Source: Acidobacteriota bacterium (lineage in GTDB: Bacteria; Acidobacteriota; Vicinamibacteria; Vicinamibacterales; UBA823). Taken from it: DNA of 64,000 nucleotides. Below the pieces are notes generated by a model. It was not told where the DNA came from, ran no database searches, and was given only the letters and a program-made list of their open reading frames with translations. The translations under genes were made by a program, and so were the position numbers. Positions 1 through 64,000 of this stretch are shown in pieces. Each line of letters starts with the position of its first letter. Position 1 is the stretch's first letter. Where the stretch lies: positions 1-64,000 of the forward strand of contig PCAK01000023.1 in NCBI GenBank assembly GCA_002730525.1, written 5' to 3'.

Positions 1-488
1 GGGCGGCGCGGTCGCCCGCCACGCCGGCGGCCCGGCAACGCTTGCAGCGGCACCGCGCCCGGACCCGCCTGTGGGGAAGCGGGCTGCCTGGACCTCGCCG
101 TCCTTGTCCTGATCTTGGCCGTTTTCGGCGCGGCGGTCTTCCGTCCGGTCGCCTTCAGCCTGGCGGCTTTCGACGTGGTGGTCCGCGAGCGCGCGGGCCT
201 CGTCTTTGCCGTCTTGGGCGTTCGGCCCTTCGATCGTGCCCTCTTCGATTTCGCGGAACTGGTGGACTTCGCGGGTTTCCCGACCCTCGACTTCGCGGTC
301 TTGCGCTTCGCGGCTGCCGACACTTGCGGCTTGCGGCGAGAGGCCGACTTCGCGGTCTTCTTCTTGGCCTTCGGCTTCTTCAGGCCCGCGCGACCACGTG
401 CCGCCTTGGCTCGGGCAGAACGCGAGGTCGTCTTCCGCGCTCCGCTCGCCGCCTTGCGGCGTGTCGACTTCGAGGGTTTCTTGGCCAT
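1..488 (-). CDS. Lys/Ala-rich histone H1-like protein (3' end outside window)
   Basis: Reading leftward from the ATG at 488-486, a frame stays open for 162 codons to the window edge with no stop. The product begins MAKKPSKSTRRKAASGAR and continues as Lys/Ala/Ser/Arg repeats of the KTAKS or AKSKR type, like bacterial histone H1-like DNA-compacting proteins. The codons are rich in AAG and GCG, as expected for a real high-GC gene. The last 25 or so residues seen are less Lys-rich (Pro/Gly/Arg), so another segment may follow. It is divergent from rpsA. Nucleoid binding is inferred from composition only. It could instead be a basic tail attached to a longer protein. Confidence 0.6.
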   Translation of the reverse strand, partial: MAKKPSKSTRRKAASGARKTTSRSARAKAARGRAGLKKPKAKKKTAKSASRRKPQVSAAAKRKTAKSRVGKPAKSTSSAKSKRARSKGRTPKTAKTRPARSRTTTSKAARLKATGRKTAAPKTAKIRTRTARSRQPASPQAGPGAVPLQALPGRRRGGRPRR

Positions 489-552
489 TGTCGCGTCTTC
501 GATCCGGCCGGTTCAGGCGGTCAGGTGCGTGGCGCAAGAGCGCCGACGTGGC

Positions 553-582
553 TTGACGCCTGATCGCTAAGTATTGTATAGT
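553..582 (+). promoter_or_regulatory. Sigma70-type promoter of rpsA
   Basis: TTGACG (553-558), an 18-base spacer and TATAGT (577-582) form a near-consensus promoter. The predicted start of transcription is near 589, leaving a leader of about 95 bases before the rpsA ATG at 685. An upstream in-frame ATG at 574 overlaps the -10 box, so it would not be in the mRNA. Confidence 0.7.
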
Positions 583-684
583 CTGTATCTTATCGCAAAT
601 CCGGTGGGCCTCACTGAGCACGCGACGATGCGGTTCGGGGAGCGCGGCCACCTGAAAATCTTGCTAGAGGAGGATCGGCAACGC

Positions 685-2442
685 ATGGCGAGCGCAGACG
701 AAACGGTCAACGTCGAACCCATTCAAGGAGGTGCTACTGAAGTGGCCGTGAGCTCCGAGCCGGATGTCATCCAGACCGACGAGGCTGGGATGGACCCGCA
801 GGAGTATGCCCGCCTGGTCGCTCTGTACGACAGCAGCTTCCGCAACATCGCCGAGGGCGAAGTCATCAAAGGTACCGTCCTGCAGGTCTCGGGCTCGGAG
901 GTCATCGTCGACGTCGGATACAAGTCCGAGGGCATGATCGCGCTCGACGAGTTCCGGGATGAGAACGGCGAGGTGATGGTCCAGACCGGCGACCTGGTCG
1001 ATGTCCTCCTGGAGCGCACCGAGGACCGCGAGGGCCACATCGTGCTCTCGCGCGAAAAAGCCGAGAAGATGAAGATCTGGGACGAGGTCGAGAAGGCCTA
1101 TGCCGAGCGCAAGGTCGTCATCGGTCGCGTCATCGAGCGGATCAAGGGCGGACTCGCGGTGGACATCGGCGTCCGCGCGTTCCTGCCCGGTTCGCAGATT
1201 GACGTGCGACCCGTCCGGAATCTCGACTCGCTGCGGGGGCAGGAGCTCCGCATGCGGGTCATCAAGGTCAACAAGAAGCGCGGCAATATCGTGCTCTCCC
1301 GCAAGGCACTCCTCGAAGAGGAGAACGCGGAGAAGAAGACCCAGACCTTGGCCACGCTCGTCGAGGGCAAGGTGCTGCAAGGCGTCGTGAAGAACCTCAC
1401 CGATTACGGCGCGTTCATCGACCTGGGGGGGCTCGACGGACTGCTGCACATCACCGACATGTCGTGGGGGCGCGTGTCCCATCCGTCCGAGTTGTTCAAG
1501 GTGAACGACGAGGTCGAAGTGATCGTGCTGAAGTTCGACCCGGCGACCGAGCGGGTGTCGCTGGGCTACAAGCAGCTCATCGCCGATCCGTGGACGGTCG
1601 TGGCCGAGCGCTATCCGGCCGGTGGCCTGGTCAGCGGCAAGGTGGTGAGCCTGACGGATTATGGCGCCTTCGTCGAGCTGGAGCCGGGCGTCGAGGGCCT
1701 GATTCACGTTTCCGAGATGTCGTGGAGCAAGCGGGTCAAGCATCCGTCGAAGATTCTCAGCGTCGGCGATATCGTCGAGACGAAGGTGCTAGGCGTCGAC
1801 TCGCAGGCCCGGCGCATCTCGCTCGGTCTCAAGCAGATCGGGGCCAACCCCTGGCTCGAGCTGGCCGAGAAGTATCCGGTCGGTACGCGGATCAACGGCG
1901 CGGTGCGCAACCTCACCGAGTTCGGCGCGTTCGTCGAGGTCGAGGAGGGCATCGACGGGCTGATTCACATCTCCGACATGTCCTGGAGCAAGCGGCTGAA
2001 GCACCCGTCCGAGGCGCTGAAGAAGGGCGACACGGTTGAGGCGATGGTGCTGAACGTGGACGCCGAGAACCAGCGTCTCTCCCTGGGGCTGAAGCAGTTG
2101 GCCACCGACATCTGGGATGAGTTCTTCGCCAATCACAAGGCCGGCAATGTCATCGAGGGCAAGGTCGTGCGCATGACCAACTTCGGCGCCTTCGTGGAGC
2201 TTGCCGACGGCATCGAAGGGCTCATTCACGTCTCGGAGTTCGACGACAGCCACGGCGAGGAAAAGGTCGAGCTCCAGGTGGACGAGTCGTACAGCATGAA
2301 GATCATCAAGCTGAGCCCGGCCGATCGGAAGATCGGACTGAGCATCCGTGCACTCAAGTCCGACGAAGAGCACGACTGGGAGTCCTACAGCACGTCGAGC
2401 AGCTCAGTAACGCTCGGCGATCACATGAAGCGGAGCGAGTAG
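685..2442 (+). CDS. rpsA: 30S ribosomal protein S1
   Basis: This mRNA-binding protein of the small ribosomal subunit helps unfold and place mRNA during initiation. The 585-residue product has six S1 (OB-fold) repeats starting near residues 56, 142, 227, 312, 399 and 486. Repeats 3 to 5 carry the typical DYGAFV / GLIHISDMSW signature. The start at 685 is chosen because AGAGGAGG lies 11 bases upstream and the promoter at 553-582 excludes the earlier in-frame ATG at 574. An IHF/HU gene follows, as in the rpsA-ihfB pair of many Gram-negative bacteria. Six repeats is the usual number for Gram-negative S1. Confidence 0.97.
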   Translation: MASADETVNVEPIQGGATEVAVSSEPDVIQTDEAGMDPQEYARLVALYDSSFRNIAEGEVIKGTVLQVSGSEVIVDVGYKSEGMIALDEFRDENGEVMVQTGDLVDVLLERTEDREGHIVLSREKAEKMKIWDEVEKAYAERKVVIGRVIERIKGGLAVDIGVRAFLPGSQIDVRPVRNLDSLRGQELRMRVIKVNKKRGNIVLSRKALLEEENAEKKTQTLATLVEGKVLQGVVKNLTDYGAFIDLGGLDGLLHITDMSWGRVSHPSELFKVNDEVEVIVLKFDPATERVSLGYKQLIADPWTVVAERYPAGGLVSGKVVSLTDYGAFVELEPGVEGLIHVSEMSWSKRVKHPSKILSVGDIVETKVLGVDSQARRISLGLKQIGANPWLELAEKYPVGTRINGAVRNLTEFGAFVEVEEGIDGLIHISDMSWSKRLKHPSEALKKGDTVEAMVLNVDAENQRLSLGLKQLATDIWDEFFANHKAGNVIEGKVVRMTNFGAFVELADGIEGLIHVSEFDDSHGEEKVELQVDESYSMKIIKLSPADRKIGLSIRALKSDEEHDWESYSTSSSSVTLGDHMKRSE

Positions 2443-2494
2443 GCGCGTCGATCGCCGCCGCCGGCGACTGTCCGGTTGGCGAGCAGGAGGCAGC

Positions 2495-2842
2495 ATGACG
2501 AAGGCGGAGCTTGTCGAGGAGGTCTCCCGTGTGTCCGACCTCACGAAGAAGCATTCCGAGGTGATCGTCGATACGGTCTTCAAGAGCATCATCACCGCGC
2601 TGCATCGCGGCGAGAAGATCGAGTTGCGCGGCTTCGGCAGCTTCCGGCTCCGGCAACGCGAACCCCGCAAGGGGCGGAATCCCAAGACAGGCGACAAGGT
2701 TGATGTGCCGCCGAAGAAGGTGCCGTACTTCAAGCCAGGCAAGGGGCTCAAGGAGCTCATCAACCGGGCGTCCGAAGCGACACCCCCGGTGACGCCGACG
2801 CCGCCGACCCCAGTGCCCGGCACCGGCCTTCCCCAGTACTGA
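2495..2842 (+). CDS. Integration host factor / HU family DNA-binding protein
   Basis: This is a small DNA-bending protein that probably acts as a dimer on the nucleoid. The first 92 or so of 115 residues are the HU/IHF fold: N-terminal helices (MTKAELVEEVS), then GFGSFRLRQREPRKGRNP, the conserved DNA-contacting beta-arm with its GRNPKTG tip. A Pro/Thr-rich tail of about 20 residues follows and is not part of the fold. An AGGAGG motif sits just upstream of the ATG. The position after rpsA matches ihfB, but the sequence alone does not separate IHF-beta from HU. Confidence 0.93.
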   Translation: MTKAELVEEVSRVSDLTKKHSEVIVDTVFKSIITALHRGEKIELRGFGSFRLRQREPRKGRNPKTGDKVDVPPKKVPYFKPGKGLKELINRASEATPPVTPTPPTPVPGTGLPQY

Positions 2843-2859
2843 GTCGTCTTTGATCTCGG

Positions 2860-2875
2860 CGCCGCCTGGGCGGCG
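2860..2875 (+). terminator. Short GC-rich stem-loop after the IHF/HU gene
   Basis: CGCCGC, loop CTGG, GCGGCG. A six-pair stem in the 53-base gap before the HIT gene. No T-tract follows, so it may be a weak terminator, a processing site or chance. Confidence 0.25.
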
Positions 2876-2895
2876 TCGCGGTCGCCCCGTCTGCT

Positions 2896-3384
2896 GTGGA
2901 ACGGCTCTGGTCTCCCTGGAGATTCTCCTACGTGTCGGGCATCGATCAACGACCCGAGGGCTGCGTGTTCTGCGATGCCGCGGCCCAGCCGGACGCGCCG
3001 CTCGTCGTCTTCCGCGGTGTCGCGTCTTACGTCATTCTCAATCTCTACCCCTACACCAACGGCCATCTGATGGTGATTCCGGCCCGGCACGTCGCGAGCC
3101 TGGCGGCGACCACGGCCGCGGAGCGTGCCGAGATGATGGAGTTGACGCAGCTCGCCGAGCGGGCCCTCGGTGAGGCGTACCGGCCGGACGGGATGAACGT
3201 CGGGATCAATCTGGGCCGGGCCGGTGGCGCCGGCATCGTCGACCACCTGCACATGCACGTTGTGCCGCGCTGGGACGGCGACACGAACTTCATGACTTCG
3301 GTGGCGGAGTCGCGAGTCCTGCCCGAGACGCTGGAACGCTCGGCCGAGAAGCTGCGGCCGCTCTTCGCCAAGCTGGCGCGTTGA
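2896..3384 (+). CDS. HIT family nucleotide hydrolase/phosphorylase
   Basis: The 162-residue protein has a CVFC pair near residue 24 (a zinc site typical of the Ap4A phosphorylase-like HIT branch), NLYPYTNGHLMVIP in the middle, and the triad HLHMHVVPRW near residue 118. The central histidine of that triad forms the nucleotidyl intermediate. It probably hydrolyses or phosphorolyses AMP-containing dinucleotides or adenylated metabolites; the substrate cannot be read from sequence. The start is GTG (VERLWSPWRF), which fits the family's usual N-terminus (LWSPWR). It is convergent with the acyl-CoA dehydrogenase gene. Confidence 0.93.
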   Translation: MERLWSPWRFSYVSGIDQRPEGCVFCDAAAQPDAPLVVFRGVASYVILNLYPYTNGHLMVIPARHVASLAATTAAERAEMMELTQLAERALGEAYRPDGMNVGINLGRAGGAGIVDHLHMHVVPRWDGDTNFMTSVAESRVLPETLERSAEKLRPLFAKLAR

Positions 3385-3395
3385 CGATGGAGTAG

Positions 3396-3465
3396 GGCAG
3401 GGCTTGCCCCTTCCGACAGCTCTGATGATGACGGGGCCTCCAGCGGAGCGGGGAGCAGCCCTGCC
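3396..3465. terminator. Inverted repeat between convergent genes
   Basis: GGCAGGGCT (3396-3404) and AGCCCTGCC (3457-3465) are perfect 9-base arms separated by 52 bases, in the 111-base gap between two convergent genes. It may act as a bidirectional terminator or mRNA end barrier. The long loop and lack of a T-tract keep confidence low. Confidence 0.35.
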
Positions 3466-3495
3466 TGGGCGAGCCGCAGGCGAAGCCCTGAGCCT

Positions 3496-4659
3496 TCAGC
3501 CCTTGCTCAGAATCTGCTTCGCGATCGTCTGCAGCTGCAGGTTCGACGTGCCTTCGTAGATCTGGCCGATCTTGGCGTCGCGGTACAGTTTCTCGACCGG
3601 GTAGTCCTTGACGTAGCCGTAGCCACCGAACAGCTGCACGGCCAGCGACGTGACCCGTTCGGCGACCTCCGACGAGAAGAGCTTGCAGATGGCGGCCTCG
3701 GTCAGAAACGGCTCGCCGGCGTCGCGCCGCCGCGCGGCGTTGTACACCGTGAGTCGTGCGGCCTCCAGTTCGGTCGCGGCCTTCGCGAGCTGGAACTGGA
3801 CGCCCTGAAAATCCGCGACGGGGCGACCGAACTGCTTCCGCTCCTGCGTGTAGGCGATGGCGTGCTGGAGCGCGCCATCGGCCAGGCCGATCATCTGCGC
3901 ACCGATACCGATGCGACCCTCGTTCAGCGTCTCGATGGCGACCTTGTATCCCTGGCCGACCTCGCCGAGCACCTGACCGGTCGGCACATGGCAGTTGTCG
4001 AGCAGAAGTTCGCACGTGCTGCTCGCGCGGATCCCGAGCTTGTCTTCCTTGGCGCCGACGGTGAAGCCCGGTGCGCCGCGCTCGATGATGAACGCGGTAA
4101 TCCCGCGATACCCCGCATCGGGGTTGACGTTCGCAAAGACGACGAACACGTCCGCCTCGGCGGCGTTCGTGATCCAGAGCTTGCGGCCGGTCAGGTCGAA
4201 GCCGTCACCCCGTTCGACTCCGCGGGTGGCCATGGCGAACGCGTCGCTGCCCGACCCGGCCTCCGAGAGCGCGTAGGCGCCGACGGTGTCGGCGGCCAGG
4301 CGCGGGAGGTAGCGCGACTGCACCTCATTCCGACCCCAGCGGCGAATGGCGTTGACCACCAGTGTGTTCTGCACGTCGACGAGCACCCCGATCGCCGGGT
4401 CGACCCGCGACAGGGCTTCGACTACCAGCACGGCGTGGAAGAACCTGGCGTTGCCTCCACCCAGGGCCTCGGGCACCTCGATGCCCATCACGTCCAGCGC
4501 GAACAGCCCGTCGATCAGTGTGCGCGGAATGGTCTGTTGCTCGTCCATCTCACGGACGAGCGGCCGGATCTCGCCCTCGGCGAACGCGCGGACACTGTCG
4601 CGCAGCAGCCGTTCGTCTTCGGTGAGCGTCGTGAGTGGTGCCGGGGACTCGACGGGCAT
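3496..4659 (-). CDS. Acyl-CoA dehydrogenase
   Basis: This flavoenzyme makes the alpha,beta double bond of acyl-CoA in fatty or branched-acid oxidation. The protein has 387 residues, the normal family length. It shows the FAD-site segment YALSEAGSGSDA, the central WITNA strand and the C-terminal GQIYEGTSNLQLQTIA, in which the Glu is the catalytic base of the butyryl-CoA/short-chain type. The start is the ATG at 4659 (MPVESPAP); an upstream in-frame ATG at 4710 would add 17 unlikely residues. Together with the crotonase at 46471 and the mutase genes it suggests active acyl-CoA catabolism. The exact chain specificity is not predictable. Confidence 0.95.
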   Translation of the reverse strand: MPVESPAPLTTLTEDERLLRDSVRAFAEGEIRPLVREMDEQQTIPRTLIDGLFALDVMGIEVPEALGGGNARFFHAVLVVEALSRVDPAIGVLVDVQNTLVVNAIRRWGRNEVQSRYLPRLAADTVGAYALSEAGSGSDAFAMATRGVERGDGFDLTGRKLWITNAAEADVFVVFANVNPDAGYRGITAFIIERGAPGFTVGAKEDKLGIRASSTCELLLDNCHVPTGQVLGEVGQGYKVAIETLNEGRIGIGAQMIGLADGALQHAIAYTQERKQFGRPVADFQGVQFQLAKAATELEAARLTVYNAARRRDAGEPFLTEAAICKLFSSEVAERVTSLAVQLFGGYGYVKDYPVEKLYRDAKIGQIYEGTSNLQLQTIAKQILSKG

Positions 4660-4719
4660 GGTCACGAGCGCGAGGCGTTTCCGTCGGAACACGAGTGAGC
4701 CAGCCCACACCGCGCAGCG

Positions 4720-4750
4720 GGACTGGGCGCCAGTCCGAGAATGCTATCAT
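4720..4750 (+). promoter_or_regulatory. Palindrome plus extended -10 upstream of the VWFA gene
   Basis: GGACTGG / CCAGTCC (4720-4726 and 4730-4736, 3-base loop) lies where a -35 box should be. It is followed by the extended -10 TGCTATCAT (-10 at 4745-4750). The layout suggests an operator overlapping a promoter in the intergenic space between two divergent genes. No regulator is identified. Confidence 0.4.
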
Positions 4751-4793
4751 GGCGTCTAATAGGGACAGGACCGGTCACGAGGCCGAAAGATCG

Positions 4794-6842
4794 ATGAGAC
4801 GCTGGGTGTTTCTGACGATCGTGCTGGCGTGGGTGTCGACCCCGTCCGGCCAGGGTCAGGCTGCGTCACAGGAGCCCGAGGCAACTCCCCAGCAGGCTCA
4901 GGACGCGCCGCAGCAACCGGTCTTCCGCACCGGCGTCAACTTCGTCCGGGTCGACGTCATCGTCACCGACGACGACGACAATCCGGTTACCGAACTGACG
5001 ATCGACGACTTCGAAGTCTACGAGGATGACCAACTCCAGGCGCTCGAGACATTTCAGCTGGTCCAGATCACACCCGACTCGCTGATTGACGACCCGGTTC
5101 GCCCGATCCGCAACGAGTTCGACGAGGAACGCGAGGCGGCACGGCCCGACGTTCGGCTGTTCGCCATTTTCCTCGACGACTACCACGTGCGTCTGGGCGC
5201 GAGCCTGCGCGTCCGTGAACCGCTGATCGAGTTCGTCGAGTCGCTCGCACCGACCGACATGGTCGGCATCATGTATCCGCTGACGTCGTTGGTGGATCTG
5301 CGGATGACGCGGAACCACGCCGCCATCATCGAGGAGATCAAGCGGTTCCAGGGCCGCAAGTACGACTACGAGCCGCGGAATCAGTTCGAGTTCCAGTACG
5401 CGCGAGCGCCCGCCATGACGGTGGAGCAGATCCGGAACGAAGTTTCGCTGACCGGGCTGCGCGCGCTCGTGACCCGTCTCGGCGGGCTACGCGAGGGCCG
5501 GAAGTCGGTCATCCTCGTCAGCGAGGGCTTCACGAACATCCTGCCGCCGCAGATGCGCCGGACGGATGCGACCCAGCTCGCCGACCCCCGTCAGCAGAAC
5601 CCGTTCGTGACGAGTGGCAACCCCCGCGAACAGGCGATGCAGATGACGGCCGATCTGTCCTTGCAGACCGACCTGCAACGGCTGTTCGATGGGGCGAACC
5701 GGGCGAACACGTCGATCTACTCGCTGGATCCGCGCGGGTTGGCCTCGTTCGAGTTCGACATCAATGAAGGCGTCAGCTTCGGGAGCGATCGCAACACGCT
5801 GAACGCCACGATCAACACGCTGCGGTCGATCTCCGAGACGACCGACGGCTATGCCATCGTCAATACGAACGATCCCCGCCAGGGACTCCAGCGGGCGGTA
5901 CGCGACGCCAGCACGTACTATCTGCTCGGCTACAACTCGGCCGACGCGCCGGCTGATGGGAAGTTTCACGAGATCAAGGTGCGGGTGCCCGGCCATGACG
6001 TCGAGGTGCGGGCGCGCCGGGGCTTCTGGGCGATGTCACCGGAGGACCTCGAGCGGATCGAGACGACGTCCGCGGCGCCCGAGACGCCGTCCGAGGTCGA
6101 CCTGGCGCTGTCGCTGCTCGGCGCCCGACGGAACCAGCGGTTCGTGCAGACCTGGATCGGGATGGGCCAGGGTGACGATGGGCTCACGCGCGTGACCTTC
6201 GTCTGGCGCCCGGCGCCGCGCGTGCCGGGCCGGCGGCGGGCCGAGCCGGCGAAGGTCGGCCTGACCGTCAGTGGGAACGGTGGTGTCAGCGTCTTCCAGG
6301 GCGAGATTCCCGACGGGCCGGTGGTGCTCTCCGACGACGGCACAGCCGATCCGGGGTGGGCGGTCTTCGACGTCGCGCCGGGCGCGTTGCAGTTGGCGCT
6401 GTCGGTTCGCGGCGTCGGCGGCGGCGTCATCGACAACGACCTGCTGCACTTCAACGTTCAGGATTTCACCGGGACGGAGGTCACGCTCGGGTCGCCGCGG
6501 GTCTTCCGCGCGCAGAATGCGTTCGAGATGCGTCAGCTGCGAACCGATCCGAATCCGATTCCGGAGACCGGGCGGGAATTTCGACGCACCGACCGGCTGC
6601 TCGTTCACGTCGAGGCGTACGGGCCCGGGACGGCCGTGCCCGAGGTGACGGCGCGATTATTGAATCGCAGCGGCCAGTCGATGGCCGACCTGCCCGTCCA
6701 GGTCCCGACGGAGGCATCCGCGCCCTACGTACTCGATCTCCCGCTCGCGAGCCTGGCTCCCGGCGAGTACCTCATCTCGCTCACCGCGGCGATGGCCGAC
6801 GCGAGCGCCGAGCAGCTCATCGCCATTCGCGTGACGAGCTAG
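4794..6842 (+). CDS. Secreted VWFA-related acidobacterial-type protein
   Basis: The 682-residue protein has a signal peptide (MRRWVFLTIVLAWVSTPSG). A short beta-rich region (FRTGVNFVRVDVIVTDDDD, then ELTIDDFEVYEDD) follows, typical of the VWFA-related domain family that is expanded in Acidobacteria. A von Willebrand A-like domain spans roughly residues 115-410. Its metal-site loop reads FLDDYHVRLG rather than DxSxS, so the MIDAS looks degenerate. The C-terminal 250 residues are beta-rich with no recognised domain. The start at 4794 gives the signal peptide directly; an ATG at 4749 lies inside the predicted -10 box. It is probably periplasmic or extracellular with an adhesion or scaffold role; no substrate is known. 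Confidence 0.85.
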   Translation: MRRWVFLTIVLAWVSTPSGQGQAASQEPEATPQQAQDAPQQPVFRTGVNFVRVDVIVTDDDDNPVTELTIDDFEVYEDDQLQALETFQLVQITPDSLIDDPVRPIRNEFDEEREAARPDVRLFAIFLDDYHVRLGASLRVREPLIEFVESLAPTDMVGIMYPLTSLVDLRMTRNHAAIIEEIKRFQGRKYDYEPRNQFEFQYARAPAMTVEQIRNEVSLTGLRALVTRLGGLREGRKSVILVSEGFTNILPPQMRRTDATQLADPRQQNPFVTSGNPREQAMQMTADLSLQTDLQRLFDGANRANTSIYSLDPRGLASFEFDINEGVSFGSDRNTLNATINTLRSISETTDGYAIVNTNDPRQGLQRAVRDASTYYLLGYNSADAPADGKFHEIKVRVPGHDVEVRARRGFWAMSPEDLERIETTSAAPETPSEVDLALSLLGARRNQRFVQTWIGMGQGDDGLTRVTFVWRPAPRVPGRRRAEPAKVGLTVSGNGGVSVFQGEIPDGPVVLSDDGTADPGWAVFDVAPGALQLALSVRGVGGGVIDNDLLHFNVQDFTGTEVTLGSPRVFRAQNAFEMRQLRTDPNPIPETGREFRRTDRLLVHVEAYGPGTAVPEVTARLLNRSGQSMADLPVQVPTEASAPYVLDLPLASLAPGEYLISLTAAMADASAEQLIAIRVTS

Positions 6843-6843
6843 T

Positions 6844-6868
6844 AGCCCGCCGCCGGCGGTGGCGGGCT
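6844..6868 (+). terminator. Stem-loop after the VWFA gene
   Basis: AGCCCGCC (6844-6851) and GGCGGGCT (6861-6868) form a perfect eight-pair GC stem immediately after the stop codon, followed by CCTATT rather than a clean T-tract. It is a likely transcript end. Confidence 0.5.
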
Positions 6869-6921
6869 CCTATTCCCACGACAGACCCCGATTGACGCGG
6901 CGTCCGGCCACGGCGATCTCC

Positions 6922-6950
6922 ACAACAGGACGCCTCATGCGTGGTATATT
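6922..6950 (+). promoter_or_regulatory. Candidate gdhA promoter
   Basis: TATATT (6945-6950) is a good -10 in a GC-rich gap. The -35 position 17 bases upstream (ACAACA, 6922-6927) matches poorly. The leader to the gdhA ATG would be about 65 bases. Confidence 0.45.
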
Positions 6951-6984
6951 CGGAGGTTGTCACGCCTTCGAGGCGTACTCATAA

Positions 6985-8418
<1,434 letters not shown>

Positions 8419-8460
8419 GCCGGCCGAGGCGACCACGCGGCGGCGCGTTCTCAGGGTTCC

Positions 8461-8494
8461 CCGCGATGGGCCGGCGGTCGGCCGGCCCGCGCGG
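8461..8494 (+). terminator. Strong GC stem-loop between gdhA and the ATP-grasp gene
   Basis: GGGCCGGC (8468-8475) pairs with GCCGGCCC (8481-8488) around a 5-base loop. CCGCG (8461-8465) can pair with CGCGG (8490-8494) outside it. No T-tract follows. It could end gdhA transcripts or act as a leader structure for the gene starting at 8520. Confidence 0.45.
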
Positions 8495-8519
8495 GGCACC
8501 GTTCCCAAGGCTTTCCACC

Positions 8520-11516
8520 ATGTCCGAAACGCGGCCGGACGGTCTCTCGTTCAGTTCGGGAAGCCGGCTGCGCAGCTTCCAAGACCTCGGGCTCTACCGC
8601 GTTAACGACATCCTCCTCGTTTCGACCCTCTACGACTCGTTCATCCTCGCCGAGGACGGCCGCCTCAGCGAGGTCATGCTCACCGAGTTCCTCGACCTCG
8701 ATCTGCACCACACGCCGCGCCTGACCCGTGTCTCCACGGGCGCCGAGGCGGTCGCGCTCGCCCGCGCCGAGAGCCGGTACAACCTCATCATCACGTCGCT
8801 GCACGTCGGCGACATGGACGCGCCGAAGCTGGCGGGGGAGATCGCCGCGGCCGGCCTGCAAACCCCGGTCATCGGCCTGGCCTACGACACCCGCGACCTG
8901 GATCGGTTCACGCCGGCGACCGAGATCTCGGCGATCAACAAGGTCTTCCTCTGGCAAGGCGACGTACGGATCCTCCTAGCGATCGTGAAGTACGTCGAGG
9001 ATCGGATGAACGTCGCCCGCGACACCGGCGAGATGGGCGTCCAGGCGATCATCGTCATCGAGGACAGCGTCCGCTACTATTCGTCGTTTCTGCCGGTCAT
9101 CTACACCGAACTGGTACACCACACGCACAACCTGCTGCCGGACGGCATGAACCGGTCGCACAAGCTGATGCGCATCCAGGCCCGGCCGAAGATCCTGCTG
9201 TGCACCTCCTACGAGGAGGCGTGGGACTACTTCGAGCAGTACCAGGCTGACGTGCTCGGCGTGATCTCGGATGTGGGCTTTCCCAAGGGCGGGGAAGTCG
9301 ACAAGAACGCCGGGTTCGAGTTCGCGCGGCGTGTTCGAGCCCTGCAGTCGGATGTGCCGATCATGCTGCAGTCGGGCTCGGGCTCATCCGACCATGTCGC
9401 GCGGGCCAAGGAGGCCAACGTCTTCTACGTCCGCAAGGGGTCGCCGTTCCTGCTGCACAGCTTGCGGCAGTTCATGACCGACGGTTTCGGTTTCGGCGAC
9501 TTCGTCTTCCGGCGCCCCGATGGGTCGGTCGTCTCGGTTGCCAAGGACCTACGCCAGCTCGAGACCCAACTGCGCGAGGCGCCGGGCGACAGCGTCGCCT
9601 TTCACGGTGAGCGGAATCATTTCTCGCGGTGGCTCAAGGCGCGGACGGAGTTCGAGTTGGCGCACTTCCTGCGGCCACGCAAGCTCGCCGACTACGACAC
9701 GGTCGAGGGCCTGCGCGAGGTGCTGATACAGGCGATTCACGACTACAACGAACAGCGCCACCGGGGAATCGTCGCTGACTTCGACCGCGAGCACTTCGAT
9801 CCGGCTCGGACGTTCGGCCGGATCGGCGCCGGATCGCTCGGCGGCAAGGGGCGCGGCCTGGCGTTCGCGAATTCGCTCTTGGCCGAGGAGATCTCCGCGT
9901 CGCGGCTTCCGGGGATCCGGCTCGGCGTGCCGCCGGCCGTGGTCCTGGCGACGGAGGTGTTCGACCGCTTCCTCGACGCGAACGACCTGCGCGACTTCGC
10001 CATCGAGTGCGACGACGACGACGCGCTGGTCGAGCGATTCCGCGAGGCCGGTTTTCCGGCACCGATTCAGCAGCAGCTGAGCGAGCTGATCCAGCTGATG
10101 GACTACCCGTTGGCGGTTCGTTCGTCGAGCCTGCTCGAGGATTCGCCCTACCAGCCGTTCGCGGGCGTGTACGAGACGGTGATGCTGCCGAACGACGACG
10201 CGGATCCGACGCGGCGGCTTCGGCGGCTTCTTGATGCCGTGAAGACCGTCTACGTGTCGATGTTTCGCCAGCGGTCGAAGCGCTATCTGCACGCCTCGCC
10301 GTATCGGCTCGAAGAAGAGAAGATGGCGGTGATCATCCAGAAGCTCATGGGCATGCACCACGCCGACCGGTTCTATCCCGATGTGGCGGGCGTCGCGCGG
10401 TCGCACAACTTCTATCCGGTCGCGCCGATCACCGCGGCCGACGGCGTGGCCGCGGTGGCGCTCGGGCTGGGCGCAACGGTGGTCGATGGCGAGGCGTGCT
10501 TCCGATTCTGTCCGCCGTATCCGCAGCACGTCGTGCAGTTCTCGTCGGTCGACGACATGCTCGCCAACTCCCAGCGCTCGTTCTATGCGCTCCAGCTCGG
10601 CCAGGACGGGTCCGACGAGGTGGGCAGCTCACAGTTCGAGTTGCAGCAGTTCGGGCTGGACACTGCCGAAGCCGATGGCAGCCTGCGATTCGTGGGGTCG
10701 ACGTTCTCGCCCGAGAACGACGCGATTTACGACGGCGTCGCCCGCCCGGGCGTCCGCCTCGTCAGCTTCGCGCCGATCTTGAAGCACAAGGTGTTTCCGC
10801 TTGCGGAATTGCTCCAGTCACTGCTCGAGGTGGGCCGCGCGGCGACCGGGGGACCGGTGGCGATCGAGTTTGCGTGCAACCTGGGCCTGCCCGACGATCA
10901 GCCGGCCGAGTTCGCGTTCCTGCAGCTACGTCCACTGGCGCTGTCCCGTGAACTGAGCGAACTGGATATGGGTGACGAGGACCCCGGCGACCTCGTCTGC
11001 ACGAGCGACGCGGTCCTCGGACACGGTCTGGTCGAGGACGTGCACGATCTGGTCTACGTTGACCCTCAGCGGTTCGATCGCGCCAAGACGCGTGATGTCG
11101 CGGTGGAGATCGCCAGGCTCAACGCGGTGCTCGAGAATGAGGGGAGGCCCTACGTTCTGATGGGCCTCGGCCGGTGGGGCTCGCGGGACCCGCACCTCGG
11201 AATTCCGGTCACGTGGGATCAGATCTCGGGTGCCCGCGCCATCGTCGAGGCCGGGTTCGAGGATATGCACGTGGCGCCGTCCGAGGGCTCGCACTTCTTC
11301 CAGAACATCACGGCCAGTCAGATCGGCTACTTCACGGTGAACCCGCAAGCGGGCGTGGGGTCGGTCGACTGGGGATGGTTGGCCGCGCAGCCGGCGACAA
11401 CCGAGATGACCTACGTGCGCCACCTCAGGTTCGAAGGGCTGCTCGTCGTGAAGATGAACGGGCAGCAGCATCGCGGCGTGATCCTCAAACCCGGCGCCGC
11501 TCCGGGCTCGCCCTAG
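8520..11516 (+). CDS. Pseudoreceiver-receiver-PEP-synthase N-domain (ATP-grasp) protein
   Basis: The protein has 998 residues. Residues about 20-165 look like a receiver fold whose phosphorylation strand reads IITSLHVGDMD without the usual Asp. Residues about 175-320 are a second receiver with an intact acid pair (E181/D182), acceptor D251 (VISDVGFP), S285 and K306 (VRKGSPF). From about 436 comes the PEP synthase/PPDK nucleotide-binding domain: GAGSLGGKGRGLA, then AVRSSSLLEDSPYQPFAGVY, EEEKMAVIIQKLMG and VALGLGATVVDGE. The swivelling phospho-His domain and the PEP/pyruvate barrel of true PEP synthase are absent, so it cannot complete that reaction alone. It sits between two glutamate dehydrogenase genes. 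A signalling or phosphotransfer role in carbon/nitrogen balance is inference only. The start is the ATG at 8520. Confidence 0.85.
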   Translation: MSETRPDGLSFSSGSRLRSFQDLGLYRVNDILLVSTLYDSFILAEDGRLSEVMLTEFLDLDLHHTPRLTRVSTGAEAVALARAESRYNLIITSLHVGDMDAPKLAGEIAAAGLQTPVIGLAYDTRDLDRFTPATEISAINKVFLWQGDVRILLAIVKYVEDRMNVARDTGEMGVQAIIVIEDSVRYYSSFLPVIYTELVHHTHNLLPDGMNRSHKLMRIQARPKILLCTSYEEAWDYFEQYQADVLGVISDVGFPKGGEVDKNAGFEFARRVRALQSDVPIMLQSGSGSSDHVARAKEANVFYVRKGSPFLLHSLRQFMTDGFGFGDFVFRRPDGSVVSVAKDLRQLETQLREAPGDSVAFHGERNHFSRWLKARTEFELAHFLRPRKLADYDTVEGLREVLIQAIHDYNEQRHRGIVADFDREHFDPARTFGRIGAGSLGGKGRGLAFANSLLAEEISASRLPGIRLGVPPAVVLATEVFDRFLDANDLRDFAIECDDDDALVERFREAGFPAPIQQQLSELIQLMDYPLAVRSSSLLEDSPYQPFAGVYETVMLPNDDADPTRRLRRLLDAVKTVYVSMFRQRSKRYLHASPYRLEEEKMAVIIQKLMGMHHADRFYPDVAGVARSHNFYPVAPITAADGVAAVALGLGATVVDGEACFRFCPPYPQHVVQFSSVDDMLANSQRSFYALQLGQDGSDEVGSSQFELQQFGLDTAEADGSLRFVGSTFSPENDAIYDGVARPGVRLVSFAPILKHKVFPLAELLQSLLEVGRAATGGPVAIEFACNLGLPDDQPAEFAFLQLRPLALSRELSELDMGDEDPGDLVCTSDAVLGHGLVEDVHDLVYVDPQRFDRAKTRDVAVEIARLNAVLENEGRPYVLMGLGRWGSRDPHLGIPVTWDQISGARAIVEAGFEDMHVAPSEGSHFFQNITASQIGYFTVNPQAGVGSVDWGWLAAQPATTEMTYVRHLRFEGLLVVKMNGQQHRGVILKPGAAPGSP

Positions 11517-12763
11517 GCGTACAGGCCGCGCATCCGGGTCGCGCCCGCGACGCGCCTGATGGCGACGATGTAGGCCGCCGCCCGGAGGTCCGTGTCGAAG
11601 GCCATCGAGGTGTCCAGCACGTCCGTGAACGCCTCACAGAGCTTCCGCTCGAGCCGGTCGTTCACTTCCGCCTCGGTCCAGAAGTAGCCGTAGCGGTCCT
11701 GCACCCACTCGAAGTACGACGCGGTCACGCCGCCGCTGTTCGCCAGGATATCGGGGACGACGAAGACCCCCCGTTCGTGGAGCTGCGCGTGCGCGTCGGG
11801 AGTGGTGGGCCCGTTGGCGCCCTCAACGACGATCTTCGCCTTGATGTGCGGTGCATTGTCGGCCGTGATCTGGTTGCCCAACGCCGCCGGCACGAGCACG
11901 TCCACGTCCAATTCGAAGAGCGCCGGGCCGTCGAGGGGATCCGCGTGCGGGAATCCCGCGACGGTTCGGTGTTCGTCGACGTGGCGCTGCAGCGCGGCGA
12001 CATCGATGCCTTCCGGGTCATGCACGCCGCCGCCGTGGTCGGTCACGGCGACGATCTTCGCGCCGAGTTCGGTGAGCAGGGCCGCCGTAACCGATCCGAC
12101 GTTGCCGAAGCCCTGGATGGCCACGGTCGCCTTCGTCATGTCGAGCCCAAGATGCTTGGCCGCCTCGTGCGTGATGATCGTCACCCCGCGCCCTGTCGCC
12201 TCCCGGCGGCCCAGCGAGCCGCCGAGCTCGACCGGTTTGCCGGTGACGACCGCGGTCACGGTGCGACCGTGGTGCATGCTGTAGGTATCCATCACCCAGG
12301 CCATGACCTGGGCGTTCGTGTTGACGTCAGGCGCCGGGATGTCCTTCTCCGGGCCGATGGCGTCGACGATCTCTGCGATGTAGCGACGCGTCAGCGCTTC
12401 GATCTCCCGTTTGGACAGTGTCGCCGGGTCGCACACGACGCCGCCCTTGGCGCCGCCGAACGGGATGTGCGCGATCGCGCACTTCCACGTCATCCAGGCC
12501 GCGAGCGCGGTGACCTCGTCGAGGTTGACGCCCGGATGAAAGCGGATGCCGCCCTTGCACGGCCCGAGCATCATGCTGTACTGGACACGGAAGCCTTTGA
12601 AGACGCGCACCGAACCATCGTCCATCTGGACCGGGCACGACACGATGATCTGGCGCATCGGGTTCGTGAGGATCTCCCAGATGCTCGGCTCCAGGTCGAG
12701 GCGCTTGGCGGCGCCGCTGAATTCCTGCAGCATGGCGTCGAACATGCTGTCGTTCTGACTCAT
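11513..12763 (-). CDS. Glu/Leu/Phe/Val-family glutamate dehydrogenase
   Basis: The 416-residue enzyme belongs to a different GDH branch from the 7024 gene, being closer to the catabolic, NAD-type enzymes. Motifs are GPCKGGIRFHPGVNLDEV, IPFGGAKGGVVCDP (catalytic Lys), VAIQGFGNVGSV (dinucleotide fold) and VEGANGPTTPDA. Leu, Val or Phe as substrate is less likely because of the GGIRFHP context but is not excluded. The start at 12763 (MSQNDSMF) has GGGAGACC upstream. Its 3' end overlaps the ATP-grasp gene by four bases, CTAG, which supplies both stop codons. One GDH for synthesis and one for breakdown would suit a regulator between them. Confidence 0.93.
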   Translation of the reverse strand: MSQNDSMFDAMLQEFSGAAKRLDLEPSIWEILTNPMRQIIVSCPVQMDDGSVRVFKGFRVQYSMMLGPCKGGIRFHPGVNLDEVTALAAWMTWKCAIAHIPFGGAKGGVVCDPATLSKREIEALTRRYIAEIVDAIGPEKDIPAPDVNTNAQVMAWVMDTYSMHHGRTVTAVVTGKPVELGGSLGRREATGRGVTIITHEAAKHLGLDMTKATVAIQGFGNVGSVTAALLTELGAKIVAVTDHGGGVHDPEGIDVAALQRHVDEHRTVAGFPHADPLDGPALFELDVDVLVPAALGNQITADNAPHIKAKIVVEGANGPTTPDAHAQLHERGVFVVPDILANSGGVTASYFEWVQDRYGYFWTEAEVNDRLERKLCEAFTDVLDTSMAFDTDLRAAAYIVAIRRVAGATRMRGLYA

Positions 12764-12841
12764 GAGGTCTCCCGTCGCGCCCGCCAGCGAGCGCATCACC
12801 CAAGATCCTACTGCACTCGCGGGTGGGCGCCGCCGTGAACG

Positions 12842-12871
12842 TTGATTTCCACCGCCGTCCGCGCCTATGCT
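12842..12871 (+). promoter_or_regulatory. Promoter of the acyl-CoA mutase operon
   Basis: TTGATT (12842-12847), an 18-base spacer and TATGCT (12866-12871). Transcription would begin near 12878, about 35 bases before the mutase ATG. The gap holds no cobalamin-riboswitch-sized leader. Confidence 0.5.
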
Positions 12872-12912
12872 GACGCATCGGTGCCGCCCGACGTTGACAC
12901 TGCGTGCCCACC

Positions 12913-14553
12913 ATGAACCCCGTCAGGTCAGACGCGCCGCCCAATCACGCTCCCGCTCGTCCGCCACGGCCAGAGCGGTTCACGACGATCTCGAACTTGC
13001 CGATCGCGACGGTGTACGGCCCGGCGGCAACCGCCGATCTGGTCTACGATCAGGACCTGGGAGACCCCGGCCAGTTTCCTTATACCCGCGGCATCCACCC
13101 CAGCGGCTATGCCGGCAAGCTCTGGACGATGCGGCAGTTCGCCGGCTTCGGCACACCGGACGAGACCAACGCGCGGTATCGGCAGTTGCTCGACGCGGGG
13201 GGCACCGGGCTCAGCGTGGCGTTCGACTTGCCGACGCTGATGGGGCGGGACCCGGACCATCCCCTGTCGCTGGGCGAGGTCGGCAAGTGCGGCGTCAGTG
13301 TGGCATCGCTCGCCGACATGGAGCGGCTCTTCGCCCAGATCCCGCTCTCGACGATCACGACGTCGATGACCATCAATTCGCCCGCGGCGATACTGCTCGC
13401 CATGTATCTCGTGGTGGCGGAGCAGCAGGGGGCAGATTGGCGCGAGATCTCGGGCACGATTCAGAACGACATCCTGAAGGAGTACATCGCGCAGAAGGAA
13501 TACATCTATCCGCTCGGGCCATCGATGCGGCTCGTGACCGACGTATTCGGCTTCTGCGCCGAGCGGGGGCCGCGCTGGAATACGATCTCGGTGAGCGGCT
13601 ATCACATCCGGGAGGCCGGCTCGACCGCGTTGCAGGAGCTGGCCTTTACGCTGCGCGACGGGATCGAGTACGTCGAGTACGGGATCGAGGCGGGTCTCGC
13701 GGTCGATGCGTTCGTGCCGCGGATGTCGTTCTTCTTCAATGCCCACAACGAGTTCTTCGAGGAAATCGCCAAGTACCGCGCGGCCCGCCGGCTGTGGAGC
13801 CGCGTGATGCGCGACCGGTTCGGCGCGACGGACGAGCGGTCGTGGAAGCTCAGGTTTCACGCGCAAACGGCCGGAGTATCGCTCACGGCCCAGCAGCCGC
13901 ACAACAACGTCATCCGGACGGCGGTGCAGGCGCTGGCCGCCGTGCTCGGCGGCGCGAATTCGCTGCATACGAATTCGCTGGACGAAGCGCTCGCGCTGCC
14001 GACCGTCGAGGCCGCCACGCTAGCGCTGCGGACGCAACAGATCCTCGCCCACGAGAGCGGATTGGCCGACGTCGCCGATCCGCTGGGGGGCTCCTACTAT
14101 CTCGAGGCGCTCACGGACGAGCTCGAAGCCGGCGCCTTCGAGCACTTCAAGACGATTGACGATCTCGGTGGCATGGTCGCGGCGATCGAGCAGGGATATC
14201 CCCAGCGGGAGATCGCGAACAGCGCGTACAAATTCCAGACGGAAGTCGAGCAGGGCGTGCGCGGCATCGTTGGGGTCAACGTGCATGCCGACGACACCGC
14301 GCCCGGCGTGCCCACGCTGTACATCGACGAAGGCGTGGCCGACGATCAGGTCGCGCGACTCGCCGACCTTCGACGGACACGGGATGGTGACCGCGTGACA
14401 CGGTCGCTCGACGCGCTGCGCGAGACCGCGCGCGGACGGGAGAACCTGATGCCGAAGCTCCTCGACTGCGTCAGCGCCTATGCGACGCTGGGCGAGATGT
14501 GCGATGCGTTCCGCGATGTCTGGGGCGAATACGAGGAGGCGCCGGCGATTTGA
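12913..14553 (+). CDS. B12-dependent acyl-CoA mutase, large (catalytic) subunit
   Basis: The TIM-barrel subunit of a methylmalonyl-CoA mutase-type enzyme, 546 residues, without the C-terminal B12 domain (encoded by the next gene). [20 protein letters not shown] matches the family's substrate-entry segment. [30 protein letters not shown] and the [15 protein letters not shown] segment are also present. Where mammalian mutase has TMY before the active-site Tyr, this protein has SGY, so methylmalonyl-CoA is likely but a related acyl-CoA is possible. The start is the ATG at 12913; a GTG at 12904 is possible. MeaB and an epimerase lie 28 kb downstream. Confidence 0.92.
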
Positions 14554-14975
14554 GCGCTCTAGCGGGCATGCGGAACATTCGCGTCGTCATCGCCAAGCCT
14601 GGCCTGGACGGGCACGACCGCGGCGCCAAGGTGATCGCCCGGGCGCTGCGTGACGCCGGGATGGAGGTGATCTATACCGGCCTCCGCCAGACCCCGGAGC
14701 AGATCGTGGACGCCGCGCTTCAGGAAGACGCCGACGTGATCGGGCTCTCCATTCTGTCGGGCGCGCACAACCATATCTGCCCTCGCGTCGTCGAGTTGCT
14801 GGAGGCCAGGAAGATCCCGGACGTGCTCGTCGTGGTGGGTGGCATCATTCCCGATGCTGATCTGCCGAAACTGCACGCGATTGGTATCACGGGCGTCTTC
14901 CCGCCGGGCACGTCGATGCAGGCGATCGTCGAGTTCATTCGTCAGCACGCCCGACCCGAGGCCGCGACCTCGTGA
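14550..14975 (+). CDS. Cobalamin-binding small subunit of acyl-CoA mutase
   Basis: The Rossmann-like B12 domain carries the signature [20 protein letters not shown], whose DxHxxG His replaces dimethylbenzimidazole as the lower cobalt ligand, followed by LSILSGAHN and [10 protein letters not shown]. At about 140 residues it is a complete stand-alone domain. A TTG at 14550 overlaps the large-subunit stop (TTGA) with AGGAGG ten bases upstream, so translational coupling is likely. The ATG at 14568 is the alternative start. Together with the preceding gene it makes a split, heteromeric mutase. Confidence 0.93.
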
Positions 14976-15003
14976 GTCGAGCCACGTCCGAACGCGTCGT
15001 CGC

Positions 15004-15032
15004 TTGACGTTCCACGCAGCGGCGGATACGCT
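15004..15032 (+). promoter_or_regulatory. Promoter immediately before the response regulator
   Basis: TTGACG (15004-15009), a 17-base spacer and TACGCT (15027-15032). The expected transcript start, near 15039, is about three bases before the ATG at 15042, implying a nearly leaderless mRNA. Confidence 0.5.
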
Positions 15033-15041
15033 CCAGAAAAT

Positions 15042-15824
15042 ATGCCCCACCGCCTCCTGCTTGCCGACGACTCCGTGACGATCCAGCGCGTGATCGAGCT
15101 GACGTTCACAGAGGAAGACGTGACGGTCACCGCCGTGGGCGATGGCCAGCAGGCGATCGATCAGATCAGCGCGGAACCGCCGGACATCGTGCTCGCCGAC
15201 GTCGGCATGCCGGAGAAGACTGGCTACGAAGTGGCGGAGTTCGTGAAGGGTGACCCGGTGTTGTCGCGCATTCCGGTCATCCTCCTCACCGGGGCGTACG
15301 AACCGGTCGACAAGGAGCGCGCGAAGCGGATCGGCTGCGACGGCGTCATGGAGAAACCGTTCGAGCCGCAGATGGTGATCAACCGTGTCCGGGACCTGCT
15401 CGCGGGTGAGCGACCCGCGTCGCTCTGGACGGCTCCGCTCGACGATGAGGTGTCGGGCGTCGGTGCGCCGGCCACCGCCCCGATACGCGAGGTCGGCGGC
15501 CCGGCTGCCGAGACGACGGCCCTGGCCGCCGCCTCGTCGCCGATCGCCTCGGCCGCGCCCGCGGCACCCGTGTCGCTGGCCGAGGCGTTCGCCGCGCTGC
15601 TCGCAGCGGAGCAGGGCTGGCCGTCGCCGCCACCCACGGCCGGCGACCGAACTGCCTCCAGCCTTGCGACCGAACGCCTGGCGGCTGCGGTGACCCGACG
15701 AGTCCTCGATCAGCTGACCGATCAGGTCGTCGAGGATGCGGTCACGCGGGAGGTCTCTCAGGTGGCCGAGCGGCTCGTCCAGGACGAGATTGACCGGATC
15801 AAGTCCGACGCCGACGCCACCTAG
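15042..15824 (+). CDS. Response regulator with C-terminal helical region
   Basis: Residues 1-120 are a CheY-like receiver: [20 protein letters not shown] (acid pair DD), [16 protein letters not shown] (acceptor Asp), [10 protein letters not shown] (Thr) and VMEKPFEPQ (Lys). A Pro/Ala-rich linker of about 75 residues follows, then about 50 helix-forming residues ([20 protein letters not shown]) ending near the C-terminus. No DNA-binding domain is visible, so output is probably by protein contact. No histidine kinase is adjacent. Total length is 260 residues. Its place after the mutase genes does not define a pathway, and a separate promoter is seen. Confidence 0.88.
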
Positions 15825-15870
15825 TCCGTTCCGCCCCCGCCCTGCCTCCGGGACCGATCTCCGCCGAGCC

Positions 15871-15879
15871 TGATACGAT
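15871..15879 (+). promoter_or_regulatory. Extended -10 before valS
   Basis: TGATACGAT is an extended -10 (TGNTANNNT) ending 10 bases before the valS ATG. No good -35 is seen. The leader would be only a few bases. Confidence 0.4.
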
Positions 15880-15889
15880 CAGAGCGCCC

Positions 15890-18562
15890 ATGCCCAAGGT
15901 CGAGCTGTCAAAGACGTTCGAGCATCGCGAAGTCGATCCCAAGTGGTACGCCTTCTGGGAGTCGATCGGGGCGTTTCGCGCCGATCCCGGCTCGGGCCGG
16001 CCGCCATTCAGCATGGTGCTGCCGCCGCCCAACGTGACCGGGTGGCTCCACATCGGGCATGCCCTCAATCAGACGCTGCCCGACATCGTCGCGCGCTGGC
16101 GCCGGATGCGCGGTGACGATGTCCTCTGGCTTCCGGGCACGGACCACGCCGGTATCGCCACCCAGAATGTCGTGGAGCGCCACCTGGCCGACGAGGGGAA
16201 GACCCGGCACGACCTGGGTCGCGACGCGTTCGAGGCTCGTGTCTGGGACTGGGCCCGGAAGAGCAAGGGCACGATCATCGGCCAGATGCGCACGCTGGGT
16301 TCCTCGGTCGACTGGAGCCGTGAGCGGTTTACTCTCGATGAAGATCTCTCGCGTGCCGTCCGGAAAGTGTTCGTCACGCTCTACGACGAGGGCTTGATCT
16401 ATCGCGGGAAGTACATCGTCAACTGGTGTCCGCGGTGTCGGACGGCGCTGTCGGACCTGGAGGTCGTGCACAAGGAGACGAACGGTTCGCTCTACTACGT
16501 GCGATATCCGTACGCGGAGGGCGAGGGTGACGGATACGTGATGGTCGCGACGACGCGTCCCGAGACGATGCTCGGGGACACCGCCGTGGCCGTGCATCCG
16601 GACGACGAGCGGTACCGAGCTGCCGTCGGTCGGCGCCTCCGGCTTCCGATTCTGGGCCGCGAGCTGCCGATCATCGCCGATGCGTTCGTGGAACCGGAGT
16701 TCGGCACCGGCGCCGTCAAGGTGACCCCCGCCCATGATCCCAACGACTTTGCGATGGGCGAGCGCCACGATCTCCCGCAGGAGTCGGTGATCGACGAAGA
16801 CGGGAGGATGACGGAGGTGGCGGGGCCGTTTGCCGGCCTCGATCGGCGCAAAGCGCGCGCCGCGGTGGTCGAACAACTAGAGCGCGACGGCGCGCTGGAC
16901 CACACCGAAGACCACAGGCATGCGGTCGGGCACTGCCAGCGCTGCGGGACGGTCGTCGAGCCACTCGTGTCGACCCAGTGGTTCGTCCGCATCGGCCCGC
17001 TGGCGGAGCCGGCGATCGATGCGGTGCGCACGGGCCGGATCACGTTCGTACCCGAGAACTGGGAGAAGACCTACTTCGAGTGGATGACCAACATCCACGA
17101 CTGGTGCATCTCCCGCCAGCTCTGGTGGGGGCACCGGATCCCGGCGTGGTACTGCGATGCCTGCGACCGGACGATCGTGGCGGAGGAGACGCCCGCACGC
17201 TGCGCGTGTGGCGGTGCTCTTCGGCAGGATACCGATGTGCTGGACACCTGGTTCAGTTCCGGGCTCTGGCCGTTCAGCACGATGGGCTGGCCGGAGCCCA
17301 CGGCCGACCTCGAGCGCTACTACCCGACCAGCGTGATGATTACCGGCCTCGACATCATCTTCTTCTGGGTGGCGCGGATGATCATGCTCGGCCTGAAGTT
17401 CGGGCAGGAGGTGCCGTTCCGGAAGGTCTACATCACCTCGCTCGTGCGCGACGCGCACGGGAAGAAGATGAGCAAGTCGAAGGGCAACGTCGTCAATCCA
17501 CTCGAGTTGATGGACGAGATCGGCGCCGATGCCCTACGGTTCACGCTGACCGCGCTCGCCTCGCCCGGTATGGACATCTCGCTGTCCGAGGGCCGGCTGC
17601 GGGGCTATCGCCAGTTCGTCAACAAGATCTGGAACGCCTCACGCTTCGTGCTGCTGCAGATCGGGGAGGTCGAGACCCGGCCCGAGCCGCCCGCTCGGCC
17701 GGCCGCGCTCGCGCATCGGTGGATCTTGCATCGCGTCAGCGCCATGGGCGCCGAGGTCAACGCCGCGCTCGACGCGTTCCGCTTCGACGTGGCCGCCGAC
17801 CGGCTCTACCATTTCTTCTGGCACGAGTACGCTGACTGGTACATCGAGCTGGTCAAGCCGTATCTCCAGTCGGATGGGCCCGATCGCGAAACCGCGGTGG
17901 CCGTGCTCCTGGAGGTGCACGACCGGACCTTGCGCTTGCTGCACCCGATCATCCCGTTCGTCACCGAGGAGGTCTGGCAGCAGCTGCCTCGGCGACCGGC
18001 CGACGGCCGCACGGCCGACGGCGAGCACCAGACGCTCACGCTCGCGGCATTCCCGATGGGGGAGCCCGCGTGGTTCGATGAGGACGCGGTCGCCGAGATG
18101 GCGGTCCTGCAGGAGGTCATCACCGCCATCCGGACGGTCCGGTCGGAATGGGGGGTGGCCCCCGCCAAGAAGCTGGTGGCATTTGTCGAGGGAGCCGACG
18201 CGGCCACGCGCGCAACGCTCGAGGGCAGCCGGGATCACCTCATGCGTCTGGCCGGGCTCGAACGATTCGAGTTCGAAGAGCGCGTGGCGCGTGACCCGGA
18301 GACGGCGGTGCGCGTCGTGCGCGGGCTGCAATTACACCTGCCGCTTGCCGGCATCGTCGATAGACAGGCCGAACTGCGACGCATCGAGAAGGAACTGGCC
18401 AAGGTGGGTAAGCAGCAGGCTGCGGATGAGGCGAAGCTGGGGAACCCGAAGTTCCGTGAGCGCGCCGCACTCGAGATCGTCGCCGAGACCGAGGCGCGCC
18501 TCCGGGGCGTGACCGAGCAGCGACAGAAGCTCGAAACACTGCTGCAGGAGCTGTCCCGGTGA
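15890..18562 (+). CDS. valS: Valyl-tRNA synthetase
   Basis: This class I synthetase charges tRNA-Val and edits misactivated Thr. At 890 residues it has the full family length. [18 protein letters not shown] contains the HIGH motif near residue 52. The editing insert has [19 protein letters not shown]. Cys pairs (CPRCRTAL and CDACDRT...CACGG) are probable zinc sites. [14 protein letters not shown] carries KMSKS. The last 65 or so residues form the coiled-coil tRNA-binding arm typical of ValRS ([15 protein letters not shown]). The stop overlaps nadC by GTGA. Confidence 0.98.
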
Positions 18563-19407
18563 CCACGCGCCCGCTCGAGCCAGCGATCTATCGCGAGCTC
18601 GTCCGGCGGGCGCTGGAAGAGGATGTCGGGGCGGGCGACGTCACCAGCGCAGCGGTGGTGCCGGCGGCCGCCCGGGCCGCGGGCTGGATCGTCGCGAACG
18701 CCTCCTGTGTCGTGGCCGGCCTCGGCATTGTCGCCGAGGTCTTCCATCAGCTCGATCCGGACATCGTGGTGGCGCCTCGCCGAGCCGACGGTGACGGGTG
18801 CACGGCCGGCGACGTCGTGGTCGATCTATCCGGTGGCGGGCGGGTGCTGTTGACCGGCGAGCGGACCGCGCTGAACTTTTTGCAGCGGCTTTCTGGCATC
18901 GCGACCCTCACGCGCGCCTTCGTCGCGGTCGCCGGCGCCGTCACCGTGCTCGACACGCGCAAGACCACCCCGACGCTCAGACAGCTGGAGAAGTACGCCG
19001 TGCGCGTAGGCGGCGGACGAAATCACCGGTTCGCGCTCGATGACGGTGTGCTGATCAAGGACAACCACATCGTGCTGGCCGGCGGCGTCGAACCGGCCGT
19101 GCGGTCGATGCGCGCGGCCAACGGCGCGAGGCCGATTCAGGTCGAGGTCGAGAGCCTGACGCAGGCCGACGCGGCGCTGGCGGCCGGCACGGATCGGCTG
19201 CTGGTCGACAACATGGCCGACAGCGACGTGCGTGAAGTGGTCCGCCGCAGCCGCGGCCGAGCCACGGTGGAAGTCTCGGGCGGTGTATCACTGGAGCGGA
19301 TGGCCGGGATCGCCACGACCGGAGCTGACTTCGTGTCGATCGGTGCGCTCACCCATTCGGCCCCGGCCGTGGACTTCGGGCTGGAACTCGAGCGTCGCGA
19401 ACCGTGA
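18559..19407 (+). CDS. nadC: Nicotinate-nucleotide pyrophosphorylase (carboxylating)
   Basis: This quinolinate phosphoribosyltransferase makes nicotinate mononucleotide in de novo NAD synthesis. The 282-residue protein has the family's [34 protein letters not shown] and [20 protein letters not shown] segments, which hold the Arg/Lys/His residues that bind quinolinate and PRPP. VEVESL and VEVSGGV near the C-terminus are barrel strands. It starts with GTG in a GTGA overlap with valS and ends in a GTGA overlap with birA, so the operon is translationally coupled. Confidence 0.97.
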
Positions 19408-20204
19408 GTGACTCGGATCCCGCGGTCCGTTTGAGTCAGGCCCTGCGTGCCGCCGCCGCGCGGCTCGGATGCTTCGCCGAGCGGGTCGGCTACCTCCCAG
19501 AGACCGCGTCGACGAACGACAAGGCGATCGAGTTGGCGCTGGGCGGTGCACCCGAAGGTACGACCGTGGTGGCCGGTGGCCAGACGGCCGGCCGCGGGCG
19601 ACGGGGGCAGGTCTGGTCGTCGCCTCCGGACGCCGGACTGTACGCGTCGGTGGTGCTCCGGCCACCGGCGCTGGCGCCGCTGGTCACGCTGATGTGCGGC
19701 GTCGCGATTGCCGACGCGGTGCGGCAGCTGACCGAGCTCGAGGTCGCCCTCAAGTGGCCCAACGATCTCGTCGTCGAGCGCCTGGGGCGGCGGAAGCTAG
19801 GTGGGATCCTCGCGGAGGCCGGGACGTCGGCATCCGGGCTCGCCCACGTCGTGGTCGGTTTCGGGATCAACGTGCGGACGGCGCCGCGACCCGACGCGGA
19901 GGCTGGGGACGCCACGTCGATCGAGGCTGAAGGCGCCTCGGTGCCGCCCCTGGAAACCCTGTTGGTCGAGGTACTGGCGGCCCTGGTGTCGTGTCGGACG
20001 GCGATGGTCGCGGGGCAGACGGGTGCTATCCTGGATCGCTGGCGGGCGCTCTCACCCTCGAGCGTCGACGCAGCCGTCGAACTGGCCGGGTCTGGGGGGG
20101 CGCGACGTGGCACGACGGCCGGCATCGACGCGGACGGGGCGCTGCTCGTGCGGGTCGAGGGCGAGATCGAGCGGGTCGTCGCGGGAGTCGTGCGGTGGGT
20201 CTAG
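19404..20204 (+). CDS. birA: Biotin--[acetyl-CoA-carboxylase] ligase
   Basis: The enzyme activates biotin as biotinyl-AMP and attaches it to the carboxyl carrier protein. The 266-residue protein has the catalytic domain at once (LPETASTNDKAIELA, then GGQTAGRGRRGQVWSS, the biotinyl-AMP loop), LKWPNDLVVE, and a C-terminal SH3-like portion. No N-terminal helix-turn-helix is present, so this is the non-repressor (class I) type. It overlaps nadC by GTGA. Confidence 0.95.
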   Translation: MSDSDPAVRLSQALRAAAARLGCFAERVGYLPETASTNDKAIELALGGAPEGTTVVAGGQTAGRGRRGQVWSSPPDAGLYASVVLRPPALAPLVTLMCGVAIADAVRQLTELEVALKWPNDLVVERLGRRKLGGILAEAGTSASGLAHVVVGFGINVRTAPRPDAEAGDATSIEAEGASVPPLETLLVEVLAALVSCRTAMVAGQTGAILDRWRALSPSSVDAAVELAGSGGARRGTTAGIDADGALLVRVEGEIERVVAGVVRWV

Positions 20205-20227
20205 GCTCCCCGCCCAGGGTTGCGCCG

Positions 20228-21046
20228 ATGAAGCAAGACGTCATGCTGCTGGCGATTGATGTAGGCAACACGAACGTCACGCTCGGGGTCTTCGACGGTG
20301 AGACGCTGACCCAGAGCTGGCGCCTCGCTTCGCTCAAAGAGCGGACCGCCGACGAGCTCGGCATCCTGGTGAGCGATCTGTTTCAGGCGCGCGGTCTCGA
20401 CAAGGCGTCGATCGGCGGCGTGGTCGTCGCGTCGGTCGTGCCCGCGCTGACCGGACCGGTGTCCGAGATGATCGCCAGGTACTTCGACCGGGAAGTCGTC
20501 GTCGTCGACCCCGCCGCCGACACCGGCATGCCGGTGCGCTACGACCAGCCCGACGAGGTCGGTGCCGATCGTCTAGTCAACGGCATCGCGGCCTACGAAC
20601 GGTTCGGCCGGATGCAGGGCATCCCGGTCATCATCGTCGATTTCGGCACAGCCACGACCTTCGACTGCATCTCCGCGCGGGGCGAGTACCTCGGCGGCGT
20701 CATCTGTCCCGGCGTGCAGATTTCCGCCGACGCGCTGTTTCAGCGCGCCGCGCGTCTCCCGCGCGTCGACGTCCGCAAGCCGGAGCGGGTCATCGGGCGG
20801 ACAACCGTCGGCTCGATGCAGTCTGGACTCTTCTACGGCTACGTCGCCATGGTCGAAGGGATGGTCGCCCGCATCCGCGCGGAGCTCGAGGGCGACGGCA
20901 CAGGCTCGGCATGCTGCGTGGCGACGGGTGGGATGGCCGGCGTCGTGGCGGCGGAGACGTCGGTGATCGAGGCGGTGGAGCCCGAGTTGACGCTGCAGGG
21001 ACTGCAGATGGTCTGGGTCCGCCTCGGCGCCAAGGCGACGTCGTGA
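20228..21046 (+). CDS. coaX: Type III pantothenate kinase
   Basis: This is the first step of coenzyme A synthesis. The N-terminal ATP loop is MLLAIDVGNTNVTLGVFDG. DFGTATTFDCIS and LGGVICPGVQIS are the ASKHA-fold motifs of CoaX, which uses pantothenate and ATP with a monovalent cation. The protein has 272 residues from the ATG at 20228, or 267 from the ATG at 20243. The birA-coaX pair is common, linking two cofactor steps. The end overlaps the following gene by GTGA. Confidence 0.96.
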   Translation: MKQDVMLLAIDVGNTNVTLGVFDGETLTQSWRLASLKERTADELGILVSDLFQARGLDKASIGGVVVASVVPALTGPVSEMIARYFDREVVVVDPAADTGMPVRYDQPDEVGADRLVNGIAAYERFGRMQGIPVIIVDFGTATTFDCISARGEYLGGVICPGVQISADALFQRAARLPRVDVRKPERVIGRTTVGSMQSGLFYGYVAMVEGMVARIRAELEGDGTGSACCVATGGMAGVVAAETSVIEAVEPELTLQGLQMVWVRLGAKATS

Positions 21047-21768
21047 GTGACCCCGCCGAATACTGCCGGGCTGTCGAAGCCTACCTCTGCCGACAGAATC
21101 ACGGACACCTGATACGCCTGGTCGGACCGGCGTTCGAGCTGGTCCGCGGGTGGGCTGCCGAGGGCGTGCCGCTGAAAGTGGTGATGCGCGGCATCGACGC
21201 ACGGGTCGCACGCCGGGAGGCCAAGGGCGGGCGGCGCCGTGCGCTCCAGATCGAGTTCTGCGAGGACGACGTGCTACGCGCACTCGACGAATGGCGGCTC
21301 GCGGTCGGACCGACGATGCGGTCGGAGGTTGTGCCCGATGGCGCGGTTCCCGACGTCGGTGTGACAGGCCGGCCGGCGCGGGGCCAGAGCCTGCCGAAAC
21401 ATCTGACCGGCGTCATGTCGAGGTTGACGGGGGTCCTCATGGCGCCTGAGCCATGGCCTGGGCTTCACGCCGCGGTCGATCGTACCGTTCGCGCACTCGA
21501 TCCCTTAGGCGCGAAGGTCAAGACCGTGCGCGGTGCGGCCCGGGCCGCGTTGCTCGAGGAGTTGCGCGCGCTCGACGACACGATGATGCAGGAGGTCGAG
21601 GCTGGAGCCGACGAGGGCGTTCTCGCGCAGGCCCGTGCGGCTGCCGGCGCCGACCTCGAGACGTATCGCGATCGGATGACCGAGCCGGCGTTCGTCGAGG
21701 CGACCTCGCGAGCGGTCGCGCACCATTTGCGCGCGCGGAGCGGCCTGCCGCGCCTGAGTACGGACTGA
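21043..21768 (+). CDS. Conserved-looking protein of unknown function
   Basis: A 241-residue protein starting at the GTG in a GTGA overlap with coaX. It is mostly helical, Arg/Ala-rich and without signal or membrane segments. Residues 1-85 (YLCRQNHGHLIRLVGPAFEL, later VARREAKGG) look like a compact helical domain. A polar linker (about 90-120) is followed by a second helical half containing MMQEVEAGADEGVLAQARAA. No catalytic motif was recognised and no family is assigned. Its place between coaX and an RNA methyltransferase, tightly coupled to both, argues that it is a real gene, but the context does not reveal its role. Confidence 0.8.
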   Translation: MSDPAEYCRAVEAYLCRQNHGHLIRLVGPAFELVRGWAAEGVPLKVVMRGIDARVARREAKGGRRRALQIEFCEDDVLRALDEWRLAVGPTMRSEVVPDGAVPDVGVTGRPARGQSLPKHLTGVMSRLTGVLMAPEPWPGLHAAVDRTVRALDPLGAKVKTVRGAARAALLEELRALDDTMMQEVEAGADEGVLAQARAAAGADLETYRDRMTEPAFVEATSRAVAHHLRARSGLPRLSTD

Positions 21769-21805
21769 TTTGGTGCCGGAGACCGCGAGTCGGAGCAGAC
21801 GGACG

Positions 21806-23116
21806 ATGCCGGGCGCGAGCGCCGAGGGGACCCCCGGCGATCTGGTGGATCTGACGATTGACCAGCCGGCCGTTGGGGGGCGGATGATTGCCCGGCACGG
21901 CGGGCGCATCATCCTCGTCGCCGGCGCGCTGCCGGGCGAACGAGTTCGGGCTCGCATCGACTGGGTGCGGCGCGATGTGCCCCTGGCTTCGGTCGAGGAG
22001 GTCGTCGTCGCCGATGCCGATCGGCGACCCGCCGCGGATGATGCGACCTGCGGCGGCAACGTCTTCGCGCACATCGCCTACCCCCGCCAACTCGCGCTGA
22101 AGGCGGAGATTGTGGCCGACGCCTTCGCCCGCATCGGCCGCCTGACGCCGCCTGGGCCCCTGACGATCGCCCCGTCACCCGAGCACGGCTACCGCCTCCG
22201 CGCACGTCTGCATGCGGCGGGCGCCCGGCTCGGCTTCCTGCGTGCGGGGTCTCATCTCCCCTGCGATGCCACGCGGACCGGGCAACTCGCGCCGGCCACG
22301 GGAGAGGTCGTGGCCGGGTTGGAACAGGTGCTTCGCAACCGCGGAGACGGCCATGGCGTGCGCGGTATCGATCTCGCGGAGTCGATCGGCGGCGATCAGC
22401 GGGCGATTCAGGTCTGGTTGGACCGCGCGCATCAGGCGAGCGAGGCGACGCTCGGCGCGCTGGCGGAGGTGCCAGGCGTGACCGGTGTCGCGGCCGCCGT
22501 CCGGCGTCGCGAGCCTCCGCGCGTCGTGGCGGGTGAGCCGATCGTCGCCGAATCGTGGTCGGCGATCCTGCCGTCGCGGCCCAGCGAGGGCGGGGAACTG
22601 CGCCGACGGCCCGCGTCGTTCTTCCAGGGCAACAGATTCCTGCTGCCGGCCCTCGTGGAGCGGGTGCTCGGCGAGATTGGGGACGGCGCCGTCGTCGACC
22701 TCTATGCGGGGGTCGGCTTGTTCGCGTTGGCGGTCGCCGCCTGCGGCGCGCACGACGTCACAGCGGTCGAGGAGGATCCGGTCTCGCGAGAGGATCTCGC
22801 GGGCAACGCGCAGCGCGCGGGTGGGCGGGTGCGGGTGGTGGGGCGCAGCGTCGAGCGCTACCTGCGCGGTCGGCGGCCGACGGCCTCCGGCGTCTGGATC
22901 GTCGATCCACCCCGGACCGGTCTGTCGCGCGACGCGCGCGGTCGCGTCGCCGCCGTGGGACCACCACGGCTCGTATACGTCTCCTGCGACGTGGCCACGC
23001 TCGCGCGCGACCTCGGCACGCTGACGGCGGCCGGCTATGCGTTGCGTCGCCTGGATGGCTTCGATCTCTTCCCGAACACGGCGCACATCGAACTTGTCGC
23101 CACACTCGAACGCTAG
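21806..23116 (+). CDS. RNA (uracil-C5) methyltransferase, TrmA/RlmD family
   Basis: A SAM-dependent methyltransferase for a uridine in rRNA or tRNA. An N-terminal TRAM-like barrel (GRMIARHGGRIILVAGALPG) is followed by a central region and a Rossmann domain with FFQGNRFLLP, VVDLYAGVGLFALAVAACG (motif I), WIVDPPRTGLS and YVSCDVATLARDL, whose Cys is the catalytic nucleophile. LFPNTAHIE near the end is also typical. The Fe-S ligand set of RlmD is reduced to one Cys (ATCGGNVFAHIAYPRQLALK), so it probably lacks the cluster. The start is uncertain: ATG 21806, GTG 21773 or TTG 21770. Confidence 0.92.
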   Translation: MPGASAEGTPGDLVDLTIDQPAVGGRMIARHGGRIILVAGALPGERVRARIDWVRRDVPLASVEEVVVADADRRPAADDATCGGNVFAHIAYPRQLALKAEIVADAFARIGRLTPPGPLTIAPSPEHGYRLRARLHAAGARLGFLRAGSHLPCDATRTGQLAPATGEVVAGLEQVLRNRGDGHGVRGIDLAESIGGDQRAIQVWLDRAHQASEATLGALAEVPGVTGVAAAVRRREPPRVVAGEPIVAESWSAILPSRPSEGGELRRRPASFFQGNRFLLPALVERVLGEIGDGAVVDLYAGVGLFALAVAACGAHDVTAVEEDPVSREDLAGNAQRAGGRVRVVGRSVERYLRGRRPTASGVWIVDPPRTGLSRDARGRVAAVGPPRLVYVSCDVATLARDLGTLTAAGYALRRLDGFDLFPNTAHIELVATLER

Positions 23117-23151
23117 CAGCCCGTGTGGGGGTTCCGGCGGCCTGACTCCGG

Positions 23152-25140
23152 CTACATTCTCGATGGCACCTCGCACCCCATAACGGCCAGGGCGCGCGTC
23201 ATCTGGGCCTTGAAGTACAAGGCGGCCGCTGCCCGCCAGCGCTGGCGATCCGCCTGCGTTTCCTTGAGAATCGGTGCGTGGTGGTAGAAGGCGTTGAAGG
23301 TCTGAGCGAGACCGAACGCATACTTGGCCAGGACCGAGGGTTCCAGACCTCGCAGGGCTTGGTCGACGACCTCGTCGAGCCGCGCGGCCTCCAGCACCAG
23401 TCCCCACAGGTCGTCGCCCTCGCCGCGGGCCAGCGCCTCACCGGGCAGCGACGCGAGCGACGCGACCACCGCCGCTTCGTCGAGGCCGGTCCGTTCGTGC
23501 AGCTTCCGGAAGATGTTGGCCGCGCGCACGACGGCGTACTGGAGGTAGGGGCCGCTCTCACCTTCGAAGCTCAACGCCTCGTCGATATCGAAGACGATCA
23601 CCTTGCCGCGTGAGTACTTGATCATGAAGTACCGCACGGCGGCCGTCGCGATCACGCGGGCGATCTGCGAGGACTCGTCGCCCGAAAGGTCCGGGTTTCG
23701 CTTGATCACCTCGTGGGAGGCGGCGTCGGCGAGCCGGTCCAGCAAGTCGTCGGCCTTCACGCCGAGGCCCTTGCGTCCGGAGACCTCCACGAACGGCCGC
23801 GTCGTATCGATTTCGGTGAACCCCAGCGCACGCGCCGCGCCGTGCGACAACGTGACCATCTCGTAGGAGAAGTGCACGGAGCATTCGGCCTCGTCGGCGT
23901 GGCCCATGGCCCGCAGCGCCTGGGCGAGCAATTCCTGCAAGTAGGCCTGGCGTGTGTCGATGACGTTGTAGACCGCGTCGGCCTGTCCAAACGACGGCGG
24001 GGTCCCCTCGGTCGGGGTCGAGCTGGTGGCCCAGAGTGGTGGGTCGCCGGTCTCCACGAACCGTCGATAGTGGAAGTCGGTGCCCAGCAGTCCGAACTTC
24101 CAGAACTGGTAAGCGATGTCCTTGCCAACGTAGGTGACGGTACCGTCCGAGCGGACGATGACTTTCTCGCGGGGTTCGTCGGCGGCGCCCGACTCAGTCT
24201 CATTTTCCTCGGCGCCGGCCTCCTCGATCGGCATGACCCAGCAACCCGCCAGCTTGCCGGTCTCAGGTCGGGTCATCACCCCGGCGTCGCGGAGAATGTC
24301 GAAGGCGCGGCTCCAGAACTTCAGCCGCAGGATGTCGCCTTCCCAGGTGAGCAGGTCGTACCAGATGTTGAGCCGCGCCATCGTCGCCAGATGCCGTCGC
24401 ACGATCCGCTCGGCGATGACGGCCGCGGTGTCGGCCATCTCATTACCGCCGGCCTCGAGTGCGTGCAGCGCCTCGGCGCGGAGCGCCAAGCGCGCCGAAT
24501 CAGCCTCGTACCATTCGGTGACCTTCGCGTAGACGTCCCAGCAGTAGTAGTCGAAGTCGGGCTGGGCCGCGCGCGTCTTGACATCGGCGGGCCCCATCGA
24601 TTCGAGCTCCCGGAACGCCACGATCATGTCGGCTACCTGGACGCCAGTGTCGTCGATGTAGTTCTGAATCTCGACGCGTCTGCCCTGGAAGCGCAGCAGC
24701 CGGCCGAGCGTGTCGCCCAGGACCGCGTTGCGGAGGTGGCCGATATGGGCCGCCTTGTTCGGGTTGATCGCCGTGTGTTCGACGATCGTCTTGGGGCCGT
24801 TCGGGTCGGCGGCGGGCTCAGCGTCCGGCACGCCGGCGCGTCCGGTCAGGAACGCGACCCGATCGAGGAAGACGTTGACGTATCCGTTCGGAGCGGGCTC
24901 CACGGCGGCGACCCCGTCGACGGCGCTCAGGTCGTCCGCCAGTTCCTGCGCAATCTGCCGCGGCGCCTTGCGCGCGATCCGGGCCAGTTCGAAGGCCACG
25001 GGCACGGCCAGATCGCCCATGCCGCGGTTGGGGGGCATCTGCACGGCAATGGACGGCATTCCGTCGCGGTCGACGCCGTAGAGTCGCGTGATGGCCGAGC
25101 GGAGCGCGGCGCGAAGCGCCTCGTGAATCGGGAGAATCAT
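23152..25140 (-). CDS. argS: Arginyl-tRNA synthetase
   Basis: This class I synthetase charges tRNA-Arg. The 662-residue protein has the Add-1 N-terminal domain, NPNKAAHIGHLRNAVLGDT (HIGH motif near residue 130), the SGRKGLGVKADDLLDRL region where the KMSKS loop is usually degenerate in ArgRS, and the C-terminal anticodon-binding helices with ALRGLEPSVLAKYAFGLAQ. It is somewhat long for the family because of inserts such as the acidic EEAGAEENETESGAADE segment. Its ATG directly follows the mobA stop (TAGATG), so the two are co-transcribed. Confidence 0.96.
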   Translation of the reverse strand: MILPIHEALRAALRSAITRLYGVDRDGMPSIAVQMPPNRGMGDLAVPVAFELARIARKAPRQIAQELADDLSAVDGVAAVEPAPNGYVNVFLDRVAFLTGRAGVPDAEPAADPNGPKTIVEHTAINPNKAAHIGHLRNAVLGDTLGRLLRFQGRRVEIQNYIDDTGVQVADMIVAFRELESMGPADVKTRAAQPDFDYYCWDVYAKVTEWYEADSARLALRAEALHALEAGGNEMADTAAVIAERIVRRHLATMARLNIWYDLLTWEGDILRLKFWSRAFDILRDAGVMTRPETGKLAGCWVMPIEEAGAEENETESGAADEPREKVIVRSDGTVTYVGKDIAYQFWKFGLLGTDFHYRRFVETGDPPLWATSSTPTEGTPPSFGQADAVYNVIDTRQAYLQELLAQALRAMGHADEAECSVHFSYEMVTLSHGAARALGFTEIDTTRPFVEVSGRKGLGVKADDLLDRLADAASHEVIKRNPDLSGDESSQIARVIATAAVRYFMIKYSRGKVIVFDIDEALSFEGESGPYLQYAVVRAANIFRKLHERTGLDEAAVVASLASLPGEALARGEGDDLWGLVLEAARLDEVVDQALRGLEPSVLAKYAFGLAQTFNAFYHHAPILKETQADRQRWRAAAALYFKAQMTRALAVMGCEVPSRM

Positions 25141-25770
25141 CTATACTTTCCGGTCGCGTCCGGGCGCCACGGGTCCCGAGCGGTGCGCGTCAAGGCGTTC
25201 GAGCGCTCGCGCGTAGTCCTCGGGCGTGTTGACGTTCGAGAACAGTACGCCGTGTGGGTCATGCGGTGCGATCTCGTCTGGGCCGACCTTGTGCACCCTT
25301 ACGTGTGGCAGTAGGTCCTGCACCTTCAGGACGCGGTCGTCGATCTGTTGGCGCAGCCGCGGAGCGCATCGCCGCGCATAGCACGCGCAGAGCGGCTCGT
25401 AGCCCGCGAGGGTCTTCGGAATCGCGACGTCGGCCGACCCCATGGACTCGACCAGGTGACGCAGGAACGCCGCATGAATGAACGGCATGTCGCAGGCCAC
25501 CACCAGGACCGGGTCCGCCGTGGCGTGCACCAGGGCCGTGTACACTCCGCCGAGTGCGCCCGTTCCCGGGATCTCGTCGGTGATGATCGGCACGCCCAGG
25601 TCCGCGTAGGGCCCCGGGTCGTTGGCGACGACGAACACTGTCTCGGTGATGCTTCGCAGAACCGCGAGTTGGCGCTCGATGACGCTGGTCGCGCCGAATG
25701 CGAGGGCACCTTTGGGTCGCCCGCCTAGACGACGAGCTTCGCCGCCGGCGATGATGGCCGCCGTACACAT
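25141..25770 (-). CDS. mobA: Molybdenum cofactor guanylyltransferase
   Basis: MobA adds GMP to molybdopterin, so the organism should have a MGD-dependent oxidoreductase. The N-terminal nucleotide loop is AAIIAGGEARRLGGRPKG, followed by VPIITDEIPGTGALGGVYTA and VVACDMPFIHAAFL, in which the Asp binds metal. The 209-residue length from the ATG at 25770 is normal. An upstream in-frame ATG at 25896 would run into the divergent gene and is not used. It is followed without a gap by argS. Confidence 0.9.
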   Translation of the reverse strand: MCTAAIIAGGEARRLGGRPKGALAFGATSVIERQLAVLRSITETVFVVANDPGPYADLGVPIITDEIPGTGALGGVYTALVHATADPVLVVACDMPFIHAAFLRHLVESMGSADVAIPKTLAGYEPLCACYARRCAPRLRQQIDDRVLKVQDLLPHVRVHKVGPDEIAPHDPHGVLFSNVNTPEDYARALERLDAHRSGPVAPGRDRKV

Positions 25771-25794
25771 CCGCCAGAGTAACCTTATCAAATA

Positions 25795-26406
25795 ATGCGT
25801 GAGGCCCGTATCGGACGGATGCTGCCGGCGAGCGTGCACCAGGCGATCGTCGACGAGTTGCCGGCTCGGCTCGACTACTACGAACACTGGTTGCATCCCG
25901 CCGGCCTCCGAAACGGCACGATCGGCGTCGCGGCCTTCCGGGCGGTCCTGAGTTTCCTTCGACAGGAGGACGCTGCCTATCCCGCCGTCGTCAGCCGGGC
26001 CGGCCGCTACGCTGCCGCCTGGTCGCTCGACGGGGCCTCGCCGCTGCCCGCCCGACTGATCGGCTGGCTGCCGTTCCCGCTACAGGCTCGTGCCGCGGTG
26101 TGGCGGGCCCGGAGGGTCATCGCGGCGGCTGACGTCCGGGCCCTGGCGACGGCTAGTGTCCGACGGAAGCGCGCCCGGATCCGGATCGCAGCGTCGGCGT
26201 TCTGCGAGGTGCGCGAGCCTGTCGAGGTGCCACTGTGTGGTTTCTACGCCGCGGTACTCGCCGAAGTACTTGCCCGCCACGGGATCGAGGCGCGGGCCGA
26301 CGTCGAAGACTGCCGGGCCGCGGGTGGGGAAGCGTGTATCGTCACGGCCGCGCTCGGCGCTGACGCGGAGCCGGTCGCCACCGAGGCCGTGCGTGCCCTC
26401 GGCTAG
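25795..26406 (+). CDS. Small V4R-like protein, function unknown
   Basis: A 203-residue soluble protein divergent from mobA (24-base gap). Residues about 130-195 (PLCGFYAAVLAEVLARHGIE, then VEDCRAAGGEACIVTAAL) have the pattern of a V4R/4-vinyl-reductase-like ligand-binding domain, with the C-x(6)-C pair near the end. The N-terminal half is helical (DELPARLDYYEHWLHP) and unassigned. Such domains bind small hydrophobic ligands or act as sensors; no ligand is suggested here. No partner gene is adjacent. Confidence 0.7.
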   Translation: MREARIGRMLPASVHQAIVDELPARLDYYEHWLHPAGLRNGTIGVAAFRAVLSFLRQEDAAYPAVVSRAGRYAAAWSLDGASPLPARLIGWLPFPLQARAAVWRARRVIAAADVRALATASVRRKRARIRIAASAFCEVREPVEVPLCGFYAAVLAEVLARHGIEARADVEDCRAAGGEACIVTAALGADAEPVATEAVRALG

Positions 26407-26422
26407 CAGCCCGTCGTGCAAG

Positions 26423-26462
26423 TGCCGAGCGGCACCGAGACCGTCGAGGCGCCCGCTCGGCA
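26423..26462. repeat. Perfect 10-base inverted repeat upstream of nfeD
   Basis: TGCCGAGCGG (26423-26432) and CCGCTCGGCA (26453-26462), separated by 20 bases, lie in the gap at 26407-26681. It could be a transcript terminator for the V4R-like gene, without a T-tract, or an operator. The rest of the gap holds the nfeD promoter and no credible gene. Confidence 0.45.
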
Positions 26463-26591
26463 AGGCGCGAAGAGAGAGAATACCGGGAGCATTTGACCGA
26501 TGAGCAACACCGCCGGGCGGGATGCATCGGCGGTCGAATGCAGCGGCACTTTCGCGACGGGCTGCTAGGGTCTGGACCCGCCCGCGTCGCG

Positions 26592-26620
26592 TTGACACCG
26601 CCTGCGGGCTCCGCTAGCGT
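26592..26620 (+). promoter_or_regulatory. Promoter of the nfeD-slipin operon
   Basis: Consensus TTGACA (26592-26597), a 17-base spacer and TAGCGT (26615-26620). Transcription near 26627 leaves about 55 bases to the TTG start at 26682, which rules out starts further upstream in this frame. Confidence 0.6.
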
Positions 26621-26681
26621 ACGACGCAGGGTCGAGGAGGTGGCGCGGCCAGCCACGCTCCGCGAGACCCGGAGGTACGGA

Positions 26682-28055
26682 TTGCAGGTGCTGCTCGGTC
26701 GACTCACCGCGGGGCGCCTGGCCCCGATCCTGATCGCGCTCCTGTCGAGCGCGGTGGCGTCGTTCGCCCCGCAGACGCCCGAGGCGCCGGCATCGGATCG
26801 CCCGCTCGTGCTGGTGGCCGAGGTCGAGGCGATCATCCATCCCGTTTCAGCCGAATACATGATGCAGGCGATGGACCGCGCCGATGCGGCCAACGCCGAT
26901 CTCCTCGTGTTCACGCTGCGCACGCCAGGCGGCCTGGTCGAGTCGACCCGGTCGATCACGAGCCGCATGATTTCAGCCGAAACGCCGGTGGCGGTATTCG
27001 TCGCGCCGAGCGGCGCCCGGGCGGCGTCGGCCGGCTTCTTGATCACGATTGCCGCGGACGTGGCCGCGATGGCTCCGGGGACCCACATCGGCGCCGCGCA
27101 TCCGGTCAGTGGGGGTGGTCAGCAACTCGACGAGACGACTGCCGAGAAGGCCGCCTCCGACGTGGCGGCGTTCGCTCGTTCGCTGGCGGCCCAGCGGAAT
27201 CGGAACGTCGAACTGGCCGAACTGGCCGTGATTGAGAGCCAGGCCTTCACCGAGACCGAGGCGGCCGAGGCCGATCCGCGACTGATCGACCTCATCGCGG
27301 CCGATCTCGATGAGTTGCTGGCCGCCCTCGACGGTCAGACCATCACCCGGTTCGACGGACGCGAGGTCGTGCTGCGCACGGCCGATGCGCGGGTCGAGCC
27401 GCTACGGATGACGTGGCGTCAGCGCGTGCTGAGCGGCATCGCGCGGCCGGAAGTGGCGTATCTGCTGTTCAGCCTGGGCACGCTCGGGCTGACGATCGAA
27501 CTGTGGAATCCTGGCGGGATCCTGCCGGGGGTCGTCGGCGGGCTCTGCCTGCTACTGGCGTTCTTTGCCTTCCAGATCCTGCCCGTGAACCTGGCCGGCG
27601 TGGCCCTGGTGGGCTTCGGCGTCGGGCTGCTGGCGCTGGAAGCGTTCGTGGCGAGCTTTGGGCTGCTGGCGGCGGGCGGCATCGTCAGCATCGTGCTCGG
27701 CTCGCTCATCCTCATCGACTCGCCGCTGCCCGAGCTGCAGGTCGGCCTGTCCCTCATTTTGCCGGTGACGGTCGCGTTGTCGGCCATCATGCTGTTCTTG
27801 ACCCGCCTGGTGGTGGCGGCGCAGCGCCGCAGGGCTGTAACCGGCCGGTCGGGCATGATCGACGCGATCGGATGCGCGCTGACCGATTTCGCGCCCGGCG
27901 AGGCAGGTCGGGTCACGACCCACGGCGAGATCTGGGCAGCGACGGCCGCCGAGTCAATTGCCGAGGGTGAAGAGGTCCAGGTGGTCGCGGTGAACGGCCT
28001 GACGCTGACGGTCCGTCGCCCCGCTTCGGTATTGCAGGGAGGAGAACATCCATGA
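26682..28055 (+). CDS. NfeD family membrane serine protease
   Basis: A long-form NfeD (1510-type) protein that works with slipin in membrane quality control. It has an N-terminal signal or anchor ([18 protein letters not shown]), then a ClpP-like protease domain: [16 protein letters not shown], then [14 protein letters not shown] with the catalytic Ser and a downstream Lys. Four or so membrane helices follow (such as [18 protein letters not shown]), and a C-terminal OB-fold of about 60 residues ([13 protein letters not shown]). The start is TTG 26682, just after GGAGGT; GTG 26688 is possible. The stop overlaps the slipin ATG (ATGA). Confidence 0.92.
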
Positions 28056-28822
28056 GTCTGTCCCCAGTTGCAGTGTTCGCGTTGATCGTGGCGTTGTACC
28101 TGCTCAGCTCCATCAAGGTGCTGAACGAGTACGAGCGCGGTGTGATCTTTCGGCTAGGGAAGCTGCTGCGGCAGTCGAAGGGGCCGGGAGTCATCCTCGT
28201 CTTCGCACCGATCGATCGCATGGTGCGGGTCAGCCTGCGCACGATCGTAATGGACGTACCGCCGCAGGACGTCATTACGCGCGACAACGTCTCGGTCAAG
28301 GTGAACGCGGTGGTCTACTTCCGCGTCATGGACCCCCAAAAAGCGATCGTCGAGGTCGAGAACTTCCACTACGCCACATCGCAGTTGGCCCAGACCACGC
28401 TCCGGAGCGTGCTGGGGCAGGTTGAGCTCGATGGGTTGCTGTCGCAACGCGAGAAGCTCAATTCGGACCTTCAGGTGATCCTCGATCAGAACACCGACGC
28501 GTGGGGGATCAAGGTCTCCTCGGTCGAGGTCAAGCATGTCGATCTGCCGCCCGACATGCAGCGCGCCATGGCGCGTCAGGCCGAAGCCGAGCGCGAGAAG
28601 CGTGCTAAGATCATCCACGCCTCAGGTGAATTCACCGCGTCAAAGCAGCTCTCGGAGGCTGCGGCCGTGCTTGCCGTGGAACCCAACGCCATCACGCTGC
28701 GCTATCTGCAGACACTGACCGAAATTGCTTCCGAAAAGAACTCGACGATCGTCTTCCCCCTGCCGATAGAGTTGTTGAATATGATTAGGCGGACGCCACC
28801 CGAGGGCGGGTCGTCGGCGTGA
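28052..28822 (+). CDS. Slipin (stomatin/SPFH-Band 7 protein)
   Basis: A membrane-anchored oligomeric scaffold. One N-terminal transmembrane helix ([19 protein letters not shown]) is followed by the Band 7 core: [34 protein letters not shown] and [20 protein letters not shown], ending in a helical tail that would assemble into oligomers. The 256 residues match the prokaryotic p-stomatin group, normally paired with NfeD as here. The four-base overlap with nfeD supports a shared complex. Confidence 0.95.
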
Positions 28823-28835
28823 GGGACGCCAGGCC

Positions 28836-29489
28836 ATGTCGGACGACGGTTTTCACGAGATCCAGCTGAGCGGCAAGCAACTCGTTTTTCTGTTCATGGC
28901 CACGACGGTCGTGTCGGTGGTGATCTTTCTCTGCGGTGTGCTCGTCGGTCGGGGTGTGCGGGCGCGCCAGGCACCGGCGCTCAGTACGTTTACTGGGAGC
29001 GCAGGTCCCGTCGGTGCGCTGGGCTTCGACAGGGAGGCGGACGATGGCGCCGGAGCCGCCGGCGCGGCCAAGGCGATCGATGACGCGGGGACCCTCAGCT
29101 ACTTCGGCCGCCTCCTTGGCGATGTGCCCGTGACGGAAACTCTTGAAGGGTTGCCGGCGCCCGATCCGGCGCTTGATTCACAGGAGTCCGACCCGCCACC
29201 GTCCGAAGCGCCGCCATCGCTGGCCGGCCCCTCAGCAGCGTCCGGGGCGGCCCCTGTGGAGGGCTTCACGGTTCAGGTCACTGCGTTGCGCGGGCGGAGC
29301 GACGCGGAGGCGATTCGAGAACAGCTGACGCGCAAGGGATATCCTGCCTACGTGGTCGAGCCCGCGGCCGACGCGCCGGCTGCGGTGTTTCGCGTCCGCG
29401 TCGGTCGGTATGCGGATCGCGCCGAAGCCGAGGACATTCTCCGCCGCCTCGAGCAGGAAGAACAGTTCAAGCCCTGGATTACGCGCTAG
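28836..29489 (+). CDS. SPOR-domain membrane protein
   Basis: A 217-residue protein with one membrane helix near the N-terminus (LVFLFMATTVVSVVIFLCGV), a low-complexity Pro/Ala/Ser periplasmic linker, and a C-terminal SPOR domain of about 75 residues (GFTVQVTALRGRSDAEAI to the end). SPOR domains bind denuded peptidoglycan at the septum, so a cell-division or cell-wall role is likely. It lies just downstream of slipin. Its last 16 bases overlap the proposed start of lnt. Confidence 0.88.
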   Translation: MSDDGFHEIQLSGKQLVFLFMATTVVSVVIFLCGVLVGRGVRARQAPALSTFTGSAGPVGALGFDREADDGAGAAGAAKAIDDAGTLSYFGRLLGDVPVTETLEGLPAPDPALDSQESDPPPSEAPPSLAGPSAASGAAPVEGFTVQVTALRGRSDAEAIREQLTRKGYPAYVVEPAADAPAAVFRVRVGRYADRAEAEDILRRLEQEEQFKPWITR

Positions 29490-31015
29490 CCATCCTTTCC
29501 GGCGTCCTGCTCGCGCTGAGCTTCCCGAAATTCGGTCACCCCGCGTTGGCGTGGGTCGCGCTGGTGCCGCTGCTGGTCGTGCTGGAGCGCACGCCCCGGC
29601 CGCGGTCCCACCGGGCGTTCGCCCTCGGCGTCGTCACGGGTGGTGTCGCGTTCGCCGGCACGCTGTACTGGGTCACCGGCGTCATGACCACCTACGGCGG
29701 GTTGGCGCCGTTGACGGCGGTCGGCGTCAACTTCCTGCTGGTCGCGTATCTGGCGCTCTTCATCGGGCTCTTCGCGGTGCTGACCGTACGCGGCATCGAT
29801 GCGGTCGGCCCGGCGGCGATCGTCACCACTTCGGCGGCCTGGATTGTCGGCGAACTGGGCCGACGCTACCTGTTCGGCGGGTTCCCCTGGGCTCTGCTCG
29901 GCTACTCGCAGGTCGGCGTCCTGCCCATTGCGCAGTTGGCGAGCGTCTTCGGCGTCTACGGCGTCTCGTTTCTGGTGGTGCTCGTCAACGCCGCGTTGGC
30001 GGGAGCGCTGGTGCGGACCGAACGCCGGCGACTCACGGTGCTTGGCGTTGCCGTCGGTGTCGCAGCCACGGTGGCGGTCTGGGGCCAGTGGCGCCTCTCG
30101 CGGAGCGCGCTCATGGAGGGCGCCGAGCCGGTGCGCGTCGCGATGATTCAGGGTAATGTCGCCCAGGAGGACAAGCGCGATCCCGGCCTGCGCGCTTCGA
30201 TTCTGGAGACCTACCTCTCCAGAAGTGAGGCCGCCGCCGCGGATGGCGCGAGGTTGATCGTCTGGCCTGAATCGGCGACGCCGCAACCGGTCGAAGAGGA
30301 TCGCGTGAGCCGCGCCGCGATCCTCGACCTGACCGCGCGCACCGGCGCCGACGTCGTCCTGGGCAGCGAGGAGGTCGACCGCGACAGCGTCGCCCGCTAC
30401 TACAACGCGGCCTTCCACGTCAGCCCGACAGGGTTTGCACCCGCGACCTACCGCAAGATCCGCCTCGTCCCGTTTGGGGAGTACGTGCCGCTCCGACGCT
30501 GGCTGTTCTTCGCCGGCCGGTTGGTGGAAGGCGTGGCTGACTTCACGCCGGGCACAGACCCGGTCACGTTCTCGATCGACGGGCATCGCCTCGGCACGGC
30601 GATCTGCTACGAGGTCGTCTATCCCGACCTGGTCCGGTCGTTCGTGGCGGGTGGCAGCGAACTGCTGACCACGATTACCAACGACGCCTGGTTCGGTGAG
30701 ACGTCGGCGCCGTACCAGCACTTCGCGCAAGCGGCCATGCGGGCGGTCGAGCAGGGCCGCTATCTTGTGCGCTCGGCCAACACCGGGATCAGCGGCGTGG
30801 TCGACCCGTACGGCCGCGTGCTCGCGCGGACCGACTTGTTCGAGCATGCTACAGTCGTGGCCGACGTGCGATGGATTCGGGCCCGGACCGTCTACGGCCG
30901 AACGGGGGATCTGTTCGCCTGGGGATGCGCCGCGCTGGTGTTCGGCGTGGTGGTCGCGGGCGTGCGCCGGCGCCCGGTGAGACGCGGAGGAGATGAGCGT
31001 GGCAGTGACGCGTGA
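29474..31015 (+). CDS. lnt: Apolipoprotein N-acyltransferase
   Basis: The enzyme adds the third acyl chain to bacterial lipoproteins at the inner membrane. Several N-terminal helices (such as ILSGVLLALSFPKFGHPALA) precede a nitrilase-like periplasmic domain with the Glu-Lys-Cys triad in WPESATPQPV, YRKIRLVPFGEYVPL and GTAICYEVVYPDL. The conserved first helix extends upstream of the first standard start codon (TTG 29546). The frame holds no ATG/GTG/TTG before it, only CTG at 29474, which is therefore proposed as the start (513 residues). The gene overlaps the SPOR gene and prfB. With LolC/E, LolD and BamA it serves the outer membrane. Confidence 0.9.
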   Translation: MDYALAILSGVLLALSFPKFGHPALAWVALVPLLVVLERTPRPRSHRAFALGVVTGGVAFAGTLYWVTGVMTTYGGLAPLTAVGVNFLLVAYLALFIGLFAVLTVRGIDAVGPAAIVTTSAAWIVGELGRRYLFGGFPWALLGYSQVGVLPIAQLASVFGVYGVSFLVVLVNAALAGALVRTERRRLTVLGVAVGVAATVAVWGQWRLSRSALMEGAEPVRVAMIQGNVAQEDKRDPGLRASILETYLSRSEAAAADGARLIVWPESATPQPVEEDRVSRAAILDLTARTGADVVLGSEEVDRDSVARYYNAAFHVSPTGFAPATYRKIRLVPFGEYVPLRRWLFFAGRLVEGVADFTPGTDPVTFSIDGHRLGTAICYEVVYPDLVRSFVAGGSELLTTITNDAWFGETSAPYQHFAQAAMRAVEQGRYLVRSANTGISGVVDPYGRVLARTDLFEHATVVADVRWIRARTVYGRTGDLFAWGCAALVFGVVVAGVRRRPVRRGGDERGSDA

Positions 31016-32112
31016 CGAACAACTGAAGCGATTCGAGGACTTGAGCAGGCGAGCCGACGACTTGCGGAGCTATCTTTGACGCTGCAGGATCCGCGGACGA
31101 GTTGGCCAAGTTGGAGGCGCAGGCGGCCGCTCCGGACTTCTGGAAGGATCAGGCGGCCGCGCAGCAGGTGCTGCAGCGGCGGCGCCGGTTGGAGGACGAT
31201 CGGGCACTCGCCGCATCGCTGAAGCAGCGCTGCGAGGATCTGGCCGTGCTGGTCGAGTGGGCGTCCCAGGGCGAGCCGGTCGACGACGACCTGGGAAGCG
31301 GGCTCGACGAGCTGGAGGCCGAGGTCGAGGCCGCCGAGGTCAAGAAGATGCTCGGCGGCGAGCACGATCGCCGCAACGCCATCGTCACCATTCACCCGGG
31401 TGCGGGCGGCACCGAGTCGCAGGACTGGACCGAGATGCTGCTCAGGCTCTACTTGCGGTGGACCGAGCGCCGGGGCTTCAAGCGCGATATCATCGACCTG
31501 CAGCCGGGCGAGGAAGCGGGCATCAAGAGCGTTACGTTGGTGGTGACGGGCGACTACGCCTACGGGCTTCTGCTCGCCGAAGCCGGCGTGCATCGGCTCG
31601 TCCGCATCTCCCCGTACGACCAGGCGGCGCGGCGGCACACCTCGTTCGCGTCGGTGTTCGTCTGGCCCGAGCTCCCGGACGACGTCGAGGTCGAGATCGA
31701 GGACAAGGATCTCCGGATCGACACCTACCGATCGAGCGGCGCGGGAGGGCAGCACGTCAACGTGACCGACTCGGCCGTGCGGATCACCCACCTGCCGACG
31801 AACATCGTCGTGTCGTGCCAGAACGAGCGCTCCCAGCATCGGAACCGCGACGCGGCGATGAAAGTGTTACGGGCGCGGCTCTACGACTTGAAACTGAAGC
31901 AGCAGCAGGCGAAGCTGGAGCAGATCGGGGGCGAGAAGAAGGAGATCGCCTTCGGGAGCCAGATCCGGAGCTACGTGCTGCATCCTTATCGCATGGTGAA
32001 GGACCACCGGACGAAGGTCGACGTCGGCGACGTCGACCGTGTGCTCGACGGCGACCTCGACGGCTTCATCAAGGCTTACTTGATGCAGAAGGCTGCCGGG
32101 AGTACGACGTAG
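30993..32112 (+). CDS. prfB: Peptide chain release factor 2, with programmed +1 frameshift
   Basis: RF2 ends translation at UGA and UAA. The first 28 codons (30993-31076) end at an in-frame TGA in TAT CTT TGA C. A +1 slip at CTT continues from 31078 to 32112, giving 372 residues. The joined protein reads LRSYLDAAGSADELAKLEAQ across the site. SSGAGGQHVNVTDSAVRITH holds the catalytic GGQ. The codon-recognition tripeptide is SPY (RISPYDQAARRHTSF) where E. coli has SPF. GGAGG lies close before the ATG; a GTG at 30999 has better spacing. It overlaps the end of lnt. Confidence 0.96.
31071..31080 (+). other. RF2 autoregulatory frameshift site
   Basis: TATCTTTGAC is the classical slippery stretch CUU-UGA-C of prfB. 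When RF2 is scarce, ribosomes pause at UGA and shift +1. The Shine-Dalgarno-like stimulator upstream is weaker (GCGGAGC) than the E. coli AGGGGG. Confidence 0.93.
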
Positions 32113-32122
32113 CGCTAGAACC

Positions 32123-32138
32123 CGTTTCTACTGAAACG
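32123..32138. terminator. Small hairpin between convergent prfB and PBP genes
   Basis: CGTTTC, loop TACT, GAAACG. The hairpin covers the 15-base gap and the last codons of the minus-strand PBP gene. It may serve both transcripts; the stem is only six pairs. Confidence 0.35.
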
Positions 32139-34380
32139 CGATGCCGGGCTCGGTGCCGGCGATGAAGGATTCGCGGATCGCATCGGGCGCCGAAGGTTCG
32201 GTGATCTCACCGGTCCGGCGATCGACCGATCGGTAGACGATGTTGGCCGGCTGCAGGAACTGCGGGCGCTCCGTGCGCTCACCGATATGGGCCTGCATGA
32301 ACTCGATCCAGATCGGCAGCGCCGCCGTGGCGCCCTCTTCCGCCGGTCCCAGGGTCGTCTTCTGATCGTGACCGACCCAGACCCCGACCGTCACGTCGGG
32401 ATCGTAGCCCACGAACCAGGCGTCGGTGTACTCGTCGACGGTGCCCGTCTTTCCGGCCAGCGGCCAGTTGAGCGTGTTCGCCCGCCGAGCCGTCCCACGC
32501 TGGACCACGCCGCGCAGCAGGCTCGTCATGATGAATGAGGTGTCGGCCGGCAGCGACTCGTGCGCGATTGGCCGGTTGTCCTCGAGCGTGTTGCCGTCAC
32601 GGTCCTCGACCGTCAGGACCTGGAACGGATCCAGCCGTACACCCTGATTGGCGAAGATCGTGTACGCGTTCGTGATCTCGAGCAGCGTACCCTCGGCGGC
32701 GCCGAGCGCGACCGACAGGAACGGCGGTAGCTCCGACGTGAATCCCATCTGCCGAGCGTAGCCCACTACCTGCTCGGGGCCGAGCTCCGCCATCATCTGG
32801 ACGGCCGGGATGTTGCGGGAATCCTCGAGCGCGTGGCGCAGCGTGACCGGCCCCTCGAACTCCTGGTCGTAGTTCCGAGGCTCATAGTTGGGCTGGTCCG
32901 GTCCGGCGGGGAAGCTCACCGGTTCGTCGATGATGATCGAGGTCGGCGTGTAGCCGCGGTCGATCGCCGTCGCGTAGAGCACCGGCTTGAACAGCGAACC
33001 GAGCTGGCGCTTGGCCTGCACGGCCCGGTTGAACTTGCTGCGCTCGAAGTCGTAGCCGCCGACCATCGCCAGAATGTGGCCCGTCCGGTTTTCGATCGCG
33101 ATGAGCGCTGCCTCGGCCAGGGGCTCCTGATCGAGCGAGGCCGTGAGCGTGAGTGTGGCTTCGTCGATCGCCGTGATCTGCGCCAGCACCAGGTCGCCCG
33201 GTTCGATGAGCTGGGTCGATTCCCGGCGAGTCCAGCGGAAGCCGTCGCGGTCGATGTCACCGCGATAGCGGCCGACGCGCAGGGCGATTCGATCGGGCGT
33301 GACCCCGGTGACGACCGCCGGCACCCGATCGCCTTCGACGATGGGCCGCCGCCAGCGGGGGTGCTCGTAGCCGTCGACCGAGCCGCCTTCCGTCTCACGC
33401 ACGTTCCCGGTGGCGCCACGGTAGCCGCGGCGCTTGTCCAGACGGTGCAATCCCTTGCGGACTGCCACGTTTGCCGCCTGCTGCAGCCTGGCGTCGAGCG
33501 TCGTGTGGACCGAGAGGCCACCCTCGTAGAGCTGTTTGGCGCCGTAGTTGCTCTCGAGATGCTGTCTGACCTCCTCGACGAAGTAGGGGGCAATCGAACT
33601 CTCGCCGCGCCGGTCCGACACCTCGATCGGCATCGCGCGTGTGGCGTCGGCCTCCTCGGCCGTGATGTATCCGTCGGCCTCCATCCGGCCCAGCACGTAG
33701 CTCCGGCGCGACCGCGCCAGGTCCGGATTGACGAACGGACTCTGCCGAGCCGGCGTCTGGATGATGCCGGCCAGCAGCGCGGCTTCCTCGAGAGCCAGGT
33801 CGCCGGCCGACTTGTCGAAGTACATCCTCGCCGCGGCCTCGACGCCGAACGCGCCGTGACCGAAGAGGATCTGGTTGCAGTACAGCGTCAGGATCTCGCG
33901 CTTGGTGTAGCGCTTCTCGATCTGGAAGCTGAGCAGCAGTTCCTGGACCTTGCGCGTCCAGGTCTTGTCGAGCGTCAGAAAGAGGTTGCGCGCCAGCTGC
34001 ATCGTGATGGTGCTGGCGCCGCGCAATTCCTGATTCAAGATATCGCGGACGGCCGTGACGACGAGGCGCGGGATGCTGACGCCGAAGTGGCTGTTGAAGC
34101 TGCCGTCCTCCGACGCGATGATCGCCTCCCGCAGGCGCGGCGCGATCTCCTCGTAGGCGATGACCACGCGCCGCTGCGTGGCGAACTCGGCGACGAGCGA
34201 GCCGTCCACCGCGTGCACGCGCGTGATGACGCTCGGCGCATAGTCGTCGAGCGCCGTGATCCGGGGCAGGTCGCCGGCGAAGGCGAACAGGACCCCGCTG
34301 ACGATGCCGAAGAACGCGGCGCCGACGAAGGCCGCGATGAGGCTTGCCTGGCGAGCGATGCGGATGACGTAGCGAGCCAC
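32128..34380 (-). CDS. Class A penicillin-binding protein (PBP1A type)
   Basis: This bifunctional peptidoglycan glycosyltransferase/transpeptidase has 750 residues. An N-terminal membrane helix (ASLIAAFVGAAFFGIVSGVL) precedes the glycosyltransferase domain, with IASEDGSFNSHFGVS (catalytic Glu) and GASTITMQLARNLFL. An OB-like insert follows, then the transpeptidase with SLFK (in RQLGSLFKPVLYATA), SRN and KTGT (LAGKTGTVDEYTDAW). The start is a GTG with AGGGGG upstream, and an extended -10 TGCTATAAT lies about 62 bases before it on the minus strand. It is convergent with prfB. Confidence 0.96.
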   Translation of the reverse strand: MARYVIRIARQASLIAAFVGAAFFGIVSGVLFAFAGDLPRITALDDYAPSVITRVHAVDGSLVAEFATQRRVVIAYEEIAPRLREAIIASEDGSFNSHFGVSIPRLVVTAVRDILNQELRGASTITMQLARNLFLTLDKTWTRKVQELLLSFQIEKRYTKREILTLYCNQILFGHGAFGVEAAARMYFDKSAGDLALEEAALLAGIIQTPARQSPFVNPDLARSRRSYVLGRMEADGYITAEEADATRAMPIEVSDRRGESSIAPYFVEEVRQHLESNYGAKQLYEGGLSVHTTLDARLQQAANVAVRKGLHRLDKRRGYRGATGNVRETEGGSVDGYEHPRWRRPIVEGDRVPAVVTGVTPDRIALRVGRYRGDIDRDGFRWTRRESTQLIEPGDLVLAQITAIDEATLTLTASLDQEPLAEAALIAIENRTGHILAMVGGYDFERSKFNRAVQAKRQLGSLFKPVLYATAIDRGYTPTSIIIDEPVSFPAGPDQPNYEPRNYDQEFEGPVTLRHALEDSRNIPAVQMMAELGPEQVVGYARQMGFTSELPPFLSVALGAAEGTLLEITNAYTIFANQGVRLDPFQVLTVEDRDGNTLEDNRPIAHESLPADTSFIMTSLLRGVVQRGTARRANTLNWPLAGKTGTVDEYTDAWFVGYDPDVTVGVWVGHDQKTTLGPAEEGATAALPIWIEFMQAHIGERTERPQFLQPANIVYRSVDRRTGEITEPSAPDAIRESFIAGTEPGIAFQ

Positions 34381-34441
34381 GAGGCCCCCTGAGGCGGAGG
34401 CCGAACAGCCGAGCGAAGGCCGTCCGGCGGATTATCTTGTA

Positions 34442-34450
34442 ATTATAGCA
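34442..34450 (-). promoter_or_regulatory. Extended -10 promoter of the PBP1A gene
   Basis: Read on the minus strand, TGCTATAAT is a perfect extended -10. The -35 region is weak, as expected of extended -10 promoters. It is divergent from the dnaK promoter in the same 257-base gap. Confidence 0.6.
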
Positions 34451-34518
34451 CCACGGTACAACTGACGTTCCTGCAGAGGATTAGGCCGTATCTGGCGTCA
34501 GGTCGACCCGGCCTGACA

Positions 34519-34547
34519 TTGACAATAGTAGACTCATATTTTATAGT
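34519..34547 (+). promoter_or_regulatory. Strong sigma70 promoter of dnaK with direct repeats
   Basis: TTGACA (34519-34524), exactly 17 bases, then TATAGT (34542-34547): nearly full consensus in an AT-rich island. ATAGTA occurs at 34525-34530 and 34543-34548, and CTCAT at 34533-34537 and 34552-34556. This makes an imperfect direct repeat with an 18-19-base period that covers the spacer, the -10 and the start point. This is where a repressor such as HspR could bind, though the HspR box consensus itself (CTTGAGT-N7-ACTCAAG) is not seen. Confidence 0.75.
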
Positions 34548-34590
34548 ATTTCTCATACAGATCGTTGGCGTCATCATCATTGAGATGAAA

Positions 34591-34616
34591 GAGGGGCAGG
34601 CACCCCATGGGGCCTC
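34591..34616 (+). promoter_or_regulatory. Structured 5' leader of dnaK
   Basis: GGGG (34593-34596) can pair with CCCC (34603-34606), and CCC/GGG within CCCCATGGGG can pair instead. GAGG (34591-34594) can also pair with CCTC (34613-34616). These alternatives sit about 20 bases before the AGGAAAGCGGAA ribosome site. A temperature-sensitive or switching role is conjecture. Confidence 0.3.
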
Positions 34617-34637
34617 CCGCGTTCGAGGAAAGCGGAA

Positions 34638-36563
<1,926 letters not shown>

Positions 36564-36592
36564 GCGCGGGCGTCTCTGGGAACGGGTGAGGA

Positions 36593-37708
36593 ATGGACTT
36601 CTACATCGTTCTCGGTCTCGAACGGAGCGCGAGCCTGGGCGAGGTCAAGCGGGCCTATCGCCGCCTGGCGCGCAAGTATCATCCCGATATCAATCCGGGA
36701 GACCGCACGTCGGCGGCCGTGTTCCGGCGCGTCAACGAGGCCTACCAGATCCTCAGTGATCCGGCCGAGCGGCGGCGCTACGATGCCCGGGGTTCCGTGC
36801 CGGACGATTCGCCCGAATCGTCCTTCGAGTTTCAGGGGTTCGACTTCTCGGCGACGGCCGAGGGGGACGACGCGTCGACCTTCGGCGATCTGTTCGCCGA
36901 CGTCTTCCAGGCGGGGGAGCCTGGCGACGCGGCGGAGGCCGAGGGCACCGACCTCCATCTGGCCGTTCGCATCAGCCTGGAAGAGGCGATTCGAGGTGCC
37001 GAGCGCGCCGTCACGCTCACCCGGCTCGATCAGTGCAGCGCGTGTCGGGGCGCCGGTGTGCTGCGCATGACCGAGGGGCGATGCATCGAGTGCAAGGGCA
37101 GCGGGAGCCTGCGGTGGGCCCGCGGGCACATGGTGTTTTCGCGAAGCTGCACGCACTGCGGCGGCTCCGGGCGTCAACAGCATCGTCTCTGCGAGCGCTG
37201 TAGTGGCGAGGGCACGGTCTCGAGGGCCGACTCGGTGACGGTCCGGATTCCGCCGGGCGTGACCGATGGTGGGCGGGTCAGAGTGCCGGCACGCGGCCAC
37301 GCGGGCCGGCGCGGTGCGCAGCCGGGTGACCTGTATCTCACGGTCGAAATCGAGCCGCATCCGCTCTTCACGCGCGAGGGGAAGGACCTCCAGCTGGTGC
37401 TGCCCGTGGCGGTCCACGAGGCCGCGTTGGGCGCCAAGATCGACGTGCCGACGCTCGACGGCGTGGCCCGCGTGCGGGTCCCGCCGGGCACCCAGTCGGG
37501 ACAACGGTTCCGCGTGCGGGGCCGCGGCGTCCCGGCTCGCGGGCCAGGCGGCACGGCCGGTGACCTCGTTGTCGAGGCGCGCCTCGTGCTGCCGCGCCTG
37601 GTCGATGAGCGATCGAAGGCGCTGCTTCGGGAGTTCGGACGACTCAACGAGGACAACGTGCGTGAGGAATTCGAGGCCGCGGCACGCGCCGTGGTCGATG
37701 CCGAATAG
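36593..37708 (+). CDS. dnaJ: DnaJ-type co-chaperone
   Basis: The 371-residue protein stimulates DnaK ATPase and delivers substrates. It has a J domain at residues 1-65 (RLARKYHPDINPGD with HPD), a short acidic/Phe linker, a zinc domain with four CxxCxGxG repeats (CSACRGAG, CIECKGSG, CTHCGGSG, CERCSGEG), and two C-terminal beta domains (DLYLTVEIEPHPLFTREG). The linker is short and low in Gly compared with E. coli DnaJ. It lies 29 bases after dnaK, in the same operon with hspR next. Confidence 0.95.
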   Translation: MDFYIVLGLERSASLGEVKRAYRRLARKYHPDINPGDRTSAAVFRRVNEAYQILSDPAERRRYDARGSVPDDSPESSFEFQGFDFSATAEGDDASTFGDLFADVFQAGEPGDAAEAEGTDLHLAVRISLEEAIRGAERAVTLTRLDQCSACRGAGVLRMTEGRCIECKGSGSLRWARGHMVFSRSCTHCGGSGRQQHRLCERCSGEGTVSRADSVTVRIPPGVTDGGRVRVPARGHAGRRGAQPGDLYLTVEIEPHPLFTREGKDLQLVLPVAVHEAALGAKIDVPTLDGVARVRVPPGTQSGQRFRVRGRGVPARGPGGTAGDLVVEARLVLPRLVDERSKALLREFGRLNEDNVREEFEAAARAVVDAE

Positions 37709-37719
37709 AGACACCAGCC

Positions 37720-38166
37720 ATGTCGATCAAACGCGCGAGTAAGGCCCACTACATGATCAGCGCCGTGGCGCAGAAGTACGACATTCATCCGCAGACGCTG
37801 CGCCTGTACGAGCGCGAAGGACTGTTGAAGCCGTCGCGAACCGATGGGAATACGCGGCTCTACGGCGAAGACGACCTCGAACAACTGGAGACGATTCTCG
37901 CGCTGACCCGCGATCTCGGCGTCAACCTGGCCGGCGTCGAGATCATCCTCAACATGCGGCAGAAGATCGAGCAGATGCAGGATGAGGTCAACGAGTTCGT
38001 CGGCTACGTCAAGCAGGAATTGACCCGCGGCCTCGGCGACTGGGAGCAGCGTCTCGGCACGGCGCTCGTCAAGGCCTCGCCGACCGATCTGGTTCGCGCA
38101 GCCTCGGTCAAACCGTCGCGTCCGGCGAGGGGCGGCGAGGGGCGGACGAGTCGTCGGCGTTCGTGA
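37720..38166 (+). CDS. hspR: MerR-family heat-shock repressor HspR
   Basis: A 148-residue protein with a MerR winged helix at the N-terminus (YMISAVAQKYDIHPQTLRLY, then LKPSRTDGNTRLYGEDDLE) followed by a coiled coil (IILNMRQKIEQMQDEVNEF). This is the HspR arrangement, which in other bacteria represses dnaK operons with DnaK as co-repressor. Its place just after dnaK-dnaJ supports autoregulation of the operon. The binding site is not recognised in the dnaK promoter. Confidence 0.9.
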   Translation: MSIKRASKAHYMISAVAQKYDIHPQTLRLYEREGLLKPSRTDGNTRLYGEDDLEQLETILALTRDLGVNLAGVEIILNMRQKIEQMQDEVNEFVGYVKQELTRGLGDWEQRLGTALVKASPTDLVRAASVKPSRPARGGEGRTSRRRS

Positions 38167-38191
38167 CGCCGCGCCCCGGCAGATCCTCGGG

Positions 38192-38219
38192 TTGTTCGGC
38201 GCGCCGTTCGCGCTACAAT
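38192..38219 (+). promoter_or_regulatory. Promoter of the DnaC-like gene
   Basis: TTGTTC (38192-38197), a 16-base spacer and TACAAT (38214-38219). Transcription near 38226 leaves about 32 bases to the ATG at 38258. Confidence 0.5.
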
Positions 38220-38257
38220 GTGGCCCGCGCCTATCGCGAGGACCGCAGCCGAACCCC

Positions 38258-39106
38258 ATGCCCTGTCCGCACTGCGACGATACCGGATGGAAGCCAGTCG
38301 AGGATGATGGCGTCCGCAGCGTGGTCCGATGCGACTGCTGGCGGGAAGCGCTGACCGGAAGGTTGTTCGGGGATGCCCGCATCCCGCCGCGGTATCATCG
38401 CTGCAATCTCGACGCCTTCGTCGTCTACCCAAACGAAAAGCTCCAGAAGGCCGTGGCGCGGGCGCGTGCGTTCGCCGAGGCGTTTCCCGTCGTGGAGCAG
38501 GGACTCTTCTTCGTCGGCCCGCCCGGGATCGGCAAGACCCATCTGGCGGTGGCGGTGTTGAAAGCGGTCATTCAACGCTGCGGCGCGCGTGGGCTCTTCT
38601 ACGACACACGCGAACTGCTCCGCGTCATCCGCAGCACCTACAACCCCGTCGTGCGGACGACCGAGGCGGATATCCTCAAGCCGGTCATCGAGGCAGAGTT
38701 GCTCGTGCTGGATGATCTGGGCGCGGAGAAGACGTCCGAATGGGTCGATGAAACGTTGAATCTCATCGTCAATACCCGCTACAACGAGCGGCGGCCGACG
38801 ATCTTCACGTCCAACTACGACGAGTACCCCGACAACGACCTCGAGCCGTCGCTGCTCGAGCGCGTCGGGTTTCGCATGGTGTCCCGGTTGCACGAGATGT
38901 GCGAGTTCCTGGAGTTCGAAGGGGCCGACTACCGGTTCTGGGAAGGCCAGGGCCCGGCCACGCCGGCCGACCTGCTCAATCTGTTCAAGAATCAGAAGCG
39001 CCCGAGTCGCAGCGGCCGGCGGCGCGCCTCCGGTCAATTGAAGGCGCAGCAGCGCGAAGGCAGCGCGGACGTCCGCTGGCCTGGCGGCAAGGCAGGCTCG
39101 TCGTGA
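38258..39106 (+). CDS. DnaC/IstB-like AAA+ ATPase
   Basis: The 282-residue protein has an N-terminal zinc-type Cys cluster (PCPHCDDTGW, then RCDCWREAL) and an AAA+ core with Walker A GPPGIGKTH, Walker B LLVLDDLGAE, and sensor residues in TIFTSNYDEYP. DnaC/DnaI homologues load the replicative helicase. IstB, the transposon relative, is unlikely because no transposase is nearby and the Zn-ribbon start resembles the DnaI/DnaC helicase-loader type. An Arg/Gly-rich tail follows the core. The start is the ATG at 38258. Its stop overlaps hemW (GTGA). Confidence 0.82.
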   Translation: MPCPHCDDTGWKPVEDDGVRSVVRCDCWREALTGRLFGDARIPPRYHRCNLDAFVVYPNEKLQKAVARARAFAEAFPVVEQGLFFVGPPGIGKTHLAVAVLKAVIQRCGARGLFYDTRELLRVIRSTYNPVVRTTEADILKPVIEAELLVLDDLGAEKTSEWVDETLNLIVNTRYNERRPTIFTSNYDEYPDNDLEPSLLERVGFRMVSRLHEMCEFLEFEGADYRFWEGQGPATPADLLNLFKNQKRPSRSGRRRASGQLKAQQREGSADVRWPGGKAGSS

Positions 39107-40287
39107 CGGCGACGGCGCCGGTCGAGGCGGCGCCGCCGGCGGAAGCCCACGCCGCGAACGAGCCGCTCGGCCTCGGCCTCTATGTTCACGTTCCGTTCTG
39201 CGACGCGATCTGTACCTACTGCAATTTCACGCGCGGCCTGTTCGACGCGACGTTGGTGCGGCGCTACGTGGAGGCCGTGATCGCCGAGATTGCGGCGGCA
39301 CCGACGGCCCGGGCCGCCGACACGATCTACTTCGGAGGCGGCACGCCGTCCGTGCTCGAGCCCGAGGACGTGAAGCGGATCCTCGACGCCTGCCGGTCAT
39401 CGCGGGAGGTGGGCGCGGACGCTGAGATCACGATGGAGGCGAATCCCGAGTCGGCGACGGCGGCTCGGCTCGATGGATACCGTGCCGCTGGCGTGACTCG
39501 GCTCAGCCTCGGCGTGCAGTCGTTCCGCGATGCCGAACTGGCGCTGCTGGGGCGGTTGCACACCAGCCGTGGCGCTCGCGACGCGATCGATCGGGCTCGC
39601 CACGCAGGTTTCGACGACCTCAGCCTTGATCTGATGATGTGGCTGCCGGGCCAGACCGTCGATGCGTGGCTCGAGTCGGTGGATGCGCTCATCGCGCTCG
39701 CGCCAGACCACGTCTCGCTCTACCTGCTCGAGGTCTACCCGAACGCGCCGCTCCGCGACGAGATGGTGCGGACGGCTTCCACCCAGGCGCCCGATGACGT
39801 CGCCGCCGAGATGTACCTGGCGGCACTTGGCCGACTCGACGAGGCGGGATTTCGTCAGTACGAGATCTCCAACGTTGCGCGGCCCGGCCACCGCTCTCGC
39901 CACAACCTGAAGCACTGGGCCGACGGCAGCTGGGTCGGCTTCGGTCCCGGCGCGCACTCGACCCTCGGCGCCGACCGCTGGTCGAACATCCCGGACGCCG
40001 AGGCATACGTGGCGCGGCTCGAGGCCGGCGAGGACCCGACCCAGGCTCGCCAGCGGCGGTCTGCGGCCGATCAGGCGTCCGAAGCGCTGTTCATGGGGCT
40101 GCGTCTGGCCGACGGCGTCGACCTGGCGGCTGTCGAGAAGCGCCACGCGATCGACGTGCGCGCTCGGTACGGCGAGGCGCTGCGGCCCTTTGTCGACGGC
40201 GGGCAACTCGTCGATGAGGGCGATCGGCTACGGCTGACCCGCGAGGGGATGCTGCTTGCCAATGAGGTCATGGCGGTTTTCGTCTAG
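39103..40287 (+). CDS. hemW: Radical SAM protein HemW (heme chaperone)
   Basis: A 394-residue member of the coproporphyrinogen-oxidase-like radical SAM family. FCDAICTYCNFTRG holds CxxxCxxC for the 4Fe-4S cluster near residue 34. YFGGGTPSVLEPEDV and MEANPESATAARLDGY are also typical. The C-terminal HemW domain (RQYEISNVARPGHRSRHN) is present. HemW carries and inserts heme rather than oxidising coproporphyrinogen. The first 25 residues are Ala/Pro-rich with no homology. It starts with GTG in a GTGA overlap with the DnaC-like gene. Confidence 0.92.
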   Translation: MTATAPVEAAPPAEAHAANEPLGLGLYVHVPFCDAICTYCNFTRGLFDATLVRRYVEAVIAEIAAAPTARAADTIYFGGGTPSVLEPEDVKRILDACRSSREVGADAEITMEANPESATAARLDGYRAAGVTRLSLGVQSFRDAELALLGRLHTSRGARDAIDRARHAGFDDLSLDLMMWLPGQTVDAWLESVDALIALAPDHVSLYLLEVYPNAPLRDEMVRTASTQAPDDVAAEMYLAALGRLDEAGFRQYEISNVARPGHRSRHNLKHWADGSWVGFGPGAHSTLGADRWSNIPDAEAYVARLEAGEDPTQARQRRSAADQASEALFMGLRLADGVDLAAVEKRHAIDVRARYGEALRPFVDGGQLVDEGDRLRLTREGMLLANEVMAVFV

Positions 40288-40340
40288 CGCCGGAGTACGG
40301 TAGAATACCCGCTTTCGCAATTGCTTGAAGGAGGTCGTGG

Positions 40341-40829
40341 ATGCGCTCACGTGAGGAGAATCCGGTTCGTCGTTCGGCTTGGATCGGGGCGGCCGTCGCG
40401 GTGGCGGTGGTCGTCGGCACGGTGCTCGGCGTGCACGGGCTCGCCAGCGCGCAGCAGCAGAACCGGGCTACTACGTTCAGCGGCCAGGTTGGGTTGATAC
40501 AGAACACCATCAAGGGCGGTGCCACCGCCGATTTTGAGATGGTGATGCAGAAGGTCAAGGAGGCGCTGCGCGACAGCCAGAACCCGGTTCGTCAGCGACA
40601 GGGCCGCTCGTGGAGAACTTTCAAGAGTTCGGCGCCAGGTCCCCAGGGCGTTGTGTTCTACTTCCACGTTATCGACCCGCCCGTTCCCGACGGGGATTAC
40701 ACGATTTCGACAATCCTGGCCGAAGGGTTCCCGGCCGAAGCGCAGCAGCTGTACGACACGTTCAGCAACGCGTTCCAAGGCGGTGTGGTGCCGATCGACC
40801 TCCAGCTCGTGAACGACTTCAGCCGGTAG
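40341..40829 (+). CDS. Secreted protein of unknown family, paralogue A
   Basis: The 162-residue protein has a basic N-terminus and a hydrophobic signal segment (AWIGAAVAVAVVVGTVLGVH) ending in ASA. The mature part (TFSGQVGLIQNTI, TADFEMVMQKVKEALRDS, GRSWRTFKSSAPGPQGV, HVIDPPVPDGDYTIS, AEAQQLYDTFSNAF) aligns along its whole length with the gene at 41471-41974. TAGAAT (40301-40306) and AAGGAGGT just before the ATG give it good expression signals. No domain is recognised. It is probably periplasmic or outer-membrane associated. Confidence 0.85.
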   Translation: MRSREENPVRRSAWIGAAVAVAVVVGTVLGVHGLASAQQQNRATTFSGQVGLIQNTIKGGATADFEMVMQKVKEALRDSQNPVRQRQGRSWRTFKSSAPGPQGVVFYFHVIDPPVPDGDYTISTILAEGFPAEAQQLYDTFSNAFQGGVVPIDLQLVNDFSR

Positions 40830-40877
40830 CCGCCGCACATCCGTTCGATTCCGACCTCCACGATTCTCGAAGACGAC

Positions 40878-40920
40878 CGACCGGCCGCGAGCGCGACGAG
40901 CGCTCGCGGTCGTCCGGTCG
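40878..40920. terminator. Long hairpin between convergent genes
   Basis: CGCGAGCGC (40886-40894) and GCGCTCGCG (40900-40908) pair around a 5-base loop. CGACCGG (40878-40884) and CCGGTCG (40914-40920) extend the stem after a small bulge. It lies between two genes that read toward each other, so it is probably a two-way terminator. Confidence 0.65.
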
Positions 40921-40957
40921 TGCTCTGCGTGGTGTGCCCGATCCGGGGGGGGGTGGG

Positions 40958-41464
40958 TCAGAACGCGAAGTTGAGGCCGAAGTAGATCCGTTGCGGTCTC
41001 GATTCGACGGGCGAGCCCTGCAGCGTGAACACGCGATAGTCGATGCGGGCACGGAGCGGCCCGGCCAGCGCGATCTTCACCCCGCCGCCGAAGTTCAACC
41101 CCATGTGGGTCTCCAGCACGTTGGCGAGTTCCTCCCGGTAGACGCCGGCACCGGTCGTGCCGTAGAACTGCAGACCCGCGAGCGGCACCGGCGTCTGCAC
41201 GAGCACGTTGAACATGCCCGTCCGGAGCGACGGCGCCCCTTCCAGTTCGTCCTCGCCGTTGCTCGAGTACTCGAACTCGAAGCCGATCACGAGCAGGGAG
41301 ATCCCGACGCCGAAACCCCGCACGGCCCGGTTGGAGGGCATCGTATTCACGCCGGTGAAGATGGTTGCATCGGCGGCCGCCTCGAGGGGAGCGAACAGGA
41401 GCAAGGCGGTCGCTGCGGCCGCCGTCAGGCTCGTTCGCGAGTGGGTGCCCGTGAAGACTCGCAT
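40958..41464 (-). CDS. Small outer-membrane beta-barrel-like protein
   Basis: The 168-residue protein has a signal peptide (TSLTAAAATALLLFAPLEAA), then alternating polar/hydrophobic strands (SLLVIGFEFEYSS, GLQFYGTTGAGVYRE, GLNFGGGVKIALAG, IYFGLNFAF). It ends in Phe, the usual C-terminal signature of outer-membrane barrels. It lies six bases after the stop of the paralogue B gene, so it shares that transcript. Function unknown; it may anchor or export the paralogues. Confidence 0.82.
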   Translation of the reverse strand: MRVFTGTHSRTSLTAAAATALLLFAPLEAAADATIFTGVNTMPSNRAVRGFGVGISLLVIGFEFEYSSNGEDELEGAPSLRTGMFNVLVQTPVPLAGLQFYGTTGAGVYREELANVLETHMGLNFGGGVKIALAGPLRARIDYRVFTLQGSPVESRPQRIYFGLNFAF

Positions 41465-41470
41465 GGAGCC

Positions 41471-41974
41471 TTATGGCACCGGAGCGGCGGGCGGTACCGT
41501 TGCTGGGCTGGCGGGCTGGACCTGACCCGCGAAGTCGGCCAGCAGCGTCAGGTTGATCAGGCTCGGGCTGTACGCGTAGGACGCGGCGAACTTCTCGTAG
41601 AGTTCCTGGGCCTCGAGCGGCAGTTCCTGGCGAAGCAACTCACCGATCGTGTAGTCGGAGGCGGCGACGGTCGGGTCGATGATGAAGACGTACAGCACCG
41701 AGTTCTGATCGGGCGGTCCGGGTTCTGCCGCCCGGTACACCTTCCACCCAGCCGCCTGCGCCCGCCTCGTTTCGTCGGTGCTGTTGCGCAGCGCGTCGCG
41801 GACTCGCGTGATCACATCCTCGAAGTCCGCCGTCTTGTCCTGAAGAATCGGATGGAAGAGCACGCCGGCCTGGCCGGTGAAGACGCGATCCTGCGCGCGG
41901 CCGACCGACGCGCCGAAGGCCAGCGCCACCATGACCACCATGCCTCCTGCGAACACCCTGGCCCGTGCGAACAT
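41471..41974 (-). CDS. Secreted protein of unknown family, paralogue B
   Basis: The 167-residue protein has a signal peptide (VFAGGMVVMVALAFGASVGR) ending near AQD. The mature part aligns with paralogue A at 40341: FTGQAGVLFHPIL, KTADFEDVITRVRDALRNS, AAGWKVYRAAEPGPPD, FIIDPTVAASDYTIGELL, EAQELYEKFAASY. It has an extra Pro/Ala tail of about 20 residues. The beta-barrel gene follows in the same direction. No recognised domain. Confidence 0.85.
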   Translation of the reverse strand: MFARARVFAGGMVVMVALAFGASVGRAQDRVFTGQAGVLFHPILQDKTADFEDVITRVRDALRNSTDETRRAQAAGWKVYRAAEPGPPDQNSVLYVFIIDPTVAASDYTIGELLRQELPLEAQELYEKFAASYAYSPSLINLTLLADFAGQVQPASPATVPPAAPVP

Positions 41975-42082
41975 GCGGTTACTCCTTGAGCGTGAATGCG
42001 GCGGACAACCCAGCTAGTAGTATACGCCCGATTTCGCGGCCACGCCGTGGGCTCCGTCGCGCCCGGCCGCCGACAATCGCTG

Positions 42083-42091
42083 TGATAGAGT
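42083..42091 (+). promoter_or_regulatory. Extended -10 before meaB
   Basis: TGATAGAGT (-10 at 42086-42091) ends 13 bases before the ATG at 42105. The GTG at 42090 overlaps it, which favours 42105 as the start. Confidence 0.4.
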
Positions 42092-42104
42092 GCTGCGCGA
42101 GCCG

Positions 42105-43064
42105 ATGGGCGCAGGCAGCGAAAGCGCGCTGAGTACGCGCGTGCTCGGCGGCGATCCCCGAGCGGTAGCTCGAGCGATCTCGCTGATCGAAGACGGTGCG
42201 CCGGAAGGTGCTCGGCTCGTGCGCGAGCTGTTCGGCCAGACCGGCAGCGCGTGGCTGGTCGGCGTGACCGGCCCCCCGGGCGCCGGCAAGAGTTCGCTGG
42301 TCGATCGGCTCATCGCACGGTTCAGGTCCACGGGGCGCCGTGTCGGCGTCATTGCCGTCGATCCCACGAGTCCGTTCAGTGGCGGCGCGGTGCTGGGCGA
42401 CCGCGTCCGGATGCAGAGCCGTGCCGGTGATGACGGCGTTTTCATCCGCAGCATGGCTACTCGCGGCCAGCTCGGCGGTCTCGCGAGCGCGACGCACGAG
42501 GCGGCGCTGGTCCTTGACGCCGCCGGATACGACCCGCTCATCATCGAGACCGTCGGCGTGGGGCAGGACGAAGTGGAGATCGCGCGAACCGCCGACGTCG
42601 CGGTCGTCGTCGTCGCACCGGGATTCGGGGACGACGTGCAGGCGATCAAGGCGGGCGTGCTGGAGATTGCCGACGTGTTCGTCGTCAACAAGGCCGACCA
42701 TGACGGTGCCGATCGGGCTGTGGCTCAACTCGAGACGATGCTCGGGCTCGCCGAGCCGCCGAGCGGCGAGTGGCGCCCGCCTGTCCTGCGGACGCAAGCC
42801 ACGTCGGGGGCGGGCGTCGAGGAGTTGGCGGTCGTGCTCGACGCGTTCCGCGACCGTCCCGACGATCTTCGACTCGAGCGACGGCGCCAGCGAGAGGCGA
42901 ACGCGCTGCGCCGGCTGATCGGGGAGCTCTGCTGGCGGCAGGTCGAGGAGACCATCGGGCAATCGGAGCTCGGCGCCATCTCGGCGCAGCTCGCGCGGCG
43001 CGAACTGGACCCGTATGCCGCCGCGGAGTCGCTCCTGGTGCGGACCCGGCCGCCGCGGCCGTAG
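42105..43064 (+). CDS. meaB: Methylmalonyl-CoA mutase-associated GTPase MeaB
   Basis: A G-protein chaperone that protects and reloads the B12 cofactor of methylmalonyl-CoA mutase. The 319 residues hold VTGPPGAGKSSLVDRLIARF (Walker A), IAVDPTSPFSGGAVLGDRVR, IIETVGVGQDEVEIA (G3), VVNKADHDGA (G4) and a C-terminal dimerisation helix. An epimerase gene follows 31 bases later, so it works with the split mutase at 12913-14975. The start at ATG 42105 is preferred to GTG 42090. Confidence 0.95.
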   Translation: MGAGSESALSTRVLGGDPRAVARAISLIEDGAPEGARLVRELFGQTGSAWLVGVTGPPGAGKSSLVDRLIARFRSTGRRVGVIAVDPTSPFSGGAVLGDRVRMQSRAGDDGVFIRSMATRGQLGGLASATHEAALVLDAAGYDPLIIETVGVGQDEVEIARTADVAVVVVAPGFGDDVQAIKAGVLEIADVFVVNKADHDGADRAVAQLETMLGLAEPPSGEWRPPVLRTQATSGAGVEELAVVLDAFRDRPDDLRLERRRQREANALRRLIGELCWRQVEETIGQSELGAISAQLARRELDPYAAAESLLVRTRPPRP

Positions 43065-43095
43065 CCGTCGTGCACACCGTGAACGCAAGGATGCA

Positions 43096-43506
43096 ATGAA
43101 GGTCAGCTTGGATCACGTCGGCATCGCCGTCCAGGACCTCGAGGCGGCGCTCCGGTTCTTTCGCGACGCGTTGGGACTGGAGGTGTCCGCCCCGGAGTCG
43201 GTGGCCACGCAGCGGGTGCGCGTCACCGAAGCCGAGGCCGGCGGCCCCACGCTCGAGTTCTTGGAGGCGACCGATTCCACGTCGCCGGTGGGCCGGTTCC
43301 TGGATCAGCGCGGTCCGGGCCTGCATCACATCACGCTGGCGGTCGACGACCTGACTGGGACGCTCGAGCACCTACGCGCGCACGGCGTGACGCTCATCGA
43401 CGAGCAACCCCGTCTTGGCGTCGGCGGATCGCGCATCGCCTTCGTTCATCCCGCAAGTGCTCACGGCGTACTCGTCGAACTCAAGCAGGTGGATCCCGGG
43501 ACATGA
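43096..43506 (+). CDS. mce: Methylmalonyl-CoA epimerase
   Basis: A VOC-fold enzyme that interconverts (2S)- and (2R)-methylmalonyl-CoA so that mutase can use it. The 136 residues are normal. Metal ligands fall at [17 protein letters not shown] (His near residue 7), [10 protein letters not shown] (Glu), [11 protein letters not shown] (His) and HGVLVELKQ (Glu). The start at 43096 has AAGGA before it. The stop overlaps the next gene by ATGA. Confidence 0.94.
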
Positions 43507-44366
43507 CGGTTCAGATTGGCATCATCGGCGGCAGCGGACTCTACGACATGGCGGAGGTGACCGAGCGCGAAGAGATCACCGTCCCGACACCGTTCGGCGA
43601 TCCCTCGGGACCCTACATTGTCGGCACCCTGCGCGGTCGGCGGGTGGCGTTCCTGGCGCGCCACGGTGCCGGCCATCGGCTGCTGCCGTCGGAGCTCAAT
43701 TTTCGGGCGAACATCTACGGGCTCAAGATGCTCGGCGTCGAGTGGATTCTCTCGGCCAGCGCGGTGGGCAGTTTGCAGGAGTCGTATCGGCCGCTCGACA
43801 TCGTCGTACCGGATCAGTTCCTGGACCGGACCCGCGGGCGCATCAGCACGTTCTTTGGACGCGGGATCGTCGCTCACGTCGGGTTTTCCCAACCGCTGTG
43901 TCCCCAGCTGAGCGCGGCCGCGTTCGAGGTCGCGACGGCGGCGGGGGTGCGAGCCCATCAGGGCGGGACCTACGTCTGCATGGAGGGACCGCAGTTCTCG
44001 ACCCTGGCCGAGTCCAAGCTCTATCAGTCGTGGGGCATGGACATCATCGGCATGACGAATCTCCAGGAAGCCAAACTCGCCCGCGAGGCGGAGATCTGCT
44101 ACGCGACCTTGGCGCTCGTCACCGACTACGATTGCTGGCATCCGTCGCACGACGAGGTGACGGTCGAGATGATCATCGCCAACCTGACGCAGAACGCGGC
44201 GACGGCGCAGCAGATCATCAGCGACGTCGTGGCTCGACTGCCTGAACCACGGACGTGCGGCTGCGAGTCGGCGCTGGCGGCTGCGATCATCACCCAGTCC
44301 GAGGCGATGCCGGCGGCCACGCGCGCTGAACTCGAACCGATCATCGGCAAGTACGTGAAGGCCTGA
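43503..44366 (+). CDS. mtnP: S-methyl-5'-thioadenosine phosphorylase
   Basis: A purine nucleoside phosphorylase of the MTAP group. It starts with the phosphate-loop-like [12 protein letters not shown], then [37 protein letters not shown] and [19 protein letters not shown]; the last segment decides base and methylthio binding. The 287-residue length is normal. It cleaves methylthioadenosine from polyamine or related reactions to adenine and methylthioribose-1-phosphate. Related PNP specificities (inosine or guanosine) cannot be excluded. ATGA overlaps the epimerase. Confidence 0.92.
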
Positions 44367-44393
44367 CATCTGTCAGCTGCCCGGCTGACATCG
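44364..44393. repeat. Composite repeat after mtnP
   Basis: TGTCAGC (44372-44378) and GCTGACA (44385-44391) form a perfect seven-pair stem around TGCCCG. The sequence CTGACATC also occurs directly at 44364-44371 and 44386-44393. It may be a terminator without a T-tract or an operator for the following kinase. Confidence 0.4.
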
Positions 44394-44421
44394 TGCCCCC
44401 GTTTACGAGAAGGTGTTTCTC

Positions 44422-45333
44422 ATGCATCCGATACTCGTCGTTGGTTCAGTGGCGTTCGACTCGATCGAGACGCCGTTTGGTTCGGCCTCCCGCGTGGTCG
44501 GCGGCGCGGCCACCTACTTCGGCGTCGCGGCCGCGCATTTCACGGACGTTCGGCTGGTCGGCGTCGTCGGCGATGACTTCGATGACGAGCGGATGCAGAT
44601 CTTCGAGGGGCGGCGCATCGACCTGGCGGGGTTGCAGCGGGTGGCGGGCGACACGTTCCGCTGGAAAGGCAAGTACAGTTACGACCTGAACGACCGCGAA
44701 ACGATTTACACGTTTCTCAATGTGTTCGAGGAGTTCCGGCCGACGATCCCGCTGGCCTACCGGTCGTCGCCGTTCGTCTTTCTGGGCAACATCCACCCGG
44801 CGCTGCAGCTCGACGTGCTCGATCAGGTCGAGTCGCCGCGCCTCGTGGCCGCCGACACGATGAATTACTGGATCGAGCGTGCACCCGAGGAGTTGCGGAA
44901 GGTCCTGACCCGAATCGACGCGCTCGTGATCAACGATGCCGAGGCGCGGCAACTGAGCGGGGAAGCCAACCTGGTGAAGGCCGTCCGAGCGATTCAAGCC
45001 ATGGGGCCGAAGTTGCTCATCATCAAACGGGGCGAGCACGGCGTGCTCATGACCCGCGGCGACGGTTTCTTCGCCGTGCCCGGCCTGCCGCTGGAGGACG
45101 TCTACGACCCGACCGGCGCGGGGGACACGTTCGGCGGCGGCTTCCTCGGCTATCTGGCGGGATCTCCCGAGGTTGCCGACGACAGCCTGGCGCGCGCCGT
45201 GATTGCCGGCAGTACGATGGCGTCGTTCTCGGTGGAGGCGTTCGGCCTCGACCGGCTGCTCACGGTGACGCCCGAGGACGTCCAGCGACGCTTCCAGGAA
45301 TTCAAGCGGCTCACGCACTTCGAGGCGCTCTAG
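44422..45333 (+). CDS. PfkB (ribokinase) family sugar or nucleoside kinase
   Basis: The 303-residue protein begins HPILVVGSVAFDSIETPFG and has the family's PDPTGAGD-like signature at VYDPTGAGDTFGGGFLGYLA, with the Asp catalytic base. VVGGAATYFGVAAAHF holds the substrate-binding GG. VINDAEARQLSGE is the NxxE segment. It follows MTA phosphorylase, so a ribose- or nucleoside-type substrate is plausible, but the family spans many sugars. The start is the ATG at 44422, with AGAAGGTG upstream. Confidence 0.9.
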   Translation: MHPILVVGSVAFDSIETPFGSASRVVGGAATYFGVAAAHFTDVRLVGVVGDDFDDERMQIFEGRRIDLAGLQRVAGDTFRWKGKYSYDLNDRETIYTFLNVFEEFRPTIPLAYRSSPFVFLGNIHPALQLDVLDQVESPRLVAADTMNYWIERAPEELRKVLTRIDALVINDAEARQLSGEANLVKAVRAIQAMGPKLLIIKRGEHGVLMTRGDGFFAVPGLPLEDVYDPTGAGDTFGGGFLGYLAGSPEVADDSLARAVIAGSTMASFSVEAFGLDRLLTVTPEDVQRRFQEFKRLTHFEAL

Positions 45334-45378
45334 CCGCCCGCCTCGCGGCCGGGCCGTGTGCTATCGTGCGAGCCCAAC

Positions 45379-45795
45379 GTGGGAAAAGCCTCGAAGCGGC
45401 CCCGTGCGCGGCCAGCGGCTCCGGCGACCGACAGCGGCCAGGCGTGGCTTGTCTGCCTGGCGGCGTGGGTCGTGCCGGGCGCCGGGCATCTCTGGCTGGG
45501 TCGGGTGCGCCAGGGCGTTATCTTCCTCGTCACACTGCCCTTGATGTTCGCGATCGGTTTCTGGCTGGAAGGCAGGATCTTTCCGTTCGAGCCATCCGAG
45601 CCGCTGGTTGCGCTCGCCTCGCTGGCCGACCTCGGGATCGGCGCGGTGTATCTGGTGGCCCGTGCGACGGGTCTGGGCGCGGGCAACGTGGTGGCGACGA
45701 CTTACGAATACGGGAACTCGTTTCTGATCGTCGCGGGACTCCTCAACGCGCTGGTCGTGATCGACGCGTACGACATCGCGCTCGGCCGCAAGTAG
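45379..45795 (+). CDS. Small multi-pass membrane protein
   Basis: The protein has about 138 residues. A basic Lys/Arg-rich N-terminus is followed by WLVCLAAWVVPGAGHLWLGR, the turn typical of TM2/DUF-type proteins with a PGxGHxxLGR motif, and about three membrane helices (GVIFLVTLPLMFAIGFWL, LADLGIGAVYLVARATGL, FLIVAGLLNALVVIDAYDIA). This pattern resembles the DUF6677-like proteins of Acidobacteria, but that assignment is from memory. The start is GTG 45379; GTG 45358 lies before or in the extended -10 TGCTATCGT (45359-45367). Confidence 0.75.
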   Translation: MGKASKRPRARPAAPATDSGQAWLVCLAAWVVPGAGHLWLGRVRQGVIFLVTLPLMFAIGFWLEGRIFPFEPSEPLVALASLADLGIGAVYLVARATGLGAGNVVATTYEYGNSFLIVAGLLNALVVIDAYDIALGRK

Positions 45796-45796
45796 C

Positions 45797-45970
45797 ATGA
45801 CGAGCCACTTCTTCCTGATGGCGCTGTTCTCGGGGTTCGTGTCGGTTGTGTTCGCTGCGTTGATGCGCGACGAGCCTCGCGACCAGCTTCGGTTCGGCGC
45901 CATGCTGTTTGCCGCGTTCGTGGGCTCGGGCGTCGTTCTGAGCTGGCTCATGTACCCGTTCCCGCTCTGA
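45797..45970 (+). CDS. 57-residue membrane protein
   Basis: A short frame starting ATG one base after the previous stop (TAGC ATG), reading MTSHFFLMALFSGFVSVVFA and on to SGVVLSWLMYPFPL. It has two clear hydrophobic segments separated by a charged turn (MRDEPRDQLRFG). It ends in TGATG, sharing a base with the vanZ-like start, so the three small membrane genes are coupled. The coding bias matches its neighbours. Function unknown. Confidence 0.75.
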   Translation: MTSHFFLMALFSGFVSVVFAALMRDEPRDQLRFGAMLFAAFVGSGVVLSWLMYPFPL

Positions 45971-46383
45971 TGAGGCGCTGGTGGCTGTGGGTCCCGGTCT
46001 GGGCTCACGTGGTCCTCATCTACGGGTCGTCGTCGATGCCAGGCTCGGCGGTGCCGTCGGTGCTGCCGGATAAGCCCGTACACGGCGCGGTCTTCGGGCT
46101 GCTGGCCGGGCTGCTGCTGCGCGCGCTCGCGGGTGGGCGCTGGGCAGGCGTGACGGCCGGGACCGCGGCCGCTGCCGTCGCTATCACGATCGCCTACGGC
46201 GCATCCGACGAATGGCACCAGTCGTTCGTGCCGGGCCGGACGCCTGAGCTCGGCGACTTCGTGGTCGACGGCCTCGCGGCGACCGTCGTCGTACTGACGG
46301 CGTGGGCGTGGAGTATAATCGTGGTGAGTCGAGCGCATGCCACGCGACGCGCGGGCCACGCCGCGCCGACCTCCACCGAATGA
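45970..46383 (+). CDS. VanZ family membrane protein
   Basis: The 137-residue protein has three or four membrane helices and the VanZ motif ASDEWHQSFVPGRTPELGDF, with the conserved Asp/Glu/His cluster, followed by VVDGLAATVVVLTAWAWSI. VanZ relatives affect envelope or teicoplanin response in Gram-positives; here the role is unknown. It overlaps the upstream small gene (TGATG). A consensus TATAAT (46314-46319) falls near its 3' end and could serve the crotonase. Confidence 0.85.
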   Translation: MRRWWLWVPVWAHVVLIYGSSSMPGSAVPSVLPDKPVHGAVFGLLAGLLLRALAGGRWAGVTAGTAAAAVAITIAYGASDEWHQSFVPGRTPELGDFVVDGLAATVVVLTAWAWSIIVVSRAHATRRAGHAAPTSTE

Positions 46384-46470
46384 CTCCCGTGACGCCCGAC
46401 CGCGTTCCCTTGCCGGGGATGAGACTCCTGCGGCTTGCGTGTCGGCCACGCGACGCGACGGGGATACGAG

Positions 46471-47253
46471 ATGACGTTTGACAACATTCAGGTAGAGCAC
46501 GACGGCGAGGTGCTCGTCGTCACGGTCAACCGGCCGAAGGTGCTGAACGCGCTCAACAGTCAGACCGTCGACGAGTTGCGGCAGGCGATGACGGCCGCGG
46601 CCGGCGACGAGACGGTCCGGTGCATCGTCTTGACCGGCGCGGGCGAGAGGGCCTTCGTGGCCGGCGCCGACATCAACGAGCTGGCCGAACAGACACCGGT
46701 GGGCGGGAGCGCCCATGCGCAGCGGGGACAAGCCCTGCTCGATCTGATCGAACGATTGGGCAAGCCGGTCATCGCGGCCATCAACGGCTACGCGCTCGGC
46801 GGGGGCTGCGAGCTGGCGATGGCCTGCACGTTCCGCGTGGCGTCGGACGCCGCGAAGCTGGGGCAACCCGAGATCAACCTGGGTATCATGCCGGGGTACG
46901 GGGGGTCGCAGCGGTTGCCGCGTCTCGTCGGTAAGGGGCGGGCGCTCGAGATGCTGCTGACGGGCAACCAGATCGGCGCCGCCGAGGCGCACCGGATCGG
47001 CCTGGTCAACCGGGTCGTGCCGGCGTCCGATCTGATGACCGAGGTGCGCGCACTGGCCGCCGATCTGGCGGGCAAGGCCCCGATTGCCGTGCGGGCGATC
47101 GTCGCGGCGGTCAATGACGGTACGGAGATGCCGCTCGCACAGGCGCTGGCGCACGAGGCCGCGCTGTTCGGGCTGGTCGCCTCGACCGAGGACATGCGAG
47201 AAGGCACCCGGGCCTTTCTCGAGAAGCGCAAGCCGGTCTTCAAGGGTGCGTGA
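46471..47253 (+). CDS. Enoyl-CoA hydratase/isomerase family protein
   Basis: A crotonase-fold enzyme of 260 residues. Oxyanion-hole segments are FVAGADINELAEQ and NGYALGGGCELAMACTF. The two Glu residues of hydratases are present (CELAMA and GQPEINLGIMPGYGGSQ), which supports hydratase activity in beta-oxidation, possibly on the products of the acyl-CoA dehydrogenase at 3496. The ATG at 46471 is the start. A leader of nearly 90 bases separates it from vanZ. Confidence 0.93.
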   Translation: MTFDNIQVEHDGEVLVVTVNRPKVLNALNSQTVDELRQAMTAAAGDETVRCIVLTGAGERAFVAGADINELAEQTPVGGSAHAQRGQALLDLIERLGKPVIAAINGYALGGGCELAMACTFRVASDAAKLGQPEINLGIMPGYGGSQRLPRLVGKGRALEMLLTGNQIGAAEAHRIGLVNRVVPASDLMTEVRALAADLAGKAPIAVRAIVAAVNDGTEMPLAQALAHEAALFGLVASTEDMREGTRAFLEKRKPVFKGA

Positions 47254-47292
47254 GGCCGTCCGCCCGTGACCCGATCATCCGACTCCCCGACC

Positions 47293-47766
47293 ATGCCCGA
47301 CGCGCGCGGGCTGCGCGTCGCGCTCGTAGTGTCGCGGTACCACCAGGACGTGACGGACCGCCTGCGCGACGGTGCACGGGCCGCGCTCGCGGAGGCTGGC
47401 GCCGACGACGCTGCCGTGGAAGCGCTGGCGGTGCCGGGGACGTTCGAGCTACCGCTGGCTGCGCGCCAGGCAGCCGAGACCGGGCGATTTGACGCGGTGG
47501 TCTGCCTCGGCTGCGTGGTCAAGGGGGAGACCCCGCACTTCGAGTTCATCGCCTCGGCCGTGGCCCACGGCATCACGGCCGCGTCGGCCGAGACCGGCAT
47601 TCCCGTGGCGTTCGGTGTCCTCACGACCAACACGCTCGAGGAGGCGCTGGCGCGTGCAGGTGACGGACCGTCAAATAAGGGGTGGGAAGCGGCCGTGGCC
47701 GCGGTCGAACTGGCCCTGGTCTGCCGGCGGCTCCTGCGGGGTGACCCGATGGGAGCCGGGGGGTGA
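47293..47766 (+). CDS. ribH: 6,7-dimethyl-8-ribityllumazine synthase
   Basis: The last-but-one step of riboflavin synthesis. It has RVALVVSRYHQDVTDRLRDG, PGTFELPLAARQAAE, CLGCVVKGETPHFEFIA (catalytic His) and FGVLTTNTLEEALARAG. The protein has 157 residues from the ATG at 47293; a GTG at 47266 would add nine. No FMN riboswitch is visible. The stop overlaps nusB by GTGA, the widespread ribH-nusB pair. Confidence 0.96.
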   Translation: MPDARGLRVALVVSRYHQDVTDRLRDGARAALAEAGADDAAVEALAVPGTFELPLAARQAAETGRFDAVVCLGCVVKGETPHFEFIASAVAHGITAASAETGIPVAFGVLTTNTLEEALARAGDGPSNKGWEAAVAAVELALVCRRLLRGDPMGAGG

Positions 47767-48212
47767 CGACCGCGGGGCGGCGCGACCGCCGCCATCAGAG
47801 CCGCGAGGCGGCGCTGCAGGTGCTATACCAGAGCGAGATCGGCAAGATGCCGGTCGATACCGCGCTCGAGGTGTTCGCAGAGCTGGAGTCGGCGCCGCCG
47901 CAGCGCGAGTTCGCGGCCTGGCTCGCGCGCGGCACCGCCGCTCACCTCGACGAGATCGATCCGCTCATCACGAGCAGCGCCCAGCACTGGCGGTTGGCGC
48001 GCATGGCGGTCATCGACCGGCTGATCATGCGGCTGGCGGTGTTCGAGTTTCTCTACGCGGGAGAGACGCCACGGCCCGTTGTGATCAACGAGGCCCTCGA
48101 GCTGGCCCGGACGTTCAGTGCTGACGAAGCGGTGGCGTTCGTCAACGGCGTGCTCGACGACATCAGGAAGCGCCTGGACGGAGGCGAGGGGAAACAGTCG
48201 CCGGCCGACTGA
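47763..48212 (+). CDS. nusB: Transcription antitermination factor NusB
   Basis: A helical protein that joins NusE on rRNA boxA. It has 149 residues: QSREAALQVLYQSEIGKMPV, then LARMAVIDRLIMRLAVFEFL and VVINEALELARTFSADEA, which are the conserved NusB segments. It starts with GTG in a GTGA overlap with ribH. lysS follows 29 bases later. Confidence 0.96.
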   Translation: MTTAGRRDRRHQSREAALQVLYQSEIGKMPVDTALEVFAELESAPPQREFAAWLARGTAAHLDEIDPLITSSAQHWRLARMAVIDRLIMRLAVFEFLYAGETPRPVVINEALELARTFSADEAVAFVNGVLDDIRKRLDGGEGKQSPAD

Positions 48213-48241
48213 CAGCCGATTCGAGTGGGTTAGGTTCGGGG

Positions 48242-49744
48242 ATGACGAACGACAGCGACCAGCTCGCGCAGCGCCGCCGCAACATGGAGGAGGTCGCCCA
48301 GCTCGGGCGCAATCTCTACCCGCATGCCTTCCGGTGCACCGATACGATTGCGGCGCTCGTCGATCGCCACAGCGGCGAGAGCGGTGAGGCGCTCGAGGCC
48401 GCCCAGCCGCAGACGACCACGGCCGGACGGATTCTCGGCATTCGCAGCTTCGGCAAGGCGAACTTCCTCGTGCTGTCGGACGGCCGGGCGCGCATCCAGG
48501 TCTACGTCCGCAAGGACGGCGTGTCGGCCGACGACTTTGCCCTGTTCAAGCTCCTCGATTTCGGTGATCTGGTTGGCGTCGAGGGCCGGATCTTTCGGAC
48601 CCGGACCGACGAGCTGACGATCTGGGCGTCGCGCATCGAGTTTCTGGCGAAGTGCCTGGTGCCGCTGCCCGAGAAGTGGCACGGATTGAGCGACATTGAG
48701 ATCCGCTACCGGCAGCGCTATCTCGACCTCATCGTGAATCCCGACGCGCGGCGGGTGTTCGAGGTACGCAGCCGCGTCCTGACCGGTCTGCGGGAGTTTC
48801 TGGGCGCCCGGGACTACCTCGAGGTCGAGACGCCGATGATGCAGCGGGTGGCGGGCGGCGCGCTGGCGCGGCCGTTCGAGACCCACCACAACGCGCTCGA
48901 CCTCGACCTGTACCTTCGAATTGCGCCCGAACTTTTCCTCAAACGGCTGGTGGTTGGCGGGATCGAACGGGTCTACGAGATCAACCGCAATTTCCGGAAC
49001 GAAGGGATCTCCACGCAGCACAACCCGGAATTCACGATGCTGGAGTTCTACCAGGCCTTCAGCGACTACCGGGACCTGATGGTGCTGACCGAGCAGATGT
49101 TGTCGGAGGTCGCACGCCACGCGACCGGAAGCGATGACGTGCCCTACGGCGAGCACCGGATCTCGTTCACCGCGCCGTTTGCCCGCGTGGCGCTTCGCGA
49201 CGCGGTGCGCGAGGCCGCAGCCGAGCGGCTCGGCCGTGCGGTCGAGGATGCCACGCTGCGTGACCGCGAGTCGGCCGTGACGCTGGCGGGCGAGCTCGGC
49301 GTGGAGGTTCCGCCGGTGGCGACGGCGGGAAAGATCGTGCTCACGATCTTCGAGGAACTGTGCGAGTCGGCGCTGATTCAGCCGACGTTCGTGTACGACT
49401 ATCCCACGGAGATTTCGCCCCTGTCGAAGCAGCGTGCCGACGATCCGGAGACCGTCGAACGGTTCGAGCTGTACGCCGGCGGCTTCGAGATTGCCAACGC
49501 GTTCAGCGAGTTGAACGATCCGGCCGAGCAGCGGCGCCGATTCGAAGCCCAGCGCCAGGAGCGCCAGGAGGGCGACCTCGAGGCGCACGTCATGGACGAT
49601 GACTACCTCCGCGCGCTCGAGTACGGCCTGCCGCCGACCGCCGGCGAAGGCGTGGGCATCGACCGGCTCGTCATGCTGCTGACCGATAGCCGCTCCATCC
49701 GCGATGTCATCTTGTTTCCGCTGATGCGGCCGCGCTCCGAGTGA
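48242..49744 (+). CDS. lysS: Lysyl-tRNA synthetase (class II)
   Basis: The 500-residue class II synthetase has an OB-fold anticodon domain (TTAGRILGIRSFGKANFLVL) and the catalytic core with motif 1 at EVETPMMQRVAGG, motif 2 at NRNFRNEGISTQHNPEFTML and motif 3 at GVGIDRLVMLL, with the final Arg/Asp positions intact. Length and motifs are standard. The next gene, lolC/E, starts 13 bases later. Confidence 0.98.
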   Translation: MTNDSDQLAQRRRNMEEVAQLGRNLYPHAFRCTDTIAALVDRHSGESGEALEAAQPQTTTAGRILGIRSFGKANFLVLSDGRARIQVYVRKDGVSADDFALFKLLDFGDLVGVEGRIFRTRTDELTIWASRIEFLAKCLVPLPEKWHGLSDIEIRYRQRYLDLIVNPDARRVFEVRSRVLTGLREFLGARDYLEVETPMMQRVAGGALARPFETHHNALDLDLYLRIAPELFLKRLVVGGIERVYEINRNFRNEGISTQHNPEFTMLEFYQAFSDYRDLMVLTEQMLSEVARHATGSDDVPYGEHRISFTAPFARVALRDAVREAAAERLGRAVEDATLRDRESAVTLAGELGVEVPPVATAGKIVLTIFEELCESALIQPTFVYDYPTEISPLSKQRADDPETVERFELYAGGFEIANAFSELNDPAEQRRRFEAQRQERQEGDLEAHVMDDDYLRALEYGLPPTAGEGVGIDRLVMLLTDSRSIRDVILFPLMRPRSE

Positions 49745-49757
49745 GCCGTCGACGACC

Positions 49758-50993
49758 ATGCGACTGCCGTTCGAACTCTACGTCGCTCTGCGGTATTTGC
49801 TGGCGCGCCGCCGGCAGGCCTTCATTTCCCTGATCTCGGTCATCTCGACCATCGGCGTGGCGGTCGGCGTGATGGCGCTCCTCATCGCGCTGGCGCTGAT
49901 GACCGGGCTGCAGCAGGAGCTGCGGGACCGGATCGTCGGCTCGACGGCGCATGTCTACGTCTGGAAGCTCGGCGAGGCCGGGTTGGTCGAGTACGACGGC
50001 GAAATCGATCGGCTCCGGGAGATCCCGCGGGTCATCGGCGTGGCCCCGGTCATTCTGGGGCAGGCGCTCGTGACGAGCGGCACCGGGGAGGCGTTCATCA
50101 CCATCAAGGGGATCGACTCGGCCCTCGAAGCCGACGTCACCGAGGTGGGCGCGGCGATCCGGAGCGGCAGTCTCGACGCACTCGAGCCGCAGGCCGCCGG
50201 CGCGCCCGAAGGCCTGGTCATCGGCGACGGGCTGGCGGCCGAACTGGGTGCCTTCGTCGGTGACGAGGTCACGCTGATGACGCCGCAGGGTCGGCTGTCG
50301 CCGATGGGGGTGATGCCGCGCACGCGCCGGTTCCGCGTCGTCGGCATCTTCGACATGGGGCTGCACGAATTCGATACGGCCTACGCCTACGTTCGGCTGG
50401 ACGTGGCGGCGCGGCTGCTGGACCGCTCCGGCGCAGACTTCCTCGAACTCAAGGTCGATGACGTCTACGCCGCACCCGATGTGGCGTCGTGGATCATGCG
50501 GGAGATGGGCACGAACTACCTGACGCAGGACTGGTCAGATCTGAATCGGTCGCTGTTCTCGGCGCTGTGGCTCGAGAAGATGGCGATCTCGATCACGGTC
50601 GGCCTCATCGTGGCGGTGGCCGCGCTCAATATCGTCGCCTCGCTCGTGCTGCTGGTCATGGACAAGAGCCGCGACATTGCCATTCTCAAGACCATGGGGA
50701 CGAGCGCTCGCAGCATCATGGTGATCTTCATGCTGCAGGGATTGATCATCGGACTCGTGGGAACGGCGATCGGGGCCATCGGCGGCGTGGCCGCGACACA
50801 GATTCTTGATCGCTACCAGCTGGTGCAGTTGCCGAGCGACGTCTATCAGGTCACGTATGTGCCGTTCACACTCGAGCCGCTTGACCTGGCCCTGGTCCTT
50901 GCGTCGGCCGTCGTGGTGTGCTTCGTGGCCACCATCTACCCGTCGCGCCAGGCGTCGAGTCTCGATCCCGCGCAGGCGCTGCGATATCAGTGA
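49758..50993 (+). CDS. Lipoprotein-releasing ABC transporter permease (LolC/LolE)
   Basis: A 411-residue inner-membrane protein that extracts outer-membrane lipoproteins. It has a first membrane helix after PFELYVALRYLLARRRQAFI, a large periplasmic MacB-like domain, then three C-terminal FtsX-like helices (ISITVGLIVAVAALNIVASL, IMVIFMLQGLIIGLVGTAIG and the final ALVLASAVVVCFVATIY). A single permease, not separate LolC and LolE, is followed by lolD, so it probably acts as a homodimer (LolF-like). Confidence 0.93.
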   Translation: MRLPFELYVALRYLLARRRQAFISLISVISTIGVAVGVMALLIALALMTGLQQELRDRIVGSTAHVYVWKLGEAGLVEYDGEIDRLREIPRVIGVAPVILGQALVTSGTGEAFITIKGIDSALEADVTEVGAAIRSGSLDALEPQAAGAPEGLVIGDGLAAELGAFVGDEVTLMTPQGRLSPMGVMPRTRRFRVVGIFDMGLHEFDTAYAYVRLDVAARLLDRSGADFLELKVDDVYAAPDVASWIMREMGTNYLTQDWSDLNRSLFSALWLEKMAISITVGLIVAVAALNIVASLVLLVMDKSRDIAILKTMGTSARSIMVIFMLQGLIIGLVGTAIGAIGGVAATQILDRYQLVQLPSDVYQVTYVPFTLEPLDLALVLASAVVVCFVATIYPSRQASSLDPAQALRYQ

Positions 50994-50998
50994 GCGAC

Positions 50999-51673
50999 AT
51001 GGCCTACGTCGAGGTCGCGCAGCTGTCCAAGTCGTATCCGACCGAGCGCGGGGCCTTGCCCGTGCTGCGCGGGCTCGATCTGACCGTCGACACCGGCGAG
51101 ATGGTGGCGGTGGTAGGGGCGTCAGGCGTGGGCAAGAGCACGCTTCTGCACCTGCTGGGCGGACTGGAGGGCGTCGACGACGGGTCGATCCGGATCGGCG
51201 GCGTCGATGTCGCCTCGCTCTCGGACGCGGCGCGGGTCGACTTCCGTCATGCGCAGGTCGGGTTCATCTTTCAGTTTCACCACCTCCTCCCGGAGTTCAG
51301 CGCGCTCGAGAATGCCGAGATGCCGCTGCGGATCGGCCGAATGTCGGCTGACGAGGCGCGGCCGCGGGCGGCCGCGCTGCTCGAACGCGTCGGCCTGGGG
51401 GAACGGCTGGATCATCGTCCGGGGATGCTGTCGGGCGGCGAGCAGCAGCGCGTGGCGGTCGCTCGCGCGCTGACGATGGAGCCGACGCTGCTCCTGGCCG
51501 ACGAGCCGACGGGCGATCTCGACGAGGGGACGGCCGATGCGTTGCATCGGCTGCTCCGCGAGATGCACCGCGAGCGGAAGCTCACGTCGGTCATCGCCAC
51601 CCACAATCAACGTCTGGCCGATGGCTGCGACCGCGTCCTGCGGCTCGAAGCCGGAGCACTCAGGCCGGCGTAA
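50999..51673 (+). CDS. lolD: Lipoprotein-releasing ABC ATPase LolD
   Basis: The 224-residue ATP-binding subunit has Walker A GASGVGKSTLL, the Q-loop in FIFQFHHLLPEFSALEN, signature LSGGEQQRVA and Walker B LLLADEPTGDLDEGT, then the H-loop His in VIATHNQRLA. It works with the upstream permease. The ATG at 50999 is used; a GTG at 50990 would give a GTGA overlap with the permease stop, as elsewhere in this region. Confidence 0.96.
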   Translation: MAYVEVAQLSKSYPTERGALPVLRGLDLTVDTGEMVAVVGASGVGKSTLLHLLGGLEGVDDGSIRIGGVDVASLSDAARVDFRHAQVGFIFQFHHLLPEFSALENAEMPLRIGRMSADEARPRAAALLERVGLGERLDHRPGMLSGGEQQRVAVARALTMEPTLLLADEPTGDLDEGTADALHRLLREMHRERKLTSVIATHNQRLADGCDRVLRLEAGALRPA

Positions 51674-51733
51674 GTATCAAGAAGACGAAGGGGTTACGGC
51701 ACATTTGGCCGCGCTGTTCCGCGGTCGATGCCG

Positions 51734-51739
51734 TATAAT
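51734..51739 (+). promoter_or_regulatory. Consensus -10 before clpC
   Basis: TATAAT in the 128-base lolD-clpC gap. TTGGCC (51705-51710) is 23 bases upstream, too far for a standard -35, so the -35 is weak. The leader to the ATG at 51802 would be about 55 bases. Confidence 0.5.
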
Positions 51740-51801
51740 GATCGAAAGGCGCGGGCGCTTCGCGAGGAAGCCGCAGCGCGGTTCGCGAACTCGAGATCAG
51801 T

Positions 51802-54246
51802 ATGTTCGAACGGTATACGGAGCGGGCGCGGCGCGTGCTGTTCTTCGCGCGCTACGAGGCGAGTCAGCTCGGGAGTATCTCCATCGAGACCGAGCACCTG
51901 CTGCTGGGACTGATCCGCGAGGGCAAGGGGCTCACCAGCCGGATCTTTGCGCGCTCGCACCTGTCGCTCGAGAACATCCGCAAGGAGATCGAGGGACGCA
52001 CGGTCTTTCGCGAGAAGGTGTCGACGTCGGTCGAAATCCCGTTCAGCGGCGAGACGAAGCGCGTCCTGCAGTTTGCGGCCGAGGAGGCCGACCGGCTGCT
52101 CCACAACTACATCGGGACCGAGCATCTGCTGCTGGGCATCCTGCGTGAGGAGCGCTCGGTGGCCGCGTCGATCCTGATGGAGAAGGGGATGCGGCTCAAT
52201 AGCGTTCGCGAGGACATCGTCGCGCTTCTCAACGAGAAGACGATCGTCACGCGGGTGAAGGAGACCCCGCTGCTGGCGGAGTTCTCGCGCGATCTGACCG
52301 ATTCGGCGATGAAGAGTCAGCTGGATCCGCTCGTGGGTCGCGACACCGAGCTGGAACGGGTGCAGCAGGTGCTCTGCCGCCGGACGAAGAACAACGCAGT
52401 GCTCATCGGTGAGCCCGGGGTCGGCAAGACCGCCATCGTGGAGGGCCTGGCGCAGAAGATCGGGCGCGGCGACGTGCCGCACTTCCTGGCCGACAAGCGA
52501 CTGCTCGCGCTCGACATCTCGCTGATCGTTGCGGGAACGAAGTACCGCGGGCAGTTCGAGGAACGGCTGAAGGCGATCATGAAGGAGTTGACCGAGAACC
52601 CCAACATCATCGTCTTCATCGACGAGTTGCACACGCTGGTCGGCGCGGGCTCGGCGGAGGGGTCCCTGGACGCGGCAAACATTCTCAAGCCGGCCCTGTC
52701 GCGGGGCGAGATCCGCAGCATCGGGGCGACGACCCCGGCCGAGTATCGCAAGTACATCGAGAAAGACCGCTCGCTCGAGCGCCGTTTCCAGGCGGTCAAG
52801 GTGGACCCGCCCGCCGAGGCCGAGACGATTCAGATTCTGCTGGGCGTGAAGGACCGCTACGAGGCGTTCCACCACGTGGAATACACGCAGGATGCCCTCG
52901 AAGCCGCGGTCTACCAGTCGAGTCGGTACATCACCGACCGATTCCTGCCGGACAAGGCGATCGATCTGGTCGACGAGGCCGGTGCGCGCGCCAAGCTGCG
53001 CGATGCCGCCCGCAGCGAGGAGTTCGGCGAGATCAACAAGAGCATCCGCGTCGCGGTCGAGCAGATGGAGAACGCCGCCGCGCAGAAGGACTACGAGAAG
53101 GCCCAGTTCTTTCGGGAGCAGGAGGTCATCGCTCGCGAGAACCTCCAGTTCGTCCGTGAGAAGTTCGATGTGAAGTCGAACACCCGTCGCGCCGTCGTCG
53201 GAAAGCAAGAGATCGACGAGGTCGTGTCCAAGTGGACCGGCGTGCCGATCACGTCGATCAATCAGGATGAGGGCGACAAGCTGCTGCGGATGGAGGATGA
53301 GCTGCATCGCCGGGTCGTCAGTCAGGGCAAGGCGATTTCGGCCCTGGCGCGGGCGATTCGCCGTTCGCGGGCCGGCCTGAAATCGCCGAACCGGCCGGTG
53401 GGCAGCTTCGTCTTCCTCGGGCCTACCGGCGTCGGAAAGACCGAGCTGGCGCGCGCGCTGGCGAACTTCCTGTTCGGGGCTGATTCGGCGCTCATCCGGT
53501 TCGACATGTCCGAGTACATGGAGAAGCACTCGGTGTCGAAGCTCATCGGCTCGCCGCCGGGCTACGTCGGACACGAAGAGGGCGGCCAGCTCACTGAGAA
53601 GGTGAAGCGGAATCCCTACTCGGTCGTGCTGCTCGATGAGATCGAGAAGGCCCACCCCGACCTGTTCAACATCCTGCTCCAGGTGTTCGAGGATGGCCAC
53701 CTGACGGACGGGTTGGGGAACAAGGTGAACTTCAAGAACACCATCCTCATCATGACGTCGAACATCGGCGCCCGGTACATCCAGAAGAGGGCGTCGCTGG
53801 GCTTCCAGTCGGCCGACGCCAAGGAGATTAGCCGGAGCGTGAGCGACATGGTGATGGGCGAGGTGAAGCGGACGTTCAATCCGGAGTTCATCAACCGGAT
53901 CGACGAAACGATCGTGTTCGAGGCGTTGACCGACGAGGACCTCGAGCAGATCACCCGGCTGCTGGTCGCCCAGCTCAACGAACATCTCTCCGACCGCCGG
54001 CTGTCGATCGCATTGTCGCCCGAGGTGATCAGCTGGATTATCGAGCAGACCTGCAAGGACCGTTCGTATGGCGCGCGACCGCTGCGCCGTGCGATTCAGC
54101 GTTATGTCGAGGATCCGCTGTCGGAGGAGCTGATTCGGGGCCGCCTGAAAGGCGGCGACGTCGAGGTCTATCTCGACGGCGGGTCGCTCGCCTACCGCGC
54201 CTCCGACGGCGAGCTCGAAGGCCGCCGGCTGGTGCACGACGTCTAA
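51802..54246 (+). CDS. clpC: ATP-dependent Clp protease ATPase subunit ClpC
   Basis: The 814-residue Hsp100 unfoldase has an N-domain of two repeats ([17 protein letters not shown] and [17 protein letters not shown]), AAA module 1 with [16 protein letters not shown] and [13 protein letters not shown], a UVR/coiled-coil middle ([20 protein letters not shown]), and AAA module 2 with [20 protein letters not shown]. The ASLGFQSAD loop resembles the ClpP-docking IGF/LGF motif. No ctsR or mcsA/B is nearby, unlike Firmicute clpC operons. It should degrade damaged proteins with ClpP encoded elsewhere. Confidence 0.96.
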
Positions 54247-54374
54247 AGTCTCTAGGAGTAGTCGGTCGGCGTGAGCCTGGGCGGTCCGGGCTGGGCGTCC
54301 TGAGCGAGTCGAGCGGCGGCTGACGGGCCCAACAGGCGGGCGCTAGGCCTCGGTGGTGGCGGAACGGAACAGGA

Positions 54375-56957
54375 ATGACGCGAACGGTGAGGATGGAGCG
54401 GCGACGCACGACGGGACGGCCCGCCGGTTGGGCCATGGCGGCGGCGGCCGCGCTGCTCCTTGCAGGGCTCTGGCCCGGTACGGCGGCAGCGCAGGCGGGG
54501 ACGGCGGCGCTCATCGCGGCGGCCGATGCCCAGAACGCCGTGCCGATGCCGCCCGAGGGGTCGCCACCGGTCGTCCGCACGATCCAGATCGCGTTTCCGG
54601 CTCAGGGGAACGTTCCCTCCATCGAGCCGTCGACCTACCTCTTCTACCTCGCGACGCGTCCGAGCCGCCCGTCGGAGGATGTCTGGCTGGACTACGACGA
54701 GCAGCGGGTGCTCGATGACTTTCGGAATCTCTGGGCCACCGGCTTCCTCGACGATCTGACGATCGAGTACAACGACGAGCCGTATCCGAACGGCGTCATC
54801 GGTCGGAACATCATCTACAACATGGAGGAGCGCGAGCGGGTCCGGGTCGTCGAGTTCGAGGGGTCCGACGAACTCGACCGGTCGAAGATCGAGGAAGCGC
54901 TGACGCAGGCCGAGGCCGCGATTCAGCTCGACACCTTCATCGACACGGCGCTCATCCAGAAGGCGAAGACGATTGTTCGCATCATGCTCGCCGAGGCCGG
55001 CTTCCACGATCCGGTGGTCACTCATGAGATCGAGGCTGTGGCCGGTGGGCCGAAGCGTGTCCGCCTGGTCTTCACGATCGAGGATGGCCCGGAAACGCAG
55101 ATCCGCGAGATCGAGTTCTCGGGGAACGAGAACGAAAGCGACAGTGCGCTGCGCAAGCAGATGACGGCCAACACCACGCCGCGCATCTGGCCAATCTCCA
55201 TGTTCTCCGACCGGGGCACCTACAAGGAGCACCGGTTCGCTGAAGACGCCGATGCCATCGTCCAGCACTATCGGAACCAGGGCTACGTGCGGGCCCAGGT
55301 GGGGCAGCCCGCACTGACGACGCTCGAGGACTCCGAGGACGGCCGGAGGCGTTTCGTGAAGATGCGGATCCCCGTCTCAGAGGGTCGCCAGTATCGGCTG
55401 GGCAACCTGGAGTTCGAAGGCGTCGAGATCCTGCGGGAGGAATCACTCCGCGCCCAGTTCGACATCCAGGAAGACGACTTCTACAACGAAGCGATCATTC
55501 GCGCGGGCATCGAGCACGCGCAGGCGCTCTACGGTGCCGGCGGGTACATGGAGTTCGTCGCCTTTCCGGATCTCTCACCCCGTGATCAGGAGATCGCCGA
55601 GGACGGCACGGTCGAACGCCTCGATGTGCCGCCGGTCGTGGATGTGATGATTCGGGCGGAAGAAGGCGAGCGGTACTTCGTCAACCGGATTGAGTTCGCC
55701 GGCAATACGACGACACGCGACAAGGTCATTCGCCGGGAGATGCGGGTCTTCGAGGGCGGTGTCTTCAACACGGAGATGCTCAAGATGAGCGTCCGCCGGC
55801 TGAATCAGCTCGGGTACTTTCTCCCACTGGAAGAGGATGCGGTCGACGTCGAGAAGGACGGCGAGGACGAGAACGAAGTCAACCTGCGCTTCCCGCTCGA
55901 AGAACAGAACCGAAATCAGATGACGTTCGGTGCCGGCTTCTCGGAATTCGACGGCTTCTTCGGGCAGCTGTCGTTCGGCACGTCGAACTTCCTGGGTCGC
56001 GGCGAGACGGTGACGGTGTCGCTGCAGAGCGGTTCCCGGGCACAGAACTTCGTCGTCGGATTCACCGAGCCGTTCTTGTTCGACCGCAACATCGCGGCCG
56101 GCTTCAGTGTCTACAAGACGAAGCTGCAGTTCATCGGGCAGTTCACGCAAGCGTCGCTTGGCGGCAACTTCAATGTCAGCAAGCCGATCGCCAATTTCAC
56201 GCGCCTCTCGTTCGGCTACAGCTACGAATCGGTGCGCGTCAGCGAGCTAAATCCGCTGTTCAGCGACCCGCTCGTGCTGCAGTTCAATCCGTTTCTCCAG
56301 GATTCGCTGTTGATCGGCGTGAACGGTAAGCGCAAGGTCAGCAAGGTGACACCGGGGCTGCTGCACAACACGATTGACCACCCAATCTTTCCGAGCGCCG
56401 GTAAGCGGATCATCGGGGCGATCGAGCTCGCGGGGCTGGGTGGCAACACGGCCTTCTACAAGCCGCGGTTCGAGAGCATCTGGTACATCCCCCACACACC
56501 GACAACGTCGTTCGGCCTCCGGTTCGAGACCGAGTACATCACGCCTTACGGCGACACGCAGATCCTGCCGCTGTTCGAGCGGCTCTACCTCGGCGGGGAG
56601 TACAGCATCCGGGGGTTCGACCTGCGGACGATCGGCCCGCGCGATCCGGTGACGGGACTCGTGCTGGGCGGCAACAAGAGCCTGCTCATGACGGGCGAGT
56701 ACCTGATCATGCTCGGCCAGCCGATGCGGCTGATCTTCTTCTACGACACCGGTCAGGTGCGGAACACCGGCCAGCGTTTCTCGCTCGGTGACTTCAAGAC
56801 GTCGACTGGGGCCGAGCTGCGGTTCCTGATGCCGGTGATGAACGTGCCGTTCCGTCTGATATTCGCGTTCAACCCGCACCGTGACGGCGTGCTGGACAAC
56901 TCGTACAGGCCGGAGCAGGCGTTCAATTTCCGGTTCGCCGTGGGTTCGTCCTTCTAA
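54375..56957 (+). CDS. bamA: Outer-membrane assembly factor BamA
   Basis: The 860-residue Omp85 protein has a signal peptide (WAMAAAAALLLAGLWPG, then AAAQA), an N-terminal region with several POTRA repeats (VRLVFTIEDGPETQIREIEF and RYFVNRIEFAGNTTTRDKVI among them) and a C-terminal barrel with FLGRGETVTVSLQ, the GEYSIRGFDLRTIGPRD segment (lid-lock VRGF/IRGF motif) and a final Phe (FRFAVGSSF). It inserts barrels into the outer membrane. A Skp gene follows. The 128-base gap before it shows no promoter of note. Confidence 0.96.
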   Translation: MTRTVRMERRRTTGRPAGWAMAAAAALLLAGLWPGTAAAQAGTAALIAAADAQNAVPMPPEGSPPVVRTIQIAFPAQGNVPSIEPSTYLFYLATRPSRPSEDVWLDYDEQRVLDDFRNLWATGFLDDLTIEYNDEPYPNGVIGRNIIYNMEERERVRVVEFEGSDELDRSKIEEALTQAEAAIQLDTFIDTALIQKAKTIVRIMLAEAGFHDPVVTHEIEAVAGGPKRVRLVFTIEDGPETQIREIEFSGNENESDSALRKQMTANTTPRIWPISMFSDRGTYKEHRFAEDADAIVQHYRNQGYVRAQVGQPALTTLEDSEDGRRRFVKMRIPVSEGRQYRLGNLEFEGVEILREESLRAQFDIQEDDFYNEAIIRAGIEHAQALYGAGGYMEFVAFPDLSPRDQEIAEDGTVERLDVPPVVDVMIRAEEGERYFVNRIEFAGNTTTRDKVIRREMRVFEGGVFNTEMLKMSVRRLNQLGYFLPLEEDAVDVEKDGEDENEVNLRFPLEEQNRNQMTFGAGFSEFDGFFGQLSFGTSNFLGRGETVTVSLQSGSRAQNFVVGFTEPFLFDRNIAAGFSVYKTKLQFIGQFTQASLGGNFNVSKPIANFTRLSFGYSYESVRVSELNPLFSDPLVLQFNPFLQDSLLIGVNGKRKVSKVTPGLLHNTIDHPIFPSAGKRIIGAIELAGLGGNTAFYKPRFESIWYIPHTPTTSFGLRFETEYITPYGDTQILPLFERLYLGGEYSIRGFDLRTIGPRDPVTGLVLGGNKSLLMTGEYLIMLGQPMRLIFFYDTGQVRNTGQRFSLGDFKTSTGAELRFLMPVMNVPFRLIFAFNPHRDGVLDNSYRPEQAFNFRFAVGSSF

Positions 56958-57129
56958 CTCCAGAACGCACTTGGGTTGGTGAGTCTGGCACCGAAATCGG
57001 ACAGATCTACCGAGAACGGTGTACAATAGCGGGCTGTTTTGATCTGATGGTGGGTCGTCGGCCGTGGCGCGGTCGACGGTGAATGGATGTTGCGGGGTGT
57101 GTGTGCATCCCCTGAAAGGGAATCAGTCG

Positions 57130-57711
57130 ATGAAAGTCTCGAGTGTCGTCGCAATGTCGTTGTTCGTGCTTGGTATCGGAGGCGGCCAGGCGTGGGCGGC
57201 TGGGCGGGAGGCCCAGGCGACGCTACCTGAGGGGGCCGTCCTGGCCTGGGTCAACGTGCCCCGCATCGCCGCCGAGTCGGTTAGCGGGCAGGAGCTGGCC
57301 TCGCAGGTGCAGGCGTTGAACGAGGAGAAGCTCACCGAGCTCAACACGATGAACGAGGAGCTCCAGGCGAGTCAGCAGAAGCTCCAGCAGGGCGGTACGG
57401 TGATGAGCGAGACGGCCCGGGCGCAGCTCGAGCGGGAGATCGGCCGGATGCAGGTCGACATTCAGCGCGCCACGGAAGATGCCCAGATCGAGGTGCAGAC
57501 CCTCCAGGAGCAGCTGCAGGTCAGTTTTCAGGACGATCTGATTCCCGTCATCGCCGAGGTGTCAGCCGAGAAAGGGCTGCATCTCGTATTGAGCGTCAGT
57601 GACTCCGGCGTCGTCTGGAGCGCGCCTGGCCTCGACATCACTGACGATGTGATCACTCGGTTCGACGCCGCGCACGCCGCGGCCGGGGGCGCTGCTCAGC
57701 AACAGCCGTAG
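57130..57711 (+). CDS. OmpH/Skp family periplasmic chaperone
   Basis: The 193-residue protein has a signal peptide (VVAMSLFVLGIGGGQAWA) and a coiled-coil stalk of tentacle helices (KLTELNTMNEELQASQQKL to EVQTLQEQLQVSFQDDL), then the OmpH head (VSAEKGLHLVLSVSDSGVVW). Skp holds unfolded outer-membrane proteins and delivers them to BamA, the gene just upstream. AAAGGGA precedes the ATG. TACAAT (57022-57027) could be its own -10. Confidence 0.9.
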   Translation: MKVSSVVAMSLFVLGIGGGQAWAAGREAQATLPEGAVLAWVNVPRIAAESVSGQELASQVQALNEEKLTELNTMNEELQASQQKLQQGGTVMSETARAQLEREIGRMQVDIQRATEDAQIEVQTLQEQLQVSFQDDLIPVIAEVSAEKGLHLVLSVSDSGVVWSAPGLDITDDVITRFDAAHAAAGGAAQQQP

Positions 57712-57804
57712 CGCACGCCCCACGCGCGGCGAGCCCGCGGGCGGCGGCAGCGGCGCCGCTTGCCGGTTCGCGACATCTCCACCACACGGCCCCAGGAACC
57801 CCCC

Positions 57805-59061
57805 GTGCCGATCGACATCCCGGCGACGCTCGATAGGCTCAACTACCGGTACCCGTCCTTCCTCGTCGACGCGGTCGTGGACCACGAGCCCGGCCAGCGC
57901 ATCGTCGGGATGAAGAACGTCACCGTCAACGAAGAATTCTTCCAGGGGCATTTTCCGGGGACACCCCTCATGCCGGGCGTCCTCATGGTCGAGGCGTTCG
58001 CCCAGGTGGCGACGATCCTGCTGTTCCAGGACACCGACCGTCCGGCGCAGCGGGCCTGGCTGCAAGGCGTGGATGCCGCGAAGTTTCGGCACCAGGTCGT
58101 TCCCGGCGATCGCCTCAGGCTCGAGGTGACGATGGGCGAGGCCACCACCACCGAAGCGCGGGTCCAAGGGCGGGCCTTCGTCGATCAAGAGCTGGTCGCT
58201 GAGGCGAAGCTGCTCTTTGGCCTGACCGACGACGACGTCGACATCGATCCGACGGCCAGGGTGGCGGCGGGCGCCACGGTTGGCGCCGGCAGCGTCATTG
58301 GGCCACACGCCGTCATCGGCGAGCACGTCACGCTGGGTCGACGGTGCCAGATCGGCGCGTCCGCGATCGTGGACGGCTGGACCGAGATCGGCGATGACAC
58401 GAAGGTGTTTCCCTGCGCGTCGATCGGCCTCATTCCGCAGGATCTCAAGTTTCATGGCGAGTCGAGCCGCCTCAAGGTCGGTGCGCGCAACATCTTCCGG
58501 GAATTCGTCACGGTCCATCGGGGCACCGATGGCGGCGGCGGCGAGACGCGCATCGGCGACGACAACCTGTTCATGGCGTACGCGCACATTGCCCACGACT
58601 GCCAGGTCGGCGATCACACCATCTTCGGGAACGGCGCGACGCTGGGTGGCCATGTGTCGGTGGAGGACTACGCGACGATTAGCGCCCTGTCCGGCGTCCA
58701 CCAGTTTTGCCGTGTCGGCGCCCACGCCTTCGTGGGTGGGTTCTCGGTCGTCACGCGTGATGCGTTGCCGTACGTGCGGACGGTCGGGAATCGGGCGCGC
58801 GTGTACGGCGTGAACACGATCGGGCTGGTGCGACGTGGCTTCCCGCCCGAGTTGATTACCAAACTCAAGCGGACCTACCGCTACTTGCTGCAATCGAAGC
58901 TGAACACGAGCCAGGCGCTGCGGCAGATCGAAGGCGATGCTGAGTTGGCGTGCCCGGAGGTCGATTATCTGATCGCGTTCGTCCGATCGTCGGAGCGCGG
59001 CATCGGCCTCCGACGGCCAGCGCGGCGCTTGCACGACGACGAGATGCCCCTCGATGACTAG
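57805..59061 (+). CDS. FabZ-LpxA fusion: hydroxyacyl-ACP dehydratase + UDP-GlcNAc acyltransferase
   Basis: One 418-residue frame encodes two enzymes usually made separately. Residues 1-145 are Fab[21 protein letters not shown] with catalytic H49 and E63, then [19 protein letters not shown]. Residues about 150-418 are LpxA: a left-handed beta-helix of hexapeptides ([20 protein letters not shown]), [15 protein letters not shown] with catalytic H264, [14 protein letters not shown] and C-terminal helices. No stop separates them. The enzymes compete for 3-hydroxyacyl-ACP, so fusion may partition substrate. The start is GTG 57805 (AGGA upstream) or TTG 57760. No lpxD is found nearby. Confidence 0.93.
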
Positions 59062-59911
59062 TCAGACGGCGGGCGCGCGGCCGCCGATCGGGGTCATCGC
59101 CGGCAACGGCCGCTTTCCGTTTCTGGTGCTCGACGCCGCGCGCCGCCTGGGGCGTGCCGTCACCGTGGTGGCGATCCAGGAAGAGGCGGACCCCGAGCTG
59201 AACCAGTTGGCGGCCGACGAGTCGGACACGGCCGTCCACTGGGTGTCGCTGGGGCAGCTGGGAAAGTGCATTGCCGTGCTGCGAGAGGCGGGCGTCACCG
59301 AGGCCCTCATGGCGGGTCAGGTGAAGCACGCCAAGCTGTTCGCGGGCGTGATGCCCGACCTGACCTTCCTGTCGGTGCTCGGGCGCCTCCGCGTGAAGTC
59401 GACCGACGCCCTGCTCTCGGCGATCGCCGACGTGCTCGCGGACCACGGCATCACCCTCGTGGATTCGACGGTGTTCCTCCAGCCGCTGCTGGCGGCGTCG
59501 GGCACGCTGACCGAGCGCGAGCCCACGGCCGAGGAGTCGGCGGACTTCGCATTCGGGTGCCGGATGGCCGACGCCGTCGCCGGCCTCGACGTCGGTCAGA
59601 CGGTCGTCGTCAAGGACAAGGCGGTCGTGGCCGTCGAGGCGATGGAGGGCACGGATGAAGTCATCGCGAGGGCCGGCCGCCTCGCCGGACCAGGCGTTCG
59701 TGTGGTGAAGGTGGCCAAGCCGAATCAAGACATGCGTTTCGACGTGCCGGTCGTCGGCATACCGACCATCGATGCGATGCGCGAGGCCCAGGCGTCGGCG
59801 CTGTCGATCGATGCGGGGAAGACTTTGATCGTCGATGGAGACGCGTTCGTCCGTGCCGCGGACGAGGCCGGACTCTCGGTGGTGGGACGGCCGCGCGAGG
59901 AGGTCAGGTGA
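59054..59911 (+). CDS. lpxI: UDP-2,3-diacylglucosamine pyrophosphatase LpxI
   Basis: The 285-residue LpxI (DUF1009) makes lipid X in lipid A synthesis, replacing LpxH. Signatures are [37 protein letters not shown] and, near the C-terminus, [20 protein letters not shown]. The ATG lies within the last codons of the FabZ-LpxA frame (eight-base overlap), and the end overlaps the next gene by GTGA. Confidence 0.95.
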
Positions 59912-60849
59912 CCGAACGTTCGCTGCGGGTCGCGGTCGTTGGGGTCGGGCACGTGGGCCGTCACCATGCGCGCCTCCTCTCGTCGCTGTCGGACGTGGAC
60001 TTGGTGGCGACGGTCGACCTCAACAAGGAACGGGCGCTCGAGGTGGCCCATGGGACGTCGGCGAGGGCCGAGACGGATGTCAAGGCGATCGAGGGGCAGG
60101 TCGACGCCGTGACGATCGCCGTGCCTACCGAGAAGCACCTGGAGGTCGCGAAGCCGTTCCTCGAGGCGGGGGTCCCGGTGCTCGTCGAGAAGCCAATGGC
60201 GAGTAGCGTGGCCGAAGCCGACGAGATGCTGGCCGCGGCGAAGCGGTCCGGCGCCTGCCTGGCGGTGGGGCACACCGAGCGATTCAATCCGGCGCTGGCA
60301 GCGGTGTCGCCGCTCGTCGATCAGCCAAGGTTCATCGAGGTGCATCGGCTGGGGTCATTTCCGTCGCGGAGCCTCGACATCGACGTGGTCTTCGACGTGA
60401 TGATCCACGATCTCGATGTCATTCTTGGCGTGCTCGACTCCGACGTGGCCTCGGTCGAGGCGGTGGGCGTGCCGATTCTGAGTGAACGTATCGACATTGC
60501 CAACGCTCGGCTTCGGTTCGAGTCAGGCTGCATCGCGAATCTCACCGCGAGTCGCATCAGCCGCGACCGGGTCCGCAAGATCAGGTTCTTCCAGTCGGGG
60601 GCCTACCTGTCAGTGGACTACGCCGCGCAGTCGGCCGAAGCGTGGCGATTGACGACCGACGACGAGGGGGAGCCCTCCATCGAGGGGGGCAAGCTCGAGG
60701 TGACGGGCGGGGAGCCGCTCGAACGCGAACTCGCGGACTTCATGCTTGCGGTGTGTCACGGGCGCGAGCCGGGCGTGAACGGCGCGCAAGGGCGCCGCGC
60801 CCTCGAATTGGCCGAGCGGATTACCGAGCGAATTGCCGAACATGTCTGA
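59908..60849 (+). CDS. Gfo/Idh/MocA-family oxidoreductase
   Basis: The 313-residue NAD(P)-dependent dehydrogenase has a Rossmann start ([20 protein letters not shown]), [17 protein letters not shown] (the EKP motif) and [16 protein letters not shown] (catalytic Lys/His region). The position between lpxI and menaquinone genes, after lpxA, recalls GnnA, which oxidises UDP-GlcNAc for 2,3-diamino lipid A. A partner aminotransferase (GnnB) is not seen in this window. That identity is a guess; many sugar dehydrogenases share this fold. It overlaps its neighbours by four and eight bases. Confidence 0.88.
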
Positions 60850-61744
60850 CGACGCCTTGATGGCGGAGCTTCGCGAGACACTCGCCTCGGATGGCGGGCT
60901 CGACGAGGTCCAGATGCGCCTGCTGGACTCGACGGACCTCCTCTCACTGGGTATGCTCGCTGACGAGGCTCGCCAACGCCGTCATGGCCAGCAGACGACG
61001 TTCGTACGGGTGGCCGAGGTGGCTGTGGACGCCTCGGCACTCGAATCTCTCGGTCAGGCCAGGGAGATCAGGGTCACCGGCGTTCCGGCGTCGGTCGAGG
61101 CCGCCGAGACCGCGGTGCGGGCGGTCGCCGGCCAGGGCGTGCCCGTGACCGGTTTCGCACTCCACGACCTGATGGGGCTGGCGAGCGATCACGCCGCCGA
61201 GTTTGCGCGCCTGCTGCGCGTGCTGTGCGATGCCGGCCTGGTCGCAGTGTCCGAATTGGCTGTGGATCGCACGGAGGACCCAGAATCGGCCGTTGCGGTG
61301 GTCGCCGATGCGGGCCTGGCGGTATCCCGTCTGACGATCCAGGATGCGCGAGGCGACGCCAGGCTGGCGTGGGTGCGGACGGTTGCGGGGTGGTCGTTCC
61401 CTCCGCGGGCGGTGCAGGCGTTCGCGCCATTGCCGCGCGCGGAGGGCAAGACGGCACCGGAGTCGGAGCCGGCAACCGGGTACGACGACGTGCGTCAGGT
61501 TGCGCTGTCGCGTCTCCTAGTTGACAATATCGACTCGATCCAGGTCGACTGGGCGTTGCACGGCCCGAAACTGGCCCAGGTCGCGCTGACGTTCGGGGCC
61601 GACGACATCGATGCGGTTCCGGCGGTGGACGCGGACGAGCTGGGCCCGCGACGCACGTCGCTGGAAGACGTCCGGAGGAACATCCGGGCTGCGTCGTTCG
61701 TGCCGGTTGAACGGGACGGCGCTTTCGAGAGTGTGACGCCATGA
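60842..61744 (+). CDS. MqnE-like protein lacking the radical SAM cysteines
   Basis: The 300-residue protein is similar in layout to aminofutalosine synthase (MqnE). Its C-terminal part (GYDDVRQVALSRLLVDNIDS, then PKLAQVALTFGADDIDA and SLEDVRRNIRAASFVPVERD) matches the end of MqnE/MqnC. Upstream, LLSLGMLADEARQRRHGQQT matches the start, but the following segment reads VRVAEVAVDASALESLG where active enzymes have CxxxCxxC. No radical SAM chemistry is therefore expected. The frame is intact and overlaps both neighbours (8 and 4 bases), so it is not decaying noise. A partner or scaffold role is possible. Confidence 0.8.
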   Translation: MSDDALMAELRETLASDGGLDEVQMRLLDSTDLLSLGMLADEARQRRHGQQTTFVRVAEVAVDASALESLGQAREIRVTGVPASVEAAETAVRAVAGQGVPVTGFALHDLMGLASDHAAEFARLLRVLCDAGLVAVSELAVDRTEDPESAVAVVADAGLAVSRLTIQDARGDARLAWVRTVAGWSFPPRAVQAFAPLPRAEGKTAPESEPATGYDDVRQVALSRLLVDNIDSIQVDWALHGPKLAQVALTFGADDIDAVPAVDADELGPRRTSLEDVRRNIRAASFVPVERDGAFESVTP

Positions 61745-62532
61745 TTCGGCTGGGGGCAGTCGCCTACCTCAACGCGAGGCCGCTGGTGCAGGGCCTCGAC
61801 CAGCAGTTAGACAGGTTCTCGCTTCGGTTCGACGTGCCGTCGAAGTGCGCATCCCTGTTGCACGGCGGCGAGGTCGACCTCGGATTGATTCCGTCGATCG
61901 AAGTCACGCAGCGTTCTGACTATCAGGTCGTGCCGGGTGTGGCGATCACGTCGAACGGGCGGGTGGCCTCGGTGGCCGTTTTTGCCGACCGTCCGATCAC
62001 CGCTGTTCGCTCGATCGCGGTCGACAGCAGTTCGCGCACCTCGGTGGCGCTGCTTCGCGTGCTGTGCGCGCAGTCGTTCGACATCGAGCCGAAGTTCGTC
62101 ACGATGCAGCCGGACATCAAAGCGATGCTGAAGCGCTGTGACGCCGCGCTGCTCATCGGCGATGGCGCGCTGTTCACCGATCACGACGCGTTGGGAATCG
62201 AGAAGACCGACCTCGGTGAGGAATGGACGGCGATGACGAACCTGCCGTTCGTCTGGGCGTTCTGGGCCGGGCGGCCTGGCGTCGCGACACCCGAGGATGT
62301 GGCAGCGCTGCGTGCGGCGCGCGACGCCGGCGTGGCGGCCAGCGACACCATCGCGACCGAGTTCTGCGAAGGCGATGAAGACAAGATCGAAATTGCCGTC
62401 GACTACCTCCGCGACAACATTGCGTTCACTCTGGACGACGCGGCGCGAGCCGGGCTCAAGAAATTTCTCGAGGCGGCGAAGGATCAGCGCGTCGTTCAAC
62501 TGCTTCCCCCACTGAAGTATTACGAGCTGTGA
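61741..62532 (+). CDS. mqnA: Chorismate dehydratase MqnA
   Basis: The first committed enzyme of the futalosine menaquinone pathway, making 3-enolpyruvyl-benzoate from chorismate. The 263-residue protein has the periplasmic-binding-protein-like fold: IRLGAVAYLNARPLVQGLD at the start, VDLGLIPSIEVTQRSDYQVV, the substrate-binding RSIAVDSSSRTSVALLRVL, and ALLIGDGALFTDHD. It overlaps the MqnE-like gene (ATGA) and mqnC (GTGA). Confidence 0.95.
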   Translation: MIRLGAVAYLNARPLVQGLDQQLDRFSLRFDVPSKCASLLHGGEVDLGLIPSIEVTQRSDYQVVPGVAITSNGRVASVAVFADRPITAVRSIAVDSSSRTSVALLRVLCAQSFDIEPKFVTMQPDIKAMLKRCDAALLIGDGALFTDHDALGIEKTDLGEEWTAMTNLPFVWAFWAGRPGVATPEDVAALRAARDAGVAASDTIATEFCEGDEDKIEIAVDYLRDNIAFTLDDAARAGLKKFLEAAKDQRVVQLLPPLKYYEL

Positions 62533-63749
62533 GCACGAGCTCGCCGGCCGTCGACGCCCTGGCTCGGAAGGTACGGGATGGCGGGCGCCTGAGCCGGTCC
62601 GAGGCCCTGACGCTCTACGCGGAGGCGCCGACCCACCTGCTCGGTCGGCTGGCCGATGAGGTGCGCGCCGCGCGCCACCCGTCCGGCGTCGTCACCTATA
62701 TCATCGATCGCAACGTCAACTACACGAACATCTGCGTGGCGCAGTGCAACTTCTGCGCGTTCTACCGCCCGGTGGGCGCAGCGGACGGCTACGTCCTGGG
62801 GTTCGAAGAACTGTTCCGCAAGATCGACGACACGATTGCGGTGGGCGGCGAGCAACTGTTGCTCCAGGGTGGGCACAATCCCGACTTGCCGCTCGAGTGG
62901 TACGAGGATCTGTTCCGGGCGGTCAAGGCCCGGTATCCCGCGTTTCGGCTGCACGCGCTGTCACCGCCGGAAGTGATTCATCTCTCACGGCTTGGCCAGG
63001 TGGAGGTGTCGGTCGTGATCGAGCGTCTGATGGCGGCCGGCCTCGACAGCATTCCCGGCGGGGGTGCCGAGGTGCTCGTGGATAGGGTTCGCCGGGAGTT
63101 GAACTGCCTCGGCAAGGCGACGGCGGATGAGTGGCTCGACGTGATGCGCCACGCGCACCGCGCCGGCCTGCGGACGACGGCGACGATGATGTACGGGACG
63201 GTGGAGCGACTCGACGAGCGGGTCGAGCATCTCATGCGGGTGCGCGACCTGCAGGACGAGACCGGGGGCTTCACCGCGTTCATCGCCTGGAGCTTCCAAC
63301 CATCCCACACCGAGCGCGGCGGCACGGAAGCCACGGGCGTGGAGTATCTGCGCACGCTGGCCCTGGCGCGCCTCGTGCTCGACAACGTGGACAATCTGCA
63401 GGCCTCGTGGGTCACGCAGGGCGGCAAGGTTGGGCAGCTCAGCCTGTCGTTCGGTGCGAACGACATGGGGAGCGTCATGATCGAGGAGAACGTCGTGCGG
63501 GCGGCCGGCGCCACGTTCTGCATGGACGAGCTGGAGATCGTGAGGAACATCGAGAACGCCGGCTTTACCCCGAGGCGGCGGAACATGCACTACGAGCTGC
63601 TGGGCGACCCGATCGCGTGGGAGCGCGACGTCCCGCGCATGACCGCCCTGGTCGAGGCGCGGGCGGCCGGTGATGCGTCGGTGCCCGAGGAACTGGTCCG
63701 CTACCGCGCTCGGACGCCGTCCGGCAAGCGCCAGCGCGCGCCGCGGTAG
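62529..63749 (+). CDS. mqnC: Cyclic dehypoxanthinyl futalosine synthase MqnC
   Basis: The 406-residue radical SAM enzyme cyclises dehypoxanthine futalosine. NYTNICVAQCNFCAFYRPVG carries the intact CxxxCxxC. LLQGGHNPDLPLEWYEDLF, SIPGGGAEVLVDRVR and LDNVDNLQASWVTQGGKVGQ are MqnC/MqnE features, with PGGGAE typical of the family. It starts with GTG in an overlap with mqnA. It closes the overlapping block from 57805, and an amidohydrolase follows. Confidence 0.96.
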   Translation: MSTSSPAVDALARKVRDGGRLSRSEALTLYAEAPTHLLGRLADEVRAARHPSGVVTYIIDRNVNYTNICVAQCNFCAFYRPVGAADGYVLGFEELFRKIDDTIAVGGEQLLLQGGHNPDLPLEWYEDLFRAVKARYPAFRLHALSPPEVIHLSRLGQVEVSVVIERLMAAGLDSIPGGGAEVLVDRVRRELNCLGKATADEWLDVMRHAHRAGLRTTATMMYGTVERLDERVEHLMRVRDLQDETGGFTAFIAWSFQPSHTERGGTEATGVEYLRTLALARLVLDNVDNLQASWVTQGGKVGQLSLSFGANDMGSVMIEENVVRAAGATFCMDELEIVRNIENAGFTPRRRNMHYELLGDPIAWERDVPRMTALVEARAAGDASVPEELVRYRARTPSGKRQRAPR

Positions 63750-63764
63750 CGGATCGCGGTCGAG

Positions 63765-64000
63765 ATGCGTCGCTACCGCGCGGCGTGGGCGCTTCCCATC
63801 GCCGGCCCGCCGATAGAGGACGCGCTTTTCGCGATTGACCGAGGCCGTATCGTGTCGGTCGGGTCGGATGGCGGCCAGGCCGATGTCGAGCTTGGATCGG
63901 TCGTCGTTCTCCCAGGGCTCGTCAACTCCCACACCCACATCGAGTTGTCGGCGCTCGCCGGCCGCGTCGCGCCGGCCGCGACGATGCCGCAATGGGTCGC
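63765..64000 (+). CDS. Amidohydrolase, probably aminodeoxyfutalosine deaminase (3' end outside window)
   Basis: The frame opens at the ATG at 63765 and runs to the window edge (78 complete codons). VVVLPGLVNSHTHIELSALA is the metal-binding HxH start of the amidohydrolase/deaminase superfamily, and the preceding segment (ALFAIDRGRIVSVG) is the usual beta-sandwich. In the futalosine pathway, an amidohydrolase deaminates 6-amino-6-deoxyfutalosine before MqnB. Its place 15 bases after mqnC supports that role, though a cytosine- or guanine-deaminase-like enzyme is not excluded. Confidence 0.78.
   Translation, partial: MRRYRAAWALPIAGPPIEDALFAIDRGRIVSVGSDGGQADVELGSVVVLPGLVNSHTHIELSALAGRVAPAATMPQWV

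Follow-up and report, generated by a model that had tools for sequence, protein, structure and literature searches.

What are the two related secreted proteins that flank a small outer-membrane barrel gene on opposite strands in a soil-type Acidobacteriota genome, and what might they do there? The arrangement was noticed in a stretch of 64,000 nucleotides (the window), and a reading from the sequence alone described it as an uncharacterised envelope module of unknown family that arose by inverted duplication. The genome (3.31 Mb) encodes two members of the protein family in question, here termed FAM, namely P0001 and P0002, and no others. The middle gene encodes P0003, and f1, f3 and f6 denote taxonomic families, f1 being that of the window (Table 1). 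The answer that emerges is that FAM is a real, conserved and undescribed envelope protein family whose fold type is itself already known, and for which a role together with the barrel can be tentatively proposed.

Table 1. Features of the locus in the window, with coordinates and strands.
Feature	Coordinates	Strand	Description
hemW-like gene	38899..40287	+	radical SAM + HemN_C; constant upstream neighbour
P0001, paralog 1	40341..40829	+	162 aa; secreted, predicted ABM-like alpha+beta domain; first gene after hemW, gap 53 bp
P0001 signal peptide	40341..40454	+	cleavage near LASA|QQQ, judged by eye from the sequence
Hairpin	40869..40925	.	gap between convergent P0001 and barrel gene; from folding
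P0003, predicted 8-stranded outer-membrane beta-barrel	40958..41464	-	168 aa; signal peptide, C-terminal Phe
P0002, paralog 2	41471..41974	-	167 aa; secreted, predicted ABM-like domain, Pro/Ala-rich C-terminal tail; 6 bp upstream of barrel gene
P0002 signal peptide	41894..41974	-	cleavage near GRA|QDR, judged by eye from the sequence

P0001 and P0002 share 36% identity over 148 residues (BLASTP, E 8e-31) and, judged by this comparison of their sequences, are true paralogs. The motifs that the sequence-only reading had listed along both products are all present, in the same order: FSGQVG/FTGQAG, ADFEMV/ADFEDV, ALRDS/ALRNS and SW/GW, together with PGP, IDPPV/IDPTV, DYTI and EAQQLY/EAQELY. The signal peptides that it had assigned to both are likewise recognisable, each N-terminus presenting an n-region, a hydrophobic core and an AxA-type site and lacking a lipobox. 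Compared with the same-genus copies, dN/dS is 0.14 for P0001 and 0.12 for P0002 and lies between 0.12 and 0.18 across these two and the barrel gene, a range that denotes purifying selection, and the three are therefore taken to be functional genes. The two FAM genes also display an inverted match of 53 nt (72% complementary), which is a necessary result of paralogs sitting on opposite strands. The description of a pair on opposite strands with the barrel between holds, with the refinement that the convergent genes are those of P0001 and the barrel, P0002 being co-directional with the latter. P0002 and the barrel gene probably form one operon. At the other side of P0001, the GTG listed as the start of hemW overlaps the preceding gene, and the true start probably lies further downstream.

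As the sequence-only reading had supposed, FAM belongs to no family with an assigned function that profile searches of Pfam and NCBIfam can find. Searches of Pfam, NCBIfam and PDB sequences with P0001 and P0002 yielded chance matches only, none of them at a Pfam or NCBIfam cut-off, and none of 43 FAM members matched PF03992 (ABM) or PF07978 (NIPSNAP) at E <= 0.5. A profile-profile comparison of FAM with ABM sequences of the same order (hhalign) was not counted as support: ABM gave the lowest P value, 0.014 against at least 0.075 for nine neighbouring gene families used as controls, at a probability of 3%. Literature searches returned nothing on FAM.

The structure prediction suggested alongside the sequence-only reading was carried out on single chains, giving an ABM/NIPSNAP-like fold for P0002 and an eight-stranded barrel for the middle gene. 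The AlphaFold model of P0002, built with 12 relatives in the alignment, has pLDDT >90 over most of residues 40-140 and follows the order beta-alpha-(alpha)-beta-beta-alpha-(alpha)-beta, that is, a predicted ferredoxin-like beta-alpha-beta-beta-alpha-beta domain of about 95-110 residues. Its best matches among PDB structures are of ABM type (3bm7, Z 9.0), LsrG, YgiN and NIPSNAP, with Z of 9.0-7.3 over 91-102 residues, and the others are further dimeric ferredoxin-like proteins. The top VIA-align match (95 residues, 2.8 A) reaches a Z of 9.0, a value slightly above the range that the structure tool calls common. With Foldseek, the ABM, LsrG, YgiN and NIPSNAP matches have probabilities mostly of 0.9-1.0 and none has an E-value <0.001. 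All 86 FAM ORFs carry a hydrophobic N-terminal segment, separated from the domain by 8 to 107 residues, and a lipobox-like motif occurs in two of them. Across these ORFs the near-invariant positions are a Glu (94%), a Lys or Arg (99%) and two Tyr (94% and 96%), as well as a Pro; no His or Cys is conserved. Export and the predicted fold class of FAM are accordingly regarded as fairly secure, although likeness of fold by itself does not show function.

The barrel assigned by the sequence-only reading to the middle gene is borne out by the model of P0003, in which eight strands follow the signal helix. The matches of this model (Z 17-20 overall, 127-144 residues) include NspA at Z 19.6 and OmpA and OmpW at about 17-18. 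By sequence, P0003 matches PF13505 (OMP_b-brl) weakly, with E 2e-4 and 22 bits against a gathering cut-off of 28.7. It is therefore barrel-like by its predicted fold and is not filed as a member of that Pfam family.

The distribution of both proteins was followed in 396 genomes of the phylum, 42 of which, including the one studied here, represent the order of the window (Vicinamibacterales). FAM is found in 41 of these 42 and, with a single-sequence query, in none outside the order. A profile of 43 sequences adds one convincing relative beyond it (G291, E 4.6e-15), not adjacent to hemW. Weaker matches outside the order (E 0.002-0.009) were discarded; none reaches past about profile position 83, and most of their coverage falls in the N-terminal third, signal peptide included. 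A barrel ortholog (E <1e-40) is present in 40 of the 41 FAM-positive genomes, and G285, the one FAM-negative genome of the order, is missing the barrel too. In G285 and G400, the two FAM-negative genomes of the order or family, a close hemW ortholog is likewise missing, and their assemblies may just lack the locus. The picture of an uncharacterised envelope module is thus upheld by the order-wide conservation, the near-complete co-occurrence and adjacency of the barrel, and the lack of a family match.

The surroundings of these genes were surveyed in 40 fetched stretches and 5 named records. The row runs dnaK, dnaJ, a merR-type regulator, an ATPase, hemW, one to three FAM genes and a convergent barrel gene, and then passes to the meaB side, with (an acyl-CoA dehydrogenase, named by eye from the sequence), meaB, a glyoxalase-type gene, a phosphorylase and a pfkB kinase. 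hemW and FAM are directly adjacent in 42/42 loci and FAM and the barrel in 39/40; the border between the barrel and meaB/glyoxalase is direct in 5/34 and has intervening genes in 29/34. Other features of this region and of the family merit mention in their own right. The MerR-type regulator (37720-38166 in the window), right after dnaK-dnaJ, has an HspR-like placement that is conserved across the order. A sigma-factor-like gene (about 213 aa) lies between the dnaJ/merR and ATPase genes in L057, L063, L066 and L069-L073, that is, in one f3 subgroup and one f6 genome (L070). Just past the barrel, L044, L063, L066, L069, L070, L072 and L073 encode a secreted protein (about 210-250 aa) whose C-terminal part is NPCBM/LecA-like by eye. 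An extra FAM copy in L076 (G277:C123, 7698-8246, + strand) stands away from hemW and the barrel, beside gene clusters rare in the set, and is perhaps a moved copy. In L107 (G291:C6, 6753-8155, + strand) the FAM relative directly follows a secreted protein of 295 aa that matches NIPSNAP weakly and not significantly (E 0.066); databases may thus understate how common secreted proteins of the ABM/NIPSNAP fold class are in Acidobacteriota.

The strong hairpin that the sequence-only reading placed between convergent ends is also confirmed, those ends being the ones of P0001 and the barrel gene. It reaches -44.9 kcal/mol (63 nt, z -4.7), the two strands giving z of -4.7 and -3.5. It has no T-tract, and no intrinsic-terminator match was found at the junction. 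Comparable stable hairpins occupy the same gap at the convergent junctions of many other relatives. Its identity as a mobile repeat was rejected: the best other match in the genome is 84% over 36 nt, and the element is not repeated. It is perhaps a two-way terminator despite the missing T-tract, and is regarded as an ordinary feature of the junction.

A lack of relatives with the three-gene arrangement, which would have spoken against the sequence-only reading, is not what is seen: relatives within the order keep the gene set of the window, mostly in another orientation, and this bears on how the pair arose. FAM copies range from one to three per locus in the order, and in all multi-copy loci outside f1 the genes at the hemW-barrel place are direct tandems, so that the proposal of an inverted duplication is unsupported as a general origin. 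Outside f1 the FAM and barrel genes are convergent and therefore not co-transcribed. In all eight FAM-carrying f1 genomes the two copies lie on opposite strands, and the space between them would accommodate the barrel gene. For the window and three f1 relatives that were fetched, the barrel gene is confirmed in this space, and the second copy lies 6-14 bp upstream of the barrel gene and co-directional with it. Because the inversion is confined to f1 and tandem genes elsewhere in the order are direct, the inverted layout is, by parsimony, a derived local state of that one family. In the best FAM tree (82 sequences, 130 columns) P0002 groups with the second of the tandem copies in five f3 genomes (support 88/93), which fits the relocation of an old tandem copy. 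That the pair instead arose by an inverted duplication inside f1, independently of the tandem pairs elsewhere, is an alternative that we consider somewhat less likely than not. Forcing the eight f1 sequences into one clade is not rejected (AU test, p 0.52), and a five-gene tree implies at least five changes of FAM copy number within the order; the placement of P0002 with the f3 copies and the generality of the tandem arrangement outside f1 speak against it.

As for function, the reading that we tentatively prefer, at less than even confidence, is that FAM is an order-specific periplasmic dimer of ABM/NIPSNAP-type fold that binds a small molecule or acts as a cofactor-free enzyme, probably together with the barrel. 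Proteins of this fold class dimerise by pairing their sheets and bind small molecules between the sheet and the helices; they comprise cofactor-free oxygenases, isomerases, haem degraders and proteins whose role is unknown. P0001 and P0002 would be exported by Sec, with removal of the signal peptide, and the mature domain is predicted to adopt the ferredoxin-like fold of dimeric alpha+beta barrel proteins. From here we infer the dimer, the ligand pocket, the barrel partnership and, with them, the function, the ligand and the reaction. The domains would associate sheet to sheet, either each protein with itself or P0001 with P0002. In each subunit a pocket between sheet and helices would most likely hold a small molecule, one that is probably hydrophobic or aromatic, and this molecule would be carried, or converted without metal or haem. 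The eight-stranded barrel is the likely partner, either as entry route or as membrane anchor. Copy number would vary from one to three by tandem duplication, and in f1 the second copy, inverted and just upstream of the barrel, would probably belong to the transcription unit of the latter. A more specific version, in which ABM-fold paralogs form heterodimers and a dedicated barrel delivers their substrate, as an undescribed order-wide periplasmic enzyme or carrier system of Acidobacteriota, seems to us improbable.

The partnership with the barrel is favoured by the presence of its ortholog in nearly every FAM-positive genome and by a FAM-barrel border that is tight where the barrel-meaB border is loose. 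On the other hand, the hemW and dnaK-dnaJ neighbours are equally conserved, so the adjacency may be partly regional synteny. It is conceivable, if rather unlikely, that FAM and the barrel are unrelated neighbours kept together by slow rearrangement of the dnaK-hemW-meaB region: the row from dnaK through dnaJ, merR and the ATPase to hemW is nearly as conserved as the FAM-barrel adjacency, and the two genes are convergent in most genomes. Against this, other genes intervene at the barrel-meaB border in most loci while the FAM-barrel border is nearly always free of them, and the f1 rearrangement brought the second copy next to the barrel gene, immediately upstream and co-directional. It is unlikely, too, that FAM is non-enzymatic, serving in the periplasm as a scaffold or adaptor with its domain kept close to the outer membrane or peptidoglycan by an Ala/Pro-rich linker; the variable spacing between hydrophobic segment and domain and the Pro/Ala-rich tail of P0002 would suit it, but the near-invariant Glu, Lys/Arg and Tyr residues exceed the obvious needs of a scaffold, though all could be structural. 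We consider it very improbable that FAM handles haem, as an IsdG/MhuD or chlorite-dismutase-like enzyme would, even if the fold matches include MhuD (Z 6.7) and hemW adjoins FAM in every locus. Haem enzymes of ABM-type fold use a haem-ligating His, and the lack of a conserved one led us to reject FAM as a haem-degrading ABM protein. Moreover, HemW acts in the cytoplasm, whereas FAM is exported.

FAM and its barrel, found in nearly all sampled genomes of one order and almost absent elsewhere in the phylum, seem for that reason to belong to the core envelope of a hard-to-culture group. FAM is of interest as a core unknown of this order and not as a new kind of system. Neither Pfam nor NCBIfam has a model for it; with its fold predicted and its candidate partner a constant one, the family is directly testable in a cultured relative.

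Among known systems, FAM most resembles the ABM proteins (PF03992: YgiN, LsrG and SnoaB type) in predicted fold, domain size, the order of strands and helices and structural scores of up to Z 9.0, but differs from them in being exported, with a signal peptide and a linker, in having no sequence or profile support and in its lack of a conserved His. It shares the predicted fold class of NIPSNAP (PF07978; Z 7-7.7), while no member matches that family by sequence. P0003, in turn, is like the OmpA barrel, NspA and OmpW in its eight predicted strands, signal peptide, C-terminal Phe and Z of 17-20. It differs in falling under the Pfam cut-off, in being without an OmpA-type C-terminal domain and in having close orthologs, within the genomes sampled, only in the order of the window, where they are linked to FAM.
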